In this document: positions 1 to 64,000 of the stretch, piece by piece
How positions within the stretch are numbered: the stretch's first letter is position 1
Layout: the number at the start of each line of letters is the position of its first letter
From: Methanosarcina mazei S-6
GTDB lineage: Archaea; Halobacteriota; Methanosarcinia; Methanosarcinales; Methanosarcinaceae
Length of the DNA stretch: 64,000 bases
Reading direction: 5' to 3'
Assembly: GCF_000970205.1 (NCBI RefSeq)
Contig: NZ_CP009512.1
Location: forward strand, 3,782,001-3,846,000
Notes under the pieces: generated by a model
The model's input: only the letters and a program-made list of their open reading frames with translations
Databases searched by the model: none
What the model was told of the DNA's origin: nothing
Made by a program: the position numbers and the translations under genes

Positions 1-33
1 AATCGAAAGAAATAGCAAAGAATAAGAATGAGA

Positions 34-66
34 AGTAAAAAGCCCGAAAACCGGGACTTTTACTTT
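34..66. terminator. Hairpin beyond larC
   Basis: An inverted repeat (AGTAAAAAGCCCG, about 5 nt loop, then CGGGACTTTTACT) lies about 100 bases past the larC stop. It is followed by T-rich sequence on one strand and A-rich sequence on the other, so it could end transcripts from either side. Seen in sequence; function inferred. Confidence 0.4.
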
Positions 67-166
67 TCTTCAAAAATCTCTGTTTTAAATTTATTTTTAT
101 AAAGTCAGAGATTGATTTTTATTTCTCCTGGAGTAATTTTCCAAATTTCCCGGTTTCCGGCAGTAT

Positions 167-1357
167 TCAGGAAAACAGCTTCCTTGCAGCCTCTTCTGCC
201 CTGCGCATAACCTCTCTTACAGGAACTCCGCTGGTTTTTGCAATTTTTTTGCAGTCTTCAAATTCCGCAGAGATATTGAGAAGAACCCCTTCCGAGTCCC
301 TGGCGATTTTGACCGCAGTTTCAAATTCCTGACCTTCAAGATCAATTTTTATCCTTTCAATATTTCGGGAAGCTGTTAACCTGTGCCTGGCAGGCATGAC
401 TCTTACTCCAAGAGACCCTGTTTCAACTATTATTTTCCGGGCAAGTTTTGCGCTGTCTTCGGGCTTTGCAATAACCTTGATAATATGGGCAGGCCTGCCT
501 TTTTTCATGGTTGCGGGCATAATCGCAACATCCCTGGCTCCCATTGAAAGCAGTTCCTCAAAGAGGTTGCCCAGGACTTCTCCACTCACATCGTCAGCAT
601 TGGTCTCAAGGACTTCGATTATATCAGGAACCAGATGAGAATCAGGCTCTATCAGCACTCCCTGGAGCACATTGGGCCCCTGGAGCTCGGCATCCCCTGC
701 GCCGTATCCTATGGCAACTGCCCTGCCCTGAGGGAAATTGTCAACAGGCTTTGCAAAATGCGCAAGAATTGCAGCCCCTGTTGGAGTAAGCAGTTCCTTA
801 TTCACATTTCCTCCCCTGAAATAGAGCTTTCCTCTCCTGAGAATCTCAAGGGTAGCAGGAGCCGGCACAGGCAGGGTCCCATGCGCACATTCTATTGTTC
901 CACTGCCCACATTGATAGGGGTGCAGTAAACCGAATCACAGTTAAGGGAATGAATGGCCGCAGAAGAGCCTATAACATCGGCAAGGGCATCGCTCTGCCC
1001 CACCTCGTGGAAATGAAGCTTTTCAAGGTCAGGCTGCCCATGAACCGCAGCCTCTGCTTCTGCCATTTTCAAAAAGATGTCAAGGGCACTTGCCTCTACT
1101 TTTGAAGGCAGTTTTGACGCCTTTACAAGGTCTACAATTTCAGGGTATGTCCGGAAGTACTCTTTTTCAGGCACATTTATGCGTACGTCCAGGGCTTTGA
1201 TCCCTTTTTTCACAACCTCCCTGATATCCATAGATACAGGTGCCGAGGATTCGATTAATTCCTTTACTTCTCCCCTGTCGGCTCCGAGGTCGAGGGCACA
1301 CCCCAGAATCATATCTCCGGCTGCACCTGAAAAAGGGTTAAAGACCAGTGATTTCAT
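167..1357 (-). CDS. larC: LarC, nickel insertion protein for the nickel-pincer nucleotide cofactor
   Basis: LarC-family (formerly DUF111) protein of 396 aa, the usual full length. In characterised LarC proteins this enzyme inserts nickel into pyridinium-3,5-bisthiocarboxylate mononucleotide to make the cofactor of lactate racemase and related racemases/epimerases. The N-terminus has the family signature FNPFSGAAGDM, followed by an acidic/histidine motif LHFHEVGQSDALADV near residue 115. The C-terminal domain starts near residue 245 (ETNADDVSGEVLG) with KKGRPAHIIKV. The ATG sits behind GGGAGGTAATTT. It is the second gene after larB (60 nt gap), so co-transcription is likely. No larA lies in the window. 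Confidence 0.9.
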   Translation of the reverse strand: MKSLVFNPFSGAAGDMILGCALDLGADRGEVKELIESSAPVSMDIREVVKKGIKALDVRINVPEKEYFRTYPEIVDLVKASKLPSKVEASALDIFLKMAEAEAAVHGQPDLEKLHFHEVGQSDALADVIGSSAAIHSLNCDSVYCTPINVGSGTIECAHGTLPVPAPATLEILRRGKLYFRGGNVNKELLTPTGAAILAHFAKPVDNFPQGRAVAIGYGAGDAELQGPNVLQGVLIEPDSHLVPDIIEVLETNADDVSGEVLGNLFEELLSMGARDVAIMPATMKKGRPAHIIKVIAKPEDSAKLARKIIVETGSLGVRVMPARHRLTASRNIERIKIDLEGQEFETAVKIARDSEGVLLNISAEFEDCKKIAKTSGVPVREVMRRAEEAARKLFS

Positions 1358-1417
1358 AAATTACCTCCCTGAATTTTACTTTTGAACCCGTCCTCGTTCG
1401 TCGTTTTCAAGATATTA

Positions 1418-2230
1418 TTACTCTCCGGTTTCTTCCTGTTCCGTTTCTTCAGTTATTTTCCCTTCTCCGGCAGCAGCAATCATATTGGCAATCCTTGCCG
1501 CATAAGCCCCTGCAACGAATCCAGCATCGATATTTACCACTGCAAGGGTCGAGCAGGACTGAAGCATTGACAGAAGAGCCGCTTTTCCACCGCCGCCTGC
1601 CCCGTAACCTGTGGATACCGGAAGCCCTATTACCGGTACATCAACAAGCCCTGAGACTATGGTAGGAAGTGTTCCTTCTCTTCCGGCTGCAACAACAATC
1701 GCGCCGGGGTTCCGGAGCTTGAGCTTCTGGAGTTCAGGGATCAGCCTGTGGATCCCGGCAACGCCTACATCATACACAGCAATGGTTTCGCAGCCCATTT
1801 CGGAAGCAATAGTCCTTGCCTCTTCTGCAGCAGGGATGTCTGCCGTACCTGCGGATATGACTCCAACAACTCCTCCTGTGCGTGGAGCAGGAGTCCCGTC
1901 GTGAACAACCACCGTACGTGCCCGGCTGTTCCATTCGAGTTTATCATCACCAAAAGCTTTCATTAAGGCTTCCACATGTGATGTAGACGCGCGGGTAACC
2001 AGGGCTCTTTTACTTTTTTCTACCATAACCCTGGCAATCTCGACAACATCCTCAGGCTCCTTACAGTCAGCAAGAATCGCCTCTATTACACCGGTCCTTG
2101 TTTTCCTGTGAGTATCCACTTTAGCTATGTTAGAATAACTGACAAAACCCAGACTCCGGACATGCTGTTCCGCAGTTTCGAGGTCGATTTTCCCTTCTTT
2201 AACAGCCTTCAATATATCATTAAGATCCAT
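1418..2230 (-). CDS. larB: LarB, pyridinium biscarboxylate mononucleotide synthase
   Basis: 270 aa with a C-terminal domain like PurE/AIR carboxylase (GGVVGVISAGTADIPAAEEA; VAGIHRLIPELQ; then TGYGAGGGGKAALLSML). In LarB this domain carboxylates and hydrolyses nicotinic acid adenine dinucleotide, the first step of nickel-pincer cofactor synthesis. The N-terminal 90 residues (MDLNDILKAVKEGKIDLE) are the usual LarB helical region. The ATG follows GGGTGGTGC, a modest Shine-Dalgarno. It is first in the larBC pair. LarE is not in the window. Confidence 0.88.
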   Translation of the reverse strand: MDLNDILKAVKEGKIDLETAEQHVRSLGFVSYSNIAKVDTHRKTRTGVIEAILADCKEPEDVVEIARVMVEKSKRALVTRASTSHVEALMKAFGDDKLEWNSRARTVVVHDGTPAPRTGGVVGVISAGTADIPAAEEARTIASEMGCETIAVYDVGVAGIHRLIPELQKLKLRNPGAIVVAAGREGTLPTIVSGLVDVPVIGLPVSTGYGAGGGGKAALLSMLQSCSTLAVVNIDAGFVAGAYAARIANMIAAAGEGKITEETEQEETGE

Positions 2231-2556
2231 GCACCACCCTTAATCAGAAGAATTGAATGCTCTAACAATAAACAGCTTAAATATCAAATTATCAGGCAAT
2301 AATTATTGGTTTGGAGGCTTTTTAGAGTTTCGTGCTATACTCGTCTAGATTATTTTTATAATTATCTGGGTTATTGCTTTGTAATTTGAGATAAAATTAA
2401 ACATTCTAAAACTGAATGAGTGTATGAGTGTAATTAACTGAATCTGGGTATAAGCAGCGGAAAAATGGGGATATTGTTTAATTGTTTGATAAAAGTCAGC
2501 TTAAACAATACCTTCATTTTCTCTTTTCAGCACTTCGGATTGCTTCTACTTTAAGT
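2231..2556. promoter_or_regulatory. Intergenic region with the larB promoter
   Basis: 326 bases. On the minus strand a TATA-like TATTTAAG lies about 45 bases before the larB ATG. The rest, up to the end of the aldo-keto reductase gene, is AT-rich and I see no gene in it. Confidence 0.3.
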
Positions 2557-3753
2557 CTACTTCTTGAATATCTGTTTTGCTATGGCAACTCTCTCCTCCA
2601 GGTCGGACCCTTCAAGCTCTTCTACAACGGATTCAAGAATCGTTGGGATATCAAGGTGCTGGGGGCATTTCTCAAGACATTCTCCACATTGTACGCACAG
2701 GGATGCAAATTCAGGCTCTCCACCGGATAGTACCCCGCCCAACCTTGCAGCATACATGAACTTAGTCTCGTCTGCATTGCCGGACATATATAGAGTATTG
2801 TACGTTTCGAAACATAATGGAATATTCACCCCTTCCGGACAGGGCATACAATATCTGCACCCTGTACATCCTGCTTTCATAAGTTCACGATATTTCCGCT
2901 CTACTTTCTTTACGAGCTGTATTTCAGCTTCAGTAAGAGAATTCGGGTATGCTTTGTCTGCTACTGCGAGATTCTCTTCAATATGTGTTTCTTCATTCAT
3001 CCCGGAGAGAACAACCGTGACCTCTGGGTGGTTCCATACCCAGAGAAGAGCCCATTCTGCAGCGGTCCTTTTTGTAGAAGCTTCATCCCAGATCTCCTGG
3101 ACAGCAGGAGGGACAGGGTTTGCAAGGTACCCTCCACGGAGGGGTTCCATAATGATTACTCCAAGGCCTTTTGAAGCTGCATATTCCAGACCTTCAGTGC
3201 CTGCCTGGTTCTTTTCATCCAGGAAGTTGTACTGGATCTGACAAAAGTCCCAGTCATAGGCATCCACTATCCTTTTGAACTCATCTCCCGAGCCGTGGAA
3301 GGAAAAACCTGCGTTAATTATACGGCCGTCAGCTCTAGCTTTGTCAAGAAAATCGGCTATACCCAGTTTTTCAATATAATCCCACAGGTCACCAACGAGA
3401 GCGTGGATGAGGTAATAGTCGATGTGGTCAATATTAAGTTTCTTCAGCTGAGCGTCCAGAAACTTATCCATATCCTCCCGGCTCTTTATAAGCCAGGAAG
3501 GAAGCTTTGTGGCAAGTTTAACCTTTTCTCGATATCCGTCAGCAAGAGCACGGCCCAGGAAAGGCTCGCTCTGTTCCATATGATAGGGCCAGGCCGTATC
3601 GACATAGTTTACTCCGTGGTCGATTGCATAACGTACCTGCCTGGTGGCTCTGTCTTCATCTATACTACCGTCTTCTTTCATCGGAAGGCGCATGCACCCG
3701 AATCCAAGTATAGAAAGTTCATCTCCGTTCTTGGGCATTTTTCTGTAAAGCAT
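2557..3753 (-). CDS. Aldo/keto reductase with C-terminal 4Fe-4S domain
   Basis: 398 aa. Residues 1-270 form an aldo-keto reductase barrel (FGCMRLPM at the start; the VDTAWPYHMEQSE region holds the catalytic Asp and Tyr). The C-terminus has ferredoxin-type cysteine clusters AGCTGCRYCMPCPEGVNIP (near residue 295) and SLCVQCGECLEKCP (near residue 355). Such fusions are common in methanogens and clostridia and are presumed oxidoreductases with ferredoxin-linked electron transfer; the substrate is unknown. The start follows AGGAGAACTAAAA. It lies 76 nt behind the TetR gene, and both have an operator-like repeat upstream, so it is probably the regulator's target. Confidence 0.88.
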   Translation of the reverse strand: MLYRKMPKNGDELSILGFGCMRLPMKEDGSIDEDRATRQVRYAIDHGVNYVDTAWPYHMEQSEPFLGRALADGYREKVKLATKLPSWLIKSREDMDKFLDAQLKKLNIDHIDYYLIHALVGDLWDYIEKLGIADFLDKARADGRIINAGFSFHGSGDEFKRIVDAYDWDFCQIQYNFLDEKNQAGTEGLEYAASKGLGVIIMEPLRGGYLANPVPPAVQEIWDEASTKRTAAEWALLWVWNHPEVTVVLSGMNEETHIEENLAVADKAYPNSLTEAEIQLVKKVERKYRELMKAGCTGCRYCMPCPEGVNIPLCFETYNTLYMSGNADETKFMYAARLGGVLSGGEPEFASLCVQCGECLEKCPQHLDIPTILESVVEELEGSDLEERVAIAKQIFKK

Positions 3754-3797
3754 TTTTAGTTCTCCTGAATTTTTAAATTGTTTTGCCCGTTTTTGAT

Positions 3798-3811
3798 TGA
3801 CTGATCACTCA
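3798..3811. promoter_or_regulatory. Probable TetR operator before the aldo-keto reductase
   Basis: TGACTGATCACTCA is a near-palindrome that matches the tetR-promoter site at 4424-4437 in 12 of 14 bases. It lies between the tetR stop and the reductase start. Seen in sequence; binding inferred. Confidence 0.45.
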
Positions 3812-3829
3812 CACATGAAATGAAAAAAA

Positions 3830-4408
3830 TTACACTTTAGCCAGACCTCTCCAGAGAATCTGGAATCCATCTGCTATGATTTTGTTTTTATCCAGTGAAG
3901 AATCTGAATCAAGAATAAGGTTTACTACCTCCCTGCTGCCCTGATAAAACATTGCAATAACCAGCTCCGCAGGAAAATCTCTAACCTCTCCCGTTTTTAT
4001 CCCTTCATCCACAAAATTATGGAGGAAGACATATTCTTTCATCACTTCATCACGCGTAAATTTTGTTATGTAAGGAGAAGAGCAGAATTGTCCAACAAAA
4101 AGGAATTCTTCCTGATTGTTTACACCCCAATTGACTAAATTTGACCATATTCTTTTTAATTTATCCTGAAAGGTAGTCTCAGCTTCGAGACCTACCCCCA
4201 TAGAGTGGCCCAAGTTTCCTTTAACCTCAAAATAAAGGCTGTTTATAAGATCTTCCTTTGTGGGAAAGTAATTGAAAAGGGTGCCTGTGGCTACACCTGC
4301 GTTTTTTGAAATTTGAGCAGTGGACGTACCGTGGAAGCCTCTTTCAGTGAAGAGCTTCAGGGCAGCTCCCATAATTGCTGTTTTTTTGTCTTTGACATGT
4401 TCTTTCAT
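3830..4408 (-). CDS. TetR/AcrR-family transcriptional regulator
   Basis: 192 aa. The N-terminal helix-turn-helix (KTAIMGAALKLFTERGFHG, then AQISKNAGVATGTLFNYFPTKEDLI) is typical TetR. The rest is a ligand-binding domain with no recognisable ligand. It is followed by the aldo-keto reductase in the same direction. A perfect TGACT/AGTCA inverted repeat lies at its own promoter, so autorepression is likely. The start has only a weak Shine-Dalgarno (GAGATAG). Confidence 0.9.
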   Translation of the reverse strand: MKEHVKDKKTAIMGAALKLFTERGFHGTSTAQISKNAGVATGTLFNYFPTKEDLINSLYFEVKGNLGHSMGVGLEAETTFQDKLKRIWSNLVNWGVNNQEEFLFVGQFCSSPYITKFTRDEVMKEYVFLHNFVDEGIKTGEVRDFPAELVIAMFYQGSREVVNLILDSDSSLDKNKIIADGFQILWRGLAKV

Positions 4409-4423
4409 ATACTATCTCTAAAT

Positions 4424-4437
4424 TGACTGATTAGTCA
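4424..4437. promoter_or_regulatory. Probable TetR autoregulatory operator
   Basis: TGACTGATTAGTCA is an inverted repeat with perfect 5-bp arms. On the minus strand a TATA-like TTTATATT lies about 30 bases upstream, which puts the operator at the expected transcription start of the tetR gene, a position that would block initiation. Confidence 0.5.
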
Positions 4438-4542
4438 GTTATAGAACTGAGTTATATCACAATATAAATAATTAATGGAACTTACTCTTAATTTTGTTCT
4501 TTATATATTTGAAAACTATGAGAGAATGACACTCAATAAAAA

Positions 4543-4611
4543 ATATCATTACAGTAGAAATATCTTTACAGTAAAAATATCTTCACGGTAAAAATACCTT
4601 TCACGGAAAAA
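4543..4611. repeat. Four 17-bp tandem repeats
   Basis: Four degenerate copies of ATATCTTTACAGTAAAA begin at 4543, 4560, 4577 and 4594. They lie between the tetR promoter and the end of the LarC-like gene. No function is evident. Confidence 0.7.
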
Positions 4612-4675
4612 AATTTCAGGATAATAAAGATCTTTGAAAAAAGACGCCTTAAACCTAAAAAAGTAAAAGCGAGAT

Positions 4676-5266
4676 TCAATTGCCGAAACAGATTTTCGTC
4701 TCATCTTTACAGCACAGTTTTTTTGAAACAGGGAACAGAGACTCGCTGTCCGGTTCCGAACCGCAGCCGTTGAAATTGATAGTAAAGTCCTTTATGCCTT
4801 TCAGAGCTCTTTCTTCAATCAATTCCTTAATTTCGTACATGGAAAGCTTCAGGCCAGCTTCTTTTACCCTGCCTGACAGTTCCTTAAGTTCTTCGTACTC
4901 CACCCTGGCAGAAAGCGGCTTCTGGTTTTTCCCTTTAACAATTTTCAGGCTTATGTTCCCTTCCCATAACGGCGTTTCAGACCCATCAAGAAAAGATATA
5001 AAAAGCTTTTTTATTTCATAATCGAATGGATAATGCTCTGTAGTTAGAACCCTGACACCAAGAGCACCGGTCTCCAGTGCCATGAACTCTGCAAGGGAAT
5101 CAAGAGTTTCTTCCTCACTGTCAATCAGGAAGATGTGCTCAGGTCTTCCCTTTTTAGTAATGGCTGGCACTACATGTACATTTTTAGCTCCGAGCTTCAT
5201 CAATTCTTCAATCAGATAGGGGACCTGCTCACATGTGATATTGTCAACATTTGTCATCAAAAGCAA
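4676..5266 (-). CDS. Stand-alone LarC C-terminal-domain protein
   Basis: 196 aa matching only the C-terminal part of LarC: TNVDNITCEQVPYLIEELMK corresponds to LarC's ETNADDVSGEVLGNLFEELL, followed by the shared KKGRPEHI and ETGALGVRV. The N-terminal two thirds of LarC is absent. The TTG start at 5266 is chosen because GGAGG (5274-5278) is 7 nt upstream and an in-frame TAA precedes it. The tail carries several cysteines (NGCGSEPD, KKLCCKDETKIC) not present in the full-length paralogue at 167-1357. A LarC2-like metal-binding partner is plausible; this is inference. Confidence 0.75.
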   Translation of the reverse strand: MLLMTNVDNITCEQVPYLIEELMKLGAKNVHVVPAITKKGRPEHIFLIDSEEETLDSLAEFMALETGALGVRVLTTEHYPFDYEIKKLFISFLDGSETPLWEGNISLKIVKGKNQKPLSARVEYEELKELSGRVKEAGLKLSMYEIKELIEERALKGIKDFTINFNGCGSEPDSESLFPVSKKLCCKDETKICFGN

Positions 5267-5300
5267 AAGTAGACCTCCGGCGTTTTACAGAAAAAAATAA

Positions 5301-5350
5301 GGCAAAGGTAAAAAGGTTAAACCTGTAAGTCGGACCCTTTTACCTTTGCC
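5301..5350. terminator. Long hairpin between two leftward genes
   Basis: GGCAAAGGTAAAA (5301-5313) pairs perfectly with TTTTACCTTTGCC (5338-5350). A second small inverted repeat (AGGTT/AACCT) lies inside the loop. It sits between the 596-aa gene and the LarC-like gene, so it is a terminator or an mRNA-processing element. Confidence 0.45.
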
Positions 5351-5412
5351 CGGAATTCAGGCCGTTTTTGTGGTTTGGTGGATTTTTTGGATTGGTGTGT
5401 GTTCATCGGGAT

Positions 5413-7203
5413 TTACTCAATGCATTCCATGGATTTCATTATCCTGACAGCCAGTTTTGCAACATCCGTTGCTTTTTCCCGGGCTCCCGGAATTGCAGCT
5501 GAACAGGACTTTCCTCCTTTTTCCGCAAGTTTTGCAGCTTCTTTTGGATCGGCAACTTTCATCGCAGCTGCAACGGCTGCAGGCACCGTAATGTTAATAA
5601 TCGAGTGCCCAGAAAGCTGGAGTTCACAGACCGGTATGGCTGCCAGGGGGATAATTTCCAGAAGCTCCTTTCGATCGTTGAAAATAGCATCAGGGATCAC
5701 ATTCTGCCCAAGCCCCAGAAGTTCAAAAGTCCTGCCGTCTACAGTCAGTTTAACATCGGCATCTGTATCAAACCCGTAATATGAAGTAGTAAAGGGATGG
5801 CTACGGCGGGCACCTCCAACCATTTTCGTAATCTCAATCCTGACTTCGTGTCCTGTCATGGCTCCAAGCATCGCAGCAGCCCTTGTTTCGACAGTTTTCT
5901 TCCTTTCCAGGTCGAGTTCTTTCACGACATCCTCAACGGACTTTCCGGATTTTATATCCTCATATGCCTTTTTTGCCCTTCTGACGATAGCAGCTGAGCG
6001 GACCCCGTCAGTCCCAAGTATCATGGTACGCGTAATGGGGCCTCTCCTGACCTGTTCGGTTTTTCGGGCAATTGTATTAAGGGCAACCGCGGCAATTTCC
6101 GGGTCAAGCCATTCATTCTTTTTCACCTCTGCAATGACATCTGCAGCCTGCTCAATATCGCCTTCAAACTTTATCAGGGACCTGAGGGTAATTATTGTGT
6201 CCGCAGTCATATGTCCGAGAGGAGGCATTATAGGTCCTCCGGAAAATCCGGCTCCGATTTCAACCGATTCCTTAAATGCGCACAGCATCTCGCCAAAAGA
6301 CATCATCCCCACTACAGTGGGAGCACCTATATCTTTCAGGATAACTCCAAGGTCTCCTACGAGCCTGAAAGAATCGTACTCTTCGTCTGTACCGCGCATA
6401 TGGAGTTTTTCCGGAATGCCTGCAGCCTGACAGGCAGCTTTTCCTGCAAGATAGGCACTGTTCACATCAAAAAAGCCGCCGTACTCCTCACCAACAAAAG
6501 CATCAGGGTGCACGATTTCAAGAGCTGCTGCAGCTCCGAGTACTGCAGAAATAATAGGACTTGCGGAAATGCCTGCTCCCCAGTAAGCCTGCATCATAGC
6601 TTCTGTCCCTATCTTTGCAGCGTTCATGGATACTTCCGGAAATCCTATGTCTTCACCAAGGGTGTTGTGCCCATAAAGGGGGCCGCCTGCAACCCCAAGA
6701 GGAAGTTTCCGCCCGTCAATTTTTGTGAGTTTGCCTTCTGCCATGGCACTGTAAATAGCCTGTACGGCTGCAAAGCCTGAGACCTTGTTATTTGACTTTG
6801 GAGTGGGAATGGCTATAACCCCTGTCCTGTCGGCTCCTGCGATCATGCGAGCAAGAGCTCCTATTTTCCGGTTCCCTGCAGGGACTCCGGCCTGGGCATT
6901 TGAACCTGCAAAGTAGCAGATTGTAGCTGCAAAAAGGGCTGCGTTTGCCGGGCTTGCTCCGGCTTCTTCTGCGGCTTCAATGCCTTTTTTGAGTACATGA
7001 TCAATTTCCAGGCTGCCGCTGTCTTCATCTGTAAGCGTGATATTGGCACCCCGGAAAAGCTCTGTAGCAATAGCATTTGCAGCACACATCGCGCCGATGT
7101 TTGTCATTCCATGACCTTTGGTAAGAGCTTCAATCCTGTCATTTGTAAGATTCTGGATACCTGAAATTGAAGCCATTACTGCAGCATAAACTTCGTTATT
7201 CAA
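5413..7203 (-). CDS. Conserved protein of unknown function, 596 aa
   Basis: I do not recognise this family. It is cytosolic in appearance (no signal peptide or membrane segment) and rich in Ala and Gly. Conserved-looking stretches include AIPTPKSNNKVSGFAAVQ (near residue 135), AGGPLYGHNTLGEDIGFPEV (near 170), FSGGPIMPPLGHMTADTII (near 320) and MLGAMTGHEVRIEITKMVGG (near 440), which look like enzyme loops. The start is TTG at 7203, with GGAGG 9 nt upstream. It lies in the lar gene neighbourhood and is divergent from pyrH. A racemase or other enzyme dependent on the nickel-pincer cofactor would fit the context, but no motif proves it. Confidence 0.8.
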   Translation of the reverse strand: MNNEVYAAVMASISGIQNLTNDRIEALTKGHGMTNIGAMCAANAIATELFRGANITLTDEDSGSLEIDHVLKKGIEAAEEAGASPANAALFAATICYFAGSNAQAGVPAGNRKIGALARMIAGADRTGVIAIPTPKSNNKVSGFAAVQAIYSAMAEGKLTKIDGRKLPLGVAGGPLYGHNTLGEDIGFPEVSMNAAKIGTEAMMQAYWGAGISASPIISAVLGAAAALEIVHPDAFVGEEYGGFFDVNSAYLAGKAACQAAGIPEKLHMRGTDEEYDSFRLVGDLGVILKDIGAPTVVGMMSFGEMLCAFKESVEIGAGFSGGPIMPPLGHMTADTIITLRSLIKFEGDIEQAADVIAEVKKNEWLDPEIAAVALNTIARKTEQVRRGPITRTMILGTDGVRSAAIVRRAKKAYEDIKSGKSVEDVVKELDLERKKTVETRAAAMLGAMTGHEVRIEITKMVGGARRSHPFTTSYYGFDTDADVKLTVDGRTFELLGLGQNVIPDAIFNDRKELLEIIPLAAIPVCELQLSGHSIINITVPAAVAAAMKVADPKEAAKLAEKGGKSCSAAIPGAREKATDVAKLAVRIMKSMECIE

Positions 7204-7503
7204 AAAAATTTGCCTCCTTTAAAAAAATAATTCGAGATGATTTTTTCTCAATAGTTTAAAATTCGTCATGTAAATAGTTATTCATTAACACTGTGACTAT
7301 ATTAAAAAAAGAAAAAGTCAAATCGAAAAGTTACAAGTCAAGTTAAATGGAGTTTAGCGTTATTATTAATACAGAAAAATTAAAAAGAAAAAAGCCTTCT
7401 TGATCCATGCAGCAGCCTGCAAAATAGAGAAGTGTAAAAACTCTGAATAAAAAATACCAGCGATAAATTTAAAAATCCGCATTGTTAATGTGTAGAGATC
7501 ATC
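7204..7503. promoter_or_regulatory. Divergent promoter region, 596-aa gene and pyrH
   Basis: 300 AT-rich bases. A TATA-like GATAAATTTAAAAA at about 7462-7475 precedes pyrH, giving a short leader. I see no gene or long repeat. Confidence 0.4.
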
Positions 7504-8205
7504 ATGCTCATAGTACTCTCATTAGGCGGTTCAATTCTCGCAAAAAACCTTGATCCGGATCGTTTTTTAAAATATGCAAATGCTCTGCGCGACATATCCA
7601 AAAAACATACACTGCTTGTAGTAACTGGAGGAGGAGAAGCAGCAAGGGACTATATAGGTGCTGCACGGGCTATGGGGGCAGATGAAGTAACCTGCGACTA
7701 CATAGGCATAGAAATCACTCGCCTGAACGCAAGGCTGCTTATTTCAGCTCTCGGACACGATGCTTATCCTGAAATCCCTTCAAACTACCCTGAAGCTTCA
7801 AAAGCCATGACTTCAGGAAAAGTCGTGGTAATGGGGGGAGTTACACCTGGTCAGACAACTGACGCTGTTGCTTCAATCCTCGCAGAATACCTGAGGGCAG
7901 ACCTGCTGACAATTGCAACGTCAATTGACGGGGTTTATTCCTCAGACCCTAACTGCGACCCCTGTGCAGTCAAATACGAGAAAATCTCCCCTGAAAAACT
8001 CATAAACATTGTTATGGCTATCGAGATGAAAGCAGGCTCAAAATCCCCTGTTGACCCTGTAGCTGCAAAGATTATAGAGCGCTGCAAGCTCGACGCTCTT
8101 GTAATGGACGCCAGAAACCCTGATCTTCTTGTAGAAGTCATATGCGGAGAGGCTGCCAAAAAATCCCCGGTCTCCTGCGGAACCTGGATTACAGCAAAAA
8201 AATAA
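7504..8205 (+). CDS. pyrH: Uridylate kinase (UMP kinase)
   Basis: 233 aa, amino-acid-kinase fold, archaeal PyrH type. It converts UMP to UDP using ATP. Visible motifs are the N-terminal phosphate loop SLGGSIL, VTGGGEAARDYIGAAR (near residue 40), and the UMP/ATP-site segment VTPGQTTDAVASILAEYL followed by ATSIDGVYSSDP. ATG is preceded by GAGATCATC. It appears monocistronic, with a hairpin just downstream. Confidence 0.95.
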   Translation: MLIVLSLGGSILAKNLDPDRFLKYANALRDISKKHTLLVVTGGGEAARDYIGAARAMGADEVTCDYIGIEITRLNARLLISALGHDAYPEIPSNYPEASKAMTSGKVVVMGGVTPGQTTDAVASILAEYLRADLLTIATSIDGVYSSDPNCDPCAVKYEKISPEKLINIVMAIEMKAGSKSPVDPVAAKIIERCKLDALVMDARNPDLLVEVICGEAAKKSPVSCGTWITAKK

Positions 8206-8233
8206 AAAATCGAAACAATAGAAGTAAAAACAG

Positions 8234-8265
8234 TTCTTTTCTGGCATATTAAAACCGGAAAAGAA
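8234..8265. terminator. Hairpin after pyrH
   Basis: TTCTTTTC (8234-8241) and GAAAAGAA (8258-8265) form an inverted repeat 28 nt after the pyrH stop. Confidence 0.35.
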
Positions 8266-8378
8266 AAAAATCAAAAACTTAAACATAGAGGTTCCGACAT
8301 ACATCCATATTGCAGAGATCCTGATTGGGCTGATGGCTCTGCTTCTCTGCAGCTTTTGGAAAGAAGGAGGACCCGGGC

Positions 8379-9566
8379 TTGAGCCTGCCAGAAAAAAAGA
8401 ACTGTTTGAAACTGAGAGAGTTTACTTTAAGTTTATTTTCTCTAACCCTATTCCTGATTTTCTTCTGCACACAGATAAATCCTGTTTACGGAGCTGTAAA
8501 CGGGGCAGCTATTGAAGAAGAGAATGAAAACAGAATTATTATTGGCTTTTTTTCAGACCATGACCTCAGTGATGCAACAGTCAGGTTTGAAGAACCCCAT
8601 GAAAACGTTTCTCTTGTTTTTACCCTGAGTTCGGGAAAAGAAACTCTGAAATCAGAAACTTTCCACCTGGTTTCCGTAAAGAAAGACCAGGAGATTTCAA
8701 AAGTCTTTTTCTGGGAGCTTGAAGAAGACTTTGGGAAGGATAGGGACTCTTATACAGCACAGCTTTTTGTAAAAGAAGGCAATCAAATCCTTGAAACCCA
8801 GAAAACCTCATTTTCTTACCGTAACCCTCATCTTTCAAACCTGAAAGTTGTGGATTTTTCTGCAGATTCCGAAAAAGCTTCATTCCTGATAGATCTTGTA
8901 AGTTCCGCAAACCTCAGACTCGTGCAGATGCCTGAGCCCGGCATTGTAGATTTTGACCTTAAACTCCTTTCCGGCAAGGACATAATATACAGCGAAAGCC
9001 TGAAAAATGTCCCTGTAACTGATGCTTATTATAAAACAATTAACTGGCCCTTGCTGCTGGAAAAAGACAGGAGCTACACCGCTCTCCTGAAAGTCCATTC
9101 ACATTCCCCCGAGCTTACCACCGCATATATGTCAGAATTCTGGGCGGAAGAAAAGGTAGAAATCCTTGATTCTGACATCAACGTGGACGAGTACGGGGCA
9201 AGCGTGACTGTAACAGGAAGGTCACAGGTTCCTTTTAATGGAATTGTCAGGGTTGTTCTAACTCCTGAAGAAGGAGATGTCCGGGTGTTTGAAGAAACTG
9301 CGGATATCCTTACTGCGGGAAAAGAAGATACAGTAGGAATCATCTGGCAGGGGGTTCCCAGAGGAGACTACAATGTAAAAATAGATGTGGTAAACCTCGA
9401 CGGTGAAATACTTGACAGCCATGAAACGGTTTTGCGTGTTTTTGAGCCCGTAGCTGAACTAAATCCTCCTGAAGAGACTCCAGCACTTAGCTCTCAGGCA
9501 GCAACTGGAATTTTACTCTGTGTTGCTGTTTTTCTGGGAAGAAAAAAGAGAGGAAAAAAGGACTGA
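8379..9566 (+). CDS. Signal-peptide membrane protein linked to an ABC transporter
   Basis: 395 aa, function unknown. The N-terminus has a hydrophobic signal segment (TLSLFSLTLFLIFFCTQINP). A long extracytoplasmic region of beta-rich, acidic sequence follows, with two similar stretches that each mention SFxLxxxSSANL or VNLDGEILDSHETVLRVFEP. The C-terminus is a hydrophobic segment plus a basic tail (FLGRKKRGKKD). The start is TTG at 8379, 8 nt after GGAGG. The gene lies 55 nt before an FtsX-type permease and its ATPase, so it is probably the extracytoplasmic partner of that transporter. Confidence 0.75.
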   Translation: MSLPEKKNCLKLREFTLSLFSLTLFLIFFCTQINPVYGAVNGAAIEEENENRIIIGFFSDHDLSDATVRFEEPHENVSLVFTLSSGKETLKSETFHLVSVKKDQEISKVFFWELEEDFGKDRDSYTAQLFVKEGNQILETQKTSFSYRNPHLSNLKVVDFSADSEKASFLIDLVSSANLRLVQMPEPGIVDFDLKLLSGKDIIYSESLKNVPVTDAYYKTINWPLLLEKDRSYTALLKVHSHSPELTTAYMSEFWAEEKVEILDSDINVDEYGASVTVTGRSQVPFNGIVRVVLTPEEGDVRVFEETADILTAGKEDTVGIIWQGVPRGDYNVKIDVVNLDGEILDSHETVLRVFEPVAELNPPEETPALSSQAATGILLCVAVFLGRKKRGKKD

Positions 9567-9621
9567 ACCAGGTAACTTTTGAATTATCTGGAGTTAAAAC
9601 GAATCTGTATGCGGGATCACT

Positions 9622-10737
9622 ATGCTTGACCTGATCATCCGAAACATAACGAACCGGAAAATCCGGAGCGCACTGACTATCTGCGGGATAGCCCTGGGGA
9701 TTTTTGCAGTCATAGTTATGGGTGCCATGTCTGAGAATTTCCATCAGACTTTTGAGCGTTCCATGAGTGTGACCAGTGACAAAATCCGGGTCTTTGCCGA
9801 AAGCGGAGTCTTTGGAGGGGGACTCACGGAAGATAAGGTCAGCGATGTCCTCCGCGTGGCCGGCGTAGAAGATGCCTACGGGCTTTTAATGACCACTTTT
9901 GACGAAGATAAAATGGGCATGACAGGAAAACAGATACTTGGTGTCCCTCCTGAAAAATCCAGTGTTGCCCTTAACCCTGTGCAACTAAAAGCAGGCCGCT
10001 TTCTGGACCCGGGAGATTCTTACAGCGTGGTCGTAGGAAACAATATCAAGAGAGAGTACAACCTTGAGATCGGCAGCAAGTTCGAGATCCACGACAAATA
10101 TTTTACCGTTGTTGGGATCCTTGATTATACCGGCTCTATTTTTGACAATGCTGTGATTATTCCTCTTGAAACTGCCCAGGACCTTTACAGCGTGGGAAAT
10201 TCAGTATCCTATATCTTTGCCGTGCCTGATGATAGGGTGGATGCAGAGATGCTCTCCAAAAGGATCGAGTTAAGTGTAAAAGGCACAAGCACCCTTTCTC
10301 CGGGAGAACTTGAGGTGCAGGCAAGACAGTCCTTCATGATTTTCAGCGTAATAACCATCAGTTCCGGTCTCCTTGCAGCAATCATAGGCGGGCTCTGTGT
10401 AATGAATACGATGCTCATGTCAGTTGCAGAAAGGACAAGAGAGTTTGGAATTTTGAAAGCCATTGGCGCAGAAACTAAAGATATCCTGCTCCTGACACTT
10501 GGAGAAGCCTCCTTGATGGGTCTTTTAGGAGGAATCCTTGGGATTATTGTTGGTATCGGGGCTGTCCAGATTATGAACGCATGGCTCGCAACAACCAGGA
10601 TTGTCCTTTTCCTGATAACCCCGAGGCTCCTTATAATTGCAATGCTTTTTGCTTTACTGATAGGTGCTCTTTCAGGGCTTTATCCGGCTTACAGGGCTTC
10701 GAAGATGAGCCCTATGGAGGCTTTGAAGCATGCGTGA
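9622..10737 (+). CDS. ABC transporter permease, FtsX/MacB family
   Basis: 371 aa. One N-terminal membrane segment (IRSALTICGIALGIFAVIVM) is followed by a roughly 200-residue extracytoplasmic MacB-like domain, then three C-terminal membrane segments around SSGLLAAIIGGLCVMNTMLM and LGGILGIIVGIGAV. The cytoplasmic motif TREFGILKAIGAETKDIL and the end [18 protein letters not shown] are FtsX hallmarks. Such permeases usually move lipids, peptides or lipoproteins, or transmit force across the membrane, rather than import solutes. The gene overlaps the ATPase gene by 8 nt. Confidence 0.92.
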   Translation: MLDLIIRNITNRKIRSALTICGIALGIFAVIVMGAMSENFHQTFERSMSVTSDKIRVFAESGVFGGGLTEDKVSDVLRVAGVEDAYGLLMTTFDEDKMGMTGKQILGVPPEKSSVALNPVQLKAGRFLDPGDSYSVVVGNNIKREYNLEIGSKFEIHDKYFTVVGILDYTGSIFDNAVIIPLETAQDLYSVGNSVSYIFAVPDDRVDAEMLSKRIELSVKGTSTLSPGELEVQARQSFMIFSVITISSGLLAAIIGGLCVMNTMLMSVAERTREFGILKAIGAETKDILLLTLGEASLMGLLGGILGIIVGIGAVQIMNAWLATTRIVLFLITPRLLIIAMLFALLIGALSGLYPAYRASKMSPMEALKHA

Positions 10738-11440
10738 AGAAAAAGAGGGAGAAACTGGTGCCGGAAGAAAAGTTATCATGCAGATAGAAAACCTCTCCAA
10801 GACCTATATGCAGGGTAAAATTCCTGTCCATGCCCTCCGCTGTGCCTGCATAACCGTAAGAAAAGGAGAGCTCCTCGCTATAATGGGACCTTCGGGTTCA
10901 GGGAAATCAACCCTTCTGGCTCTCATAGGCACACTTGAAAAAGCCACTGACGGAAAAATAATTCTTGACGGGACAGACCTTACATCAGTACCTGAAAAGC
11001 TGCTCCCGGGCGTGAGAAGAGAAAAAATAGGCTTTATTTTTCAGCACTACAACCTGATTCCTACACTTTCAGCCCTTGAAAACGTTGAACTTGCCATGCG
11101 CTTTTCAAGAATGCAAAAAAAAGAGAGAAAAGAAAGGGCAAAATCCCTTCTTGAAGACCTGGGGCTGGAAGACCGGCTCAATCATAAACCTACGGAGCTC
11201 TCAGGTGGAGAACAGCAAAGGGTTTCTATTGCAAGGGCTCTGGCAAATAAACCTGCCCTGATTCTGGCTGACGAGCCTACAGGTGAGGTCGATAGCAAAA
11301 CAAGGGACTCCGTTGTGCAGATTTTTAAGGAATTGAGCCAGAAGGGACAGACAATTCTTGTTGTAACTCACGACCCCGAGGTTGCAAAGGAGTGTTCGAG
11401 GGTGCTCAGGATTACGGATGGGATGATTAAAGATCATTAG
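10730..11440 (+). CDS. ABC transporter ATPase, LolD/MacB type
   Basis: 236 aa. Walker [17 protein letters not shown]-loop [16 protein letters not shown], signature [15 protein letters not shown], Walker [15 protein letters not shown] and H-loop VVTHD are all present. The ATG at 10730 has GGAGG 9 nt upstream inside the permease gene; a second in-frame ATG at 10778 has a weaker site. It is translationally coupled to the permease and is the energy subunit of that system. Confidence 0.93.
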
Positions 11441-11508
11441 GCTACAGGGAATTAAAACAGTTATAGTAAAGAGTTCGTCCCTAAGGGTTGATCAGGGTTC
11501 AAAATAAC

Positions 11509-11973
11509 TCAATTTGAAACCTGTTCCAGAATTATTTTTCGTATATAGAAACCATAATGATTATAAAAATCAATTACTTTTTCATTTCCATCCCCTACAG
11601 CAACTATTTTTGATTTTACCTTATTTTTATCCAGCCATTCCAGGGCTTTTTCCATTAATTGGCTTCCAATCCCATGTTTGCGATATTCTTTTTCCACATA
11701 CAGTGAATCTATTTCCCCTATCATTTCTTTATCAATTGTGCTAATGCAATATCCAATATATTGTCCTGTATCTTTATCTTTTACTAAGTTGACTCTCATA
11801 GCCGCTTTTGAATCATCTGTTAATTCGTTAACTCTATCTTGAAATCTTTTATTCGCATAAGTATCTGCAAAATATTTTGATTTATTTTTATGATGGGTTC
11901 TGGAACCCTGCCATAAAGATTCTATTAAATATAGTGATTCCTGAGCACCATCGGTATACTCAACATTAATCAT
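11509..11973 (-). CDS. GNAT-family N-acetyltransferase
   Basis: 154 aa. The acetyl-CoA-binding motif A (IDSLYVEKEYRKHGIGSQLM) and the C-terminal FYNHYGFY segment are typical GNAT. The substrate is unknown. It is AT-richer than its neighbours and stands alone between convergent and divergent genes, which could mean recent acquisition. Confidence 0.88.
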   Translation of the reverse strand: MINVEYTDGAQESLYLIESLWQGSRTHHKNKSKYFADTYANKRFQDRVNELTDDSKAAMRVNLVKDKDTGQYIGYCISTIDKEMIGEIDSLYVEKEYRKHGIGSQLMEKALEWLDKNKVKSKIVAVGDGNEKVIDFYNHYGFYIRKIILEQVSN

Positions 11974-12032
11974 GTTTTTTCCTTCCTGTTATTTAGTGAA
12001 GTCTCTATATGCTTATAATCTCTTTATACACC

Positions 12033-12956
12033 CTAGATCTCTTCAAACTCCCATCCAAGGTGTTCTTTTATTACTATATACGCCATTGCAGGCGGAATAA
12101 TTCCTATATCAGTTACTATCATATCGATGTATTCAGAGGGAGTAAAGTCAAAAGCCGGATTTTTCACCTGCACATGAGGGAGTTCTGCCAGAACCGAAGG
12201 GTCGACAACTTCATCTGTGGACCTTTCTTCGATTTCTATAGGTATTCCCAGGATAGTGCTCGGGCTGAATTTGAAGGTCTCGGCAGCTACCATGAAACTT
12301 TTTCTGGCTTCGTGGGCAGCAAGGGCGAGCTGGGAAGTCCCTATTTTGTTTACAAGGGCTCCGTTTGCTGCAATCGCATCAGCTCCGACTATCACTTTAT
12401 CCACATCTTTCATATAGTAGCGCACAGCAGAGTCCACAATAAGGGTTGTGGGGATTCCAAAGCCGTTAAGGTGCCTGACTGTCAGCAACCCCTGGCGCCT
12501 GGGGCGGCTTTCAGTTGCGATAACTGAAATATTTTTTCCGTCTTCAAAAGCCGTTGTAATTATGGAAAGGGCGGCATGGGAATTGCAGTGAGTCATTATT
12601 ACGTCCCCGTCCTGAACTCTCCCTGCTCCAATTTTTCCAATTCTTCCAAGAGCTTTATCTGCCCTCTCGATAAAGAGGTTGGCGTTATTGATGACCTCCT
12701 TCCTGGCGTTCTCTACATTATCAGAAGAATATCTGGAAGAGAGCTTTACGGCGTTAGGGAGGGATACGGCTGTAGGGCGTGTGCTGATAAGGTAATTGGA
12801 GACTTCCGTGATCCCGGCTGCAAATTCCTCAATAGAAGCAGCCTCGAGCCCTGCAGCATAGTCCCTGATTACTTCAGCTGCAGCTTTTGCAATCCTGCCT
12901 GCACCCCGGATTTCCATTGTCCGGATCTTTTCTGCGGTTTCCTGAACTTCTTTCAT
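12033..12956 (-). CDS. Ribose-1,5-bisphosphate isomerase
   Basis: 307 aa, eIF2B-alpha/MTNA-like fold. It carries the segments STRPTAVSLPNAV, MTHCNSHAAL with the catalytic Cys, ATESRPRRQGLLT, and VGADAIAANGALVNKIGT with the catalytic Asp. In archaea this enzyme converts ribose-1,5-bisphosphate to ribulose-1,5-bisphosphate in the AMP-degradation pathway that feeds form III RuBisCO. Neither RuBisCO nor AMP phosphorylase is in the window. An eIF2B-like or methylthioribose-phosphate isomerase is the alternative, less likely given the motifs. Confidence 0.85.
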   Translation of the reverse strand: MKEVQETAEKIRTMEIRGAGRIAKAAAEVIRDYAAGLEAASIEEFAAGITEVSNYLISTRPTAVSLPNAVKLSSRYSSDNVENARKEVINNANLFIERADKALGRIGKIGAGRVQDGDVIMTHCNSHAALSIITTAFEDGKNISVIATESRPRRQGLLTVRHLNGFGIPTTLIVDSAVRYYMKDVDKVIVGADAIAANGALVNKIGTSQLALAAHEARKSFMVAAETFKFSPSTILGIPIEIEERSTDEVVDPSVLAELPHVQVKNPAFDFTPSEYIDMIVTDIGIIPPAMAYIVIKEHLGWEFEEI

Positions 12957-13053
12957 AATATAAGGGATAGTCAGCGCCTGATTTATAGCTATCTTTCAGC
13001 TCTCCTTCTCTCATTGAAAGACCGGAGGAGGACAAAGACCGGAATTGATCTGG

Positions 13054-13842
13054 TTATACTTTCTTTATTTTTTCTGATCTATCCCTGTAGTAAGCAAAAA
13101 GGTCTTCTCCCCATTTAAGTGCAACAGGGTCAAAACACAGGACATCGCGCGTATGGTCAAAAGCGCCGTTAGAAAAAGGAAGACTCAAAGAGAGAAATTT
13201 ATCAGTGACAACATGAGAAAATTCTATTTTTTCCTCGCATACATATAAACAGGTGTTATCGAGGCTGAGAAATTCCCTTAATTCAGACCTGTATTCTCCT
13301 TTTATTCTCTCATAAACCGGAAGGGTCACAAGAAGAGTTACATCTGCTCCATTTTTCGCAAAAGAAAGGAAAAGGGAAGGGTAAAGAGGAAAAAAGATGG
13401 CGGAAATTCCTTTTATCTTTCTCGATACTGTAAGTTTTTCCACGAATTCCCTGTGAGGTTCAAAGAGGTGTGTCCAGTCAGGAGGTTCGGAAAAGATACA
13501 GTTCTCCAGATCTCCAATCCTGCTCTTTAAAGGAGAAGGCAAACACTCAACTGCATGGTCTGCCCAGTAATCGTAGTTCCTGGAAAAGACATTTAATACA
13601 CGCATCATCGCGTGCATTCTCTCAGCTACCGCTATGCCAAGAGGAGACAGAAAGTAAGAGTCTTCTGTCCTGAATACCAGAGAATCATCCCTTAATTTTT
13701 TAATCTGGGGAAGAATGGCTACAGCGCTCGTATCCAGATTTGTTTTTATTTCTTCTATATTTTTTGGCCCCTCTTTTAAAAATAAAAGAAGATTTTTCCT
13801 TTTTTCGGAGAGGAAAATCAATTCTAGAAGCGAGTTACTCAT
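13054..13842 (-). CDS. Winged-helix transcriptional regulator, methanogen type
   Basis: 262 aa. The N-terminal winged helix (LLELIFLSEKRKNLLLFLKE, then EEIKTNLDTSAVAILPQIKK) is followed by a roughly 170-residue C-terminal domain of the kind found in many Methanosarcina regulators (formerly DUF1724). Effector and targets are unknown. The gene precedes the isomerase gene in the same direction with about a 100 nt gap. Confidence 0.85.
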   Translation of the reverse strand: MSNSLLELIFLSEKRKNLLLFLKEGPKNIEEIKTNLDTSAVAILPQIKKLRDDSLVFRTEDSYFLSPLGIAVAERMHAMMRVLNVFSRNYDYWADHAVECLPSPLKSRIGDLENCIFSEPPDWTHLFEPHREFVEKLTVSRKIKGISAIFFPLYPSLFLSFAKNGADVTLLVTLPVYERIKGEYRSELREFLSLDNTCLYVCEEKIEFSHVVTDKFLSLSLPFSNGAFDHTRDVLCFDPVALKWGEDLFAYYRDRSEKIKKV

Positions 13843-14110
13843 GTCTATAAGAGATAAGTAAAGACTTGATAAGTATCTTTCGTATTATTCAACTATTTTT
13901 ATTCAAAAGCGTGAAACCAGATATGAAAATTTTTTTGGGATGTGAAGGTAAAAAAGTGGTAGACTATCAGGACAGAAAAGAATAAAGAATGAGAGATATT
14001 GCAGAGCAAAAATTAACCAAAACTGAAAATGCAAGAAGTTATTTGAGCCAGAGTAAGTGGATTTTGAGGCAGTGAAATAATTCAATGGGAAGTAAATTTT
14101 AAGGTCGTAT
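13843..14110. other. AT-rich intergenic, nothing recognised
   Basis: Between the regulator gene and the first small-RNA promoter I see no gene, hairpin or repeat that I can support. Confidence 0.5.
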
Positions 14111-14113
14111 AGG

Positions 14114-14120
14114 TTATATA
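14114..14120 (+). promoter_or_regulatory. TATA box of the first small RNA
   Basis: TTATATA lies 32 bases before the base of the first stem, the same geometry as at the second copy (TATA at 14645-14652, stem at 14678). Confidence 0.55.
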
Positions 14121-14141
14121 CCTCTATAACATAAAGAGGAA

Positions 14142-14270
14142 GTTGACGGTTAAGAGTTAAGGGGTTTTTCTCTTAATCGTAGGGGTTGAATCACACAATT
14201 GGGAGCCATATCAGAGGTGGCAAGCGGCTCCCAATTATAACACCACCGATCTTGGAGAACTTTTATCTTC
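14142..14270 (+). ncRNA. Candidate small RNA, copy 1 of a pair
   Basis: Two hairpins joined by a conserved linker. Hairpin 1 is an 11-bp stem, 14146-14156 with 14170-14180, with a 13-nt loop reading TTAAGGGGTTTTT. The linker at 14181-14193 contains GGGGTTGAATCA. Hairpin 2 has a perfect 11-bp stem, 14197-14207 (AATTGGGAGCC) with 14226-14236. A T-rich stretch follows near 14261. No open reading frame explains the region. The start is inferred from the TATA box; the end is uncertain. Confidence 0.7.
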
Positions 14271-14640
14271 CAGTATTCATCATTTTTCTATCATCCAATC
14301 ATAAAAAATATAAGAAATGGTGAAAATATAGCCCAATATATTTACATAGTTCAGTAAAGATTATAGAACTTATGAGAATTTACGGACTAAGAATTTTTTT
14401 GAATATAGTAGGAGATAAATAAAAAGTGTTCAGGACATATTGTTTAAAAAAAGAAAAACTGTTCATTTTGGATTTTTTAAGATTTATTTCATAAGAGAAA
14501 AGAAATAAATTAAGAGGTAATTTTGACTGGCTTGAAATTTTTAATGCTAACAAATAATTTAATAAAATAAGATATTTTAAACTCAGATAAAAAAATACAG
14601 TCATCTATAATTTGAGTATTAGCAAATATTTTATGACGTT
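14271..14640. other. AT-rich spacer between the small RNAs
   Basis: Very AT-rich. A minus-strand open frame of 74 codons (14380-14604) has low-complexity Phe/Leu/Ile/Lys content and no ribosome binding site, so I do not call a gene. Confidence 0.5.
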
Positions 14641-14644
14641 TATG

Positions 14645-14652
14645 TTATATAA
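14645..14652 (+). promoter_or_regulatory. TATA box of the second small RNA
   Basis: TTATATAA lies 33 bases before the first stem of the second small-RNA candidate. Confidence 0.55.
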
Positions 14653-14673
14653 CTAGAAATCATAAGAATTTGA

Positions 14674-14770
14674 TAGAGATTGAGAGTTAATGGGTTTCCT
14701 CTCAGTCCAATGGGGTTGGATCATCAGTAGGGACCTAGGAAAGGAAAATTCGGTCCCTATTTCCTTCTTA
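14674..14770 (+). ncRNA. Candidate small RNA, copy 2 of a pair
   Basis: Same architecture as the copy at 14142. Hairpin 1 is a 9-bp stem, 14678-14686 with 14699-14707, loop TTAATGGGTTTC. The linker at 14711-14722 reads TGGGGTTGGATC. Hairpin 2 is TAGGGACC (14728-14735) with GGTCCCTA (14752-14759), followed by a pyrimidine run (TTTCCTTCTT), a good terminator. Stem sequences differ from copy 1 but pairing is kept, while the loop and linker are conserved. Confidence 0.72.
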
Positions 14771-14850
14771 CAGAAATAAAATCAAACTTTTTTCCAGAGC
14801 AAATTCTTCCTGAGGACCTGATTTTTAAATTAATTTATATTTTGCTAATG

Positions 14851-15070
14851 AATTTACCTCTTTATGAATGAATTTACTTCTTTATGAATGAATTTACCTC
14901 TTTATAAATGAATTTACCTCTTTATAAATGAATTTACCTCTTTATAAATGAATTTACCTCTTTATAAATGAATTTACCTCTTTATAAATGAATTTACCTC
15001 TTTATAAATGAATTTACCTCTTTATAAATGAATTTACCTCTTTATAAATGAATTTACCTCTTTATAAATG
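14851..15070. repeat. Eleven 20-bp tandem repeats
   Basis: Units of AATTTACCTCTTTATAAATG start every 20 bases from 14851 to 15051. The first two differ slightly (TTTATGAATG, ACTTC); the rest are identical. Each unit holds a TATA-like TTTATAAAT. There are no spacers, so this is not CRISPR. It lies between the small RNAs and the FmdE-family gene. Confidence 0.95.
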
Positions 15071-15228
15071 AAGATTGATCAAATTGATTATCAGGATAAT
15101 CAACTGAAACTGTGATTTTTTGTTATTAGTTAATCTGTTCATCGAAGCTACACATCTTTAAAGAGACCGATAAAAATCGAGAGCGGATTAATACTCTGGA
15201 TTTTTTTTGTATTATCAATTAAATACAG

Positions 15229-15240
15229 AATTTATAAATA
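15229..15240 (+). promoter_or_regulatory. Promoter of the FmdE-family gene
   Basis: AATTTATAAATA is a good archaeal TATA box. About 27 bases on, at 15262-15278, lies a 17-bp palindrome (GGTTAATT A AATTAACC) at the expected start of transcription, a possible operator. Confidence 0.5.
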
Positions 15241-15318
15241 GTATTCAGAGAATATGAAACAGGTTAATTAAATTAACCCGACAGATAATGAAAAGTAATT
15301 GAAGTAGGAGTTGAGAAC

Positions 15319-15918
15319 CTGGATTTCAATGATGCTAATTTCGATACCGCTGTAAAGTTCCACGGACATGTCTGCCCTGGCATATCGATAGGATACAGAG
15401 TGGCTATGCTGGCTACCGAGCGTTTTAAAGACAGGAGCGAAGATGAAGAACTCGTTGCAGTTGTGGAAAACAGGTCCTGTGCAGTAGATGCGATTCAGGC
15501 AATCAACGGCTGTACCTGCGGGAAAGGAAACCTCATCTTCAAAGAACATGGAAAGCACGTATATACATTTTACAAAAGAGGAAGCGAAAAAGCCCTGAGA
15601 ATTTCCCTTAAACCCGATGCCTTACCCCAGGATAGTAGACATACTGCTCTTTTCGCAAAACTGAGGGCAGGCACTGCAAGCCCGGAAGAAGAAAAAGAGT
15701 TTCAGGCTTCACATGATGCGAAAAGCCAGAGAATCCTGGAAATGCCGGAAGAGGAGCTTTTCCGTGTCAGTGAAGTGAATATTGAGCCCCCGGAGAAAGC
15801 CATAATCTACCCCACAGTCATATGCAGCAAATGCGGAGAAGGATTTATGGAACCCCTGGGAAGGGTTAAAAATGGAGAAATTGTCTGCATCTCCTGTTTT
15901 GAGGCAAAAAATGAGTGA
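15319..15918 (+). CDS. FmdE-family protein
   Basis: About 199 aa. The conserved FmdE motif FHGHVCPGISIGYRVAM lies at 15358-15408, and a C-terminal zinc ribbon (ICSKCGEGFMEP, then IVCISCFE) ends the protein. Other cysteines (NRSCAVDAIQ, INGCTCGKGN) are FmdE signatures. FmdE was first found with formylmethanofuran dehydrogenase, but its role is unsettled. No ATG, GTG or TTG is in frame between the stop at 15289 and the GTG at 15400, and starting at 15400 would delete the HGH-CPG motif. CTG at 15319 lies 8 nt after GGAG (15307-15310), so I choose it. This is a paralogue away from the fmd operon. Confidence 0.8.
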   Translation: MDFNDANFDTAVKFHGHVCPGISIGYRVAMLATERFKDRSEDEELVAVVENRSCAVDAIQAINGCTCGKGNLIFKEHGKHVYTFYKRGSEKALRISLKPDALPQDSRHTALFAKLRAGTASPEEEKEFQASHDAKSQRILEMPEEELFRVSEVNIEPPEKAIIYPTVICSKCGEGFMEPLGRVKNGEIVCISCFEAKNE

Positions 15919-16348
15919 AAATTCAGAAAATGCTCCCGAAAAAGTTGAGTTTACCCCCATAGGCTACGTGGAAAATGACTACTTTAAACCGGAGTATAAA
16001 GAAGAGGTCTACGAGAAGGTTTCAAAAATTGTCCTGAGAGAAGATCTGGTAGACGGCCTTTACAGGGTAGAAGAGCTTGAAAAACTCTATATCCTCTTTT
16101 ATTTCAGCAAATCGGAAGGTTATAAGCTGATCCACCGCCGCCGTTATGACGGAGAGATGTCAGGAGTCTTCGCAAGCAGGAGCCCATACCGGCCCAATGG
16201 GATAGGTCTTACCCTTGTGGAGCTCTTGAAAGTAGAGGGCAACGTGCTCTATGTAAAAGGCATTGATGCCATCAACGGGACGCCTGTACTGGACATTAAG
16301 CCATACATGAAAGACCTTGAAGAAAAAGCGAAAGAAAAAGCGAAGTGA
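15911..16348 (+). CDS. trmO: TrmO/TsaA-family tRNA methyltransferase
   Basis: 145 aa from the ATG at 15911, which overlaps the FmdE-family stop (ATGAGTGA). The core reads FTPIGYVEND, GVFASRSPYRPNGIGLT and LYVKGIDAINGTPVLDIKPY, the hallmarks of the family that N6-methylates threonylcarbamoyladenosine at tRNA position 37 using SAM. Archaeal members are short and function is inferred from bacterial TrmO. A lysine-rich tail ends the protein. Confidence 0.88.
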   Translation: MSENSENAPEKVEFTPIGYVENDYFKPEYKEEVYEKVSKIVLREDLVDGLYRVEELEKLYILFYFSKSEGYKLIHRRRYDGEMSGVFASRSPYRPNGIGLTLVELLKVEGNVLYVKGIDAINGTPVLDIKPYMKDLEEKAKEKAK

Positions 16349-16414
16349 AAAATCGCAAAAAAACAGTATCTAAAACCGATAAATCAAAAAATAAAGCCTT
16401 TTTTCAAATAAAAA

Positions 16415-16438
16415 AGAAAAGGGGAATTACCCTTTTCT
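16415..16438. terminator. Bidirectional terminator hairpin
   Basis: AGAAAAGGG (16415-16423) and CCCTTTTCT (16430-16438) form a perfect 9-bp stem between the convergent trmO and CobN-like genes. Confidence 0.6.
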
Positions 16439-16447
16439 AAGTTTCAT

Positions 16448-19400
16448 TTACATTTTCTTTTTCCGGAATCCCAGATAAATTCCACCCACCACTGCTACCA
16501 CAAAGAGAGTTCCAATGATATCAGCTCCTGAGAAGGACATACCACCACTTTCCGCTTCTTCAGACGATTCTTCTTTCTGCATCTCATAACCTTCCACGTA
16601 GTCAGGATCTGCAGATTGTCTGACCTCAGGGGCAGGTTCAGGGGAATCCACACCATATCCTGCATCAGAATTCTGAACGGTCTGGTTGCTGACCGGTTCT
16701 TCGGTGTTTGATTTGGCAGTCTGGTTAAGTTTTTCGGCAACACTCGTCTGGTGCCCATTGCTGCTCCTATGCTCTTCAGTCCTTTCCTGCTTAAGAGATT
16801 CCTGCGTAGCCTCTTCAATCGCTTCGACAAAACCGGGTACTGATACAAGGCCCGATACGTAGTTGTTGAGGAGAGAATTCCCGCAGGTGTGGTGGCAGCA
16901 GGTAACCCCGTCTTTGACCACGGACTCTGCATATTCCTCAGCCAGGCTTTTGAGGACATCATCCGATGCGTCCCAGCTCCCCTTGCGGGCAGTCTCCAGC
17001 ATCCGGGCAGTCATGGACTGGTATGCGTAGGGGTTGTTCTGCTTTACCCAGTCGCTGAGTTCCTGGTCTGCCATATAGGTCTGGTATACCTTATTCCACA
17101 TATCATCGCTGATCAAATCCGGGTTTGTGGCTTCCCAGCCCCAGAGGTTTTCAACGAAATCCGACATTTCCCTTGCTCCTGCATAGCCGTTTCCCTGCAT
17201 GCCGTCAATCCATCTGGGATTGAAATATCGGGAATAAGTTTCCCTTTTGAGGAATTCTTCCAGGGTTTCGGTTTTCTCATCCCCTCCGGTCAGCATATTC
17301 GTAATAAATGAATCAGGATACTCCCCTCCGGAAACGGAACTGACAGCAAGATTCAGCCCTCCCAGATACTGGAAAAAGTCATCGTTGTCAAGGGTCCCGT
17401 AAAGGTTTGTGCTCCGGCTGTGAACTGTGGCTTCAACCCCTTCAAGGCTCTTTTTGAAAAGGTCCTTAAGGTTTTCGCCCCAGACGTTTTCTCCGTAAGC
17501 ATTGCACATCCTGTTGATGTAAAGATCTGCAAGAGCATCATTGCTCTCCCAGGTATCACTTGCTGAAACAGCGTTCGGAAGCCCTGTGCCGTAGGCGCCG
17601 TCCTCAGACCCGAAAATCCTGAGCAGGGAAAGGTCCAGTGCCTCACTTTCATTAAGTGAACCCTTACTCATCAAAGAGGTCTTCAGAGCATCAGCATTTT
17701 CCCTGACATAGTTAGGGGAATCCTCCTGGGCATAAGCAAGTTTTACAGCTTTATCCAGCAGGCGCACCTTGTCAGGATACATATCCCTGTAAAGCCCTGA
17801 GATCTGGATTACCACATCAATCCTGGGCCTTCCCAGAGTCTCCATGGGAATAGCTTCCACATCAACCACCCTGCCGCTGTTCCATACAGGTTTGACGCCG
17901 AGCAGGTAGAGGATCTCTGCTTCCATGACCCCTTCGTGCCTGGTAGTCTCTCCTGCCCATAGGACATAAGCCACTTTTCTCGGGTAATTCCCGTGCTCGG
18001 CGAGATATGCTTCAAGCATCTGGTCAGCCATCTCCTGCCCGAGAGTCCAGGCGGCTTCCGTCGGCACTATCCTCTGGTCAAAAGCATAAAAGTTTCTTCC
18101 CGAAGGCAGTGCTTCAGGGTTTCTAACAGGGTCTCCTCCCTGGTTTCCGGGGATGAACCTGCCGTCAAGGGCATTTAGGACCTGCTGGATTTCCTCTTCC
18201 CCGAGAGCCAGGTTTGCAGCATATTCTTCGGCACTGGCAAGGAAGGTGCTGACAGTTTCATTGCCTGTCCCAAGTACCTGGACCTGAGCCTCAGTGGAAT
18301 TGACTCCCTGGTTAAGGACAAGGTCAAGAAGGTAGAGCTGGGCACTTTCGGTCTCGTTAAATTCACTGACAGAATCGGCAAAGTCAGTCCCAAGCATGGA
18401 ATTCACCATACCCACAAGCTGTTCCCCTTTCGGACTGGTCCCAAGGATGTGCAGCCCATAAGGCATGGACTGGCTCTTATATTCATCCAGCAGCTCTTCA
18501 AGCCCTTCAAGGAAAACGGCATTAAAGTAAGTCTCGTTATTTTCCGCCTCTGTCATATTGAATTCTTCATCCAGGGAGAGGGATAAGGTCAGGTTTAAAA
18601 CTTCAGACCTGTGAGCTGTTTTAAGGGAAGCATCTGCCTCTGCCTGTCCATAGTTATGGATAGCTTCGCTCAGGTTTGCATAATCCCCATAGCTTCCCGC
18701 AGAAACAATCGGAGGAACAAGATGGTCGACTATTACTGCCCCTCCTCTGCGTTTTGCCTCATTTCCTTCCCCAAGCCCGTCCATGACGTAAGGATAAATA
18801 ACGGGTACGTCCCCGATCATCAAGGAAGGCCAGTCGTACCTCGAAAGCCCGAACTCTTTTCCGGGAAGCCATTCCTGAGTCCCGTGCCTGCCAAAGTGCA
18901 CAAGGGCATCACTGCCAAACCCGCCTTCTTCTTCGGAGTGCTGGAGCCAGAGATAGAACGCAATGTACTGGTGGTGAGGAGGAAGTTCAGAATCGTGATA
19001 AAGGGCTTCACTGTCATCAAGCCAGCCTCTCGAAGGCTGAGGAGCCAGAAGCACGTTATCCCCTACCTCAATTCTGGGGATTACAAGATATCTTCCACTC
19101 TCGTTTTCCCAGACCATGATCTCTCCAGGAGCAGGGCCCCACTGTTCAATAACCTCCTGCTGTTTCTCTTCAGGAAGTTCAGAGAACCATACTTCATATG
19201 TGCTTTCAGGGACGAGAACTACCTTGCCTGTAGCAACCATCTTCTCGAGTTCTCCGGGAGCCCAGGTACCTATATTGATGCCCTGGGTAAGCATCAGATT
19301 AAGTAGCTCGGTTTCATTCAGGGACTGGTTTTCATTAATGGCATATCCTCCGGCAGCCATAGCATCAAGCAGGCTTGACAAACTTGGGACGACATCGAGG

Positions 19401-21001
19401 TAAGAAGCCCCTATGTTGTCCTTTCCTCCTCCGTGGTTATAATAAATGATAGCAACTTTCTTGTCGGAGTCAGGAATTTCCCCAAGGTTTACCCAGCTTT
19501 CAACCCGGTCAATGAGCCAGTCTACCTGGTAGTCTATAGAAACCGAAGTCTCGGTCCCGGTTTCGGGATCTATTTCAGTGGCAGCCATTATTACCGGGTC
19601 AATAGCTCCCCAAAGTTCCTGCAAATCGAGTTTCATCATTTTATCCGCGGGAAGCGGCCTGCTGCTAGCTTCATACCCGGTCCTGTTCATGTAATTGTTA
19701 ACTATGCCGTTGATTACAGGCACATCAAGCCCCTCGGCATCAAACTTGTTTCCAAAGTACGTAAAAGAGATGATAGCGTCTACAAGTACCTCGTCACCCT
19801 GCTTGAAGAAATCTCCCGAGGAAAGGTTATCAGACCCGTAAGTAGCAATAACATTGTATTCTCTGGCTTCCAGTTCCGAAATCAGAGCGTCAATGGGCTC
19901 AATCTGGAAGGGGAAATAACTCTGGTACATGGTAATAGCAACCGTGGGCTTTGCCGGATCGTAAACATGTCCTCCGTCACTCCTGTTAGAGTACCAGGTA
20001 AGGTATGTATCAAGGGAATCGGTGAAGTAACCTGTCATGTTTGTATGGTAGATAGCCCTTTCAGGAAGTGTGTGTGGGTCCTCGTACAGGAGGTCAGTTC
20101 TGCCGCAGCAGTCACTGGCTATGCAGAATAAAAGATTTTTCAGGTTACTCTGGTCGTAAGCCCCGTTGAGCCAGTAATTGTTGAGTTTTTCCCTGTAGCT
20201 CTCTATCAGGTCTGCAGGAAGAGGGATGCTCTCGTTCAGCAGGGTATCGTCGTCGATAACCACACACCCGTTAGAAATTGCGCTGTCTACTGTGGGTGTA
20301 AGCTTCCGGGCAGTTGAAGGGCTGAGCATGTTGATGTAGATGATATCCATACCGCTCAGGTCAACATCGTTTTCCATAACATAATCAGCCATAAAACAGC
20401 TAAGGGAAAGGTTCAGGCTGCTGTTGCCGTTGATCTCCTCCATCAGGTTTTTGAGGGGAAGTTCATGGCTCCGGTACCCGGTAACAATAGCAATATCAAG
20501 GTGCTGACCGGGGCTTGAGTCTACAGGGGTTTCCTTTACCTGCTCTCTCAGCAGAAGAACTTCTGTGAACCCCAGAGAAATAGGGTCTCCTCCCATCTGT
20601 TTTTGTCGGGTGAGCCCGCGGATTGAAGAGGCTCCTTCCAGGGGAACTCCACTGCCCTTCAGGTCAAGAATTGCCTGGGATTCGGTTTCATCAATATCCC
20701 TGCTTGAAGTATCGAGGTTTACAGAAAGATCTGTACCCTGAACCTGGATCTGTTCATCGGCACGACGCCATTTGTCCTCACTGGAAATAGCAACAAGAGT
20801 ATAGTTTCCATTGGGAATACCGGAAAGCAGATAGTTTCCCTCAGCGTCACTTGTAGTGTTAGCAACAAGTTCGTATTCCGTGCCTGTACTGCCCGCCGCC
20901 GGAGAAGAAGAAAATAGCATTAAAAGGATTAAAATTGTCAATCCGGAAGCCTTAATTTTTTTGTTAAAAGTATTTTTATCAACATTAACCTGTTCTTTCA
21001 T
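16448..21001 (-). CDS. Surface-anchored CobN-like protein 1
   Basis: 1517 aa from the ATG at 21001, which has GGAGCAGGATT before it; an upstream extension to 21046 lacks a site. Order: signal segment (TILILLMLFSSSPAAGS), a carboxypeptidase-regulatory-like beta domain (TTSDAEGNYLLSGIPNGNYT), the CobN/magnesium-chelatase H-subunit body with HFGRHGTQEWLPGK near residue 700, a Cys/His motif CCHHTCGN near 1369, a Ser/Glu-rich linker, a C-terminal membrane helix, and the tail GFRKKKM. Classical CobN is cytosolic and inserts cobalt into a corrin with CobS and CobT; neither is here. The signal peptide and anchor place the large domain outside the cell. Its metal and tetrapyrrole are unknown. Confidence 0.85.
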   Translation of the reverse strand: MKEQVNVDKNTFNKKIKASGLTILILLMLFSSSPAAGSTGTEYELVANTTSDAEGNYLLSGIPNGNYTLVAISSEDKWRRADEQIQVQGTDLSVNLDTSSRDIDETESQAILDLKGSGVPLEGASSIRGLTRQKQMGGDPISLGFTEVLLLREQVKETPVDSSPGQHLDIAIVTGYRSHELPLKNLMEEINGNSSLNLSLSCFMADYVMENDVDLSGMDIIYINMLSPSTARKLTPTVDSAISNGCVVIDDDTLLNESIPLPADLIESYREKLNNYWLNGAYDQSNLKNLLFCIASDCCGRTDLLYEDPHTLPERAIYHTNMTGYFTDSLDTYLTWYSNRSDGGHVYDPAKPTVAITMYQSYFPFQIEPIDALISELEAREYNVIATYGSDNLSSGDFFKQGDEVLVDAIISFTYFGNKFDAEGLDVPVINGIVNNYMNRTGYEASSRPLPADKMMKLDLQELWGAIDPVIMAATEIDPETGTETSVSIDYQVDWLIDRVESWVNLGEIPDSDKKVAIIYYNHGGGKDNIGASYLDVVPSLSSLLDAMAAGGYAINENQSLNETELLNLMLTQGINIGTWAPGELEKMVATGKVVLVPESTYEVWFSELPEEKQQEVIEQWGPAPGEIMVWENESGRYLVIPRIEVGDNVLLAPQPSRGWLDDSEALYHDSELPPHHQYIAFYLWLQHSEEEGGFGSDALVHFGRHGTQEWLPGKEFGLSRYDWPSLMIGDVPVIYPYVMDGLGEGNEAKRRGGAVIVDHLVPPIVSAGSYGDYANLSEAIHNYGQAEADASLKTAHRSEVLNLTLSLSLDEEFNMTEAENNETYFNAVFLEGLEELLDEYKSQSMPYGLHILGTSPKGEQLVGMVNSMLGTDFADSVSEFNETESAQLYLLDLVLNQGVNSTEAQVQVLGTGNETVSTFLASAEEYAANLALGEEEIQQVLNALDGRFIPGNQGGDPVRNPEALPSGRNFYAFDQRIVPTEAAWTLGQEMADQMLEAYLAEHGNYPRKVAYVLWAGETTRHEGVMEAEILYLLGVKPVWNSGRVVDVEAIPMETLGRPRIDVVIQISGLYRDMYPDKVRLLDKAVKLAYAQEDSPNYVRENADALKTSLMSKGSLNESEALDLSLLRIFGSEDGAYGTGLPNAVSASDTWESNDALADLYINRMCNAYGENVWGENLKDLFKKSLEGVEATVHSRSTNLYGTLDNDDFFQYLGGLNLAVSSVSGGEYPDSFITNMLTGGDEKTETLEEFLKRETYSRYFNPRWIDGMQGNGYAGAREMSDFVENLWGWEATNPDLISDDMWNKVYQTYMADQELSDWVKQNNPYAYQSMTARMLETARKGSWDASDDVLKSLAEEYAESVVKDGVTCCHHTCGNSLLNNYVSGLVSVPGFVEAIEEATQESLKQERTEEHRSSNGHQTSVAEKLNQTAKSNTEEPVSNQTVQNSDAGYGVDSPEPAPEVRQSADPDYVEGYEMQKEESSEEAESGGMSFSGADIIGTLFVVAVVGGIYLGFRKKKM

Positions 21002-21046
21002 AATCCTGCTCCAGAATATGATTAAGCTTATCGCTGTGAGAGCCAC

Positions 21047-21523
21047 TTATCGCGGAATTGTTCGGATGCCTGCAAAATACTTTATAATTTTATTTACAGG
21101 ATATCGCCGCCAGAGATACCAGTACATTCTGGTAGAAAACCCGGACTACACAGCAAAGAAATAACAAAAGTAAACTTTACCTGTCATTCAGGGAAAAACA
21201 TCACTCAAATATTGGTTGTCAAAAGCTGTTTTTGATAGATATAGCCCAATAAAATATCAGTACCTCACCTCAAAACATAAATAATACCGGATAATTTGAA
21301 CGCAATTTTACTTTATTTGCATAAAAACCTGCGATTATTGGTAACAATTATTAGCCTTGAAGATAACAAGAACGGAAAAGCGATAAAAAGAACAGAAAAG
21401 GATACGGAAGATAAGAAAAAAATATCAGGAAAAATTTAAGTCAGGGCTAAAAAAAGGAGAGAATTAGAGAGAGGAAAATGAAGAGAAAAGAGCATAAAAA
21501 AGCCCTTTTCTTCCAAAAAGCAT
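21047..21523. promoter_or_regulatory. Promoter region of CobN-like gene 1
   Basis: On the minus strand a TATA-like AAATTATAAAG (about 21079-21090) would start a leader of about 57 nt before the ATG at 21001. Further up are GGTAACAATTATTAGCC (about 21339) and GATAACAAG (about 21364), related to motifs in other intergenic regions of this cluster. No gene seen. Confidence 0.4.
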
Positions 21524-24500
21524 TTAAACCTTCTTTTTACGGAATCCCAGATAAATTCCTCCAACTGCTGCCAGGACGAAAAGAATTCCGAATATGTCAG
21601 AGCCGGAGAAAGACGGACCTCCACTTTCTTCTTCCGTTACAGGAGTTTCTTTCTGCATCTCATAGCCTTCCACGTAATCGGATTCCGAATTCTGGCGGAC
21701 TTCAGGAGCAGGTTCTGGAGAATCCATTCCATAACCCGTGCTGGAGTCCTGAACAGTCTGGTTGCTTTCCTGTGATTCCGAACCTGATCTGGATGTCTGG
21801 TTAAGTTTTTCAGCAACACTTGTCTGATGCCCTTTGCTGCTACTGCTGCTGCTCTGAGATTCTGTTATTTCCTTGGTTTCGACTCTGGTTGCTGATTCGA
21901 TCTGCTCAGCATAGCCAGGAACAGATACCATCCCGCTTATGAACTCATGAAGCAGAGGGTTTCCGCAGGTATGGTGGCAGCATGAAGCTCCATTCTCAGC
22001 CACAGACTGTTCATATTCCGTTGCAAGGCTTTCAATAACGTCTTCCGAAGGTGCCCAGTAATCGTGCCTGACAGCTTCAAGCATCCTGGCAGTGATTGAC
22101 TGGTAAGCGGCCGGGTTATTCTGTTTGAACCATTCTCTCATGGCAGGGTCATTGGAGTAGGTCTCATACACCTGCTGCCAGACGGTGTCATCCACAAGTT
22201 CAGGGGAACTTACTTCCCAGCCAAAGAGGTTGTCCACAAATTCGGACATCATACTGCCGCCTGAATACCCTGAGTTCTGCATGCCTTCAATCCACCTGTC
22301 ATTGAAATATCTGGCTCTCAGGTCCTTGCTGAGGTATTCCCGCATTCCAAGCATCTGAGCCCCGTCGGGGTTGCTTGTATCAGAAACATACATTTCAGGA
22401 GTTGTCCCGTCACCTTTTACATACCTTGTTGCAAGGTTCATGCCTCCGAAGTACTGGAAAAAGTCGTCGTTGTCAAGAGAATCGTAAAGGTTTGAAGAGG
22501 CTGAATGTACCGATGCTTCAACATTTTTCAGGTTCCCTTCAAGGAGGCCTCTGGACTGTATTCCCCAGAAATCCTCTCCATAGGCGTATCCCATCTTGTC
22601 CAGGTATACGTTTGCAATGGCTTCTTCGTTTTCCCATGTCCCGCTTGCACTGACAGCGTCCGAGACCCCTATATCGTAGGTGCCGTCCATTACCGCAAAG
22701 CAGCGCATTGTTGAGAGTTTTGTTGCAGTATCGTTGTCATATCCTGTCTCAACAAGGGAACCGTAGAGTGCAAGTGAACTCTGGTTGACGTAGTTGGGAT
22801 AGTTTACGGGGGGGAGAGAGCTTGCAAGTTTTACAGCGCTGTCCACCATTTTGATCTTATCCGGGAAAGCATCCCTTATCCCTGCCGTACTATAGACAAT
22901 ATCAATACGCGGCCTCCCTGGCTTTGAGCTGTCGTAATTCGGCAGCAGTTCTTCTTCGGGAATAACTTCGACTCCTGTCACATACCCGTATTCGTCCCAT
23001 ACGGGCTGGATCCCAAGCAGGTAAAGAATTTCGGCTTCCAGGGTCCCGTGGTCGCCGATAAATTCAACACCGAACCTTGAGAATGAAACCTTTTCAGGGT
23101 ATTCCCCGTGCTCACTATAATAGTCCTCAAGCATCTGGATTGCAAGGGTTTTCCCGACTTCCCATGTTGCTTTTGAAGGGTACAGTTTTGAATTTACGCT
23201 GTAATAGTTGCGCCCTGTCGGTACGGCATCAGGGTTCATTATGGGGTCAAGCCCAGACGCCGGCGGGATAAACCCTCCATTCAGGGCTGAAAGAATCCTG
23301 TCAATTTCCACATCACAGCCAAGAAGACGGTCCCTGTAGTCCAGGCCAAGCTCAAGGTCAGGTGTGACAGAACTGTTGGTCTGCCCGTAGACTGCAATCT
23401 GGGCAGCGGAAACATCTGTATTATTTGTTACAACTTCCCAGACAAGTTTAGTGACTTTTGTATCATTTAACGGAATCCCGAGAGGATAAGCGGATTCTGG
23501 ATAGAAGGCTGCAGTAACATTATCCTCAAAGCTCCCTCCGAGCATAGCCCTTACCATCGCAGATAATTCGTCTTTCTCAGGGTCTGTCATGTTTGTCCCC
23601 GGAACACGGCTGAGGATATGCATTCCGTAGGGGATATTTTCATTTCCTATGTCTTCCAGGTACTCGTGAAGGACATCTTTTACAAAACTTTCAAATTCTT
23701 CATCACTGTAGTTCTCGAGATCAGTTACGTTTTCCATTCCCAGGTCGACACTGAGGTTGAGTGCTATTATCTCATCAATTATTGCCTGCTGGTATCCTGC
23801 CCTGGTCTGAGAAGTAATGCTGGGCTCATAATACTGCTGGACATTAATTGAGAGGTTCAGCAAGCCTCCGTAAAGTCCGCTCCGTTCGAGAGTAGGGGTC
23901 AGGTGGTCGATAATAAGGGCGTTACCCCTGTACTCGGCGGTTATTCCCTCTCCCACGTTGGCAACTATGTAAGGATATATGTTTGGCAGGTCCTGAAGAA
24001 GCAGAGGAGACCAGTCAGAGGTTCTGTTCATGCCGTAAGTGGGCCCCGGAAGCCATTCATGCGTACCGTGAGTCCCCAGGTGAATAACTGCATCGGGCTG
24101 CCATTCATGGTTTAACCAGAGGTAGAAAGCTATGTACTGGTGTGTTGGAGGTACAACATTGCTGTGGTAAAGGGTATCGTTGTTTTGCCCCGTTCCCCTG
24201 GCAGGCTGGGGCATGAGCCAGACATCCCCGAAACGCACCGTTGGAATTACAATATACTTCCCGGTTTCGTTTTCATAGATCATAACGCTCTTATCCTGGG
24301 GCAGGCCTTCGGACCAGGGCTGTCCCCATTCAGCCGTTACACCGGATCTCAGGTTCTCCGGAATTTCAGACTCAAACCACTCTCTGTAAGTCTCCATGGG
24401 TATGAGATGCAGCCCCCATTCGGTTTTGTTTTCAACCATTTCATTCAGGACTCCCGGAGCCCAGGAACCGACATTGATACCCTGAGCCTGGAGCATGTCC

Positions 24501-25873
24501 AGAAGGATACTGCTATTATCAGGAATTCCGGAGACTTCATACCCGCTTTCATTCATTGAATTGAGGAGGTCAAACATGCTCTCCGTGGTGTTGAGGTAGT
24601 TTGCCACTATATTGTCCTTTCCTGAAGGATAATTGTAATAGATGACAGCTACTTTCTTGTCCTGGTTAGCCTTTAACTTCAGTTCTGCCCAGTTAATTGA
24701 CCTGTTTGACATCCAGTCAATCTGGGAAGGCAGAGGTTCATAGTTGCTTTCTCCGGTTTCGGAATCGTAATTGTCAATTCCTATTACAATATACTCGAAA
24801 ATCCCGTCAACGCTTGGAAGCAGGGTTTTGTACACAACCTCGCTGCTCGGGATGCCCCTGTTGCTGTCAGCAACATCAGTAGAATTCTCAGGGTTGTTAA
24901 CAACAAGTCCGGTGAGGACAGGGACATCAAGGTCCGTAAGCTCCTGTACACCTTTGTCAGGGTCTTCGTAATTTAAACGGAAACTCTTAAGAGAAATTAC
25001 ACACTGGACAAGAGGTTCCCCGTTTTCGTCAAAGTAAAATTTGTGGATATCGTTGAAGGTATCAAAACCCGCAATTACGTTGCAGCCCTTTCCTTCCAGG
25101 TCGCGGATAAGGGCATCTATGACTTCAAGATTGTCTCCGGTATAATCCGAAGCATGGAACCATATCCCGATAGTGGGCTTACTTTTATCATAAACATATT
25201 TTGATTCATTGAAGTTAGTTAAGTTAGTTGAGTTAGAGTACCATTCAAGGTAATCAGTGGTGTTTTCGAACCAGTCAGGCTGGGATTCGTCAGTTGGAGA
25301 GCGGGCGTCAGGATGGTAAAGACCTGCTTCCGGGAAGTCTACAGGATCTTCATAAACCCAGCTGCCTGTAAGTTCAGGTTTGTCTCCGTATGTTTTTGCA
25401 AGATAAATAAGGAAGTTTTCAGCATTTTTCTTCAGGACTCCTCTTGTACCCATGTTGTAAAAGAATTTCTCCTCAGTGGAATTGTATGGTTCGATCCCTG
25501 AAAAAATCTGGTCGTAATTTGAAGTGTTTATATATGCAGTATCTATTGCAGAAGAGATGTCTATGAGAACGGTCCCATTTTCATGAGCACTTTTAAGGTC
25601 ATCCCCGATATCTTTGAACTGCGACCAGAGCATATAGGAAAATATTATATCCTGATTTTCAAAAGTGACATTACTGAAGTCAGAATATCCCGAAAGGTAC
25701 GTGACATTTATACTCGCATTGTATGGATTGGACTGCTCTGCCGCAGCTAGAGCACTTCCATCATAACAGATAAAAGTAATATTTACCTGATTTCCATCAG
25801 CCGATACATTCTGTGCGAGAAGTAAAAGAACCACCGCACATAAAACCAGTAACCTGCTTCGTGCCGTACGCAT
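21524..25873 (-). CDS. Surface-anchored CobN-like protein 2
   Basis: 1449 aa, paralogue of the protein at 16448-21001 and in tandem with it. Signal peptide MRTARSRLLVLCAVVLLLLA, CobN body with HLGTHGTHEWLPGP near residue 600, CCHHTCGN near 1298, a linker with the shared segments HQTSVAEKLNQT and DSPEPAPEVRQ, a terminal membrane helix and the tail GFRKKKV. It lacks the N-terminal carboxypeptidase-like domain of copy 1. The linker and tail are more alike than the bodies, which points to duplication. ATG follows GGGGATAAA. There is a separate intergenic region (about 520 bp) between the two genes. Confidence 0.87.
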   Translation of the reverse strand: MRTARSRLLVLCAVVLLLLAQNVSADGNQVNITFICYDGSALAAAEQSNPYNASINVTYLSGYSDFSNVTFENQDIIFSYMLWSQFKDIGDDLKSAHENGTVLIDISSAIDTAYINTSNYDQIFSGIEPYNSTEEKFFYNMGTRGVLKKNAENFLIYLAKTYGDKPELTGSWVYEDPVDFPEAGLYHPDARSPTDESQPDWFENTTDYLEWYSNSTNLTNFNESKYVYDKSKPTIGIWFHASDYTGDNLEVIDALIRDLEGKGCNVIAGFDTFNDIHKFYFDENGEPLVQCVISLKSFRLNYEDPDKGVQELTDLDVPVLTGLVVNNPENSTDVADSNRGIPSSEVVYKTLLPSVDGIFEYIVIGIDNYDSETGESNYEPLPSQIDWMSNRSINWAELKLKANQDKKVAVIYYNYPSGKDNIVANYLNTTESMFDLLNSMNESGYEVSGIPDNSSILLDMLQAQGINVGSWAPGVLNEMVENKTEWGLHLIPMETYREWFESEIPENLRSGVTAEWGQPWSEGLPQDKSVMIYENETGKYIVIPTVRFGDVWLMPQPARGTGQNNDTLYHSNVVPPTHQYIAFYLWLNHEWQPDAVIHLGTHGTHEWLPGPTYGMNRTSDWSPLLLQDLPNIYPYIVANVGEGITAEYRGNALIIDHLTPTLERSGLYGGLLNLSINVQQYYEPSITSQTRAGYQQAIIDEIIALNLSVDLGMENVTDLENYSDEEFESFVKDVLHEYLEDIGNENIPYGMHILSRVPGTNMTDPEKDELSAMVRAMLGGSFEDNVTAAFYPESAYPLGIPLNDTKVTKLVWEVVTNNTDVSAAQIAVYGQTNSSVTPDLELGLDYRDRLLGCDVEIDRILSALNGGFIPPASGLDPIMNPDAVPTGRNYYSVNSKLYPSKATWEVGKTLAIQMLEDYYSEHGEYPEKVSFSRFGVEFIGDHGTLEAEILYLLGIQPVWDEYGYVTGVEVIPEEELLPNYDSSKPGRPRIDIVYSTAGIRDAFPDKIKMVDSAVKLASSLPPVNYPNYVNQSSLALYGSLVETGYDNDTATKLSTMRCFAVMDGTYDIGVSDAVSASGTWENEEAIANVYLDKMGYAYGEDFWGIQSRGLLEGNLKNVEASVHSASSNLYDSLDNDDFFQYFGGMNLATRYVKGDGTTPEMYVSDTSNPDGAQMLGMREYLSKDLRARYFNDRWIEGMQNSGYSGGSMMSEFVDNLFGWEVSSPELVDDTVWQQVYETYSNDPAMREWFKQNNPAAYQSITARMLEAVRHDYWAPSEDVIESLATEYEQSVAENGASCCHHTCGNPLLHEFISGMVSVPGYAEQIESATRVETKEITESQSSSSSSKGHQTSVAEKLNQTSRSGSESQESNQTVQDSSTGYGMDSPEPAPEVRQNSESDYVEGYEMQKETPVTEEESGGPSFSGSDIFGILFVLAAVGGIYLGFRKKKV

Positions 25874-26335
25874 TTTATCCCCAGATAATCTATTATGAAC
25901 ACCCGGGTACTACAGGAAAAAAATAACCTGTGAACCCGTCCATAGAATTATTTTTTCAAGAAGTTTGCGAATTTTCGAAACTTAAGATAGAACGTCCTTC
26001 AATTTTTAAAGATTATAGAAAGAGCTCTCGATTATGGCTCTTAATTTATAACTTTTAATTCAACTTTATAACTTCCTCAAACAAATGAGCAGCCGATTCT
26101 GTTTAATATCTTCAACACTCGGAGCATTGAATGAAAAATATATAAAAGACATTTTTTGGCTTACAATTGTTAGCTATTCGACTAAGAACCGCACATAAAC
26201 AAAGAAACGTCCAGAAAAATAGTTTGAATGAAAAAAGGAAGAAAACTGAAACGATAAAGCTCTATAATTAAGTAGTAAGCTTTTAGCTGGATCCGACAAA
26301 TGTACGCGTATAAAAATGGGTAAGCGAGGGAGGAT
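25874..26335. promoter_or_regulatory. Divergent promoter region
   Basis: 462 bases between CobN-like gene 2 and the SnoaL-like gene. A TTACAATTGTTAGC motif lies at about 26162-26175. A TATA-like TATAAAAA at 26309-26316 is only about 25 bases before the ATG at 26336, suggesting a nearly leaderless transcript. Another rightward TATA-like AATATATAAAAG lies near 26136. Confidence 0.4.
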
Positions 26336-26719
26336 ATGAGACACGATACTTATCAAAAAATTATTGAAAACTATATTGACGCCTATAATAGTTTTGATAT
26401 CGACAGAATGCTTTTAGATATGCACGATGACATAAAATTTGAAAACACTTCAAACGGAGAAATCAACTTAACAACAAATGGTATTGCAGAATTAAGAAAC
26501 CAGGCAGAGCTAGCCAGGCATCTATTTAGAGAGAGAAAGCAGACAATTACGGGTATTAAATTTAATGCTGACCAGGTTGAAGTAAAAATTGACTATTATG
26601 GGATTCTAGCAGTTGATTTTTCGGATGAACTGAAAACCGGAGATGTAATTGAATTAAAAGGTAGTTCGATTTTCAGATTTAAAGACAATAAAATAATTGA
26701 ACTGAAAGATATTGGTTGA
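26336..26719 (+). CDS. SnoaL/NTF2-like protein
   Basis: 127 aa, a single NTF2-fold domain (YQKIIENYIDAYNSFDIDRM, then IRFKDNKIIELKDIG at the end) as in the SnoaL-like superfamily. No catalytic residues can be assigned. The GGGAGG before the ATG is only 2 nt away, too close for normal use, and the TATA box is about 25 nt upstream, so the mRNA may be leaderless. It is the only rightward gene inside the leftward metal region. Confidence 0.75.
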   Translation: MRHDTYQKIIENYIDAYNSFDIDRMLLDMHDDIKFENTSNGEINLTTNGIAELRNQAELARHLFRERKQTITGIKFNADQVEVKIDYYGILAVDFSDELKTGDVIELKGSSIFRFKDNKIIELKDIG

Positions 26720-27277
26720 GTCACCTGGGGAATTGAATTTATTAAAATTGCACAGTGACCAGCTTTTATAGTCATGCCAGCGAATTCCAGAACTTTTTCA
26801 GGATTGGAAGCTGGTTGAATATCGAGATGAAGACCTTAAGATTCCTTGGTCTTCTGAATCCAGGGGAGTTTCCACCAGAAAAGAATGTTCGATAACAGTG
26901 TTAACAGGAATAGAACAAAAACTAATATCATTATACATTTTTCTTGCATTTTCAATCTCCTGAAACGGTATTATGAGCCCTGAATGCTGAAAGAAAACGG
27001 AATGCCCTGCAGAAAATACCCAGAAATTCCAGCTCATTAAACTATTTTGGTTCAAAAATTTACTGATGTTAGGAACTTTTAGAAATATGCATTTCTAGTT
27101 TAAAAATTTAATGAAAAACTTTTAGTTTTAACTTTGAATTCAAACCGGAATCTCCTGAAATATATAGACTGCCGATGCCAGTTGAAAATTTAACAATCGA
27201 GAGATAAGGGAAATGATACATAAAATGCAGCTTTTGGATAATGATTGTTAGCTTTTGGGAAAAAAGCCTCAAAAATT
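26720..27277. other. Intergenic, no supported gene
   Basis: 558 bases. An 85-codon minus-strand frame (26798-27055) has no ribosome binding site or recognisable domain. A TGATTGTTAGC motif lies at about 27242-27252. Confidence 0.4.
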
Positions 27278-28045
27278 TCAATGTATAAGATAAAGGCTCA
27301 GAGCGATAACAGACATTCCAGAAAATACCCCCAGAAAAGTCAGATGCTCGTTTCCATATTTTATGGAGATCGGCAGCAGTTCATCAAAACATATAAAGAC
27401 CATTACCCCTCCGACCGCAGCGAGCATAAGGAAAAGCATTTCAGGAGATAGAAAGCGGAAAAGAAAAAAATATGCAAACACAGCTCCCAGAGGTTCGGTA
27501 AGCCCTGCAAAGAAAGAATAAGCAAACGCTTTTTTTCGGTCACCACTGGCATAATAGATAGGAACCGAAACTGCAATTCCTTCAGGGATGTTATGGATTG
27601 CTATGGCCAGAGCAACCGAAAACCCCAGATAAGGAGAACCCAGGGACGCAGCTAACACTGCAATTCCTTCAGGGAAGTTGTGCATGGCAATTCCTGCTGC
27701 AGTCAGCAGGCCGGCTTTTTGAAGGTCATTCTCTTCACTCCGGGAAAGAGTGTTTCTATCAGGGAGAGTATCCGTATGAATGTGCTCTATCACGCGGTCA
27801 AGAATTCCCATCCCCAGCATCCCCAGAAAAAAAGCAGCATTTGCCTGGAAAAAACCAACTGCACCAACAGATTCAGCAAGTAAATCTACAAATGAGATAT
27901 AGATCATTGCCCCCGCAGCAAAACCAAGCAGCATGGACAGCCAGGTAAACTTTAGATTGGGAACCAAAAAAGCTATGAGACTGCCAGTACCGGTTGAGAG
28001 TCCTGCACATGTTGTGAGAATAAAAGCAGTTGTGACATCTCCCAT
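27278..28045 (-). CDS. ZIP-family metal transporter
   Basis: 255 aa with about eight membrane segments. The metal-path motifs HNFPEGIAV (near residue 122) and HNIPEGIAV (near 151) are diagnostic of ZIP transporters of the ZupT/GufA type, which take up Zn2+ and often Fe2+, Mn2+, Co2+ or Ni2+. An His-containing loop (RVIEHIHTDTLPDR) lies between the early helices. It sits between the CobN-like genes and the ExbB-like operon in the same direction, so it may supply metal to that system (inference). Confidence 0.92.
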   Translation of the reverse strand: MGDVTTAFILTTCAGLSTGTGSLIAFLVPNLKFTWLSMLLGFAAGAMIYISFVDLLAESVGAVGFFQANAAFFLGMLGMGILDRVIEHIHTDTLPDRNTLSRSEENDLQKAGLLTAAGIAMHNFPEGIAVLAASLGSPYLGFSVALAIAIHNIPEGIAVSVPIYYASGDRKKAFAYSFFAGLTEPLGAVFAYFFLFRFLSPEMLFLMLAAVGGVMVFICFDELLPISIKYGNEHLTFLGVFSGMSVIALSLYLIH

Positions 28046-28181
28046 TTAGCTCCCCCAATAAATAAAATACGGGATAGGATTTAAATTCATAGAAAAAGAA
28101 AAGACAAATACGGGAGAGTTTTATATAAAGTAAATTAATAAATATACTTAAATTCCGGAAGATAAGCTGAAGATCTAAAAA

Positions 28182-28589
28182 TTAATCTGGAGAGGATGCC
28201 TCAGTGGAAACAGAGGTATCCGCAGATGTACTGTTGATCTCAGAGTCTTCTGGCACGTAAATGACTCTGCCATCAGCAAGCTTATAAGCAGTTCCCAGAG
28301 CTTCTCCTGTGCCTCCGCCAATACTGTCAGTCATGTTCAGGACTTCTATGGGTTTTCCTTCTTCTTTTATAATTATCTTCATGTCCTCAGCTCCGGGGTT
28401 TTTTACAATTGTAAAGTCCTCACTTGAGCTCAGAAGTTCGGGGAGGTGGTATGACATCACAAGGGCTACAAGCAACGCCACGGAAAAGACCATTGCAACA
28501 TCAAAAACATTGGCAACAGTGACCATGGGGCTTTGCTCATCCTCGGCATGTAAAAGCCCTGTACGCCTGAATCTTCTCGTTTTCCGCAT
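28182..28589 (-). CDS. DUF2149 protein, ExbD-like
   Basis: 135 aa. A short basic N-terminus is followed by a single membrane helix (NVFDVAMVFSVALLVALVM) and an extracytoplasmic tail. The Asp at the start of the helix aligns with the proton-path Asp of ExbD/TolR (their PFIDVMLVLLIIFMV). This matches the position after the ExbB-like gene, as in exbBD and tolQR. The exterior domain contains a short predicted beta region (KIIIKEEGKPIEVLNMTD). DUF2149 is the known family; the ExbD role is my inference. Confidence 0.8.
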   Translation of the reverse strand: MRKTRRFRRTGLLHAEDEQSPMVTVANVFDVAMVFSVALLVALVMSYHLPELLSSSEDFTIVKNPGAEDMKIIIKEEGKPIEVLNMTDSIGGGTGEALGTAYKLADGRVIYVPEDSEINSTSADTSVSTEASSPD

Positions 28590-28621
28590 GATTTATTCCT
28601 CCTGTTAAAAGATGCCAGGCA

Positions 28622-29245
28622 TCAGATCTTTTCTTCAATTGTGTCCAGGATGTAATCGATGTCGGACATGTCTTCCCAGTACCAGCGCCTTCTGACCTGT
28701 GTGAGTACATATCCAATTCCGGCAGCAAAAAGACCCACAACGGTTGTTGCAAAGGCGATCATGAGGTTCTGTGCGAGGGTTTCAAGGTCTCCTGCCGACA
28801 GTCCTATAAGAGCGGGGCCCAATGGAATCAGGGTCCCCATGAGTCCCAGCATGGGGCCAATTGTAGAGGTTATCTTTGTATGTTCAAGGCGTTTTGCCAT
28901 CTGGATCTCATATTCCTGAGAAAGCCTTTCAATTGCAGGGAGATGCTTCTCTTTCAAATATTTTGAAGCATCCCTTGCAAAGGAAGTGACCATGTAATTC
29001 TGCTTTATATTCTCAAGAGCCCTGGAAGCTTCCGTAAAATCCGAGTTCCTGAGGTCATTCTCGAGTTTTTTGCAGTTAGCCTCGAGGTTATTCCAGTCCC
29101 TGTGTCTTTTTGTGTATTCCGAGAGGAATTCTCCCAGTTGAATTAATGACAGAAACACCAGGAGAGAGAGGAGAAACATTACGGGGATCAGTAAAGCAGT
29201 AGAGAAGACATTCATCATGCTGGATAATAAATTCATCATGCTCAC
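28622..29245 (-). CDS. MotA/TolQ/ExbB-family proton channel
   Basis: 207 aa. N-terminal membrane helix (LLIPVMFLLSLLVFLSLIQL), a cytoplasmic helical region, then two helices with the family motifs GPMLGLMGTLIPLGPALIGL and ATTVVGLFAAGIGYVL. In bacteria this family forms the proton-conducting pentamer that energises TonB, Tol or flagella. Its start overlaps the DUF2162 stop by 4 nt and the DUF2149 gene follows after 32 nt, so the three form one operon. Confidence 0.9.
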   Translation of the reverse strand: MSMMNLLSSMMNVFSTALLIPVMFLLSLLVFLSLIQLGEFLSEYTKRHRDWNNLEANCKKLENDLRNSDFTEASRALENIKQNYMVTSFARDASKYLKEKHLPAIERLSQEYEIQMAKRLEHTKITSTIGPMLGLMGTLIPLGPALIGLSAGDLETLAQNLMIAFATTVVGLFAAGIGYVLTQVRRRWYWEDMSDIDYILDTIEEKI

Positions 29246-29934
29246 AGGTCATGCCTCCTTATACGGTCCATGAAAAAGCCCGCAAGGACAATGACACCAA
29301 AAGCCATGAGAGGTATGATCCCTGTATCTCCGCCGCCTGTGGAAACAAGGTTCATCTGTTTGGTTTTAATATATGCCGGAATTAGCAGAGCTCCCAGAAG
29401 ATAATAGATCCCGAGAAGCATCATGGCGCTTCCCATTGTTTCGGGAGTCTTTCCATACCGGGTCTTTCCAAACCTGAAAAGAAAAGAAGAAACCACCACT
29501 GCTGTAAAAAAAGAAATCCCTACAAGAAGCCCTATTTTTATCCCGGATAAGTTCAGGCTTTCTGAGAGCAGCATACAGGATACTGCAAGAGCACCCAGGC
29601 AGACCGGGCACGGCATGGATATAGCCAGGAAAGTGTGTCTTGAAACGTCCTTGCCCGAGTTCCACTTTTTCTGGGTGTAAATGCCTGCCCCTATAAGGAG
29701 CAGAGAGACCAGGACATGAATTCCCATGCCCATTGAAGAGAGCTTTTCAAAAGCTTCCAGGCTTAAGCGGTCAGCAACGCTTCCGAATAATAGTGCAAGA
29801 AAAAAGTAACTGCTGGCAATTGTAAGAATCTCCCGAGCAGTAATATTAGAGAATCCACAGCCTAATCCTGTTTTTATCCCGAAGATAAGGATACCTATCA
29901 TAATTCCAATAACAGTTAACATCGCAGAGTCCAT
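29242..29934 (-). CDS. DUF2162 membrane protein, predicted transporter
   Basis: 230 aa with six or seven membrane segments, N-terminal IMIGILIFGIKTGLGCGFSN and a Cys pair in CPVCLGALAVSCMLL near residue 110. DUF2162 is annotated as a predicted transporter with unknown substrate. First gene of the operon with the ExbB-like and DUF2149 genes. A perfect 9-bp inverted repeat lies 57-78 bases before its ATG, just above a TATA-like TTTATTTAA. Confidence 0.85.
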   Translation of the reverse strand: MDSAMLTVIGIMIGILIFGIKTGLGCGFSNITAREILTIASSYFFLALLFGSVADRLSLEAFEKLSSMGMGIHVLVSLLLIGAGIYTQKKWNSGKDVSRHTFLAISMPCPVCLGALAVSCMLLSESLNLSGIKIGLLVGISFFTAVVVSSFLFRFGKTRYGKTPETMGSAMMLLGIYYLLGALLIPAYIKTKQMNLVSTGGGDTGIIPLMAFGVIVLAGFFMDRIRRHDL

Positions 29935-30372
29935 AGTACCTTCTGAGCATCTATAGTTGAATTAAATAAAAACTGGTTTTTGGGTAACGTTTGTTATCTA
30001 AAAAGATAACAAGTGCACATGATATCGTTTTTTTGGATAAAAAGTTCAAGTTCATGCTTTTGAAAGAAAGGAGTTGAAAAAAATAATTAAAAAAGTAATA
30101 GGAGCTTCACGGGAGCAGGGAAATATAAAATTAATTTTAAAAAAGTATGAGACAAGGGAATAACAAATCAAGAGCCAAATTTAACAATGATTATGTAAAA
30201 ACTTACCCCGTTAACTGGATATAAAGTTTTATACACCATAGATGAAAGGCAATAATTAAAGTAAATTTGTTAGATCTATAAATAAAAAGAATAATAGAAG
30301 ACAGGAAGATATACATTACTTGAGTTAAAAGGGAAATAATTATAAGTACTTAGGGTAAAATAGAGGATCATC
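29935..30372. promoter_or_regulatory. Divergent promoter region
   Basis: 438 bases between the DUF2162 operon and the ArsR-family gene. It holds the inverted repeat at 29991-30012. The rest is AT-rich with no gene seen. Confidence 0.4.
29991..30012. promoter_or_regulatory. Operator-like inverted repeat before the ExbB operon
   Basis: TTGTTATCT (29991-29999), four A, then AGATAACAA (30004-30012): perfect 9-bp arms. It lies immediately upstream of the probable TATA box of the DUF2162 operon, a place for a metal-responsive regulator. Confidence 0.55.
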
Positions 30373-30918
30373 ATGGTAGTAAGTGTTATGCGAGATCCAG
30401 GAATTAACGGAGGTAGAGAAAACCTCTTTAAAGCAATTTCAAGCGATACACGCCTTTCAATTCTTGAGAGCCTGAGTGAAGGAGAAAAACATATTTCAGG
30501 TCTTGCAAGGGAGATAGGCATTTCGGTACCAGTAGCAGCTAAACATGTGAAAGTGCTGGAAAAAGCCGAACTTGTGGAAAGAAAAAAGTTCGGAAATACC
30601 CATATGATAGGCATAAAACTGAGCAATGTCTATTCTTTCCTTGACCGTTTTGCAGAAAACAGGCAGATTGAGGTAGAAGAAGGCACGAATTTGCTTGAAG
30701 CTCTGAAAAGTGTGGCAGCTGTTGAGGTAATGAAAATGGGAGACAGGATGAAAGTTGTCTCTACGGATGGGGAAGAGGGCTTTTATGTATATGAGGTGGA
30801 CGGCAAATTTTCGGATAAAACCGTAGATGAATACGAGTTTCATGAAGATTCGGTTGTTGAATGGAAGAAGCTGATTCCGGTCACGAAAAAAAGGCTGTTT
30901 GTAAATATAAGAAGGTAA
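30373..30918 (+). CDS. ArsR-family transcriptional regulator
   Basis: 181 aa. Winged helix: LFKAISSDTRLSILESLSEGEKHISGLARE and VPVAAKHVKVLEKAELVERK. The C-terminal about 90 residues (LLEALKSVAAVEVMKMGDRM onwards) are not the usual metal-binding tail and contain no Cys; I cannot name a ligand. ATG has GAGGATCATC before it. It is divergent from the DUF2162/ExbB-like operon, so it is the nearest candidate regulator of that operon. Confidence 0.85.
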   Translation: MVVSVMRDPGINGGRENLFKAISSDTRLSILESLSEGEKHISGLAREIGISVPVAAKHVKVLEKAELVERKKFGNTHMIGIKLSNVYSFLDRFAENRQIEVEEGTNLLEALKSVAAVEVMKMGDRMKVVSTDGEEGFYVYEVDGKFSDKTVDEYEFHEDSVVEWKKLIPVTKKRLFVNIRR

Positions 30919-31080
30919 AGCAGCCCTTAAGGACCAGCTTTTAATAACTCGAAAAAGTCGTCTTATAGTACCTCTGCTAAAGTAACTTCATACTACCATT
31001 CAAAAAGTCCTGACCTGAAAAGTTGCGGAATGGTTCAGCCTTCTGAAAGAGCAGGATTCAAAAGTGAGATTTAAGTGGGT

Positions 31081-31764
31081 TTATTTCTTTAATCTGGCCA
31101 TCACTCCAAGATGGTCTTCATGATAAGGCATAAGTTCCCTTGCTGTCAAAACTTCGAATCCGGGTTCGAAAGCCTGTTCAAGCTTTTTTACCTCTTCTTT
31201 GAAGATCTCCTTCGGGCTTGCTGCAGTATCAATACTGCGAGCCTTGATAGAAAGCAGGAGATATCCGTCCTTTTTCAAAAAACGGACAGCATTTCTTGCA
31301 GCTATCTCTGCCTGGTTAGGCTGGGCAACATCCTGAAAGATAACATCTACAGGCTCAACAATATGTGCGTAACTGTCCGGCTTTCCAGCATCTGCAAGAA
31401 TAGGGAAAATATTTTTGCGTCTGGAAGCAAGCCCTATGAAGTCGCGCATGCTTCTTGGGGCAAATTCAACAGAATACACCGCTCCTTCGGAAACGATATC
31501 CGATACGTGGCTTACTGTTGTTCCTGAAGCAGCCCCGAGATAAAGAACCTTTGAATTCCTTTTCAGGGGGATATCAAATTTTTTGAGGACCATGGCTCCG
31601 AGTTTGCTTCTGCGGGGGTCCCATGTCCTGTACTCATCTCCTTCAACAGAAATCAGCTTTTCTCCGTAAACGACTTTTCCCGGGTCAAGGTTAAGAGTTG
31701 AAAGCTGTTTTTTGTCTTTTGTAACCTCAAAAATCCCTTCGGAAAGCTGCCTTATTTCGGGCAT
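31081..31764 (-). CDS. flpA: Fibrillarin-like rRNA/tRNA 2'-O-methyltransferase
   Basis: 227 aa, full length for archaeal fibrillarin. SAM-binding motif KVLYLGAASGTTVSHVSDIV, then VYSVEFAPRSMRDFIGLA and DVIFQDVAQPNQAEIAARNA. It is the catalytic subunit of the box C/D ribonucleoprotein that methylates rRNA and tRNA at guide-RNA-selected positions. It starts directly after the nop5 stop, so the two are co-translated partners. ATG and start agree with the family. Confidence 0.95.
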   Translation of the reverse strand: MPEIRQLSEGIFEVTKDKKQLSTLNLDPGKVVYGEKLISVEGDEYRTWDPRRSKLGAMVLKKFDIPLKRNSKVLYLGAASGTTVSHVSDIVSEGAVYSVEFAPRSMRDFIGLASRRKNIFPILADAGKPDSYAHIVEPVDVIFQDVAQPNQAEIAARNAVRFLKKDGYLLLSIKARSIDTAASPKEIFKEEVKKLEQAFEPGFEVLTARELMPYHEDHLGVMARLKK

Positions 31765-32775
31765 TTATTTTCTCCTCTTCTTTTTTGGCTTTGCCCTGAT
31801 TTCCTGCCGCTTCTGGGGAGGTCTGGGGTTTTCAGCCCTGATCTTCCGGATCTTTTCTTCTAGTTCATTTTCAAGTGAAGGGTTCCTTTTTGCAGAATAA
31901 AAATCAATTCTTGCGGCAAGAGAGAGCTTTGCTGCAAGGGCTCTTGCGACTTTTCCCCTTACCCACCAGGGAGATGTATTGATAAGGGGATGGCTGTAAA
32001 TAATTCCATGCTTGGGGGATGGAGCCCTGGAACGCAGGTGCTTGAAGAGGGCTTTACTTGCCCCTATTACCTGAATGGTACTTGAAGGAAAAGCTGCCAG
32101 TTTTTCAAGACTGCCTGCAATGCTTATCAGCCTTGCACCCAGCATGGGTCCTGCAAGCAATGCCAGATTGGGTGCAAGAATTTCCATGCTGCTTTCAATA
32201 TACGCTTCAATCTGTTTCCGGCGTTCGTAGAGGCTGCACACACTCTCTGCAAGACCTTTAAGAAGAACTTCATCTGCGGCTTCGAGTTTTGCACCCATGG
32301 AATTTTTTGCCTTCAAATAATGAGGGTCTTCAGGAGGTAGATTCTCGCGAGACCCGTACCTGCTTATAAAAACCGCAAGCTCTTCCCCGCTTAACCCGCT
32401 TTCGGGAAAATAACCTCCGTACCATTCAAAAAGCCTTTCAGAAAGGGAATTGGTCGTTTCATTAATGTCATCCAGGGCTTCTACTGCCTGAATTATTCGC
32501 TGGTCAGGGGTGAGCGCCTGTGAGACCTGAAGTTTTACGGTTTCCAGAGTTACTTTGTGTAAAAGAGAATAGTATTCAGAGATGGATTCTGTGAATCCAC
32601 ACTCCAGGGCTGCAGTTTTGAGGTCAAAGCCTTCCGGAGGCAGGTTTTGCCGGCTCTCCCTGAAAGAAAGCGAACGGAGAGCAAGCTCTCTTATATCCTT
32701 TGGAAAAACCTCGGAGGAAAGAGTTTTTCCGTTACTGTCCAGCTCAAGGACACCAAACCAGGTATTGACTTTCAA
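31765..32775 (-). CDS. nop5: Nop5/Nop56-58 C/D-box ribonucleoprotein subunit
   Basis: 336 aa. The central coiled-coil region and the NOP domain are clear (NLALLAGPMLGARLISIAGS, LAAFPSSTIQVIGASKALFK, PSPKHGIIYSHPLINTSPWW). A Lys/Arg-rich tail (RPPQKRQEIRAKPKKKRRK) ends the protein. It bridges fibrillarin with L7Ae and guide RNA. Its ATG overlaps the stop of the RFAP synthase gene (ATGA), and flpA follows without a gap, so all three are in one transcript. Confidence 0.94.
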   Translation of the reverse strand: MKVNTWFGVLELDSNGKTLSSEVFPKDIRELALRSLSFRESRQNLPPEGFDLKTAALECGFTESISEYYSLLHKVTLETVKLQVSQALTPDQRIIQAVEALDDINETTNSLSERLFEWYGGYFPESGLSGEELAVFISRYGSRENLPPEDPHYLKAKNSMGAKLEAADEVLLKGLAESVCSLYERRKQIEAYIESSMEILAPNLALLAGPMLGARLISIAGSLEKLAAFPSSTIQVIGASKALFKHLRSRAPSPKHGIIYSHPLINTSPWWVRGKVARALAAKLSLAARIDFYSAKRNPSLENELEEKIRKIRAENPRPPQKRQEIRAKPKKKRRK

Positions 32776-33743
32776 TCAGAGCCCCCGAAGATGTCCGCGC
32801 CCCGGTTCCTTCCTTTTGTAAGCAGAACTTCTCCACCTAATGATTCGTCAAGCATACGCTGGACCTCTTTCTGGAGCCTTCCAGCCTCTACGGAACTTTC
32901 GACAATTCCGTAAACAACAGGCCCGAAAGAACTGACTCCCGAACCGCTTGCTCCGTTGTCCTGCATGTATTTCATGACATTGAGCACGGTTTCGGGCTGA
33001 AGTTCAACTTCCCTCTTTTTGAAGCCCACAGTCTGAAAATGGTTAACCGCGCGGCCAAAACTGTCTATATCTTCTTCGATAAGCGCAGGCAGCATCTGCA
33101 TAAGAATTACGTGAGAGATCTCCTGAACTTCTGAGAGAGGGATCGGACAGGCTTTTTTGAAAATATCCACTTCTTCCGCATCATGAACTCCTTTTGTATT
33201 GGGGATTGCAAGGACAATATTCCAGTCAGGAAACGCTCTTCTGAAAAGTACAGGCCCAGGAGGCATACGGCTGGCTGCGGAAGGAGAAAATGCACCTTTA
33301 TCCCTGAACCTGTGACCTCCGTCCAGGATAAAACCTCCATATTCAAAGGCAGCAACCCCTATTCCGGAAGTCCCTCCTCTGCCCACTGCAACTGCGAGTT
33401 CCCTGACACTTTTACCAAGCCCGTAAATCTCATTTATGGCTGCAGCTACCGAAAGCGCAGCCTGGGTTCCGGAACCGAGACCCACGTGGTCAGGGAGATC
33501 TCTTTTAATATGGATTTTGATCCCCTTTCCTTCCGGAATTACAGCTTTTGCTGCTTTTAGCATCCTGCCTGCGAGAAGAGAAGAACCCACAACTTCAACC
33601 GTATCCGCTTCAGATGCCGAAATTTCCAGGCTGGGTGACTCGAGAGTGATTCCTACCCCTCCGTCTACCCTGCCAATCTCCGCATTGAGATCAATAAGGG
33701 TGAGATGGAGTCTGGACGGAGACACCACATTAATCATATTCAT
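32772..33743 (-). CDS. Beta-ribofuranosylaminobenzene 5'-phosphate synthase
   Basis: About 323 aa, GHMP-kinase-like fold. It condenses PRPP with 4-hydroxybenzoate or 4-aminobenzoate in the first committed step of methanopterin biosynthesis. Signs: VVSPSRLHLTLIDLNAEIGR at the start, the GHMP loop GLGSGTQAALSVAAAINEIY near residue 100, and GASGSGVSSFGPVVYG near 270. ATG at 33743 is chosen because GAGGA lies 6 nt upstream; a farther ATG at 33755 overlaps that site. It lies between the DUF2953 gene and nop5. Confidence 0.88.
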   Translation of the reverse strand: MNMINVVSPSRLHLTLIDLNAEIGRVDGGVGITLESPSLEISASEADTVEVVGSSLLAGRMLKAAKAVIPEGKGIKIHIKRDLPDHVGLGSGTQAALSVAAAINEIYGLGKSVRELAVAVGRGGTSGIGVAAFEYGGFILDGGHRFRDKGAFSPSAASRMPPGPVLFRRAFPDWNIVLAIPNTKGVHDAEEVDIFKKACPIPLSEVQEISHVILMQMLPALIEEDIDSFGRAVNHFQTVGFKKREVELQPETVLNVMKYMQDNGASGSGVSSFGPVVYGIVESSVEAGRLQKEVQRMLDESLGGEVLLTKGRNRGADIFGGSD

Positions 33744-33771
33744 CTGTATCCTCATTGCTTATTCATAAAGC

Positions 33772-34686
33772 TTAGGAGTTAATCTTCGAACTGCCCCGAA
33801 GTTTTTCCTTAACAATCAAATAAGTAAAAGATAAAGTTTTCCCGTTAAATATAAATTTAAGGAATGGGAAAATCAGTGAATATATTTTTACACGGATCTC
33901 CGCGCTCCCGTGAAAATCCAGCAGTGTCTCCATAAAAACCGGACAGACAGAAAAACTGCAGCGCCTACAGCGGCTGTAAATCGTCCCCAGAATAGCATGT
34001 ATAAGCCCGCAAAGCATTCCTGTATCCGCGGGGTCCGGAAGCCCGAAAGTGAGGTCAGCTTTCAGGTATTTAATTTTTATTGCATTGAGCATGTCAGAAA
34101 ACAGTCGGAAAAGAGGCTTTCTAAGAGCTTTGTAAGCTTCCAGACCCCAGTGAAGCTTTTCCTTGATGGTCATTCCGTCCTCTTCTTCAACCTCAACATC
34201 CCTTGCAGAACTTTTCTTCCCTTTTATACGGTCAAATATCCCTCTTTTCTTTTCAACCCGGATTTTTTCTTCAGCCCGGGTTCTATCTTCACCTTCAGGA
34301 GCAAATGTTTTCTCCTCAGGTCTCTCTTTTACGGGCTCTCTGCTTTCATCTACCTGAATTTTATATTCTGCTTCCCGGCCTTCATCCCTGATTTTGATTT
34401 CTTCAGGTACTGATTCGTCCTGCCGATTTTCGGTTTCAATTACTTTTTCATTTCCCTTATCCTCCATATCTGACTCATCAGGAGAATATTTTTTCTCGCC
34501 GGGTTCTCCAATTAAAAAAGTGTGGGAAAAAAAGAGCCATTTAACGGTTACTGTGCCTTCCAGTTCGTTCTTTTCTTTCAAACTCAGGGCCTTAAGCTTG
34601 AAGGTAAAGACTATTGCCGTGAGAAGTACAAATAAAATAAGTAAAAAAATCAGAATAATGAGATATATGGCAAGCATGCTGAACAT
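33772..34686 (-). CDS. DUF2953 membrane protein, YtfI-like
   Basis: 304 aa. One N-terminal membrane helix (AIYLIILIFLLILFVLLTAIV), a charged low-complexity stretch (residues about 65-160, repeated Glu/Lys/Arg), and a C-terminal DUF2953 domain (LFRLFSDMLNAIKIKYLKAD). Cytoplasmic or membrane-attached. It follows the gerW-like gene with about a 97 nt gap, as in bacilli where ytfI and ytfJ (gerW) are neighbours. Function unknown in archaea. Confidence 0.8.
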   Translation of the reverse strand: MFSMLAIYLIILIFLLILFVLLTAIVFTFKLKALSLKEKNELEGTVTVKWLFFSHTFLIGEPGEKKYSPDESDMEDKGNEKVIETENRQDESVPEEIKIRDEGREAEYKIQVDESREPVKERPEEKTFAPEGEDRTRAEEKIRVEKKRGIFDRIKGKKSSARDVEVEEEDGMTIKEKLHWGLEAYKALRKPLFRLFSDMLNAIKIKYLKADLTFGLPDPADTGMLCGLIHAILGTIYSRCRRCSFSVCPVFMETLLDFHGSAEIRVKIYSLIFPFLKFIFNGKTLSFTYLIVKEKLRGSSKINS

Positions 34687-34782
34687 TTTGAGGGAAGAAG
34701 GACAGTCCTGACTATCCTGACCACTTTAACCGTCAATTCAGATTCCAGTAAAATCCCTTAAAAAGTTTTAACCTGGAGGGAT

Positions 34783-35229
34783 TTAGTGGAAACAGCCCCC
34801 TTTCTCGACTTCAATCTCCGTGTGCTCTTTGACCTCTGTTTTAACGGCTTCGGAGCTCCCTTCTTTTTTATGTTTTCCGGTTTTGCCTTTGATTTTGTCC
34901 AGAAGCTCAGGCACTGCCTCCTGAATGGAACCAAGGATTGCACCTACATCTCCTTTCTCAGAGATCCTGAAGATCTTTGCATCATCCTCGGAGAGCATAA
35001 TAAAAGCGATAGGCTCGATCTTAGCGCCTGCACCGCCTCCACCACCGTATCCAATGTCGGATTCCTTCTTGCCGCCTTCCCCGCCTCCTCCTCCAAAGCC
35101 CATTGTAAGTTTGGAAACAGGAATAATTGTTTTCCCGGCAGCAGTAATAGGGTCCCCAACTACGGTTTTTGTAGTTGCAATTTTTTCAAGTTCGCTCGCA
35201 ATTTGTTTAATAGTATCTTCTACACCCAT
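34783..35229 (-). CDS. GerW/YtfJ-family protein
   Basis: 148 aa. The YtfJ core (KTVVGDPITAAGKTIIPVSK, FGGGGGEGG, FIMLSEDDAKIF) is present with a glycine-rich loop in the middle. In spore-forming bacteria GerW is needed for germination, but the family is broad and its biochemistry is unknown. The acidic/lysine tail ends in GGCFH, with a single Cys. It starts after GGGGGAAACTAG and heads the leftward group gerW-DUF2953-RFAP synthase-nop5-flpA. Confidence 0.85.
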   Translation of the reverse strand: MGVEDTIKQIASELEKIATTKTVVGDPITAAGKTIIPVSKLTMGFGGGGGEGGKKESDIGYGGGGGAGAKIEPIAFIMLSEDDAKIFRISEKGDVGAILGSIQEAVPELLDKIKGKTGKHKKEGSSEAVKTEVKEHTEIEVEKGGCFH

Positions 35230-35673
35230 CTAGTTTCCCCCGATGTGTTAGTATCATCTGTTTACGTGGATAATAAATGTTATCTATATGTTTTAGATTT
35301 TCAATCCAGATTATTATAATATTATCTTTATTATTTTTATTCAGTTCTGGATTTACAACTCCAAGCATAAATCTTATTGCTTTAAATATATATTTTATTG
35401 TCATTACAGTTTTTTTCAGAAACTTTTCAGAATATATTTTGAGTCCTCTTCTGATTTAAGCTTAATCTCATAACCGTTTTGGACAATCTCTTTGAAAGTA
35501 AGAGAAATTACTTACGTTAATAAAAGGCACCTATTTTTAATAAGAGAGTCCTGTACTGTAAAAACAAATTTAACCAACAGATAAGAATAAATAGTCCCTG
35601 TATTTGCTATAAGCACATTGCTCCGCTCTTCTACAAAAAATATGTTTTTTATTTCTATTAAAAAATATTAATC
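35230..35673. other. AT-rich intergenic
   Basis: Holds the gerW promoter on the minus strand (a weak TATA-like region about 35275-35285). I see no gene. Confidence 0.35.
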
Positions 35674-35694
35674 TAAATCAGTATATTTATATTG
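35674..35694 (+). promoter_or_regulatory. Promoter block of surface gene 1
   Basis: A 21-nt stretch containing TATATTTATATTG matches 39122-39142 in 20 of 21 bases. It is the probable BRE/TATA region; transcription from here would give a leader of about 170 nt. Confidence 0.6.
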
Positions 35695-35865
35695 TTTTAC
35701 ATATTTTTCAATTTAGTAAAGGTTTGGGGAACAAGGTATTAAATTAGAATATAGAAAATCGCCATTAGACATTTATAAATAAATCTGTATATCGATAGCG
35801 AGATAAGGAATTGAGGTAAGTTGCCAGTAAATCAATTCATCCGTAATACAGATTTTACCCCCAAA

Positions 35866-35884
35866 TTTCTTGAGTGGATGGAGG
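35866..35884 (+). promoter_or_regulatory. Conserved leader end and Shine-Dalgarno, surface gene 1
   Basis: TTTCTTGAGTGGATGGAGG is identical at 39319-39337 before the second surface gene. It ends in a strong GGAGG, which is 8 nt before an in-frame ATA codon (35893). Confidence 0.65.
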
Positions 35885-35892
35885 GATTATAA

Positions 35893-38553
35893 ATAAAAAA
35901 CAAATTATTTACTTTGCAAATTGCTGTTTTCCTTCTGGTATCAATTTCGGGTATAGGAACGGCAGCTGAGATAATTGTCCAGCCAGGAAATTCGATACAG
36001 GCTGCAGTTGACAATGCGAGCTCGGGAGATACAATAATTATAAAGCCCGGGACCTATACCGAAAACATCAACATCACTAAAGGGGACCTCACAGTCAGGT
36101 CAGAGTCCGGAAACCCCGAAGATACAACAATTAAATCCAGAAGCTCGACAGCCAGCGTGCTCTCAGTACAGGCAGATAATGTTAAAATTAGCGGGATCAG
36201 GGCTATTGGGGCAAGCGGGTCCAGCTATTCAGGAATTCATCTGTACCAGTGCAATAAATGTATAATAGAAAACAATATGCTCGCAAATAATGGGCGTGGA
36301 ATTTATCTCCAGAATTCCAGAAAGTGCACGCTCTCAGGCAACACAGCCACAAATAACAGAGCATATGGGATTGTTCTCGGAAGTTCCAGCTATAACACTA
36401 TTTCCGAAAATACTGCTTATAACAGCAGTCGTGGCATCTATCTGGGTTCCTCTGACTACAATATAATTGCAGGCAATAAAGTGACTTATAACAATTACTT
36501 AGGGTTTTACGAATGTAGCCTGTGCGACTATAATGACGTATATAATAACTATTTCAACAACACCGATGTAAGCGTAAAAAGTGGGATTGGAAATTCCTAT
36601 AATGCTACAAAAACCGAAGGCGCAAATATAATTGGCGGCTCCTATATCGGCGGAAATTACTGGGGAAAACCTGACGGCACGGGCTTTTCTGATACAGCTA
36701 TAGACAGGGATGGAGACGGTATTGCAGACTCTGCTTACAGACTGCCGGGCGGCAGCACAAGCTCGGATTACCTGCCTCTTGTATATCCATTGAATTTGCC
36801 TGAGCCTGTACCCCCGACTGCAGACTTCAGCAGCAACGTTACTTCGGGAAGCGCACCACTGGATGTCAGTTTTATCGACAAAAGTACAGGAACTCCTGTT
36901 GAATGGAACTGGGATTTCGGAGACGGGACCAGTTTAACAGAGCAGAACCCTTTACACACATATTCCACGGAAGGAACCTATACTGTCAGCCTTACAGTAA
37001 GAAATGAAAAAGGAACAAATTCAAAATCGGACACAATCACTGTATCACAGAATATTGGCCCTTCAGAGCCGGTGAGCCCTGTCGCGGACTTCGGCACGAA
37101 CGCCACCGAGGGATTTGCGCCCCTTGCCATCCAGTTCACCGACTTTTCAAAAAACGCGGTATCATGGAGCTGGGACTTTGACAATAACGGACAGCCCGAT
37201 TCCACCGTCCAGAACCCGGTTTATGTTTATGAAAATCCGGGAGACTATATCGTTAACCTGATGGTAAGTAATGCAAATGGAACGGTCTCAAAAACTCTGC
37301 AAATAAAGGTACTGGAAGTAGAAGAGGAAAAAATTCTGCCTGTTGCAGATTTTAATACGAATGTCACAGAAGGATATGCTCCACTCCCGGTCCTTTTCAC
37401 TGACAGGTCACAAAATGCAGCTAGTACAGGCTGGGATTTTGAAGGGGACGGATCTGAGGAAGTAAATTACGGCACTGTGGTTTACGTCTACACCTCTCCA
37501 GGAACCTATACTGCGAGCCTGACCGCAACCAATGAAAACGGTACGGATACAAAAACCACTACAATAAATGTAATGAGAAACCCCGGTCTTCCTGTTGCAG
37601 ATTTCAGTGTCAGTGCTACAGGCGGATATTCCCCGCTTTCGGTAACTTTTACTGACCTCTCGCAAAATGCGATATCAAGGAGCTGGGACGTTAACAACGA
37701 CGGAATTGAAGATTCAAACGCATCAAGCTTTGTTTACGAATATTCCTCTGCAGGGACTTACACTGCTAAACTGACAGCAATTAATGTAAACGGCACGGAT
37801 ACAAAAACCACTACAATAATTGTGGACCGGAAGAGCAGCGGAGGAGGCAGCAGTGGAGGCGGTGGAGGAGGCGGGTCCCCTGAACCTGCAAAGAATGTTA
37901 AGGTGAAGGAACTTTCCCAGCTCTTTATCACCAACGATAAGGCTGTAAAGTTTGACTTCACAAAGAATGCTACATGTGTCGTATATGTAGGCTTTGATGC
38001 GATCAAGAATGTAGGTAAGACCACGACCATAGTTGAGGAACTGAAAAATAAGTCCGCACTTGTTTCCGAACTGCCCGAAGGTGAGGTTTATAAGTCCTTT
38101 AATGTCTGGGTTGGAAACAGCGGGTATGCAACTCCAAAAAACATAGAAAAACCGGTAATATGCTTCAAAGTTGAAAAGAACTGGCTACAGGATAAAAGTA
38201 TAGACCTGAGCTCTATCATACTGAACAGGTACAGCGATAAAAAGTGGGAGCAATTGCCAGTCAACCTGTCAGGAGAAGATAACGACTATCTCTACTTTAC
38301 AGCAGAAGTCCCGGGTTACGCATCATTTGCGATAACAGGCAAGGCTACTGTCCAGCAGGCAAAGACAGAAAATACCCCGATCCCTGCTGAAGAAAGGTCT
38401 ATTGAGGATATCCAGCCTGAAAAGCAGGAGGCTCAAGATACTGAGACAGGTAATGAGTCCAGTAAAAACAACCGCAATACCATATTAAGTGTGGGTATTG
38501 TGATCGGAGCTCTGGGAGTAATAGGACTGGTGCTGAAAAGTATGAAGGAATGA
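35893..38553 (+). CDS. NosD/PKD surface protein 1
   Basis: About 886 aa. Signal peptide KNKLFTLQIAVFLLVSISG, then a right-handed beta-helix domain (NosD/periplasmic copper-binding type, repeats of SxxNTISxNTA) to about residue 290, four PKD domains (WDFGDGT-like motifs; about 300-640), a Gly/Ser linker, and a PGF-pre-PGF-type domain followed by a membrane helix (LSVGIVIGALGVIGLVLKSM). It probably belongs to the S-layer or cell envelope. No ATG, GTG or TTG lies between the in-frame stop at 35890 and TTG at 35914; the latter would cut into the signal peptide. ATA at 35893 is 8 nt after GGAGG. Confidence 0.8.
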   Translation: MKNKLFTLQIAVFLLVSISGIGTAAEIIVQPGNSIQAAVDNASSGDTIIIKPGTYTENINITKGDLTVRSESGNPEDTTIKSRSSTASVLSVQADNVKISGIRAIGASGSSYSGIHLYQCNKCIIENNMLANNGRGIYLQNSRKCTLSGNTATNNRAYGIVLGSSSYNTISENTAYNSSRGIYLGSSDYNIIAGNKVTYNNYLGFYECSLCDYNDVYNNYFNNTDVSVKSGIGNSYNATKTEGANIIGGSYIGGNYWGKPDGTGFSDTAIDRDGDGIADSAYRLPGGSTSSDYLPLVYPLNLPEPVPPTADFSSNVTSGSAPLDVSFIDKSTGTPVEWNWDFGDGTSLTEQNPLHTYSTEGTYTVSLTVRNEKGTNSKSDTITVSQNIGPSEPVSPVADFGTNATEGFAPLAIQFTDFSKNAVSWSWDFDNNGQPDSTVQNPVYVYENPGDYIVNLMVSNANGTVSKTLQIKVLEVEEEKILPVADFNTNVTEGYAPLPVLFTDRSQNAASTGWDFEGDGSEEVNYGTVVYVYTSPGTYTASLTATNENGTDTKTTTINVMRNPGLPVADFSVSATGGYSPLSVTFTDLSQNAISRSWDVNNDGIEDSNASSFVYEYSSAGTYTAKLTAINVNGTDTKTTTIIVDRKSSGGGSSGGGGGGGSPEPAKNVKVKELSQLFITNDKAVKFDFTKNATCVVYVGFDAIKNVGKTTTIVEELKNKSALVSELPEGEVYKSFNVWVGNSGYATPKNIEKPVICFKVEKNWLQDKSIDLSSIILNRYSDKKWEQLPVNLSGEDNDYLYFTAEVPGYASFAITGKATVQQAKTENTPIPAEERSIEDIQPEKQEAQDTETGNESSKNNRNTILSVGIVIGALGVIGLVLKSMKE

Positions 38554-38556
38554 ACT

Positions 38557-38576
38557 GGAATGCCCTTCGGCGTTCC
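38557..38576 (+). terminator. Terminator of surface gene 1
   Basis: GGAATGCC (38557-38564), loop CTTC, GGCGTTCC (38569-38576): an 8-bp stem with one G-T pair, beginning 3 nt after the stop codon. Confidence 0.6.
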
Positions 38577-38660
38577 ATTCCCCAACATCCTATTTTCCAA
38601 AGTTCCATTTCCCACGTTCCATTTTTTTCACATACAATCCGGTAATGCAGAAAAATGGAA

Positions 38661-38706
38661 ATCATCAAAGGAATCATCAAAGGAATCATCAAAGGAATCA
38701 TCAAAG
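38661..38706. repeat. Four 12-bp tandem repeats
   Basis: ATCATCAAAGGA is repeated from 38661, 38673, 38685 and 38697 (last copy incomplete). Confidence 0.85.
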
Positions 38707-38850
38707 AGAACTGGTTTTGAATCCAATCCTCTAAATTTAGGAATGGTAAAAATATAATTTCTAATATTTACTTTAGGAATGACTTCACAGCCATTGCTGA
38801 AGACGATATCGAGAACAAAAATAATGAGATTATATCTTCTTTATCCCTTA

Positions 38851-38899
38851 ATATCTAAATCTAATATCTAAATCTAATATCTAAATCTAAAATCTAAAC
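38851..38899. repeat. 13-bp tandem repeats
   Basis: ATATCTAAATCTA occurs at 38851, 38864 and 38877 with a degenerate fourth copy. The surrounding 38554-39121 region has no gene that I can support. Confidence 0.85.
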
Positions 38900-39121
38900 C
38901 TTAAAAATTGATGATTTCGAATCAGTGGCCAAAACCTGCATTAATTCAGGTTATTTCTTATTTTTAATAAAACGGCCAGATGATAAGGGAATAAAAACCT
39001 CATATTTTTAGCTCTTAATAAAGTTAAAAAAATAGAGTTAAAGAGTTAATTATTCCCTACAATTAAACTATTGATTCACTGATCTGTATACTTTTTTTTC
39101 GTTTTTTGGAAAGTAATACTT

Positions 39122-39142
39122 TAAATCAGTATACTTATATTG
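39122..39142 (+). promoter_or_regulatory. Promoter block of surface gene 2
   Basis: Matches the block at 35674-35694 in 20 of 21 bases and is the probable TATA region (TATACTTATATTG). The spacing to the ribosome binding site is also alike (about 205 against 200 bases). Confidence 0.6.
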
Positions 39143-39318
39143 CTTAAATACATTCCCGTGTAATTAAAGTGATTTACGCTAAAATTTTGTTCTTCGTTAC
39201 AGTCAAATTAGGCGCAAATTCATCAGTTTTACATCTGTACATTATTTTCATGTTGAGTACAGTTTTCGTGAATTACTAACAATACAAATTTACCCCCTGA
39301 TAGGGATTTCACCCTAAC

Positions 39319-39337
39319 TTTCTTGAGTGGATGGAGG
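39319..39337 (+). promoter_or_regulatory. Conserved leader end and Shine-Dalgarno, surface gene 2
   Basis: Identical 19-nt stretch to 35866-35884. GGAGG at 39333-39337 is 7 nt before an in-frame ATT (39345). Confidence 0.65.
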
Positions 39338-39344
39338 AATTGGA

Positions 39345-42320
39345 ATTAAAAATAAAGTGCTAATTTTACTGGGAATTTTTCTTATTTTATCATTAATTTC
39401 AGGTATTGGGTCAGCTGCTGAGATAATTGTCCAGCCGGGAGACTCAATACAGGCTGCAATAGACAGTTCAAAATCAGGCGACACAATAACCATAAAACCC
39501 GGGACCTACACTGAAAATGTCAACATAACCAAAAGCAGCCTTTTGATAAGATCAGAGTCCGGCAACCCTGATGAAACAATAATCAAAGCTAAAAGCTCAT
39601 CAAGCAATGCGCTCTCAATGCAGGCATGGAATGTTACGATTAAAGGGATAAAAACCATAGGAGCAAGCGGTTCCAGCTATTCTGGAATTTATATGTACAA
39701 ATGCAATCAATGTGTGATTGAGAATAATAAAATGATGAATAACGGATATGGGATCCGTATCGTAAGCTCCAACAGATGCACCGTCTCGAAAAATACAGTT
39801 CTGAATAACGGAGTTTACGGGATTTACCTCGGGAGCTGTAGCAACAACACTATTTCCGGAAATACGGCAACCAATGACAACCGCGGCATCCACGTAGGGT
39901 CCGCTGATGACAATACAATTTCAGACAACACTGTGACTTCAAACAATATTTTAGGAATGTATGTCTGCGGGCTCAGCGACAGGAACCTCATTTATAACAA
40001 CTATTTCAATAACACAAATATAACCATTAAAAACGGAACAGGGAATGCCTATAACACCGCAAAAGCCTCAGGTAAAAACATTGTCGGCGGAACCTACATT
40101 GGCGGAAACTTCTGGGGCAAACCTGATGGTTCAGGCTTTTCCAATAAGGCAACGGACACGGACAGAGATGGGATTTCCGATTCAGCATACAGTATTCCGG
40201 GCAGCATATACATAGATCACCTGCCTCTAGTTGTCCCTGCCCCTCTAACAGCTCCTGGCGCAAGTTTCAGCAGCAATGTTACCTCAGGGACTGCACCTCT
40301 CAACGTCCTGTTTACTGACACAAGTACAGGTTCACCAACGACATGGAAATGGAACTTCGGAGACGGAACCAGTTCAACTCAGAAGAGTCCAACACATGCA
40401 TATTCAACGGCAGGAACCTATACAGTAACACTTACAGTGACCAATTCAGCAGGCAGCAATACGGCAACAAAAACAAATTACGTAACAGTAACCACAGGAA
40501 CCACAGGAACAAAACCGGTATTACAATACTGGGGATCTCCGAGGTCGGGAACTGCACCACTGACTGTAACATTCAAGGACAATTCTTCAGGGTCGCCAAC
40601 AGCATGGAACTGGAGTTTCGGAGATGGAGCATATTCAAACGAGAAATATCCAAAACATACGTATATGGCACCAGGGAGTTACACGATATCACTTACAACG
40701 AGCAATGCTGCAGGAAGTAATACGTTAACAAAGAGCAATTATATAGTGGTGACAGGAACTTCTTCTCAAACACCGGTTGCTGCATTTTCCGCATCTCCAA
40801 CAGCCGGGACTGCACCATTGAGTGTAAGTTTTACTGACAGCAGCACGGGTTCGCCAACAACATGGAAATGGAACTTCGGAGATGGAACCAGTTCAACCGA
40901 GAAAAATCCTGTGCATACATATTCGACAGCGGGAAGCTACACAGTAACGCTTACAGCAAGCAATACAGCAGGCAGTAATACGGCAACGAAATCAAGTTAT
41001 GTAACAGTAACTACAGGAACCACAGGAACAAAACCGGTATTACAATACTGGGGGTCTCCAAGGTCGGGAACTGCGCCGCTGACTGTAACATTTAAGGACA
41101 ATTCTTCAGGATCTCCGACGGCATGGAACTGGAGTTTTGGAGATGGAGCATATTCAAACGAGAAATATCCAAAACATACGTATATGGCACCAGGAAGTTA
41201 CACGATATCACTTACAGCCAGTAATGCAGCAGGAAGTAACACATTAATAAAGAACAACTATATAGTGGTGACAGGAAACACTTCACAGGCGCCGGTTGCT
41301 GCATTTTCGGCATCTCCAACATCCGGGACTGCACCTCTTAACGTCCTGTTTACTGACACAAGTACAGGTTCACCAACGACATGGAAATGGAACTTCGGAG
41401 ACGGAACCAGTTCAACTCAGAAGAGTCCAACACATGCATATTCAACGGCAGGAACCTATACAGTAACACTTACAGTGACCAATTCAGCAGGCAGCAATAC
41501 GGCAACGAAAACAAATTACGTAACAGTAACCACAGGAACCACAGGAACAAAACCGGTATTACAGTACTGGGGGTCTCCAAGGTCGGGAATTGCACCGTTG
41601 ACTGTAACATTTAAGGACAATTCTTCAGGATCTCCGACGGCATGGAACTGGAGTTTCGGAGATGGAGCATATTCAAACGAAAAATATCCAAAGCATACAT
41701 ACACTGCACCAGGAAGTTACACGATATCACTTACAGCGAGCAATGCTGCAGGAAGTAATACGTTAACAAAGAGCAATTATATAGTGGTGACAGGAACTTC
41801 TTCTCAAACACCGGTTGCTGCATTTTCGGCATCTCCAACAGCCGGGACTGCACCATTGAGTGTAAGTTTTACTGACAGCAGCACGGGTTCGCCAACAACA
41901 TGGAAATGGAACTTTGGAGATGGAACAAGTTCAACAGAGAAAAATCCTGTGCATACATATTCGACAGCGGGAAGCTACACAGTAACGCTTACAGCAAGCA
42001 ATACAGCAGGCAGCAATACGGCAACGAAATCAAGTTATGTAACAGTAACCACAGGAACCACAGGAACAAAACCGGTATTACAGTACTGGGGGTCTCCAAG
42101 GTCGGGAACTGCACCGTTGACTGTAACATTTAAGGACAATTCTTCAGGGTCGCCAACAGCATGGAACTGGAGTTTCGGAGATGGAGCATATTCAAACGAG
42201 AAATATCCAAAACATACGTATATGGCACCAGGAAGTTACACGATATCACTTACAGCCAGTAATGCAGCAGGAAGTAACACATTAATAAAGAACAACTATA
42301 TAGTGGTGACAAATGCCTGA
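39345..42320 (+). CDS. NosD/PKD surface protein 2 with homogenised PKD repeats
   Basis: About 991 aa. Signal peptide KNKVLILLGIFLILSLISG, a NosD-like beta-helix domain to about residue 300, then eight PKD modules in the order A-B-A'-B-A-B-A'-B to the C-terminus. Motif A is TTWKWNFGDGTSST; motif B is TAWNWSFGDGAYSN. It ends in YIVVTNA with no PGF signal or membrane anchor, so it is secreted or held by another protein. The start is uncertain: ATT at 39345 is well placed behind GGAGG, while an in-frame GTG at 39327 overlaps the ribosome site and has none of its own. It is a paralogue of the gene at 35893. Confidence 0.82.
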   Translation: MKNKVLILLGIFLILSLISGIGSAAEIIVQPGDSIQAAIDSSKSGDTITIKPGTYTENVNITKSSLLIRSESGNPDETIIKAKSSSSNALSMQAWNVTIKGIKTIGASGSSYSGIYMYKCNQCVIENNKMMNNGYGIRIVSSNRCTVSKNTVLNNGVYGIYLGSCSNNTISGNTATNDNRGIHVGSADDNTISDNTVTSNNILGMYVCGLSDRNLIYNNYFNNTNITIKNGTGNAYNTAKASGKNIVGGTYIGGNFWGKPDGSGFSNKATDTDRDGISDSAYSIPGSIYIDHLPLVVPAPLTAPGASFSSNVTSGTAPLNVLFTDTSTGSPTTWKWNFGDGTSSTQKSPTHAYSTAGTYTVTLTVTNSAGSNTATKTNYVTVTTGTTGTKPVLQYWGSPRSGTAPLTVTFKDNSSGSPTAWNWSFGDGAYSNEKYPKHTYMAPGSYTISLTTSNAAGSNTLTKSNYIVVTGTSSQTPVAAFSASPTAGTAPLSVSFTDSSTGSPTTWKWNFGDGTSSTEKNPVHTYSTAGSYTVTLTASNTAGSNTATKSSYVTVTTGTTGTKPVLQYWGSPRSGTAPLTVTFKDNSSGSPTAWNWSFGDGAYSNEKYPKHTYMAPGSYTISLTASNAAGSNTLIKNNYIVVTGNTSQAPVAAFSASPTSGTAPLNVLFTDTSTGSPTTWKWNFGDGTSSTQKSPTHAYSTAGTYTVTLTVTNSAGSNTATKTNYVTVTTGTTGTKPVLQYWGSPRSGIAPLTVTFKDNSSGSPTAWNWSFGDGAYSNEKYPKHTYTAPGSYTISLTASNAAGSNTLTKSNYIVVTGTSSQTPVAAFSASPTAGTAPLSVSFTDSSTGSPTTWKWNFGDGTSSTEKNPVHTYSTAGSYTVTLTASNTAGSNTATKSSYVTVTTGTTGTKPVLQYWGSPRSGTAPLTVTFKDNSSGSPTAWNWSFGDGAYSNEKYPKHTYMAPGSYTISLTASNAAGSNTLIKNNYIVVTNA
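40258..42309 (+). repeat. 519-bp higher-order PKD repeat, four copies
   Basis: A marker (CCGGTATTACA) occurs at 40515, 41034, 41553 and 42072, exactly 519 bp apart. Copy 1 resembles copy 3 and copy 2 resembles copy 4 most closely, so the larger unit is 1038 bp. Silent and coding differences are few. Confidence 0.92.
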
Positions 42321-42485
42321 AAATTCTTGGAAATCAGTTTTAAGAGAAAAAGATAAAATCAGGTAAAAAAAGAAAAAACAAAATGACGAGAAAAACAAAA
42401 ATAACAAGAAAATAAGAGAAAGGAAAAGACGGAGTTAAATAATAAACATAAAGGGTTCGGCTGAAGTAAAGGAGCCATTTCCCCA

Positions 42486-44825
42486 TTAGAGTTTTTCTGC
42501 AAGGCTCCCGAACTCTAGCCGGCCTGAAGCCGGAGATTCCGGCTCTTTTTTTTCAGTTTCAATTTTTTCGGGATTATAAGGCAATGTGTTTGCGAAGAAC
42601 TCTTCTACCAGGCTTCCTACATCTTTTGGGGCTACATCAATGAATTCCCTGCTTTCTTCAGGTGGGAAGTATCCAAAAACAGAAAATTTCCCCAGTTTTC
42701 GCACCTGAGAACCCTGGTAGCGGGCGTCAAGAAGAATCCTTACCCCAAAATCTCCCGGAGAGCGGACAACCCTTCCCATTGCCTGCCTCACTTTCCTTAT
42801 TGTAGGCACCTGGACTGCAAATTCCCAGCCTTCCCCGCACCCAAAGACAGTATCGTATGCCGACTCGACAGCTTTTATCCTGTCATTCAGAGCAGGGTAT
42901 CCCACGCCCACTACAATTACGGTCCTGCCGCGGGAGTCCCGGAAATCTACTCCTTCGCTCAATGTTCCCCAGAGGTAGGTTATGAGCACAGCTTTTCCTC
43001 CCTGCTCCCCTATTTTGAAAAACTTCGGCCTTATCTCCTGAGCTGATACCCCAACCTCATCAAGGAAAATAGGAATTGAGAGTTCAGGCTCAAGGAGTTT
43101 CGTATATCTGAGTGCTTCGGCATAGCTCTGGAAATAAATGATTACATTCCCGGGGGAGGCAGCAGTGGCAGCAAGAAGAGCCTCTCTCAAACCTTCAAGG
43201 GTCTCAGGGCTGTCCCTGTTTTTTGCAAAGAGGGGAGGAACTGAGACTGCGAGAGTGAGTCTTCTTTCCTGTGGGAAAGTTGTCCCATAGGTAATTTCCT
43301 CCACTTCCCGGCTAATGCCCAGTGTGGACCTGACCATTTCGAAAGGACGGAGAGTGGCAGACATTAGCACCGCGGAATAAACGGAGTCAAGCAATGGCTG
43401 GGTCACATTTTTCGGGATGCAGGTGAAGAGTTCAAGCCTGCCTACAACCCTGTCACTTTTAAAGTCCCTGCGCATGTTCAGGATCGGATAATAGTTCTGC
43501 CTGTCCGAAAGCACAAGGTAAGAAGAAAGGAAATCTGCAACATAACGGATCTGGGAACGCTTGGGCACGGAAAGAAGCCCTTTTTTGTAGTTCTCAGCAT
43601 AAATCTCTTCAAGCCTGCCTCCGAACTCCCCGATTTCACGCAGCCTTGTAAGAACCGTTTCTTCGTCTGCAAAACCCTCCTTCTGTGCGTCCCGCAAAAA
43701 GCGGGCTTTCAGGACGTCATGGCGTTCATAGGGGTCGCTTATCTGGATATCCTGCCAGTGTTTTCCAAGCCTGTTCCTTTCCCCGAACTTCAGCTTTGAG
43801 TCATAAGTATCCCTGATTGCGGTAAGAAGACAGGAAAAGAGCCTTCTGGCATAAATCCTTGAAGCGTAATCTTCGTCAAGAGGGATCCCTGTACCGGAGA
43901 ATGAACCTCCCCCGAATACGGGAGAGCTTTCAGGCTCAGGAATTTCTCCCACTTCAGAAAGGGCTTTTTCAACGGTCAGTTCAGAAAGCATTATTGAGGA
44001 ATGGGAACGTGCTGAAGCCTCGATATTGTGGGCTTCGTCAAAGATGAGGATGACGTCTTCAGGGTCTCTCTCAAGCCATTTGAGGAGGGTCATGAAGATG
44101 TCAGCACTTAATACATGATGGAAATTACAGATAAGGAGCTCAGTATTTTTAAGTTCCTTTTTAAGCAGCTCATACCCGCACATTCCCCGGTCTTCTGCAT
44201 ACTCCATAATTTCTTCCGGACTCCTGACGTCCGAAAAGAGCCAGGAAGAAAACTCGCTGCTTTCGAACTTGAGGACTTCATAAAGCCTGGAGCAGGAATG
44301 GTTCCTTAAGGACTGAGCCTTTTTTCGGGCTTCATCGAGTTCTTTTTCGAGCTCGTTCCTGAGGATGTAAAGGGCAGGATCTTTTGATTTCTTGTGTTTT
44401 TCGAAGGCGTCTTTGAGTTCTTTTTCCTTTGAAGAGACCTCCCTTTCAAAATCAAGAAGGTCATAGGTGTTTTCCCCTTTGAGCCTGCATTCCTCGTAGT
44501 CAAGATTATCAGGGCACATCGAAGCTTTACCTTTAAAAACGATTGTTTTTATGCTGTTGTCCCTGTTGATGTCTCTTGCTTCATTTATGAACTGGACCAT
44601 CTGCTGGTGGACATTCGTGACTATAATTACGACCTTATTGAGCTTCTTTCCCGCATGCAGTGCAGGAGCAAGTGCACTTAAAGTCTTGCCCGTACCGCAT
44701 GCCCCTTCAAAGAGCACTATTTTCTCATTCTGGAGGGCAGAATGAATTTTATCCATAGCCTCTGACTGATTTGGGTAGCAGCTTTTTTTTGTAAAATATC
44801 GCATGTATCCATTCTTTTGCATCAT
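42486..44825 (-). CDS. XPD/Rad3-type DNA helicase (DinG family)
   Basis: 779 aa, superfamily 2 helicase of the Rad3/XPD group. Walker A EGACGTGKTLSALAPAL, DEAH box LIFDEAHNIEASARS, motif VI QAMGRVVRSPGDFGVRILLD. Four cysteines in the first third (ASMCPDNLDYEECR, NHSCSRL, DRGMCGYE) fit the 4Fe-4S cluster of XPD, required for unwinding. It acts 5' to 3' in DNA repair. ATG at 44825 is one of several close in-frame ATGs (44822, 44804), so the exact start is uncertain. Confidence 0.92.
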   Translation of the reverse strand: MMQKNGYMRYFTKKSCYPNQSEAMDKIHSALQNEKIVLFEGACGTGKTLSALAPALHAGKKLNKVVIIVTNVHQQMVQFINEARDINRDNSIKTIVFKGKASMCPDNLDYEECRLKGENTYDLLDFEREVSSKEKELKDAFEKHKKSKDPALYILRNELEKELDEARKKAQSLRNHSCSRLYEVLKFESSEFSSWLFSDVRSPEEIMEYAEDRGMCGYELLKKELKNTELLICNFHHVLSADIFMTLLKWLERDPEDVILIFDEAHNIEASARSHSSIMLSELTVEKALSEVGEIPEPESSPVFGGGSFSGTGIPLDEDYASRIYARRLFSCLLTAIRDTYDSKLKFGERNRLGKHWQDIQISDPYERHDVLKARFLRDAQKEGFADEETVLTRLREIGEFGGRLEEIYAENYKKGLLSVPKRSQIRYVADFLSSYLVLSDRQNYYPILNMRRDFKSDRVVGRLELFTCIPKNVTQPLLDSVYSAVLMSATLRPFEMVRSTLGISREVEEITYGTTFPQERRLTLAVSVPPLFAKNRDSPETLEGLREALLAATAASPGNVIIYFQSYAEALRYTKLLEPELSIPIFLDEVGVSAQEIRPKFFKIGEQGGKAVLITYLWGTLSEGVDFRDSRGRTVIVVGVGYPALNDRIKAVESAYDTVFGCGEGWEFAVQVPTIRKVRQAMGRVVRSPGDFGVRILLDARYQGSQVRKLGKFSVFGYFPPEESREFIDVAPKDVGSLVEEFFANTLPYNPEKIETEKKEPESPASGRLEFGSLAEKL

Positions 44826-45111
44826 ACGCTTAATCCTGAGGTCTCTACGGTTTCCAGAGCTCTGTAGTTATAGCTATTATTACGCTTATTGCAATACAGC
44901 ACAAATTGCAGTTTCTTTTAATTTACTTTGAGAACTGTCTTCAAGGATTTTAAGAACTGTAATTAATTATCACCTAACAGTAATTAAATATTTTGAAACC
45001 CATTTTTATAAAGAATTATGGCCTGTTTTCAGACATCTATTTTTCCTGAAATAATGGTCCTGTAAACGATAAATCATATAAAATGACTTCTGATACTGAT
45101 AATGTACAGGC
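44826..45111. other. Intergenic, nothing recognised
   Basis: 286 AT-rich bases between the helicase start and the HxlR gene end. No repeat or RNA seen. Confidence 0.4.
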
Positions 45112-45498
45112 CTACTGTAAAGTGGAGAAGTCAGCAGTTTTTAATTCCCCGCTTTTACCAGAAGAGCATTCCCTTTCAAGGTATTTACTTCCCCACTCGC
45201 AGAGTGCGTCCAGGACAGGGAGCACGGTTTTCCCGAATTCCGTTAGAGAATATTCGACTCTGGGAGGGATTTCAGGATAAACTTTCCTTAAAATAAGCCC
45301 CGCGTCTTCAAGTTCCCGGAGCTGCTTTGTAAGCATCTTGGGAGATATCCCCTGCATATTCTGCTGGAGACCGGAAAATCTCAGCTTTTCCGTTTTCAAC
45401 TGCCAGAGAATAATGGGCTTCCATTTGCCTCCGATTACATTCAGAGTCGCTTCAACAGGACATTGATAATGTTTATTCTGTTTTACCTCATTTGCCAT
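45112..45498 (-). CDS. HxlR-family regulator
   Basis: 128 aa. Winged helix of the MarR/HxlR group: [61 protein letters not shown]. The conserved N-terminal Cys (YQCPVE) is the residue that senses electrophiles or disulfide stress in YodB/HypR-type members. It is divergent from a run of five flavin/quinone redox genes, its probable targets. The shared 156-bp promoter contains TATA-like GTATAGTATATAAG. Confidence 0.92.
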
Positions 45499-45654
45499 AC
45501 TCTTTCATTGTATCCTTTTTGTTACTGAGTATCCGGATTGTATGTATAGTATATAAGTATAGTTGCTGTAAATTAAATATCGAGAAATGTAAATTACTGA
45601 CAGAAAGATCTCTATTTTGTAAAAAAGCTCGAATAAAAGATAAAAGGTGTAAGA

Positions 45655-46212
45655 ATGAAAGTCATAGGAATTGTTGGAAGCCCCCGAAAGAATGGAAACA
45701 CAAACATCCTTGTACAGCAGGTTCTGGAAGGCGCAGCAGAGGCAGGTGCCGAGACCCGGAACTTTATCCTCAACGAGATGAACTACAGCGGCTGCCAGGG
45801 ATGCAATTACTGCAAGAGCCATGATAAGTGTAAGCTTGAAGACGACCTTATGGAATTATTCGACGAACTTGCATCAGCGGACGGGGTTGTTTTTGGCTCC
45901 CCCATCTACTTTGGTCAGTTTACAGGTCAGATGAGGCTTTTCCTTGACCGTTGCTATTCCCTCATAAATGCTGATTTCTCTCCCCGCCTCCCTGCCGGAA
46001 AAAAAGCTGTGGTCATAGGAACTCAGGGAGCACCTGATGCGGAAGCTTTCAAAGGAGTTTATGAGGAATTCAAAGGACAGATTTCGAACTTTATGCGCAT
46101 GGATGTAAAGGATACGATAGTAGGAATCGGATACCATGCACCCGGAGAAGTAAAAGAAGACACAGAACTTATGGAAAAAGCAAAAAATACAGGCATTAAC
46201 CTCTTTAAATAA
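45655..46212 (+). CDS. Iron-sulfur flavoprotein (Isf-like NADPH-dependent FMN reductase)
   Basis: 185 aa flavodoxin-fold protein. FMN loop GSPRKNGNTNIL and the compact cysteine motif C-x2-C-x2-C-x5-C (SGCQGCNYCKSHDKC, residues about 46-59) that binds a 4Fe-4S cluster in Methanosarcina Isf; GSPIYFGQFTGQMRLFLDR completes the fold. Isf reduces O2 and H2O2 with electrons from ferredoxin. First of five redox genes in the same direction. Confidence 0.88.
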   Translation: MKVIGIVGSPRKNGNTNILVQQVLEGAAEAGAETRNFILNEMNYSGCQGCNYCKSHDKCKLEDDLMELFDELASADGVVFGSPIYFGQFTGQMRLFLDRCYSLINADFSPRLPAGKKAVVIGTQGAPDAEAFKGVYEEFKGQISNFMRMDVKDTIVGIGYHAPGEVKEDTELMEKAKNTGINLFK

Positions 46213-46363
46213 GATAAAACAACCGGAAAAGAAAACAAAAAACAAGATAAGATAGGGAAACCGGGAAAGAGAATAAAAACGGGATAATAAGACGGGGCGA
46301 GAGAAAACTGGAAATAGGTTTCCTCGTCCAAGTCTTTCATCAACGAACAGGAGGAGTCTGAAT

Positions 46364-46888
46364 ATGGAAACTCTTGAAGCAATCCACACTCGCCGAAGCA
46401 TCCGAAAGTACACTGACAGACCAGTTCCGAGAGAGCTTGTTACCGAACTGCTCAGGGCAGCAATGAGTGCCCCCTCTGCGGTTAATGCCCAGCCCTGGGT
46501 CTTCATTGTAATCGATGACAGAAAAATTCTGGACGAGATCCCAACATTCAGCCCTTATGCCGGCATGTGCAGGGAAGCTCCTCTGGCAATTCTGGTCTGT
46601 GGGGATACTACCCAGGAAAAAGCACCCGGGTACTGGGTACAGGACTGCTCGGCAGCCATTCAGAACCTTCTTCTTGCAGCTCATGATGCAGGGCTGGGAG
46701 CGGTCTGGACAGGAATTTTTCCCATGACAGACAGAGTTCAAGGCTTCAGGAAAGCATTTGGACTGCCTGGCCATGTATTTCCTCTCGGGCTTGTGCCTGT
46801 TGGTTATCCTGCAGAAAAACTCTCACCTCAGGACAGGTACAGGGAAGAGAAAGTCTACAATAACAGATACGGTCAAAAAAGAGAATAA
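46364..46888 (+). CDS. Nitroreductase-family protein
   Basis: 174 aa. IHTRRSIRKYTDRPVPRELV at the start, AMSAPSAVNAQPWVFIVIDD, and AAHDAGLGAVWTGIFPM are the usual FMN-binding segments of the nitroreductase family. The likely electron donor is NAD(P)H; the substrate is unknown (nitroaromatics, quinones). ATG after GGAGG. Second in the HxlR-linked cluster. Confidence 0.92.
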   Translation: METLEAIHTRRSIRKYTDRPVPRELVTELLRAAMSAPSAVNAQPWVFIVIDDRKILDEIPTFSPYAGMCREAPLAILVCGDTTQEKAPGYWVQDCSAAIQNLLLAAHDAGLGAVWTGIFPMTDRVQGFRKAFGLPGHVFPLGLVPVGYPAEKLSPQDRYREEKVYNNRYGQKRE

Positions 46889-46899
46889 TTCTGCAAATA

Positions 46900-47226
46900 A
46901 TGGCAGATCAGGACTATTTTCAGGCTGGTGATTTATTGGCTATAAGGGTTGTTGCAAAAAATCAGGTAAAACCTGAAAAGGTTCAGGAATTTATGAATTT
47001 GTGTAAAAGCCTTATTGAAGAGACGCTAAAAGAGGAAGGCTGCATAGATTATGGGGTATATCAGGAATTGGAGAATCCTGAAATCCTGACAATGTTAGAA
47101 GAGTGGAAAGACGAGGGCAGCCTTGATCAACATATAAGATCCGATCATTTTAAAGAGATATTTCCTTTGCTTTCAGAGTGTCTTGACAAAGAAACTGAAA
47201 TCAATATATACAGAAAAAAGCTGTAA
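46900..47226 (+). CDS. ABM-family (YgiN-like) monooxygenase
   Basis: 108 aa, antibiotic-biosynthesis-monooxygenase fold (VVAKNQVKPEKVQEFMNLCK, EEGCIDYGVYQELENPEILT, HIRSDHFKEIFPLL). Small ferredoxin-like dimers of this family act on quinols or degrade heme-like or aromatic substrates. Starts 12 nt after the nitroreductase gene. Confidence 0.85.
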   Translation: MADQDYFQAGDLLAIRVVAKNQVKPEKVQEFMNLCKSLIEETLKEEGCIDYGVYQELENPEILTMLEEWKDEGSLDQHIRSDHFKEIFPLLSECLDKETEINIYRKKL

Positions 47227-47307
47227 TTTATTATATTTCAGTCCTTAAATTATATTTTCACTCATTTTTTGAAGGAATGAGTCAGGAGTACTCGGGAGAG
47301 AAAAATA

Positions 47308-47883
47308 ATGAAAGTTGTTGCATTTAACGGAAGTCCGAGGAAGGAAGGCAATACAGCTTCTTTAATAAAGCATGTCCTTGCAGAGCTTGATAAAGAAGGA
47401 ATAGAAACCGAGATAGTGCAAATAGGTGGGAAAAGCGTGCACGGCTGTACTGCCTGCTCAAAATGCTTTGAAAACAGAGACAGAAGATGCGTAATTGACA
47501 ATGATATTGTCAACGAATGCATCGAAAAAATGCTTGAAGCCGACGGCATAATCCTTGCTTCACCCACGTATTTTGCAGACCTGACACCTGAACTCAAAGC
47601 TCTTATAGACAGAGCAGGTTTTGTTGCGAAAGCCAATAGCGAAATGTTCAGGTACAAAGTTGGAGCGGCTGTTGTGGCGGTAAGGAGAGCCGGGTCAATC
47701 CACGTTTTTGATTCCATTAACCATTTCTTCACGATTTCCCAGATGATAATTCCAGGATCCAGCTACTGGAATATGGGGATAGGGCGTGCAGAAGGGGATG
47801 TTGAAAAAGACGATGAGGGCATCCGGACCATGCAGATCCTGGGCCAGAACATGGCATGGCTTTTGAAAAAACTTAATGAATAA
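47308..47883 (+). CDS. Flavodoxin-family NADPH-dependent reductase with Cys motif
   Basis: 191 aa. FMN loop [12 protein letters not shown], a Cys cluster [15 protein letters not shown] (residues about 48-62), [19 protein letters not shown]. Similar to the gene at 45655 but with a wider Cys spacing (C-x2-C-x2-C-x7-C), so cluster binding is possible. Fourth gene of the redox cluster. Confidence 0.86.
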
Positions 47884-47977
47884 ATTAACAGAAGAATGCA
47901 TAACTTAACAGGGGAGGCAGCCTTACATATTTATTCAGGGAAACGAATTTCATGGATAGAATAAAGGGGGAAATAAA

Positions 47978-48619
47978 ATGAAAGTCCTTTATATCTTTGC
48001 ACACCCTGAGCCGAAGTCCTTTAACGCTGCTATGAAAGATACAGCTATTGCTGCCCTGAAGGATAAAGGGCACGAAGTAAAGCTCTCCGACCTTTACGCG
48101 ATGGAATTTAACCCTGTGCTGAAAGCCTCGGACTTTACTGAGAGAAAAAACCCGGATATTTTTAATGCTTTCCTCGAAGCTATCAAAGCCTCAAAAACCG
48201 GGGCTTTTTCATCCGACATAAAAGAGGAGATGGAAAAAGTAAAATGGGCTGACCTGTTGGCATTTCAGTTCCCAATTTACTTTACATCCATGCCAGCAAT
48301 AATGAAAGGCTGGATTGACCGTGTACTGGCTCCGGGGTTTGGCTTTAATCCCATAACCAGCAGTGCCTATGACACCGGACTCCTTAAAGGAAAAGCAGCA
48401 ATGCTTGCATTTACTACCGGCGCTCCGAAAGAAATGTATTCTGAGGGTGGAGCTCATGGCGATATTCACAGGCATCTTGAATCCATAACTCACTGTGTTT
48501 TTGAATATATGGGAATGAAAGTGCTGCCATCCTTCATAGTTTATGAAGCCAGTGCCATGAAACAGGAAAAGGGAATTGAAGAACTGGAGAGATATAAAAA
48601 GAGGATTTCCGAACTATAA
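47978..48619 (+). CDS. NAD(P)H dehydrogenase (quinone), NQO1/KefF-like
   Basis: 213 aa. Flavodoxin-like fold: YIFAHPEPKSFNAAMKD at the start, DLLAFQFPIYFTSMPAIMKG, and TTGAPKEMYSEGGAHGD. Two-electron quinone reductases of this family protect against quinones and electrophiles. Good ribosome site (GGGGGAAATAAA). Last gene of the cluster. Confidence 0.88.
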   Translation: MKVLYIFAHPEPKSFNAAMKDTAIAALKDKGHEVKLSDLYAMEFNPVLKASDFTERKNPDIFNAFLEAIKASKTGAFSSDIKEEMEKVKWADLLAFQFPIYFTSMPAIMKGWIDRVLAPGFGFNPITSSAYDTGLLKGKAAMLAFTTGAPKEMYSEGGAHGDIHRHLESITHCVFEYMGMKVLPSFIVYEASAMKQEKGIEELERYKKRISEL

Positions 48620-48710
48620 ATAGAAAAGAAAACGCCTTTTTTTAATTTTTTAATTTTTCGGGGAACTGTGGGGCAGCCTGAATCATATCTGAGTCTTATA
48701 CTACTGGATA

Positions 48711-48773
48711 ATAATATTTATATATAATGTTTTTACAAAAAACTTTATTAACCGTTATGTATGTTCAGACATA
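48711..48773 (+). promoter_or_regulatory. Promoter and operator-like repeat of the molybdate transporter
   Basis: A TATA region ATATTTATATATAATG at about 48713-48728 is followed, at the expected transcription start, by an inverted repeat TATGT (48756-48760) / ACATA (48769-48773) spaced by 8. This would suit a repressor of metal uptake; the protein is unknown. Confidence 0.4.
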
Positions 48774-48804
48774 TCATTGAAATTCCATCTGAAGAGGTCT
48801 TTGA

Positions 48805-49623
48805 GTGAAAAAAGTCTGTGCATTCATAATTATCATAGTACTGGCATTGTCTCTGGCAGGCTCAGGTTGCGCTGAAAAAGGGGCTTCTACACCTGTATCT
48901 GAAAATCCGGAAAAAGCATTTGAAGGAAGGCAGGTCACGGTTTGCGCTGGAGCCGGGTTGATAAAGCCAATGAACGAATTGATTGAGAATTTTGAGAAAG
49001 AAACCGGAGCAGATATTGAGGTCCGCTACGGGGGAAGTGCAGAAATCTTCGGATTTCTGACCTCAAAGGAATGTGACATCTTCATCCCGGGAGACTACTA
49101 CTATACTGAACAGGCTATGGACAGGAACTATGTTTTCAATGAAAGCGTGGAAAACCTGACCCTGCACATCCCGGTTATCGCAGTTCCTGCGGGAAATCCT
49201 GCAAACATAAGCAGACTTGAAGACCTGGCAGGACCAGGGGTAAAACTGGCTCTAGGAGACCCTAATGGGCCTGCAATAGGCAAGGTATCGGAAGTCATCT
49301 GCACACAGGCAGGAATCCTTTCTGCAGTCGAAAAGAACATAATTGTCAAAACGGCTACTGTAAATCAGCTCCTCATCTACATTGCATCCGGTGAAGTTGA
49401 TGCGGCAATTATATGGGAAGATATGACAAGCTGGGGAGAAGCCAGCGGAAAGCTGGAAATTGTTTCTATCCCCGAAGAACAGAACAAAATAAAGACCATC
49501 CCCACAGCAGTTTCCATATATACCGAAGACCGTGAACTGGCAGAGGCATTTAACACTTATATTGCGGGCAAAGAAGCAAAAGAAACCTGGAAAAAATGGG
49601 GCTTTGAGCCATGCGATGCTTAA
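48805..49623 (+). CDS. Molybdate/tungstate-binding lipoprotein (ModA/WtpA-like)
   Basis: 272 aa. Lipoprotein signal peptide with Cys (LALSLAGSGCAEKG), then a type II periplasmic-binding fold of the ModA group (VTVCAGAGLIKPMNELI, PGDYYYTEQAM, IPVIAVPAGNPANI, GDPNGPAIGKVSEV, DAAIIWEDMTSW). GTG start at 48805, after GAGGTCTTTGA. Binds molybdate or tungstate outside the membrane. The neighbour ModD suggests molybdate; tungstate cannot be excluded. Confidence 0.9.
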   Translation: MKKVCAFIIIIVLALSLAGSGCAEKGASTPVSENPEKAFEGRQVTVCAGAGLIKPMNELIENFEKETGADIEVRYGGSAEIFGFLTSKECDIFIPGDYYYTEQAMDRNYVFNESVENLTLHIPVIAVPAGNPANISRLEDLAGPGVKLALGDPNGPAIGKVSEVICTQAGILSAVEKNIIVKTATVNQLLIYIASGEVDAAIIWEDMTSWGEASGKLEIVSIPEEQNKIKTIPTAVSIYTEDRELAEAFNTYIAGKEAKETWKKWGFEPCDA

Positions 49624-50417
49624 AATCCCGGAGCGTGAACCACTCCTGGTTCAGGACCTTCACCGTGGGTATTGCCTGTACCTTCACTTTTTTGCTCTTT
49701 ATGACCATAGGGACCCTGCTCTTTGTGCTCAAACCTTCAGATCTTCTTTCATCCCTGCTTTCTGAAGAAATGCTTTATTCCATGAAGCTTTCCATGCTGA
49801 CCTCTTCAGCCTCAACAATTTCCGTTATGTGCTGTTCAATTCCCACAGCCTACGCACTTTCCCGTTTTTCCTTTCCCGGAAAAAGCGTAATAAAAACCGT
49901 ACTCGGGCTTCCTATGGCATTTCCTGAACTGGTAATGGGACTTGCGCTCCTGCTCCTTTTCGGGCAGGGATTCCTTGGACCTTACCTTGAAGCTCTGGGG
50001 ATAAAGGTTACTTTCAGCAAGCTCGGGATAATAATTGCACAATTTTTTGTCGCTTTTCCCTATGCTGTAAGGGTCATCTACTCCACTTTTGAAGATATCA
50101 ACCCGAGATACGAACAGGTCTCGAGGAGCTTCGGGTACGGGGAATTCGAGACATTCCGACACGTTACCCTTCCCATGGCAAGAAGCGGGCTATTTGCCTC
50201 GGGAGTAATTACCTTTGCCCGATGTATAGGAGCTTTCGGAGCCGTGCTGGTGCTTGCAGGAGGATCATATATGCATACCGAAGTCCTGCCCGTTACTCTT
50301 TACCTGAACATTTCCTACGGAAACCTGGAAATGGCGATTACAAGCGGGATTTTGTTAATGGGAATAGCCTTTCTCGCAATCCTCAGCTTTGAGAAGTTTG
50401 AAGGAGGCAGGATGTGA
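49611..50417 (+). CDS. modB: Molybdate/tungstate ABC permease
   Basis: 268 aa with about six membrane segments. The permease EAA-like loop RYEQVSRSFGYGEFETFRHV and the start TFTVGIACTFTFLLFMTIG are typical of ModB. Overlaps the binding-protein gene by 13 nt and the ATPase gene by 4 nt. Confidence 0.93.
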   Translation: MRCLKSRSVNHSWFRTFTVGIACTFTFLLFMTIGTLLFVLKPSDLLSSLLSEEMLYSMKLSMLTSSASTISVMCCSIPTAYALSRFSFPGKSVIKTVLGLPMAFPELVMGLALLLLFGQGFLGPYLEALGIKVTFSKLGIIIAQFFVAFPYAVRVIYSTFEDINPRYEQVSRSFGYGEFETFRHVTLPMARSGLFASGVITFARCIGAFGAVLVLAGGSYMHTEVLPVTLYLNISYGNLEMAITSGILLMGIAFLAILSFEKFEGGRM

Positions 50418-51475
50418 GCTTTCTTGAGGTAAGGGACCTCTGCCTTGATGTAGGAGATTTCGAACTCAGCGGGATAGGGCTCAAGGCTGAGAAAGGCGAT
50501 TACCTGGCTCTGATAGGCCCTACCGGTAGCGGGAAATCCCTGCTTCTTGAAACCATAATAGGATTTTACGGGCCCGAAAAAGGGAGAATTATCCTGGAAG
50601 GAAAAGATATCACCAACTTTCCTCCTGACATGAGGCAGATAAGCATAGTGTACCAGGACCATGTGCTTTTTCCCCACATGGATATTTTTGAAAACATAGC
50701 ATATGCCCTCCGAAAAAAGCTCAGAGACAAAAAGCAGATCGAAGCGGAAGTAAAGCAGATCGCCGGAGTCCTGGGAATAGGTGAGCTCCTTCACAGAAAG
50801 CCGGCTACCCTGAGCGGAGGAGAGAAGCAGAGAGCAGCCATTGCAAGGAGCCTTGTGGTCAGGCCAAAACTGCTTCTTCTTGACGAGCCATTCAGCGCCC
50901 TTGATGCAAGGACAAAAGAAAAACTCAGGGAGATGCTGAAAAAGGCGATAAGTGAATACAGCACCACTGTCCTGCACGTGACCCATGACTTTGAAGACGT
51001 CTGGGCTCTCGCAAACCGCGTGGTCGTAATAAGAAAAGGTGAGGTTATGCAGGCAGGAGACCCTGAATCAGTATTTAAGAGACCTTCTCCAGACTTCGTG
51101 GCCGAGTTTCTGGGCACCAATGTGCTGAAAGGTTGTGTAAAGGCTCTTGAAGGAAAACTTACAGTGGTCGAAGCCGAAGGCATGAAAATATATTCCTCAG
51201 ATCCAGCCGAGCCCGGGGAAGGTGTTACAGTCTCTATCCGCCCTGAAGAAATTATCCTTGCCAGAGAAGCTTTAGAAAGCTCGGCGCGGAACACAGTGCA
51301 GGGAAGGGTTTCAGGAGTTTTCAAAAAAGAACACCTTGTCGTGGTCGAGGTGGAGATCGGAAATGCTGAGATTAAAGCTGTGATCACGCCGACATCCTGT
51401 GAAATGCTTGGGCTCGAACCGGGAAGAGAAATCTATGCTGTGTTCAAGGCTTCAAATGCCAGGATAATAAGGTGA
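50414..51475 (+). CDS. modC: Molybdate/tungstate ABC ATPase
   Basis: 353 aa. Walker A GPTGSGKSLLLETIIG, signature LSGGEKQRAAIARSL, Walker B LLLLDEPFSALDA, and a C-terminal TOBE/Mop domain (VQGRVSGVFKKEHLVVVEVE) that binds oxyanions to regulate transport. GTG start, after GGAGGCAGGAT. Confidence 0.92.
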   Translation: MSFLEVRDLCLDVGDFELSGIGLKAEKGDYLALIGPTGSGKSLLLETIIGFYGPEKGRIILEGKDITNFPPDMRQISIVYQDHVLFPHMDIFENIAYALRKKLRDKKQIEAEVKQIAGVLGIGELLHRKPATLSGGEKQRAAIARSLVVRPKLLLLDEPFSALDARTKEKLREMLKKAISEYSTTVLHVTHDFEDVWALANRVVVIRKGEVMQAGDPESVFKRPSPDFVAEFLGTNVLKGCVKALEGKLTVVEAEGMKIYSSDPAEPGEGVTVSIRPEEIILAREALESSARNTVQGRVSGVFKKEHLVVVEVEIGNAEIKAVITPTSCEMLGLEPGREIYAVFKASNARIIR

Positions 51476-51520
51476 ATAAGTAAGGTGAATAAGTAAGGGG
51501 AATAAGTAAGGAGAATAATG
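51471..51520. repeat. Four 13-bp repeats across the modC stop
   Basis: GGTGAATAAGTAA-like units begin at 51471, 51484, 51497 and 51510; the first one contains the modC stop codon. Confidence 0.85.
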
Positions 51521-51646
51521 ACAGGAAACAGAGAAAAAGATGTGAAAAGCTCGTAATAAAAGAAAATGTTAAAGATCCGCAGTAAAGAAAATATCAGAAA
51601 AACATCAAAAATAGAAACAAAAAGTAAGGAATTTTCGAGGCAAAAC

Positions 51647-52438
51647 ATGATAGACCTTTTTGATCTCTACTTTTACGAAGACTGCCCCTATCAGGATGAA
51701 AGCGCAGAACTGCTCAGGCTTGTGGGCAGGGGGAAAATGAGGATTGTTTCGAGGGAGAACGGGACCTCTGCCTGTGCCGGCGACCTTGCAGGATATTATG
51801 AGAAAAAAGGGCTGAAAGTCCTGAATTACTTCAGGGACGGGGAAAATTTCAAGCCCGGAGATGCAATTTTCGAAGCAGAAGGAGACATCAAACTTATATT
51901 CAGATTCTGGAGAGTTTCCCAGACATTTCTGACCATGATGTGCGCCATTGCCACGAAAACAGCCTCTATGGTCAGTGAGGCCCGAAGAACTAATCCTGAT
52001 ATTATTATTGCAACGAGCCGGAAGACGCACCCAGGGGCCCGGATATTTGAGCTTAAAGCAGTCCGGGCAGGCGGAGGAGATATCCACAGGAATTCCCTCA
52101 GCGACTCCATTCAGATAAGCCAGAACCACCTGGAAGTTGCAGGGGAACTGGGAAAGCTCAGGGCTATGAAAAAGATAGAAATCGAGCCCAGATCGAGAGA
52201 AGAAGCATTCAAATATGCTGAAATGTCGGACATAATGCTCCTTGATCATCTTTCCCCGGAAGAACTGAGGGAACTCGGACCAGAACTCAAGGAACTTAAC
52301 CCTGAACTCGAGCTTGCAGTGGGAGGAATCGAGGCAAAAAGAATCCTCGAATACGCTCCCTTTGTTGAGATTATTGTCATAAGTGCTCCCTATTACGCAA
52401 ATCCTCTTGACTTTACAACGAAGATCGAAAGGCTGTAA
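51647..52438 (+). CDS. modD: ModD, molybdenum-utilisation protein (QPRTase-like)
   Basis: 263 aa from the ATG at 51647, which has GAGG 6 nt upstream; a longer frame from 51566 has none. The nicotinate-nucleotide pyrophosphorylase-like fold is clear (IATSRKTHPGARIFELKAV, GGGDIHRNSLSDSIQISQNH, ELAVGGIEAKRILEYAPFVE). ModD proteins accompany molybdate transporters, and their exact role is unsettled. The gene follows the transporter in the same direction. Confidence 0.88.
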   Translation: MIDLFDLYFYEDCPYQDESAELLRLVGRGKMRIVSRENGTSACAGDLAGYYEKKGLKVLNYFRDGENFKPGDAIFEAEGDIKLIFRFWRVSQTFLTMMCAIATKTASMVSEARRTNPDIIIATSRKTHPGARIFELKAVRAGGGDIHRNSLSDSIQISQNHLEVAGELGKLRAMKKIEIEPRSREEAFKYAEMSDIMLLDHLSPEELRELGPELKELNPELELAVGGIEAKRILEYAPFVEIIVISAPYYANPLDFTTKIERL

Positions 52439-52461
52439 GCTGATAAATAAAAGGTGAACGC

Positions 52462-53307
52462 ATGCCAGAAATCAAAAACATACAGGAAACCGAAAAAGAA
52501 GAAAACGGAACCCTGCCTGCCCTCGTAACCGCGCTAAAAAAAGACCTTGGTCCTGCTCTTGAAGAAATCGAAGTAAAGGATGTCAGGATCGGGCTTGCTT
52601 ATACTGGAGTCCTGCTTTCCGAAAACTACGGGGGCGTTGCCTGCACACCACTTTATGAGTTTTCGGGCTGTCCTGCCCTCGGTTTTGCGGGCTTTCTGAA
52701 AGGAAGCTCTGCGGATAAAGTGCTCGAGTTTGCCCTGTCGAGAAACCCGTTTGAGGCAGCAATCGGAGTTGCAACCGCAAATGCGCTTTCTCATATGCTC
52801 CATGATCTGGAACCCAAAAAATTTTCTGTTTCAAAAATAGACATTCTTGACCTTATAAAACCTGAAGATAGGGTTGTAATGGTAGGCTATTTTGCTCCTC
52901 TTGTCCCGAGAATCCTGAAAATAACCGAGAAACTTACGATCCTTGAGAAGCGTGAAATCGAATTTTCTGAAACCACGATACTGCCTTCGGAAAAAGCCAG
53001 AGAAATTCTCCCAGCATCGGATGTGATCATCATCAGTGCAAGTACTCTCGCCAACAGGACTTTTGATGAGCTCCTTTCCTCCCGGGGTGCAGCAAGAGAA
53101 GTTGTCCTGCTAGGACCAAGCGCGCCTCTCTACCCTGCCCCGTTCTTCAGTAGAGGTATTACTGCAATAATGGGAACCCGGATTATTGACCCCCTGAAAA
53201 TGCTTACGGTGATTAGCGAGGCGGGAGGGACGAAAAAACTGCACCAGTTCTGTGGGGAAAAGGTAGCGTTCCAGAATAAAAATGAAGACAGAAATAAGTC
53301 CTCTTGA
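52462..53307 (+). CDS. DUF364 putative heavy-metal chelation protein
   Basis: 281 aa. It has the DUF4213/DUF364 arrangement: an N-terminal domain (GLAYTGVLLSENYGGVACTP) and a C-terminal Rossmann-like domain (VVMVGYFAPLVPRILKITEK, DVIIISASTLANRTFDELLS, VVLLGPSAPLYPAPFFSRGI). The family is described as putative heavy-metal chelating. It lies 23 nt after modD, so the five genes modABC-modD-DUF364 form one unit. A partial copy lies at 58257-58443. Confidence 0.85.
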   Translation: MPEIKNIQETEKEENGTLPALVTALKKDLGPALEEIEVKDVRIGLAYTGVLLSENYGGVACTPLYEFSGCPALGFAGFLKGSSADKVLEFALSRNPFEAAIGVATANALSHMLHDLEPKKFSVSKIDILDLIKPEDRVVMVGYFAPLVPRILKITEKLTILEKREIEFSETTILPSEKAREILPASDVIIISASTLANRTFDELLSSRGAAREVVLLGPSAPLYPAPFFSRGITAIMGTRIIDPLKMLTVISEAGGTKKLHQFCGEKVAFQNKNEDRNKSS

Positions 53308-53331
53308 GCGAAACAAAAAGGACAGTAAACT

Positions 53332-53349
53332 GCAGAGACGTAACTCTGC
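53332..53349 (+). terminator. Hairpin after the molybdenum gene unit
   Basis: GCAGAG (53332-53337) and CTCTGC (53344-53349), loop ACGTAA. Confidence 0.35.
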
Positions 53350-53488
53350 CGAAAAAGCTGAATTATCTGGGGAGAAGGTACCCTTTAGAAGAAGAAAACG
53401 AGAAGAAAAATAACTATGTTGAAAAAAAGGGGAAGAAAGCCAGAAAAATTTAAAGAAACTGGCAAAAAGAGCTTAAAAAAGAATGTTA

Positions 53489-54478
53489 TTAACGCTTGAT
53501 TATTAGCAATGATAAAAGTCCCAAAATGAACATTACCGAAGTAAAGCCAGGTATTTGATTGGTTGTTTCGTTACCAGCAATCTCCTCTTCATTGCCTGAG
53601 AAGTTGGTGTTATCAGCTTCATCCACATATGGTCCATCAACTACTGCTATGTCTTCAACTGGCACTCCCATCCACTCGAACACTACTGGTACCTCACTTA
53701 TACCTTCCTGTTTACAGTGTTCCTCGATTATTAGATAAATTTCATCAATTATAGAATCATTAACACTTTCTGGAGATTCTGGATCAAGTCCTACGAATAT
53801 ATATCCCCTATAATTATAGCCATAACCAGTCAATGATCCACCAGATGACTTCATGTAGGGCCGAAGTTCAGTTCTGAAACTATGAATACAATCCCCTGCT
53901 TTCTCTTCCCACTCCACTTTTCCACTGGAATCTGTAATTACAGGCATTGTTCCCCTCGTGGCTATGAACCCAGGATCATTTTTAACTTCCTCGAAAATCT
54001 GAGGGCCGTAGTCAGGTAGCGGGAGATCCTCCTCGTCCTGTGCCCACATAAAAATCACAGGGATATCACTTATTCCCTCCTGCTCTTCGCAATATTCCTC
54101 AATTTTCAGATACATCGCGTCAATTCTTGAGTCATCTACTTCTCCTTTATAGGCAGATCCCAATTCCACTATAATTACATCACTGGCAGCAACGCCTGAT
54201 ATAGAGCGGTCAAATTCGGAATATGAAGGCCCTATTTTGTTAAGATTTAGCCAGCAATCTGTAATTGAATTTTTCCACTCCTGATTGACAGTTTCTGGTA
54301 TAGTTCCCCTGTATGCTATGAACAAGGGGTTATTTGCAAATTTCTTTATAGAATCTGGGGGCTCATCTGATTCGGAATCGTTAAATTCACTGTCATCTGC
54401 ACCTGCGAAACTGCATAATAAAATAAAAGCAGAAATTATAAGCATTAACCATTTGCCAGTATTCCTTCTTTTGATCAT
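53489..54478 (-). CDS. Secreted protein with duplicated domain and PGF-type C-terminus
   Basis: 329 aa. Signal peptide (WLMLIISAFILLCSFAGADD), two copies of a roughly 110-residue domain beginning FIAYRGTIPETVNQEWKNSI and FIATRGTMPVITDSSGKVEW, each ending near IEEYCEEQEGIS or IEEHCKQEGIS then P-V-x-F. The C-terminus IPGFTSVMFILGLLSLLIIK fits the PGF-CTERM sorting signal recognised by archaeosortase A, so the protein should be processed and lipid-attached at the cell surface. Function unknown. Confidence 0.78.
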   Translation of the reverse strand: MIKRRNTGKWLMLIISAFILLCSFAGADDSEFNDSESDEPPDSIKKFANNPLFIAYRGTIPETVNQEWKNSITDCWLNLNKIGPSYSEFDRSISGVAASDVIIVELGSAYKGEVDDSRIDAMYLKIEEYCEEQEGISDIPVIFMWAQDEEDLPLPDYGPQIFEEVKNDPGFIATRGTMPVITDSSGKVEWEEKAGDCIHSFRTELRPYMKSSGGSLTGYGYNYRGYIFVGLDPESPESVNDSIIDEIYLIIEEHCKQEGISEVPVVFEWMGVPVEDIAVVDGPYVDEADNTNFSGNEEEIAGNETTNQIPGFTSVMFILGLLSLLIIKR

Positions 54479-54925
54479 TTAATCAGACCTTAACAGTTAG
54501 TTTAGAACTCCAGTCTTATTATTGTATTAAACTGAGCTCAAAATCAAGCATCTGCGCATTAGTGAAATACAGTATGATTAAATTCCTTATCTTTTTGCTC
54601 CACCGGCTTCAGAGCTCAGCTGCACAATTTTATTAAATAAAACATTGACATATCATAAAATACTTTTTAAATTTTCTAATTATATACTTGTTAGATTAAG
54701 ACGAGAAACTATGATTCGAAGGTTAAACAACTTTTTTTGAAAACATATGGATTCAAATTCAGAATAAATTGGCAGGCCATTCATATTTATGAACGGGAAT
54801 GAGGAGATTAACGGGAAGTATTGAGAATCAAAAAACAGATTTGAAGAAGCTTCAGCAGCCATAGAAATTTATATATAGACATAAAAATAGAACTCTTCAG
54901 TATCTTTTCACAGTTTTGAGTTATT
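54479..54925. promoter_or_regulatory. Divergent promoter region
   Basis: 447 bases. A strong TATA box TTTATATATAG at about 54869-54879 points right to the methyltransferase gene. No further gene seen. Confidence 0.4.
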
Positions 54926-55825
54926 TTGGGGAAAATAACCGAGAGAACTGACAATAGCAAACTGGCTGATTTTAGAGTTCATAATAGAGGTATAGAAAAA
55001 GCAATACTTGGGGGTATGAGAGGCATGGCTATGGGGCATGAAAAAAAAGTGTCTGGGATTTATGAAAAAAACAGATCAGGAGGATACGAACAAAACATTT
55101 CAGAGGGGTATGAAAAAAATGTGTTAAGACCAAAAAATGTATGGGAAGAGTTTTTTGCAGATAAAAGAAGTGGGGGTCACAGGTCTTCAGCTGAAGAATT
55201 TCTTTCTATGGAAGCGAGAGAAAAATTATTCCATCTCAATGGCGGAAAAACTATTCTTGACTTTGGGTGCGGAGCTGGAGAACTCCTGGTCTACTACGCA
55301 CCGGAATATGAAAAAACAATAGGAGTTGATTTTTCTCCGTCCATGCTTGAGGAAGCAGGCAAAAGAATAAGGGAAAGAAATTGTAAAAATACAATTTTAA
55401 TTCTGGCGGACGACAAAACCGTATGGGACAGGCTGGACTCTCCCCTTGATCGAATAACTGCAGCCGGAGTGTTTCAATATCTCACATATCAGGAAATTGA
55501 TGATTTTATTTTTAATGCATCAACATATCTTAATAAAGATGGGAAAATAGTATTGTTTGACATGCTGGACCCCCGATTATACCCTCTGTGGAAAATAGGG
55601 CTTTTTTCACAGGATAATAGCTGTAAGAAAATAATAAGCAAAGCAATTTGCGGGGTTAGAAATACAATATCATCAAGCTTAAAAAGGCGCCCGAGAGACA
55701 TTTTGGGGTATTCACATTATCCCGGTAAAATTAAAAAAATTGCAAATAAAAATGGTTTTGAAATGATTTGTGTACAATCAATGTACTATGAATACAAATA
55801 TCATGCAATAATATTCAGGAGTTAA
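54926..55825 (+). CDS. SAM-dependent methyltransferase
   Basis: 299 aa, class I Rossmann methyltransferase: TILDFGCGAGELLVYYAPEY with SAM-binding motif I, GVDFSPSMLEEAGK, AGVFQYLTYQEIDDFI. Substrate unknown. The first 70 residues are not part of the family and hold three short similar units (SGIYEKN, SGGYEQN, SEGYEKN). The TTG at 54926 is the longest in-frame start but lacks a clear ribosome site; ATGs at 55016 or 55025 are alternatives. Confidence 0.82.
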   Translation: MGKITERTDNSKLADFRVHNRGIEKAILGGMRGMAMGHEKKVSGIYEKNRSGGYEQNISEGYEKNVLRPKNVWEEFFADKRSGGHRSSAEEFLSMEAREKLFHLNGGKTILDFGCGAGELLVYYAPEYEKTIGVDFSPSMLEEAGKRIRERNCKNTILILADDKTVWDRLDSPLDRITAAGVFQYLTYQEIDDFIFNASTYLNKDGKIVLFDMLDPRLYPLWKIGLFSQDNSCKKIISKAICGVRNTISSSLKRRPRDILGYSHYPGKIKKIANKNGFEMICVQSMYYEYKYHAIIFRS

Positions 55826-55987
55826 ACAGCCTTTAAAGTGGAGACTGAATCAAGCCTGTTTTTAGCAGATGAACATAAAAACTCATTTTATTTTTTCTTG
55901 ATGGATAACATTCATTTCACTAACAGATTTTGGAACCGAGTAGTTCATCATACATAAGAATAATTATCTATTTTTACGGGGCTTAAA

Positions 55988-56995
55988 ATGGACGGAATTG
56001 AAGTTAGAGAATTACTGCCATCCGAATACAAAGAATGGGATTTGCTTGTAGAAAAAGCTCAACCCGGTACACTCTTTCATACAAGTGAATGGCTTGAAAT
56101 TTGCAGGGATATCCTATCAAAAGACCTTAGAATCTACGGCTGTTTCAGAAACGGCGAACTTGTGGGAGGCTGCCCTCTTTTTGTAAAAAATATAAAAGGA
56201 GTGTTGAAAGTAGCAAGTTCAACCTGTAAAATGACCAGCTACAGCGGTCCCCTTCTAAAAGAAAGTGCCAGCTCCAGAGCAAATAAACGGATACAGGAAA
56301 CCCATGAAATCCTCAATCCTCTCAGGGAATTTTTCTGCAAGCAGGGATTTGACAGCATTCACCTTACATTCGCTCCGGGCTTTGAGGATATAAGACCGTT
56401 TACGTGGAACGGATGGGATTCTGCCGTACATTACACCCATTACCTGAGTCTGAAAGAAAACATAGACGAAAACCTTTCAGGGGAAAGGCAGATAGAACTT
56501 AAAACTGCAACCGGGGCAGGACTTAAAACCCGGGTATCCAATGACCCTGAAACATATTATCGCCTGCTTTCACTGGCTTATGAAAAGAAGAATTTAGAGC
56601 CTCCTTTGCCTGGAGGGTTCTATGATAGAGTATTTAAGCTGATTCAGAAAAAAAGCGCCGGATACATGTTTGTCTCCGAGACTCCTGAGGGCGAAGCTGT
56701 TGCAGCTCACATAAACCTGTACGGAAAAAAATGCGCTGTAATCTGGACCTCAGCCCTGAACCCTGATTTTGATCGTTTGGGCCCCAATGCTCTTCTGTAT
56801 TATAATGAATTTCTTGACCTGAGATCCCGGAACTTCGAATACATGAACGTAATGGCAGCAAATATTCCTGTATTTGTGGATTTTATTATGGGCTTTTCTC
56901 CTGAGCTGATTCCGTATTATAGTGTGACCCTGGAGAGCAAAAAATACTCAGCCGCGAAAACCTTATACAGAACCACTCATAAGGAAACCTATTGA
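55988..56995 (+). CDS. FemAB/GNAT-like acyltransferase
   Basis: 335 aa with the two-lobed GNAT arrangement of FemAB-like proteins (SEWLEICRDILSKDLRIYGC, then SETPEGEAVAAHINLYGKKC, GPNALLYYNEFLDLRSRNFE). In bacteria the family adds amino acids to peptidoglycan or lipids. Methanosarcina has no murein, so the substrate is probably a surface glycan or another acceptor (inference). ATG after GGGGCTTAAA. Confidence 0.8.
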   Translation: MDGIEVRELLPSEYKEWDLLVEKAQPGTLFHTSEWLEICRDILSKDLRIYGCFRNGELVGGCPLFVKNIKGVLKVASSTCKMTSYSGPLLKESASSRANKRIQETHEILNPLREFFCKQGFDSIHLTFAPGFEDIRPFTWNGWDSAVHYTHYLSLKENIDENLSGERQIELKTATGAGLKTRVSNDPETYYRLLSLAYEKKNLEPPLPGGFYDRVFKLIQKKSAGYMFVSETPEGEAVAAHINLYGKKCAVIWTSALNPDFDRLGPNALLYYNEFLDLRSRNFEYMNVMAANIPVFVDFIMGFSPELIPYYSVTLESKKYSAAKTLYRTTHKETY

Positions 56996-57050
56996 TAGAA
57001 AACTGCATTCCCCTGGATAGAAAAATAGGGAACAAAAAAGAAACATAAAA

Positions 57051-57098
57051 TTCTTCGAAGAACAGGCACAAAAAACGCACATGAATTTCTTCGAAGAA
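57051..57098. repeat. Two copies of the palindrome TTCTTCGAAGAA
   Basis: The 12-bp palindrome is at 57051-57062 and 57087-57098, 36 bp apart, in the gap between the FemAB-like and SIMPL genes. The flanking bases AACA(G) are also shared. Confidence 0.8.
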
Positions 57099-57110
57099 CA
57101 GACTCAAAAA

Positions 57111-57136
57111 ATGAAAGTACTTCCAGATACTTTCAT
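57111..57136. terminator. Hairpin between convergent genes
   Basis: ATGAAAGTA (57111-57119) and TACTTTCAT (57128-57136) form a perfect 9-bp stem with an 8-nt loop. Confidence 0.5.
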
Positions 57137-57289
57137 GCTAAGAAAAGTATGGGCATAAATCAGGGAATGATGCATAAAAGTTACATTGACCTGAGAAATC
57201 GCAAACAACATCCGTCATCTGCAACTCCCGGTCACCTGTACATTTAAGCGGTCAGACTCCCTGGTCCGGATTTCTTATTTACAGATTTC

Positions 57290-58039
57290 TTATTTAATGT
57301 AGTACGTGACCTGTACTGACATCGAGACAGTAGATTCGCCTGGCTCAATAGGAGTGGAAACTGCTCCGGAAGCCTTTTCTTCTACTGCCATATCGTATTC
57401 ATAATATACTCTGGGCCCGTTGCTTTCACTTATAGATGAAGTCTTCACACCAGTAATCTCAACACCCAGGCTCTTAGCAAGCGTATCGGCTTTTGATGAT
57501 GCGTCATTGATTGCCTCATTCATCAGGTCCTCACGAAGCTGCTTTTGCATATCATCGGATACTGAGAATGAAATGCTTCCAATCTCATTAGCTCCGGCAG
57601 CTGTGGACCTGTCAATAATCTGACTCAGGTTGTCGAGATTTGTGGTTGTGATCTGCACGCTATTGGATGCTGCGTAACCTGTAATTTTTTGTGTCGTATC
57701 ATAGCTGTATATAGGGTATACGGACACATAGGAGGTCTGTATTTCCCTGTCCTGCAATCCAATTGCTTTGAGCTCTGATACTATATTGCTCATAATGGCT
57801 GCATTTTCGTCGGATGCTTCCTTCGCAGTAGCAGCCTGGATCACAACACCTATTCTCATTGTTGCCGTGTCAGGGACAACCTTCTGTTCAGCATACCCGC
57901 TCATGGAAATAGTATTTTCCGCATCCTTTTCAGGCTCATTCTGTGAAATGGCATATATCGTTGCTGCCATCAGCACCAGAACAACTGACAGCGCAATGAT
58001 AACATAATAAGATTTATCGTTTTTATTTTCCTGTGGCAT
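57290..58039 (-). CDS. SIMPL-domain protein (DUF541)
   Basis: 249 aa. N-terminal membrane helix (VIIALSVVLVLMAATIYAIS), then a SIMPL domain (ISMSGYAEQKVVPDTATMRI, SELKAIGLQDREIQTSYVSV, VQITTTNLDNLSQIIDRSTA). The family's function is not established. ATG after AGGAGTATGTGAAAA. The exposed domain is outside the membrane. Confidence 0.9.
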   Translation of the reverse strand: MPQENKNDKSYYVIIALSVVLVLMAATIYAISQNEPEKDAENTISMSGYAEQKVVPDTATMRIGVVIQAATAKEASDENAAIMSNIVSELKAIGLQDREIQTSYVSVYPIYSYDTTQKITGYAASNSVQITTTNLDNLSQIIDRSTAAGANEIGSISFSVSDDMQKQLREDLMNEAINDASSKADTLAKSLGVEITGVKTSSISESNGPRVYYEYDMAVEEKASGAVSTPIEPGESTVSMSVQVTYYIK

Positions 58040-58256
58040 TTTTCACATACTCCTTGCTCAGTACTTTATTTGCTGGCGGTTCGGTCAATTATAGCAAGTC
58101 ATAGATGTACACGCACATATTAAAGAATTGCTTAAACTTCAATTGCGGTCGCAGTTATAATAGCCGCATGATATTGAAGGAAAAATATACGTAAAGTAAT
58201 GGGAGGAGAAAGGGTCGAAAGATGATGAAAGGAGTCTTTGTGGAAAGGACGAATCA
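58040..58256. other. Intergenic, nothing recognised
   Basis: About 215 AT-rich bases between the SIMPL gene start and the DUF364 fragment. Confidence 0.4.
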
Positions 58257-58443
58257 AGGGAAGTTGTTCTACTCGGACCGAGTACTCCTCTCTATCCTGC
58301 CCCGTTTTTCGAGAGAGGAGTTACTGCAGTGAGGAGGACATGGATTATTGACCTCTTGACAATGCTTACGGTAATCAGTGAAGCGGAAGTAACGAAAAAG
58401 CTGCATCAGTACTGTGGGAAGAAAGTTGCGTTCAGAAAAAAAA
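58257..58443 (+). pseudogene. Fragment of a DUF364 gene
   Basis: The rightward frame reads REVVLLGPSTPLYPAPFFER and on through IIDLLTMLTVISEAEVTKKL to KKVAFRKK. This is the C-terminal about 62 residues of the DUF364 protein encoded at 52462-53307. No start, N-terminal part or ribosome site is present, and the frame runs on into unrelated sequence to TAG near 58508. Confidence 0.85.
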
Positions 58444-58571
58444 CAAGTAGTATCCATGAGTTATTGATCAATTCTGACAAAAAGGACATATTTGCTTTGT
58501 TTGTCTAGGTTTAAGATTCACTAAGTTTGTGGTTTTCAAAAACTAGCACCTTGATCTAATTTAGCTTTTAT

Positions 58572-58702
58572 TCAGAATATTACTACTTTACTCATTTTCA
58601 CATTAACTACGCATAAATCCTCCACACCTAACTTCAGGGCATTGGCAAATTTTGCAAGCATTTCTGCGGTCAGGATTCTAGAAGCTTTTCTTTCGTAACT
58701 TA
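58572..58702 (-). pseudogene. Fragment of an XRE-type helix-turn-helix gene
   Basis: On the minus strand the frame reads SYERKASRILTAEMLAKFAN followed by ALKLGVEDL, the last third of an XRE helix-turn-helix. The N-terminal recognition part is missing. On the plus strand just beside it another open stretch (58701-58830, ending KKNYVHQLAGI) has no recognisable domain or start. The region reads as gene debris. Confidence 0.55.
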
Positions 58703-58880
58703 GGAGAAGAAGAAACCAGCGGATAGAGAAGTTCATTGAGTTAACTGAAGATCTCCTATTCTCAGAAAAATCACGCCATCATAAGATAGGTTACAAGAAG
58801 AACTATGTTCATCAGCTAGCAGGAATTTAATTATAATTTAAAATATTAATTAGAACGCAACTTATATTGGGGGAAAAATA

Positions 58881-59288
58881 ATGAAAAAAGCATTAATTAT
58901 ATTGATAGTGTTGTTCGGCGTATTCCTTGCAATAGGATGCGCTGGTGAAGAAGAAAGAGCTCCAAACGAAACAAGAGCTCCAGAACAGACTGTAACTCCA
59001 GCTGAAGCGGTTACTCCAACTGGAGAAGAGGAAACTGAAATCCAAACTGTGACGGAGATGAAAGAGTATACACTTGAAGAACTTGCGGAGTACGACGGCA
59101 GAAACGGGAAGACATACGTTGCCTATCAAGGCCAAGTCTATGATGTCTCGAATAGCGATCTATGGGAAAATGGCACCCATAAGGGCACTCACAATGCCGG
59201 GAAGAATCTAACCGAAGAAATGGACGACGCACCACATGGACCTGAAGAACTTAAGGATTACCCTGTAGTTGGGACTCTGAGAGAATGA
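58881..59288 (+). CDS. Cytochrome-b5-like lipoprotein
   Basis: 135 aa. Lipoprotein signal peptide (IILIVLFGVFLAIGCAGEEE), a Pro/Thr/Glu-rich spacer (residues about 25-60), then a cytochrome b5-type heme/steroid-binding domain (YTLEELAEYDGRNGKTYVAY, QGQVYDVSNSDLWENGTHKG). His residues in GTHKGTHNAG and APHGPEE could ligate heme. Family members include heme and steroid-binding proteins. ATG after GGGGGAAAAATA. It would sit on the outer face of the membrane. Confidence 0.85.
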   Translation: MKKALIILIVLFGVFLAIGCAGEEERAPNETRAPEQTVTPAEAVTPTGEEETEIQTVTEMKEYTLEELAEYDGRNGKTYVAYQGQVYDVSNSDLWENGTHKGTHNAGKNLTEEMDDAPHGPEELKDYPVVGTLRE

Positions 59289-59348
59289 CATGACTCTACA
59301 ACTTAAGCTTAACAGAACTGATTTTGGATAAACTCAACATATAAATGT
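59289..59348. other. Short spacer
   Basis: 60 bases between the cytochrome-b5-like gene and the MITE-like element. Nothing recognised. Confidence 0.3.
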
Positions 59349-59475
59349 TTAGTTAGGACTTACGCACTTGAGGTTCAAAATCATAGTCAATAGACCGTGC
59401 TGTTAAATTAAGGGTTTAGACAGTTAAAGGTTTAGAGCCGTTGTTTTTCAGTTCAACCGCGTAAGTCCTATTAGT
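59349..59475. mobile_element. MITE-like element with 5-bp target duplication
   Basis: Perfect terminal inverted repeats TAGGACTTACGC (59354-59365) and GCGTAAGTCCTA (59459-59470), with TTGA conserved further in. The element is 117 bp, has no coding capacity, and is flanked by TTAGT on both sides (59349-59353 and 59471-59475), the mark of a transposition event. The parent transposon is not in the window. Confidence 0.75.
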
Positions 59476-59523
59476 ATAAGTTCTACAGAATAGTGACCAT
59501 TTCTCACAATTATCAGAGAATTG

Positions 59524-59542
59524 GAAGGGCAAAATGCCCTTC
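59524..59542 (-). terminator. Terminator of the fmd operon
   Basis: GAAGGGC (59524-59530) and GCCCTTC (59536-59542) with loop AAAAT, about 50 nt after the fmdB stop. Confidence 0.55.
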
Positions 59543-59591
59543 TTCCTCTAACCTTATTTATACTTTTATACAAGAAGAAAATTGTGAAGAT

Positions 59592-60893
59592 TTACTTCCT
59601 TGCCTTTATCTTCTCAAAGAGCTGCTTCAGGGTATCCTCATTGCTCTTCGTAAACTCGAAGGGCGAGCTTGTGAAGGGCTCGAAGTGCACTGCCACATCG
59701 TCGAGCCTGTAAAAGGTCCCGTCACATTCCATGGCGTCAATGACTCCAGGGAGCACAACATCCGAAGCAGCCGTGCTCGGGCAGGGAGCAATGTCCAGGC
59801 AGACCATTGGGATTTCAGCAAGATAGGAAGCACAGTCCGCAGGGATGTGACAGACAAGGTCGGCGCACATTACAAAGGCTGCATCCACATCTTTTTCCCT
59901 CAGCACGTCCACGGTTGTATATTCTCCGGGGTTGTAACGCGGGTGCCCGCGCATGAAGTCCAGCCCGAAGGGGTAGCCGTACATGTAGGAAGCGACCTGG
60001 TTAAAACCTGCTACATTGCAGTGACCTCGAAGAGCTCCGAGAGTGAACTTGGCATAATTGTTCAGCTCCTTCACAAGGTTCATGGCAATTTCGGCGTTCC
60101 TGTGCTTTCCAATGGATGAGGAGAGCCCGAGCCCAACTGAAATGGCACCGAAGTTGCAGTTCTTCATCATGTCAAGCATCTCTTCCATGACCGGGATAGG
60201 TACTCCTGTGATCTCTTCCACAGACGGATGAGGAGTTTTTCCATGCAGCAAAGTGAGGAGAGCACTTATCAGTTCATAGTCCGAGCCGGGCTTGAGCTGC
60301 ACGTGCAGGTCGGAAGCTTCAGTGGTCGGGGTTTTTCTCGGGTCCACGGTGATAACTGTCCTGTCAAAACGCCCTCGTTTGGTCCAGTAACCTCTTGGGA
60401 AAACTCCGTACCTCGACATCTGACGCGGCATGGACTCAAGAGGGTTGGTTCCCCAGTAGACAATGAGATCGCCTCTGTTTTTCTTCTGCCCTTCGGTTGC
60501 ACCAACTTTTCCGGATTCCTGGATTCCCATCGCAGTTGGCCCGTGGCAAATGGTGGCGTTTGAGTCAACAAGGGCACCAAGATATTCTCCGATCTTGAGC
60601 CCGACTTCATGCGCTTCGCAGGAAGTTTCGCTTCCCATAAAAAGGAGAGGGCGCTTTGCAGAAACAAGGATATCTGCGGCCCTTTCAAGGGCTTCGTCCC
60701 AGGCTGCCGCGGTCAGCCTTCCGTTAACTTTTATAAGGGGCTGCCTGAGCCTGTGAGAACTTACAACTTCCTGGAACTTGGCGTTCCCCATTTTACACGC
60801 ATTTCTTGCCTCAATCTTTCCGTCCCCGAACTCGACCTGGATATCATCGCAGGCTGCCCCGCAGACCGGACAGACTATGTTTTTATAAATCAT
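59592..60893 (-). CDS. fmdB: Formylmethanofuran dehydrogenase subunit B
   Basis: 433 aa from the ATG at 60893 (GGAGGGCAGTGAGC before it). Molybdopterin-oxidoreductase subunit that holds the metal-pterin and reduces CO2 in the first step of methanogenesis. The 4Fe-4S site is CPVCGAAC plus a downstream Cys (NACKMGNA). The metal ligand is Cys116 in NATICHGPTAMG, equivalent to Cys118 of the M. wolfeii enzyme, so this is not a selenocysteine form. Last gene of the operon; gene order F-A-C-D-B matches the fmd (molybdenum) operon of M. barkeri. Confidence 0.93.
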   Translation of the reverse strand: MIYKNIVCPVCGAACDDIQVEFGDGKIEARNACKMGNAKFQEVVSSHRLRQPLIKVNGRLTAAAWDEALERAADILVSAKRPLLFMGSETSCEAHEVGLKIGEYLGALVDSNATICHGPTAMGIQESGKVGATEGQKKNRGDLIVYWGTNPLESMPRQMSRYGVFPRGYWTKRGRFDRTVITVDPRKTPTTEASDLHVQLKPGSDYELISALLTLLHGKTPHPSVEEITGVPIPVMEEMLDMMKNCNFGAISVGLGLSSSIGKHRNAEIAMNLVKELNNYAKFTLGALRGHCNVAGFNQVASYMYGYPFGLDFMRGHPRYNPGEYTTVDVLREKDVDAAFVMCADLVCHIPADCASYLAEIPMVCLDIAPCPSTAASDVVLPGVIDAMECDGTFYRLDDVAVHFEPFTSSPFEFTKSNEDTLKQLFEKIKARK

Positions 60894-60895
60894 GC

Positions 60896-61285
60896 TCACT
60901 GCCCTCCAACATAAATTTTCATTACTACATCTTCGGCGCTGAGGACCTCTTCTTCTGACGGCTCAATGTATACGGGAGCTCCCTTATAGAGAGGTGAGCC
61001 CGTAGAAAGGGTATCCGGGTCAACGACAACATTCGACCAGATAGCCCTCGGCATGAAAACCTGCCCGGGCTGAACAGAGTCCGTACATTTCGCATAAACG
61101 ACAATAGAATGTTTTCCATCCCTGCTTGTTACTTTTACTTTATCAGGGGAGCAGAGGGGCACAAAATCCGCAGGAGAAATCCAGCATGAAGCACACTCCA
61201 GAGTGTACTCTTCCGTGAACTTGTCCCCACCTTTGGCAAGCCTGCCTTCGTCAATTGTACTTCCGGAAATAAGTAATACTTCCAT
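60896..61285 (-). CDS. fmdD: Formylmethanofuran dehydrogenase subunit D
   Basis: 129 aa, the molybdopterin-dinucleotide-binding beta-barrel subunit (EEYTLECASCWISPADFVPL, SVQPGQVFMPRAIWSNVVVD, GSPLYKGAPVYIEPS). ATG at 61285 with GAGGTG before it; the longer frame to 61360 would run back into fmdC. Its stop is 2 nt before the fmdB ATG. Confidence 0.92.
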   Translation of the reverse strand: MEVLLISGSTIDEGRLAKGGDKFTEEYTLECASCWISPADFVPLCSPDKVKVTSRDGKHSIVVYAKCTDSVQPGQVFMPRAIWSNVVVDPDTLSTGSPLYKGAPVYIEPSEEEVLSAEDVVMKIYVGGQ

Positions 61286-61295
61286 GTTTCCCACC

Positions 61296-62162
61296 TCAGA
61301 GCTCCGGGTTTGTGTCTGCAGACACATAGAGAGCTCCTTTTGCCCTCTTGCTGATCGCATAGTCCCCTGTGAATTTTTTGAATTCGCCTATCAGCTCAAG
61401 CTCACCCGAAGTTATTTTGTTTTCCATAGAAACAAATTCGAAGCCCGGAGCAAAACGCTGTATTTTGCCCCCTACAACTATGGTTCCGCCTGCCATTTCA
61501 GCACCCAATCCGCGGAGAGCTCCGCCTTTTACAAAAATGAGCCCACCGTTCTGGCGGATCCCGCAGAAGCTTTCAACATTACCTCCCACAAGGATTTCTC
61601 CGCCATCCATGCCGCCTCCAAGCTGGTGCCTTGCCGAGCCTTCAATAACTATGCGTCCACCTTTCATACCGTGCCACTTTCCTCTGTAAGCACAGCCCAC
61701 ATGGTCCCCGGCATTGCCTTTAATGTGCAGGAGACCACCAAGCATTTCCATGCCAGCCCAGGAATCAACATCTCCGTGAACGGTGATCTCTCCTCCTTTC
61801 ATCCCTGTCCCAACGTGCATGCCTGCAGAGCCTTCAATCTCAATTTTTCCTGCACTCATGCCTTCTCCGATCCTTTTGACCCTCATTGCGTCGCCTTTTA
61901 TGCGTATCAGAGTCTCAGCCGCAGAACTGCCTGCGCTGCCCATCACTTCAAAGAAATCGGAAAGAGGATAGGTTTTAGGACCCTGCCAGACAGACAGCAT
62001 CCCTATTTCTTCGGTGGTCTTGCCTGCAAAGGAATCAGGAGTTATAATATCTGCTTCCAGTTTAATGTCAATCGCTTTTTTAGGAATAAGCGTTACTTCT
62101 TCCATTTCTCCGGAACTTTCACCGGCATTGGTTTTTTTCTGAACAAGTACTCCCTCTGTCAT
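61296..62162 (-). CDS. fmdC: Formylmethanofuran dehydrogenase subunit C
   Basis: 288 aa from the ATG at 62162 (GAGGTGAAGTG before it; the frame upstream is inside fmdA). Glycine-rich beta-helix repeats typical of FwdC and the glutamate-synthase C-terminal domain, such as GKIEIEGSAGMHVGTGMKGG and GGRIVIEGSARHQLGGGMDG. It forms part of the trimer that couples the A and B active sites. Confidence 0.93.
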   Translation of the reverse strand: MTEGVLVQKKTNAGESSGEMEEVTLIPKKAIDIKLEADIITPDSFAGKTTEEIGMLSVWQGPKTYPLSDFFEVMGSAGSSAAETLIRIKGDAMRVKRIGEGMSAGKIEIEGSAGMHVGTGMKGGEITVHGDVDSWAGMEMLGGLLHIKGNAGDHVGCAYRGKWHGMKGGRIVIEGSARHQLGGGMDGGEILVGGNVESFCGIRQNGGLIFVKGGALRGLGAEMAGGTIVVGGKIQRFAPGFEFVSMENKITSGELELIGEFKKFTGDYAISKRAKGALYVSADTNPEL

Positions 62163-62166
62163 CACT

Positions 62167-63921
62167 TCACCTCTCACTGTTAACCTGTATGGGAGTCGGG
62201 TTTGCCAGATATTTCTCTGGAGTCGAGTAGTTGGCAAAACCAAGAGTGTAGTACCTGAACCACTCCTTCACGTCAACCAGCATTTCCTTTTCCCGCTCAT
62301 TTTCAACATGCACTTCGGAATAGTAAGTCCTCTTCTCAGGCAGGGAAACGATCTCCCCTTTAACAGCCACTATTTCGCCGCCCTTCACAGTATATTCCGC
62401 CTTCCTGAAGGTCCTGAGGAGGGCTTCGTAATTGTTTGCGTCAAGCTGCTGAGGGTTTATGTTGTAGACTGTAACATCTCCGTCCGCACCCACACCAAGA
62501 GAGCCTTTTCTGTGGGCCATGCCGATTGTCTTTGCAGGGTTAGCCCTGGTCAGAATCGCCAGGTCGTAGAGAGAAAGCTCACGGTTTATGCCTCCCAGCT
62601 CGCTCCTATCGTTTGCCCACTTGTGGCACTCACTGAAGGTCTGTTTCCTGAAAGCCTCGGACATGATCCAGGTCATAACCTCAGGGTATTTCGTAAACGG
62701 CCCACCATTCGGGCTGTCCGTGGTCATGATAGTTTTCCATGGGTCTTTGATAAGCAGGAGACATTCAAGCCCCATTGCCCACTGCAAACTGTGCACAGGG
62801 TTGGACTTGAGGTAGGTAAAGGGAAGGACACCTGAGCCGCATTCCATTTCAACATCAGTGTTCGACCACTTATTTCCTGTAAGGGTGTAAAGGTCATGAA
62901 TGGCAGGCCCGTCTCCGGTCATAACTGTTGCTTCTCCGAAGGGAGTGCATCCGCTGTCGATTACCACATGATCTTTGTTGTTGATATAATCTGCAATATC
63001 CTTAACACCGGACTCGCAGTCCCCCCAGGTCGTGCCTGCAAAACTGTTGAACATCAGGTGGGTAAGGTATACCGAACGGTCCCTTGAAAGGTCCATTTTG
63101 GTTTCTGCCCACTCCACAGCCATGTTCTGTTTTGTCTTTACCCCATCAGGGATTTTGAGGGAATCCTTGGTAATTGCATAACAGCCAGGATGACCCAGGT
63201 TGTTCGCATGCAGGTGGACTGGCATAGGCATGCCGAGGGTCTCGTTAACCTCAGTAAGCCCCTTAATGACTTCTCTGGGAGTAATTTCGAAATGGATGTT
63301 GGTTTCGTCAAGAGTGCTGACGTTTTTACCCCATGCCCAGTTTTCGACTCCTGCGGGGTTGACGCATTTGATCCCGTAGGTCTTATGGGTCTTCATCATC
63401 CAGGCAACATAAGCAGCCGCCTTTTCCATATCCCCGTCCCTGAGGTAGCGCATAAGGAAAAAGTTGTTTCCGAGAACAAGGTACCCTCCCATGTCAAGAA
63501 GAGGAGTTGCACGCATCTCTTCATGGGTGTGGCGGGCTTCAAGAGGAGGAACTGCAGCTTCAAAAACAGTTGTGTAACCCATTGCTGCGTAATCATATCC
63601 CTGTTTGTAAACAGAAGGAACTGTATAGCCTGAACCGGAATGGGTGAGGGGAGTTTTCTTAAGGTTTGCTTTATAATGGTCTTCAGGGCGCATCGACCTG
63701 CCGGCATTAACCTTTGCACCGGCAACGTGAGAATGGGAGTCAACACCTCCTGGCATAACAGTCATTCCGGAGGCGTCAATTACCCTGGAAGTTTTCATCT
63801 CAGATGCAGAAAGCTCTTTTACGACTTTTCCGTCCCTGATGAAGATATCCATTTTTTCCCCGTTTATTTCGTTGAGGGGGTCAAAGACGTATCCGTTCTT
63901 GATTGCAATTGTTCCTGCCAT
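62167..63921 (-). CDS. fmdA: Formylmethanofuran dehydrogenase subunit A
   Basis: 584 aa, amidohydrolase-fold metalloenzyme with a binuclear zinc centre. It transfers formate to methanofuran. Metal ligands are suggested by GGVDSHSHVAGAKVNAG and VHLHANNLGHPG, and by the substrate loop TTDSPNGGPFTKYPEV. Its stop is 4 nt before the fmdC ATG. ATG at 63921 directly after the fmdF stop. Confidence 0.95.
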   Translation of the reverse strand: MAGTIAIKNGYVFDPLNEINGEKMDIFIRDGKVVKELSASEMKTSRVIDASGMTVMPGGVDSHSHVAGAKVNAGRSMRPEDHYKANLKKTPLTHSGSGYTVPSVYKQGYDYAAMGYTTVFEAAVPPLEARHTHEEMRATPLLDMGGYLVLGNNFFLMRYLRDGDMEKAAAYVAWMMKTHKTYGIKCVNPAGVENWAWGKNVSTLDETNIHFEITPREVIKGLTEVNETLGMPMPVHLHANNLGHPGCYAITKDSLKIPDGVKTKQNMAVEWAETKMDLSRDRSVYLTHLMFNSFAGTTWGDCESGVKDIADYINNKDHVVIDSGCTPFGEATVMTGDGPAIHDLYTLTGNKWSNTDVEMECGSGVLPFTYLKSNPVHSLQWAMGLECLLLIKDPWKTIMTTDSPNGGPFTKYPEVMTWIMSEAFRKQTFSECHKWANDRSELGGINRELSLYDLAILTRANPAKTIGMAHRKGSLGVGADGDVTVYNINPQQLDANNYEALLRTFRKAEYTVKGGEIVAVKGEIVSLPEKRTYYSEVHVENEREKEMLVDVKEWFRYYTLGFANYSTPEKYLANPTPIQVNSER

Positions 63922-64000
63922 TTATTCCACCTCTTTTTTCACAAGCCTTATCGCATCAACAGGGCAGATAAGGGCACAGGTCCCATCTCCTCCGCAGCGT
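63922..64000 (-). CDS. fmdF: Polyferredoxin FmdF, C-terminal end (partial)
   Basis: The last 25 residues, RCGGDGTCALICPVDAIRLV then KKEVE and stop, are a 4Fe-4S ferredoxin segment. The rest lies beyond the window edge. Position before fmdA suggests FmdF, the polyferredoxin that feeds electrons to the dehydrogenase. Confidence 0.7.
   Translation of the reverse strand, partial: RCGGDGTCALICPVDAIRLVKKEVE

Follow-up and report, generated by a model that had tools for sequence, protein, structure and literature searches.

Twin two-hairpin RNA genes of Methanosarcina mazei belong to a multicopy family with putative pairing sites in secreted-protein and flippase mRNAs

In the genome of Methanosarcina mazei S-6, two similar hairpin-forming elements lie one after the other within an intergenic region of 1.5 kb bordered by a FilR1-type regulator gene and an FmdE gene, which raises the question of whether they are small RNA genes, how far such genes extend beyond this locus and what their products might bind. 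The window analysed here is the whole stretch of 64,000 nucleotides (C1:3782001-3846000) taken from the source genome, a single contig of 4,142,816 bases. An initial annotation, made from the letters alone, had described twin loci with TATA box, stems, loops and linkers, all of which were located at the positions given below; the distance from the TATA box to the first stem was likewise reproduced, at 33 bases in copy 1 (14147) and 32 bases in copy 2 (14678). With the promoters counted in, the two regions are 75% identical.

13054-13842, minus strand: FilR1-type regulator gene (PF08350)
14102-14140, plus strand: copy 1 promoter block, with the TATA box TTATATA at 14114-14120 and a TTATGATATATA-like element; conserved in the genus (alignment of 29 orthologues)
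14142-14246, plus strand: copy 1, putative small RNA gene of subtype A (R1 match, 109 bits); approximate extent, real ends unknown
14147-14179, plus strand: copy 1 hairpin 1, stem 14147-14156/14170-14179, loop UUAAGGGGUUUUU
14182-14194, plus strand: copy 1 unpaired linker GGGGUUGAAUCAC, proposed mRNA-pairing segment, supported by column conservation and by the GATTCAACCC complement in nine flippase leaders
14197-14236, plus strand: copy 1 hairpin 2, stem 14197-14207/14226-14236, with invariant AUCAGAGGUGGC in the loop
14632-14665, plus strand: copy 2 promoter block, with the TATA box TTATATA at 14646-14652; recognised by likeness to copy 1 and the shared element
14674-14769, plus strand: copy 2, putative small RNA gene of subtype B (R1 match, 79 bits); approximate extent
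14678-14707, plus strand: copy 2 hairpin 1, stem 14678-14686/14699-14707
14712-14724, plus strand: copy 2 unpaired linker GGGGUUGGAUCAU, proposed mRNA-pairing segment, in which GGGUUGGAUC complements sites in flippase leaders and at secreted-protein starts
14726-14761, plus strand: copy 2 hairpin 2, stem 14726-14735/14752-14761, loop variable
From about 15316, plus strand: FmdE gene, downstream of both copies

Between copy 2 and the FmdE gene, a 20-bp unit (AATGAATTTACCTCTTTATA) is repeated in tandem at 14847-15072 (11.3 copies, 98% matches).

A multicopy family with its own promoter element

Judged by sequence comparison, both copies fall within a multicopy family of RNAs with two hairpins, one that is not catalogued in Rfam. 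The twin genes of the initial annotation are real, but their number was underestimated, with 1-13 genes per genome and five more in the source genome. The covariance-model search of relatives that the annotation had proposed was run and recovered the family in the genus and in a sister genus, with 1-13 members per genome in 30 of 31 Methanosarcina genomes and 8-10 in each of the four sister-genus genomes sampled, while among the 150 genomes sampled from the order the model detected no members outside these two genera. The Rfam check, also proposed there, gave no covariance-model match to either copy at the gathering score in Rfam 15 (best E 0.32, far below gathering). No tRNA-like identity was found.

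By blastn, copy 1 was detected in 30 of the 31 genus genomes at 84-96% identity, the missing genome being 60% complete, and no match was obtained in any other genus. Almost all genomes of the genus have a single copy 1, and at a conserved position. An orthologue of copy 2 about 530 bp from copy 1 is present in 10 of the 31 genus genomes and in all four of the sister genus, and its occurrence at the corresponding place in the latter implies that the twin arrangement is older than Methanosarcina. The source genome possesses seven members, at C1:1748702, 1850397, 1850837, 1851190, 1908559, 3796144 (copy 1) and 3796674 (copy 2). The one at 1748702-1748794 (L331) is degenerate, with a good promoter element, an altered linker (GGGCUGGACCC) and poor pairing with the targets proposed below.

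The 87 members gathered split mainly into three subtypes by their linker, which reads GGGGUUGAAUCAC in subtype A (copy 1), GGGGUUGGAUCAU in subtype B (copy 2) and GGGUUGGAUCGC in subtype C, the last of which also carries AAUAGGGA in the second loop. Loop 2 of copy 1 (14208-14223) carries AUCAGAGGUGGCAA, unchanged in almost every subtype A RNA; the GAGGUG within it could base-pair with the anti-Shine-Dalgarno of 16S rRNA (CACCUC), and a start codon at a usual distance is lacking downstream.

Of 86 members, 76 have a TTATGATATATA-like promoter element at a distance of 19-23 nt upstream; most of those without it are degenerate or form the second unit of a head-to-tail dimer. Being intergenic and, in these 76 of 86 cases, equipped with their own promoter element, the members behave as independent genes, as would be expected of trans-acting sRNAs that mask ribosome-binding sites (RBS). 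The neighbouring genes vary from member to member, including a decarboxylase, a 2-oxoacid:ferredoxin oxidoreductase, LysE, an RNA polymerase subunit and others, and such scattered loci with unrelated neighbours argue for action in trans. Transcription itself is inferred, no transcript data being at hand. Whether the FilR1-type methanogenesis regulator (PF08350, window 13054-13842), a divergent neighbour, acts on the shared promoter element is a question that the locus raises, without data to answer it.

C-type head-to-tail dimers with units 3-6 nt apart were observed at L074:4948-5133, L077:5477-5666, L079:4150-4336, L096:4342-4533 and L097:7444-7635; the lack of a separate promoter element for the second unit makes a dimeric transcript likely. 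Two diverged and possibly decaying relatives in the sister genus (L089:3878-3949 and 4122-4207) have kept hairpin 1 and the linker with a shortened hairpin 2.

Covarying stems

The fold of copy 1 is better than that of 200 out of 200 dinucleotide shuffles (z -3.2), whereas copy 2 alone is unremarkable on the same measure (z -0.7), so that the case for structure rests on comparison. The compensatory change from A-U to G-C in stem 1, which had been read from the two copies at the outset, is real, and stem 2 holds two further ones (U-A to A-U and G-C to C-G). Among 29 aligned members, 96.1% of the cells in the two hairpins are paired, a share that drops to 31-52% in slid controls, and two-sided changes fill 29 cells compared with 9.4 ± 2.3 after shuffling, a value of 29 being reached in none of 500 shuffles. 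RNAalifold applied to a MAFFT alignment returned the identical two helices.

Across all 87 members, 91.9% of the pair cells are paired and the two-sided cells number 190 versus 69 ± 13 in shuffles, with such changes in 11 of 11 pairs of helix 2 and 4 of 10 pairs of helix 1; this larger alignment was fitted to the covariance model and leans towards structure for that reason. Selection for structure in non-coding small RNAs, as the initial annotation had supposed, is supported by these covarying stems, and the finding that would have refuted it, namely relatives that do not keep the pairing, did not materialise. A third helix between the linker and the 3' tail appeared in many C-type folds and was discarded, since it is not conserved in A or B.

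Complementary sites in flippase leaders and secreted-protein genes

The linker is unpaired and ranks among the best-conserved columns (GGGUU, G and AUC at 95-100%), with GGGUUG(G)AUC as its conserved core; a structure that leaves the pairing segment open in this way is another property anticipated for an RBS-masking sRNA. The earlier suggestion that the unpaired GGGGUU segments are suited to pairing with mRNAs has gained strongly supported candidate sites for the conserved linker, though no binding data. When the linker complement GATYCAACCC was searched in five genomes, its matches outside the RNAs converged in four of them on one orthologous place, the leader of a polysaccharide-synthesis-type flippase (PF01943). 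Together, 25 orthologous flippase leaders (800 nt) contain 125 sites that differ from ATCCAACCC at one position or none, about five per species, against 8.8 in dinucleotide shuffles (largest 18). An unbiased ranking of 8-mers in the same 25 leaders put ATCCAACC, GATCCAAC and CGATCCAA at the top, with CCTGCGAT and TGCGATCC also high, and the over-represented 8-mers jointly make up the reverse complement of the C-type GGUUGGAUCGCAGG.

The longest perfect complement between a C-type RNA and the flippase leader measures 12-15 nt in most species and falls at the linker, and the A-specific site form GATTCAACCC is present in some leaders (nine). In 18 of the 25, one site, mostly AUCCAA[C/U]CC, stands directly before the AAGG (Shine-Dalgarno) of a leader ORF, where C-to-U changes preserve pairing via G-U. 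The leaders are C-rich and repetitive. Paralogous flippases (L318-L320) from genomes having the RNAs contain no site, and in the source genome the flippase is not located within a recognisable polysaccharide cluster. The leader ORF ahead of the flippase in that genome (L394:12117-12494; G000:C1:2241116) has about 126 codons and orthologues in related leaders.

Several other matches were set aside. Those of the linker complement inside coding frames of single genomes are not common between species, viral matches of the linker pattern show no flanking likeness to the RNAs and were taken as chance, and the resemblance of the subtype B linker to the 16S rRNA 3' end (UGGAUCA) covers 7 nt only and is missing from subtype A.

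A search for CAACCC near a Shine-Dalgarno sequence and an ATG led to a recurring start, CAACCCAAAGGUGAUACGAUG, usually after AUC or UC, in a family of secreted proteins with right-handed beta-helix or pectate-lyase domains, many of which bear the disaggregatase-related repeat PF06848. Among the matches listed in 12 genomes, a broader pattern (TCCAACCC, AGG, ATG) was encountered at 59 places, and its reversed control at 11. Of the 31 genus genomes, 25 contain the strict motif (TCCAACCCN{0,4}AAGGTGA), as do all four of the sister genus; it is present in none of 56 genomes of the family's other genera and in 2 of 59 genomes elsewhere in the order, where both places examined lie outside the secreted-protein gene family. 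In divergent secreted genes, the motif and the Shine-Dalgarno sequence are nearly invariant and the upstream 50 nt are more variable. Furthermore, 21 of the 87 RNAs read UUUGGGUUGGAUC, which is complementary to AUCCAACCCAAA, and their complementarity reaches into the Shine-Dalgarno sequence. The flippase and secreted genes are non-homologous and share the motif, at a corresponding place before the start.

The three target starts of the source genome were ranked by cofold gain against 157 other start regions, which came from selected loci and not from the whole genome. With the C-type RNA at 1908559 they rank 1-2, with copy 2 they rank 1, 3 and 13, and with copy 1, whose pairing is weaker than that of copy 2 or C-type RNAs, they rank 6, 6 and 39. 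Complementarity to ribosome-binding regions is maintained across species, which is again what RBS masking would demand, with two exceptions: G005 (99% complete) has kept the secreted-protein site with a single RNA of subtype A as its only member, and G026, with its 11 RNAs, lacks a strict site. Because the secreted targets are paralogous, their motif is conserved in part through common descent, and such secreted genes may be absent altogether from genera that do not have the RNAs. About 140 bp ahead of many secreted target genes there is a mini-ORF of 28-46 codons with a matching leader and a similar truncated signal peptide (L325:1783-1866, L329:660-758, L281, L387).

A putative mechanism, its rivals and known systems

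Family membership, structure, promoter element and linker conservation are established from sequence, as are the complementary sites and their position. On this footing we consider it likely that the members are trans-acting sRNAs of about 90-105 nt, the linker of which would pair with the RBS of secreted-protein mRNAs and of the flippase leader ORF and block translation. Each gene would yield a two-hairpin RNA from its own promoter, and the hairpins would keep the linker (GGGUUGGAUC(GC/AU) or GGGGUUGAAUCAC) open for pairing with AUCCAACCC-type sites adjoining or overlapping Shine-Dalgarno sequences. The predicted targets are the secreted beta-helix/disaggregatase-repeat mRNAs and the leader ORF ahead of the polysaccharide flippase, which lies in a long leader with an array of sites; pairing would keep the ribosome off and in this way adjust aggregation and the extracellular matrix. 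That the RNAs pair in the cell, that they repress and do not activate, and that aggregation is affected are inferences. RBS masking is documented in M. mazei for sRNA162 (PMC3510493), sRNA41 (PMC6560208) and, on one target, sRNA154 (PMC5867862), which we count in support of this reading.

A role in the matrix is plausible for the genes of both target classes. In M. mazei, disaggregatase brings about the change from aggregated to single cells, the methanochondroitin synthesis genes are unknown, and the control of disaggregatase or of methanochondroitin making has been unexplained so far (PMC12369344). The RNAs probably help to control how Methanosarcina cells coat themselves and clump, which would offer a handle on this switching; aggregation is relevant to digesters, virus resistance and stress survival. 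A further step, advanced only tentatively and with more doubt than confidence, is that the family may constitute a post-transcriptional matrix switch, in which the A, B and C linker variants would read the mixed sites of the flippase leader and the starts of matrix-degrading enzymes, and the set of sRNA genes would shape the balance between aggregated and single cells. Targets are known for only a few archaeal sRNAs, and a family of sibling genes spread across the genus, with a pairing segment that can be recognised, target classes of two unrelated kinds and a leader that bears an array of sites, represents a concrete model open to test.

It remains conceivable, albeit unlikely, that the RNAs exist but have other mRNAs as their targets, and that the AUCCAACCC start motif is kept for a different reason, for example because it enhances translation or is bound by a protein in leaders that are paralogous and rich in repeats. 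The exceptions G005 and G026, the paralogy of the secreted targets and the repetitive leaders would all suit such a view, which is countered by the motif's equal pre-start place in two non-homologous gene classes and by the unbiased 8-mer ranking, which yields the linker complement including its CCUGCGAUCC end. Rather improbable in our judgement is the proposal that the RNAs are sponges for an RNA-binding protein, with several G-rich sites each and with the mRNA sites secondary. GGG does occur in loop 1, the linker and often loop 2, AAUAGGG appears twice in 43 of 87 members, and tandem dimers are found on one shared promoter; but loop 2 is not conserved between subtypes, and enrichment of the exact linker complement in leaders would not be expected of a sponge. 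The GGA loops of the bacterial CsrB/RsmZ RNAs bind CsrA, and the present RNAs resemble them in hairpins that show repeated G-rich unpaired motifs; they differ in that the linker has matching mRNA sites and no CsrA-type protein is expected, such regulators not being known in these archaea to our knowledge.

A cis-acting role of the elements, as structured leaders or attenuators for the adjacent gene, is very hard to sustain: the FmdE gene does lie downstream on the same strand, but the pair stops about 550 bp short of it with the tandem repeat between, the neighbours of other members are unrelated and in either orientation, and each has its own promoter element. Least credible is a non-autonomous mobile or repeat element without regulatory role, for which the dispersed copies, the tandem pairs and the proximity of one copy to a TnpB-like gene and of another to a transposase-like ORF could be cited, since positions are conserved across species, copy 1 above all being single and in place in nearly all genus genomes, and promoters are conserved, stems covary and the unpaired linker is invariant.

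If the RNAs act as RBS-masking sRNAs, analogues can be recognised among the bacterial sibling sRNAs Qrr and LhrC and the outer-membrane-protein sRNAs MicA and RybB, with several sister genes per genome and surface-protein mRNAs repressed at the RBS; the present family is archaeal, bears no sequence relation to them and has one target leader with a site array. Within M. mazei, the first sRNAs analysed were single or duplicated genes (PMC3510493, PMC5867862, PMC6560208), and single members of the family may already be recorded among published transcripts. sRNA41 resembles the family in masking the RBS of several mRNAs; its described targets are the ACDS operons, and its identity with a member is not excluded. 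sRNA154 (PMC3177094, PMC5867862, PMC11549558) is likewise a conserved Methanosarcina sRNA, in which two hairpin loops pair with mRNAs and the RBS of glnA2 is masked, but it is a nitrogen-limitation RNA of 130 nt with the NrpR operator GGTA-N6-TACC; identity was rejected, as its published primers match neither the window nor the homologous loci and the operator is absent from the window. Similar in design are sRNA162 and its duplicate sRNA171 (PMC3510493), which are intergenic structured Methanosarcina sRNAs from a duplicated gene, with an unpaired linker between stem-loops that masks an RBS. They differ in their 191 nt, three stem-loops, 39-nt linker, location beside an ArsR-type regulator and targets, the MM2441 and MM2442 mRNAs. 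sRNA162 sits between the ArsR-type regulator gene and MM2442, whereas the RNAs described here have two hairpins, about 100 nt and FilR1-type and FmdE neighbours, so that the two are distinct.
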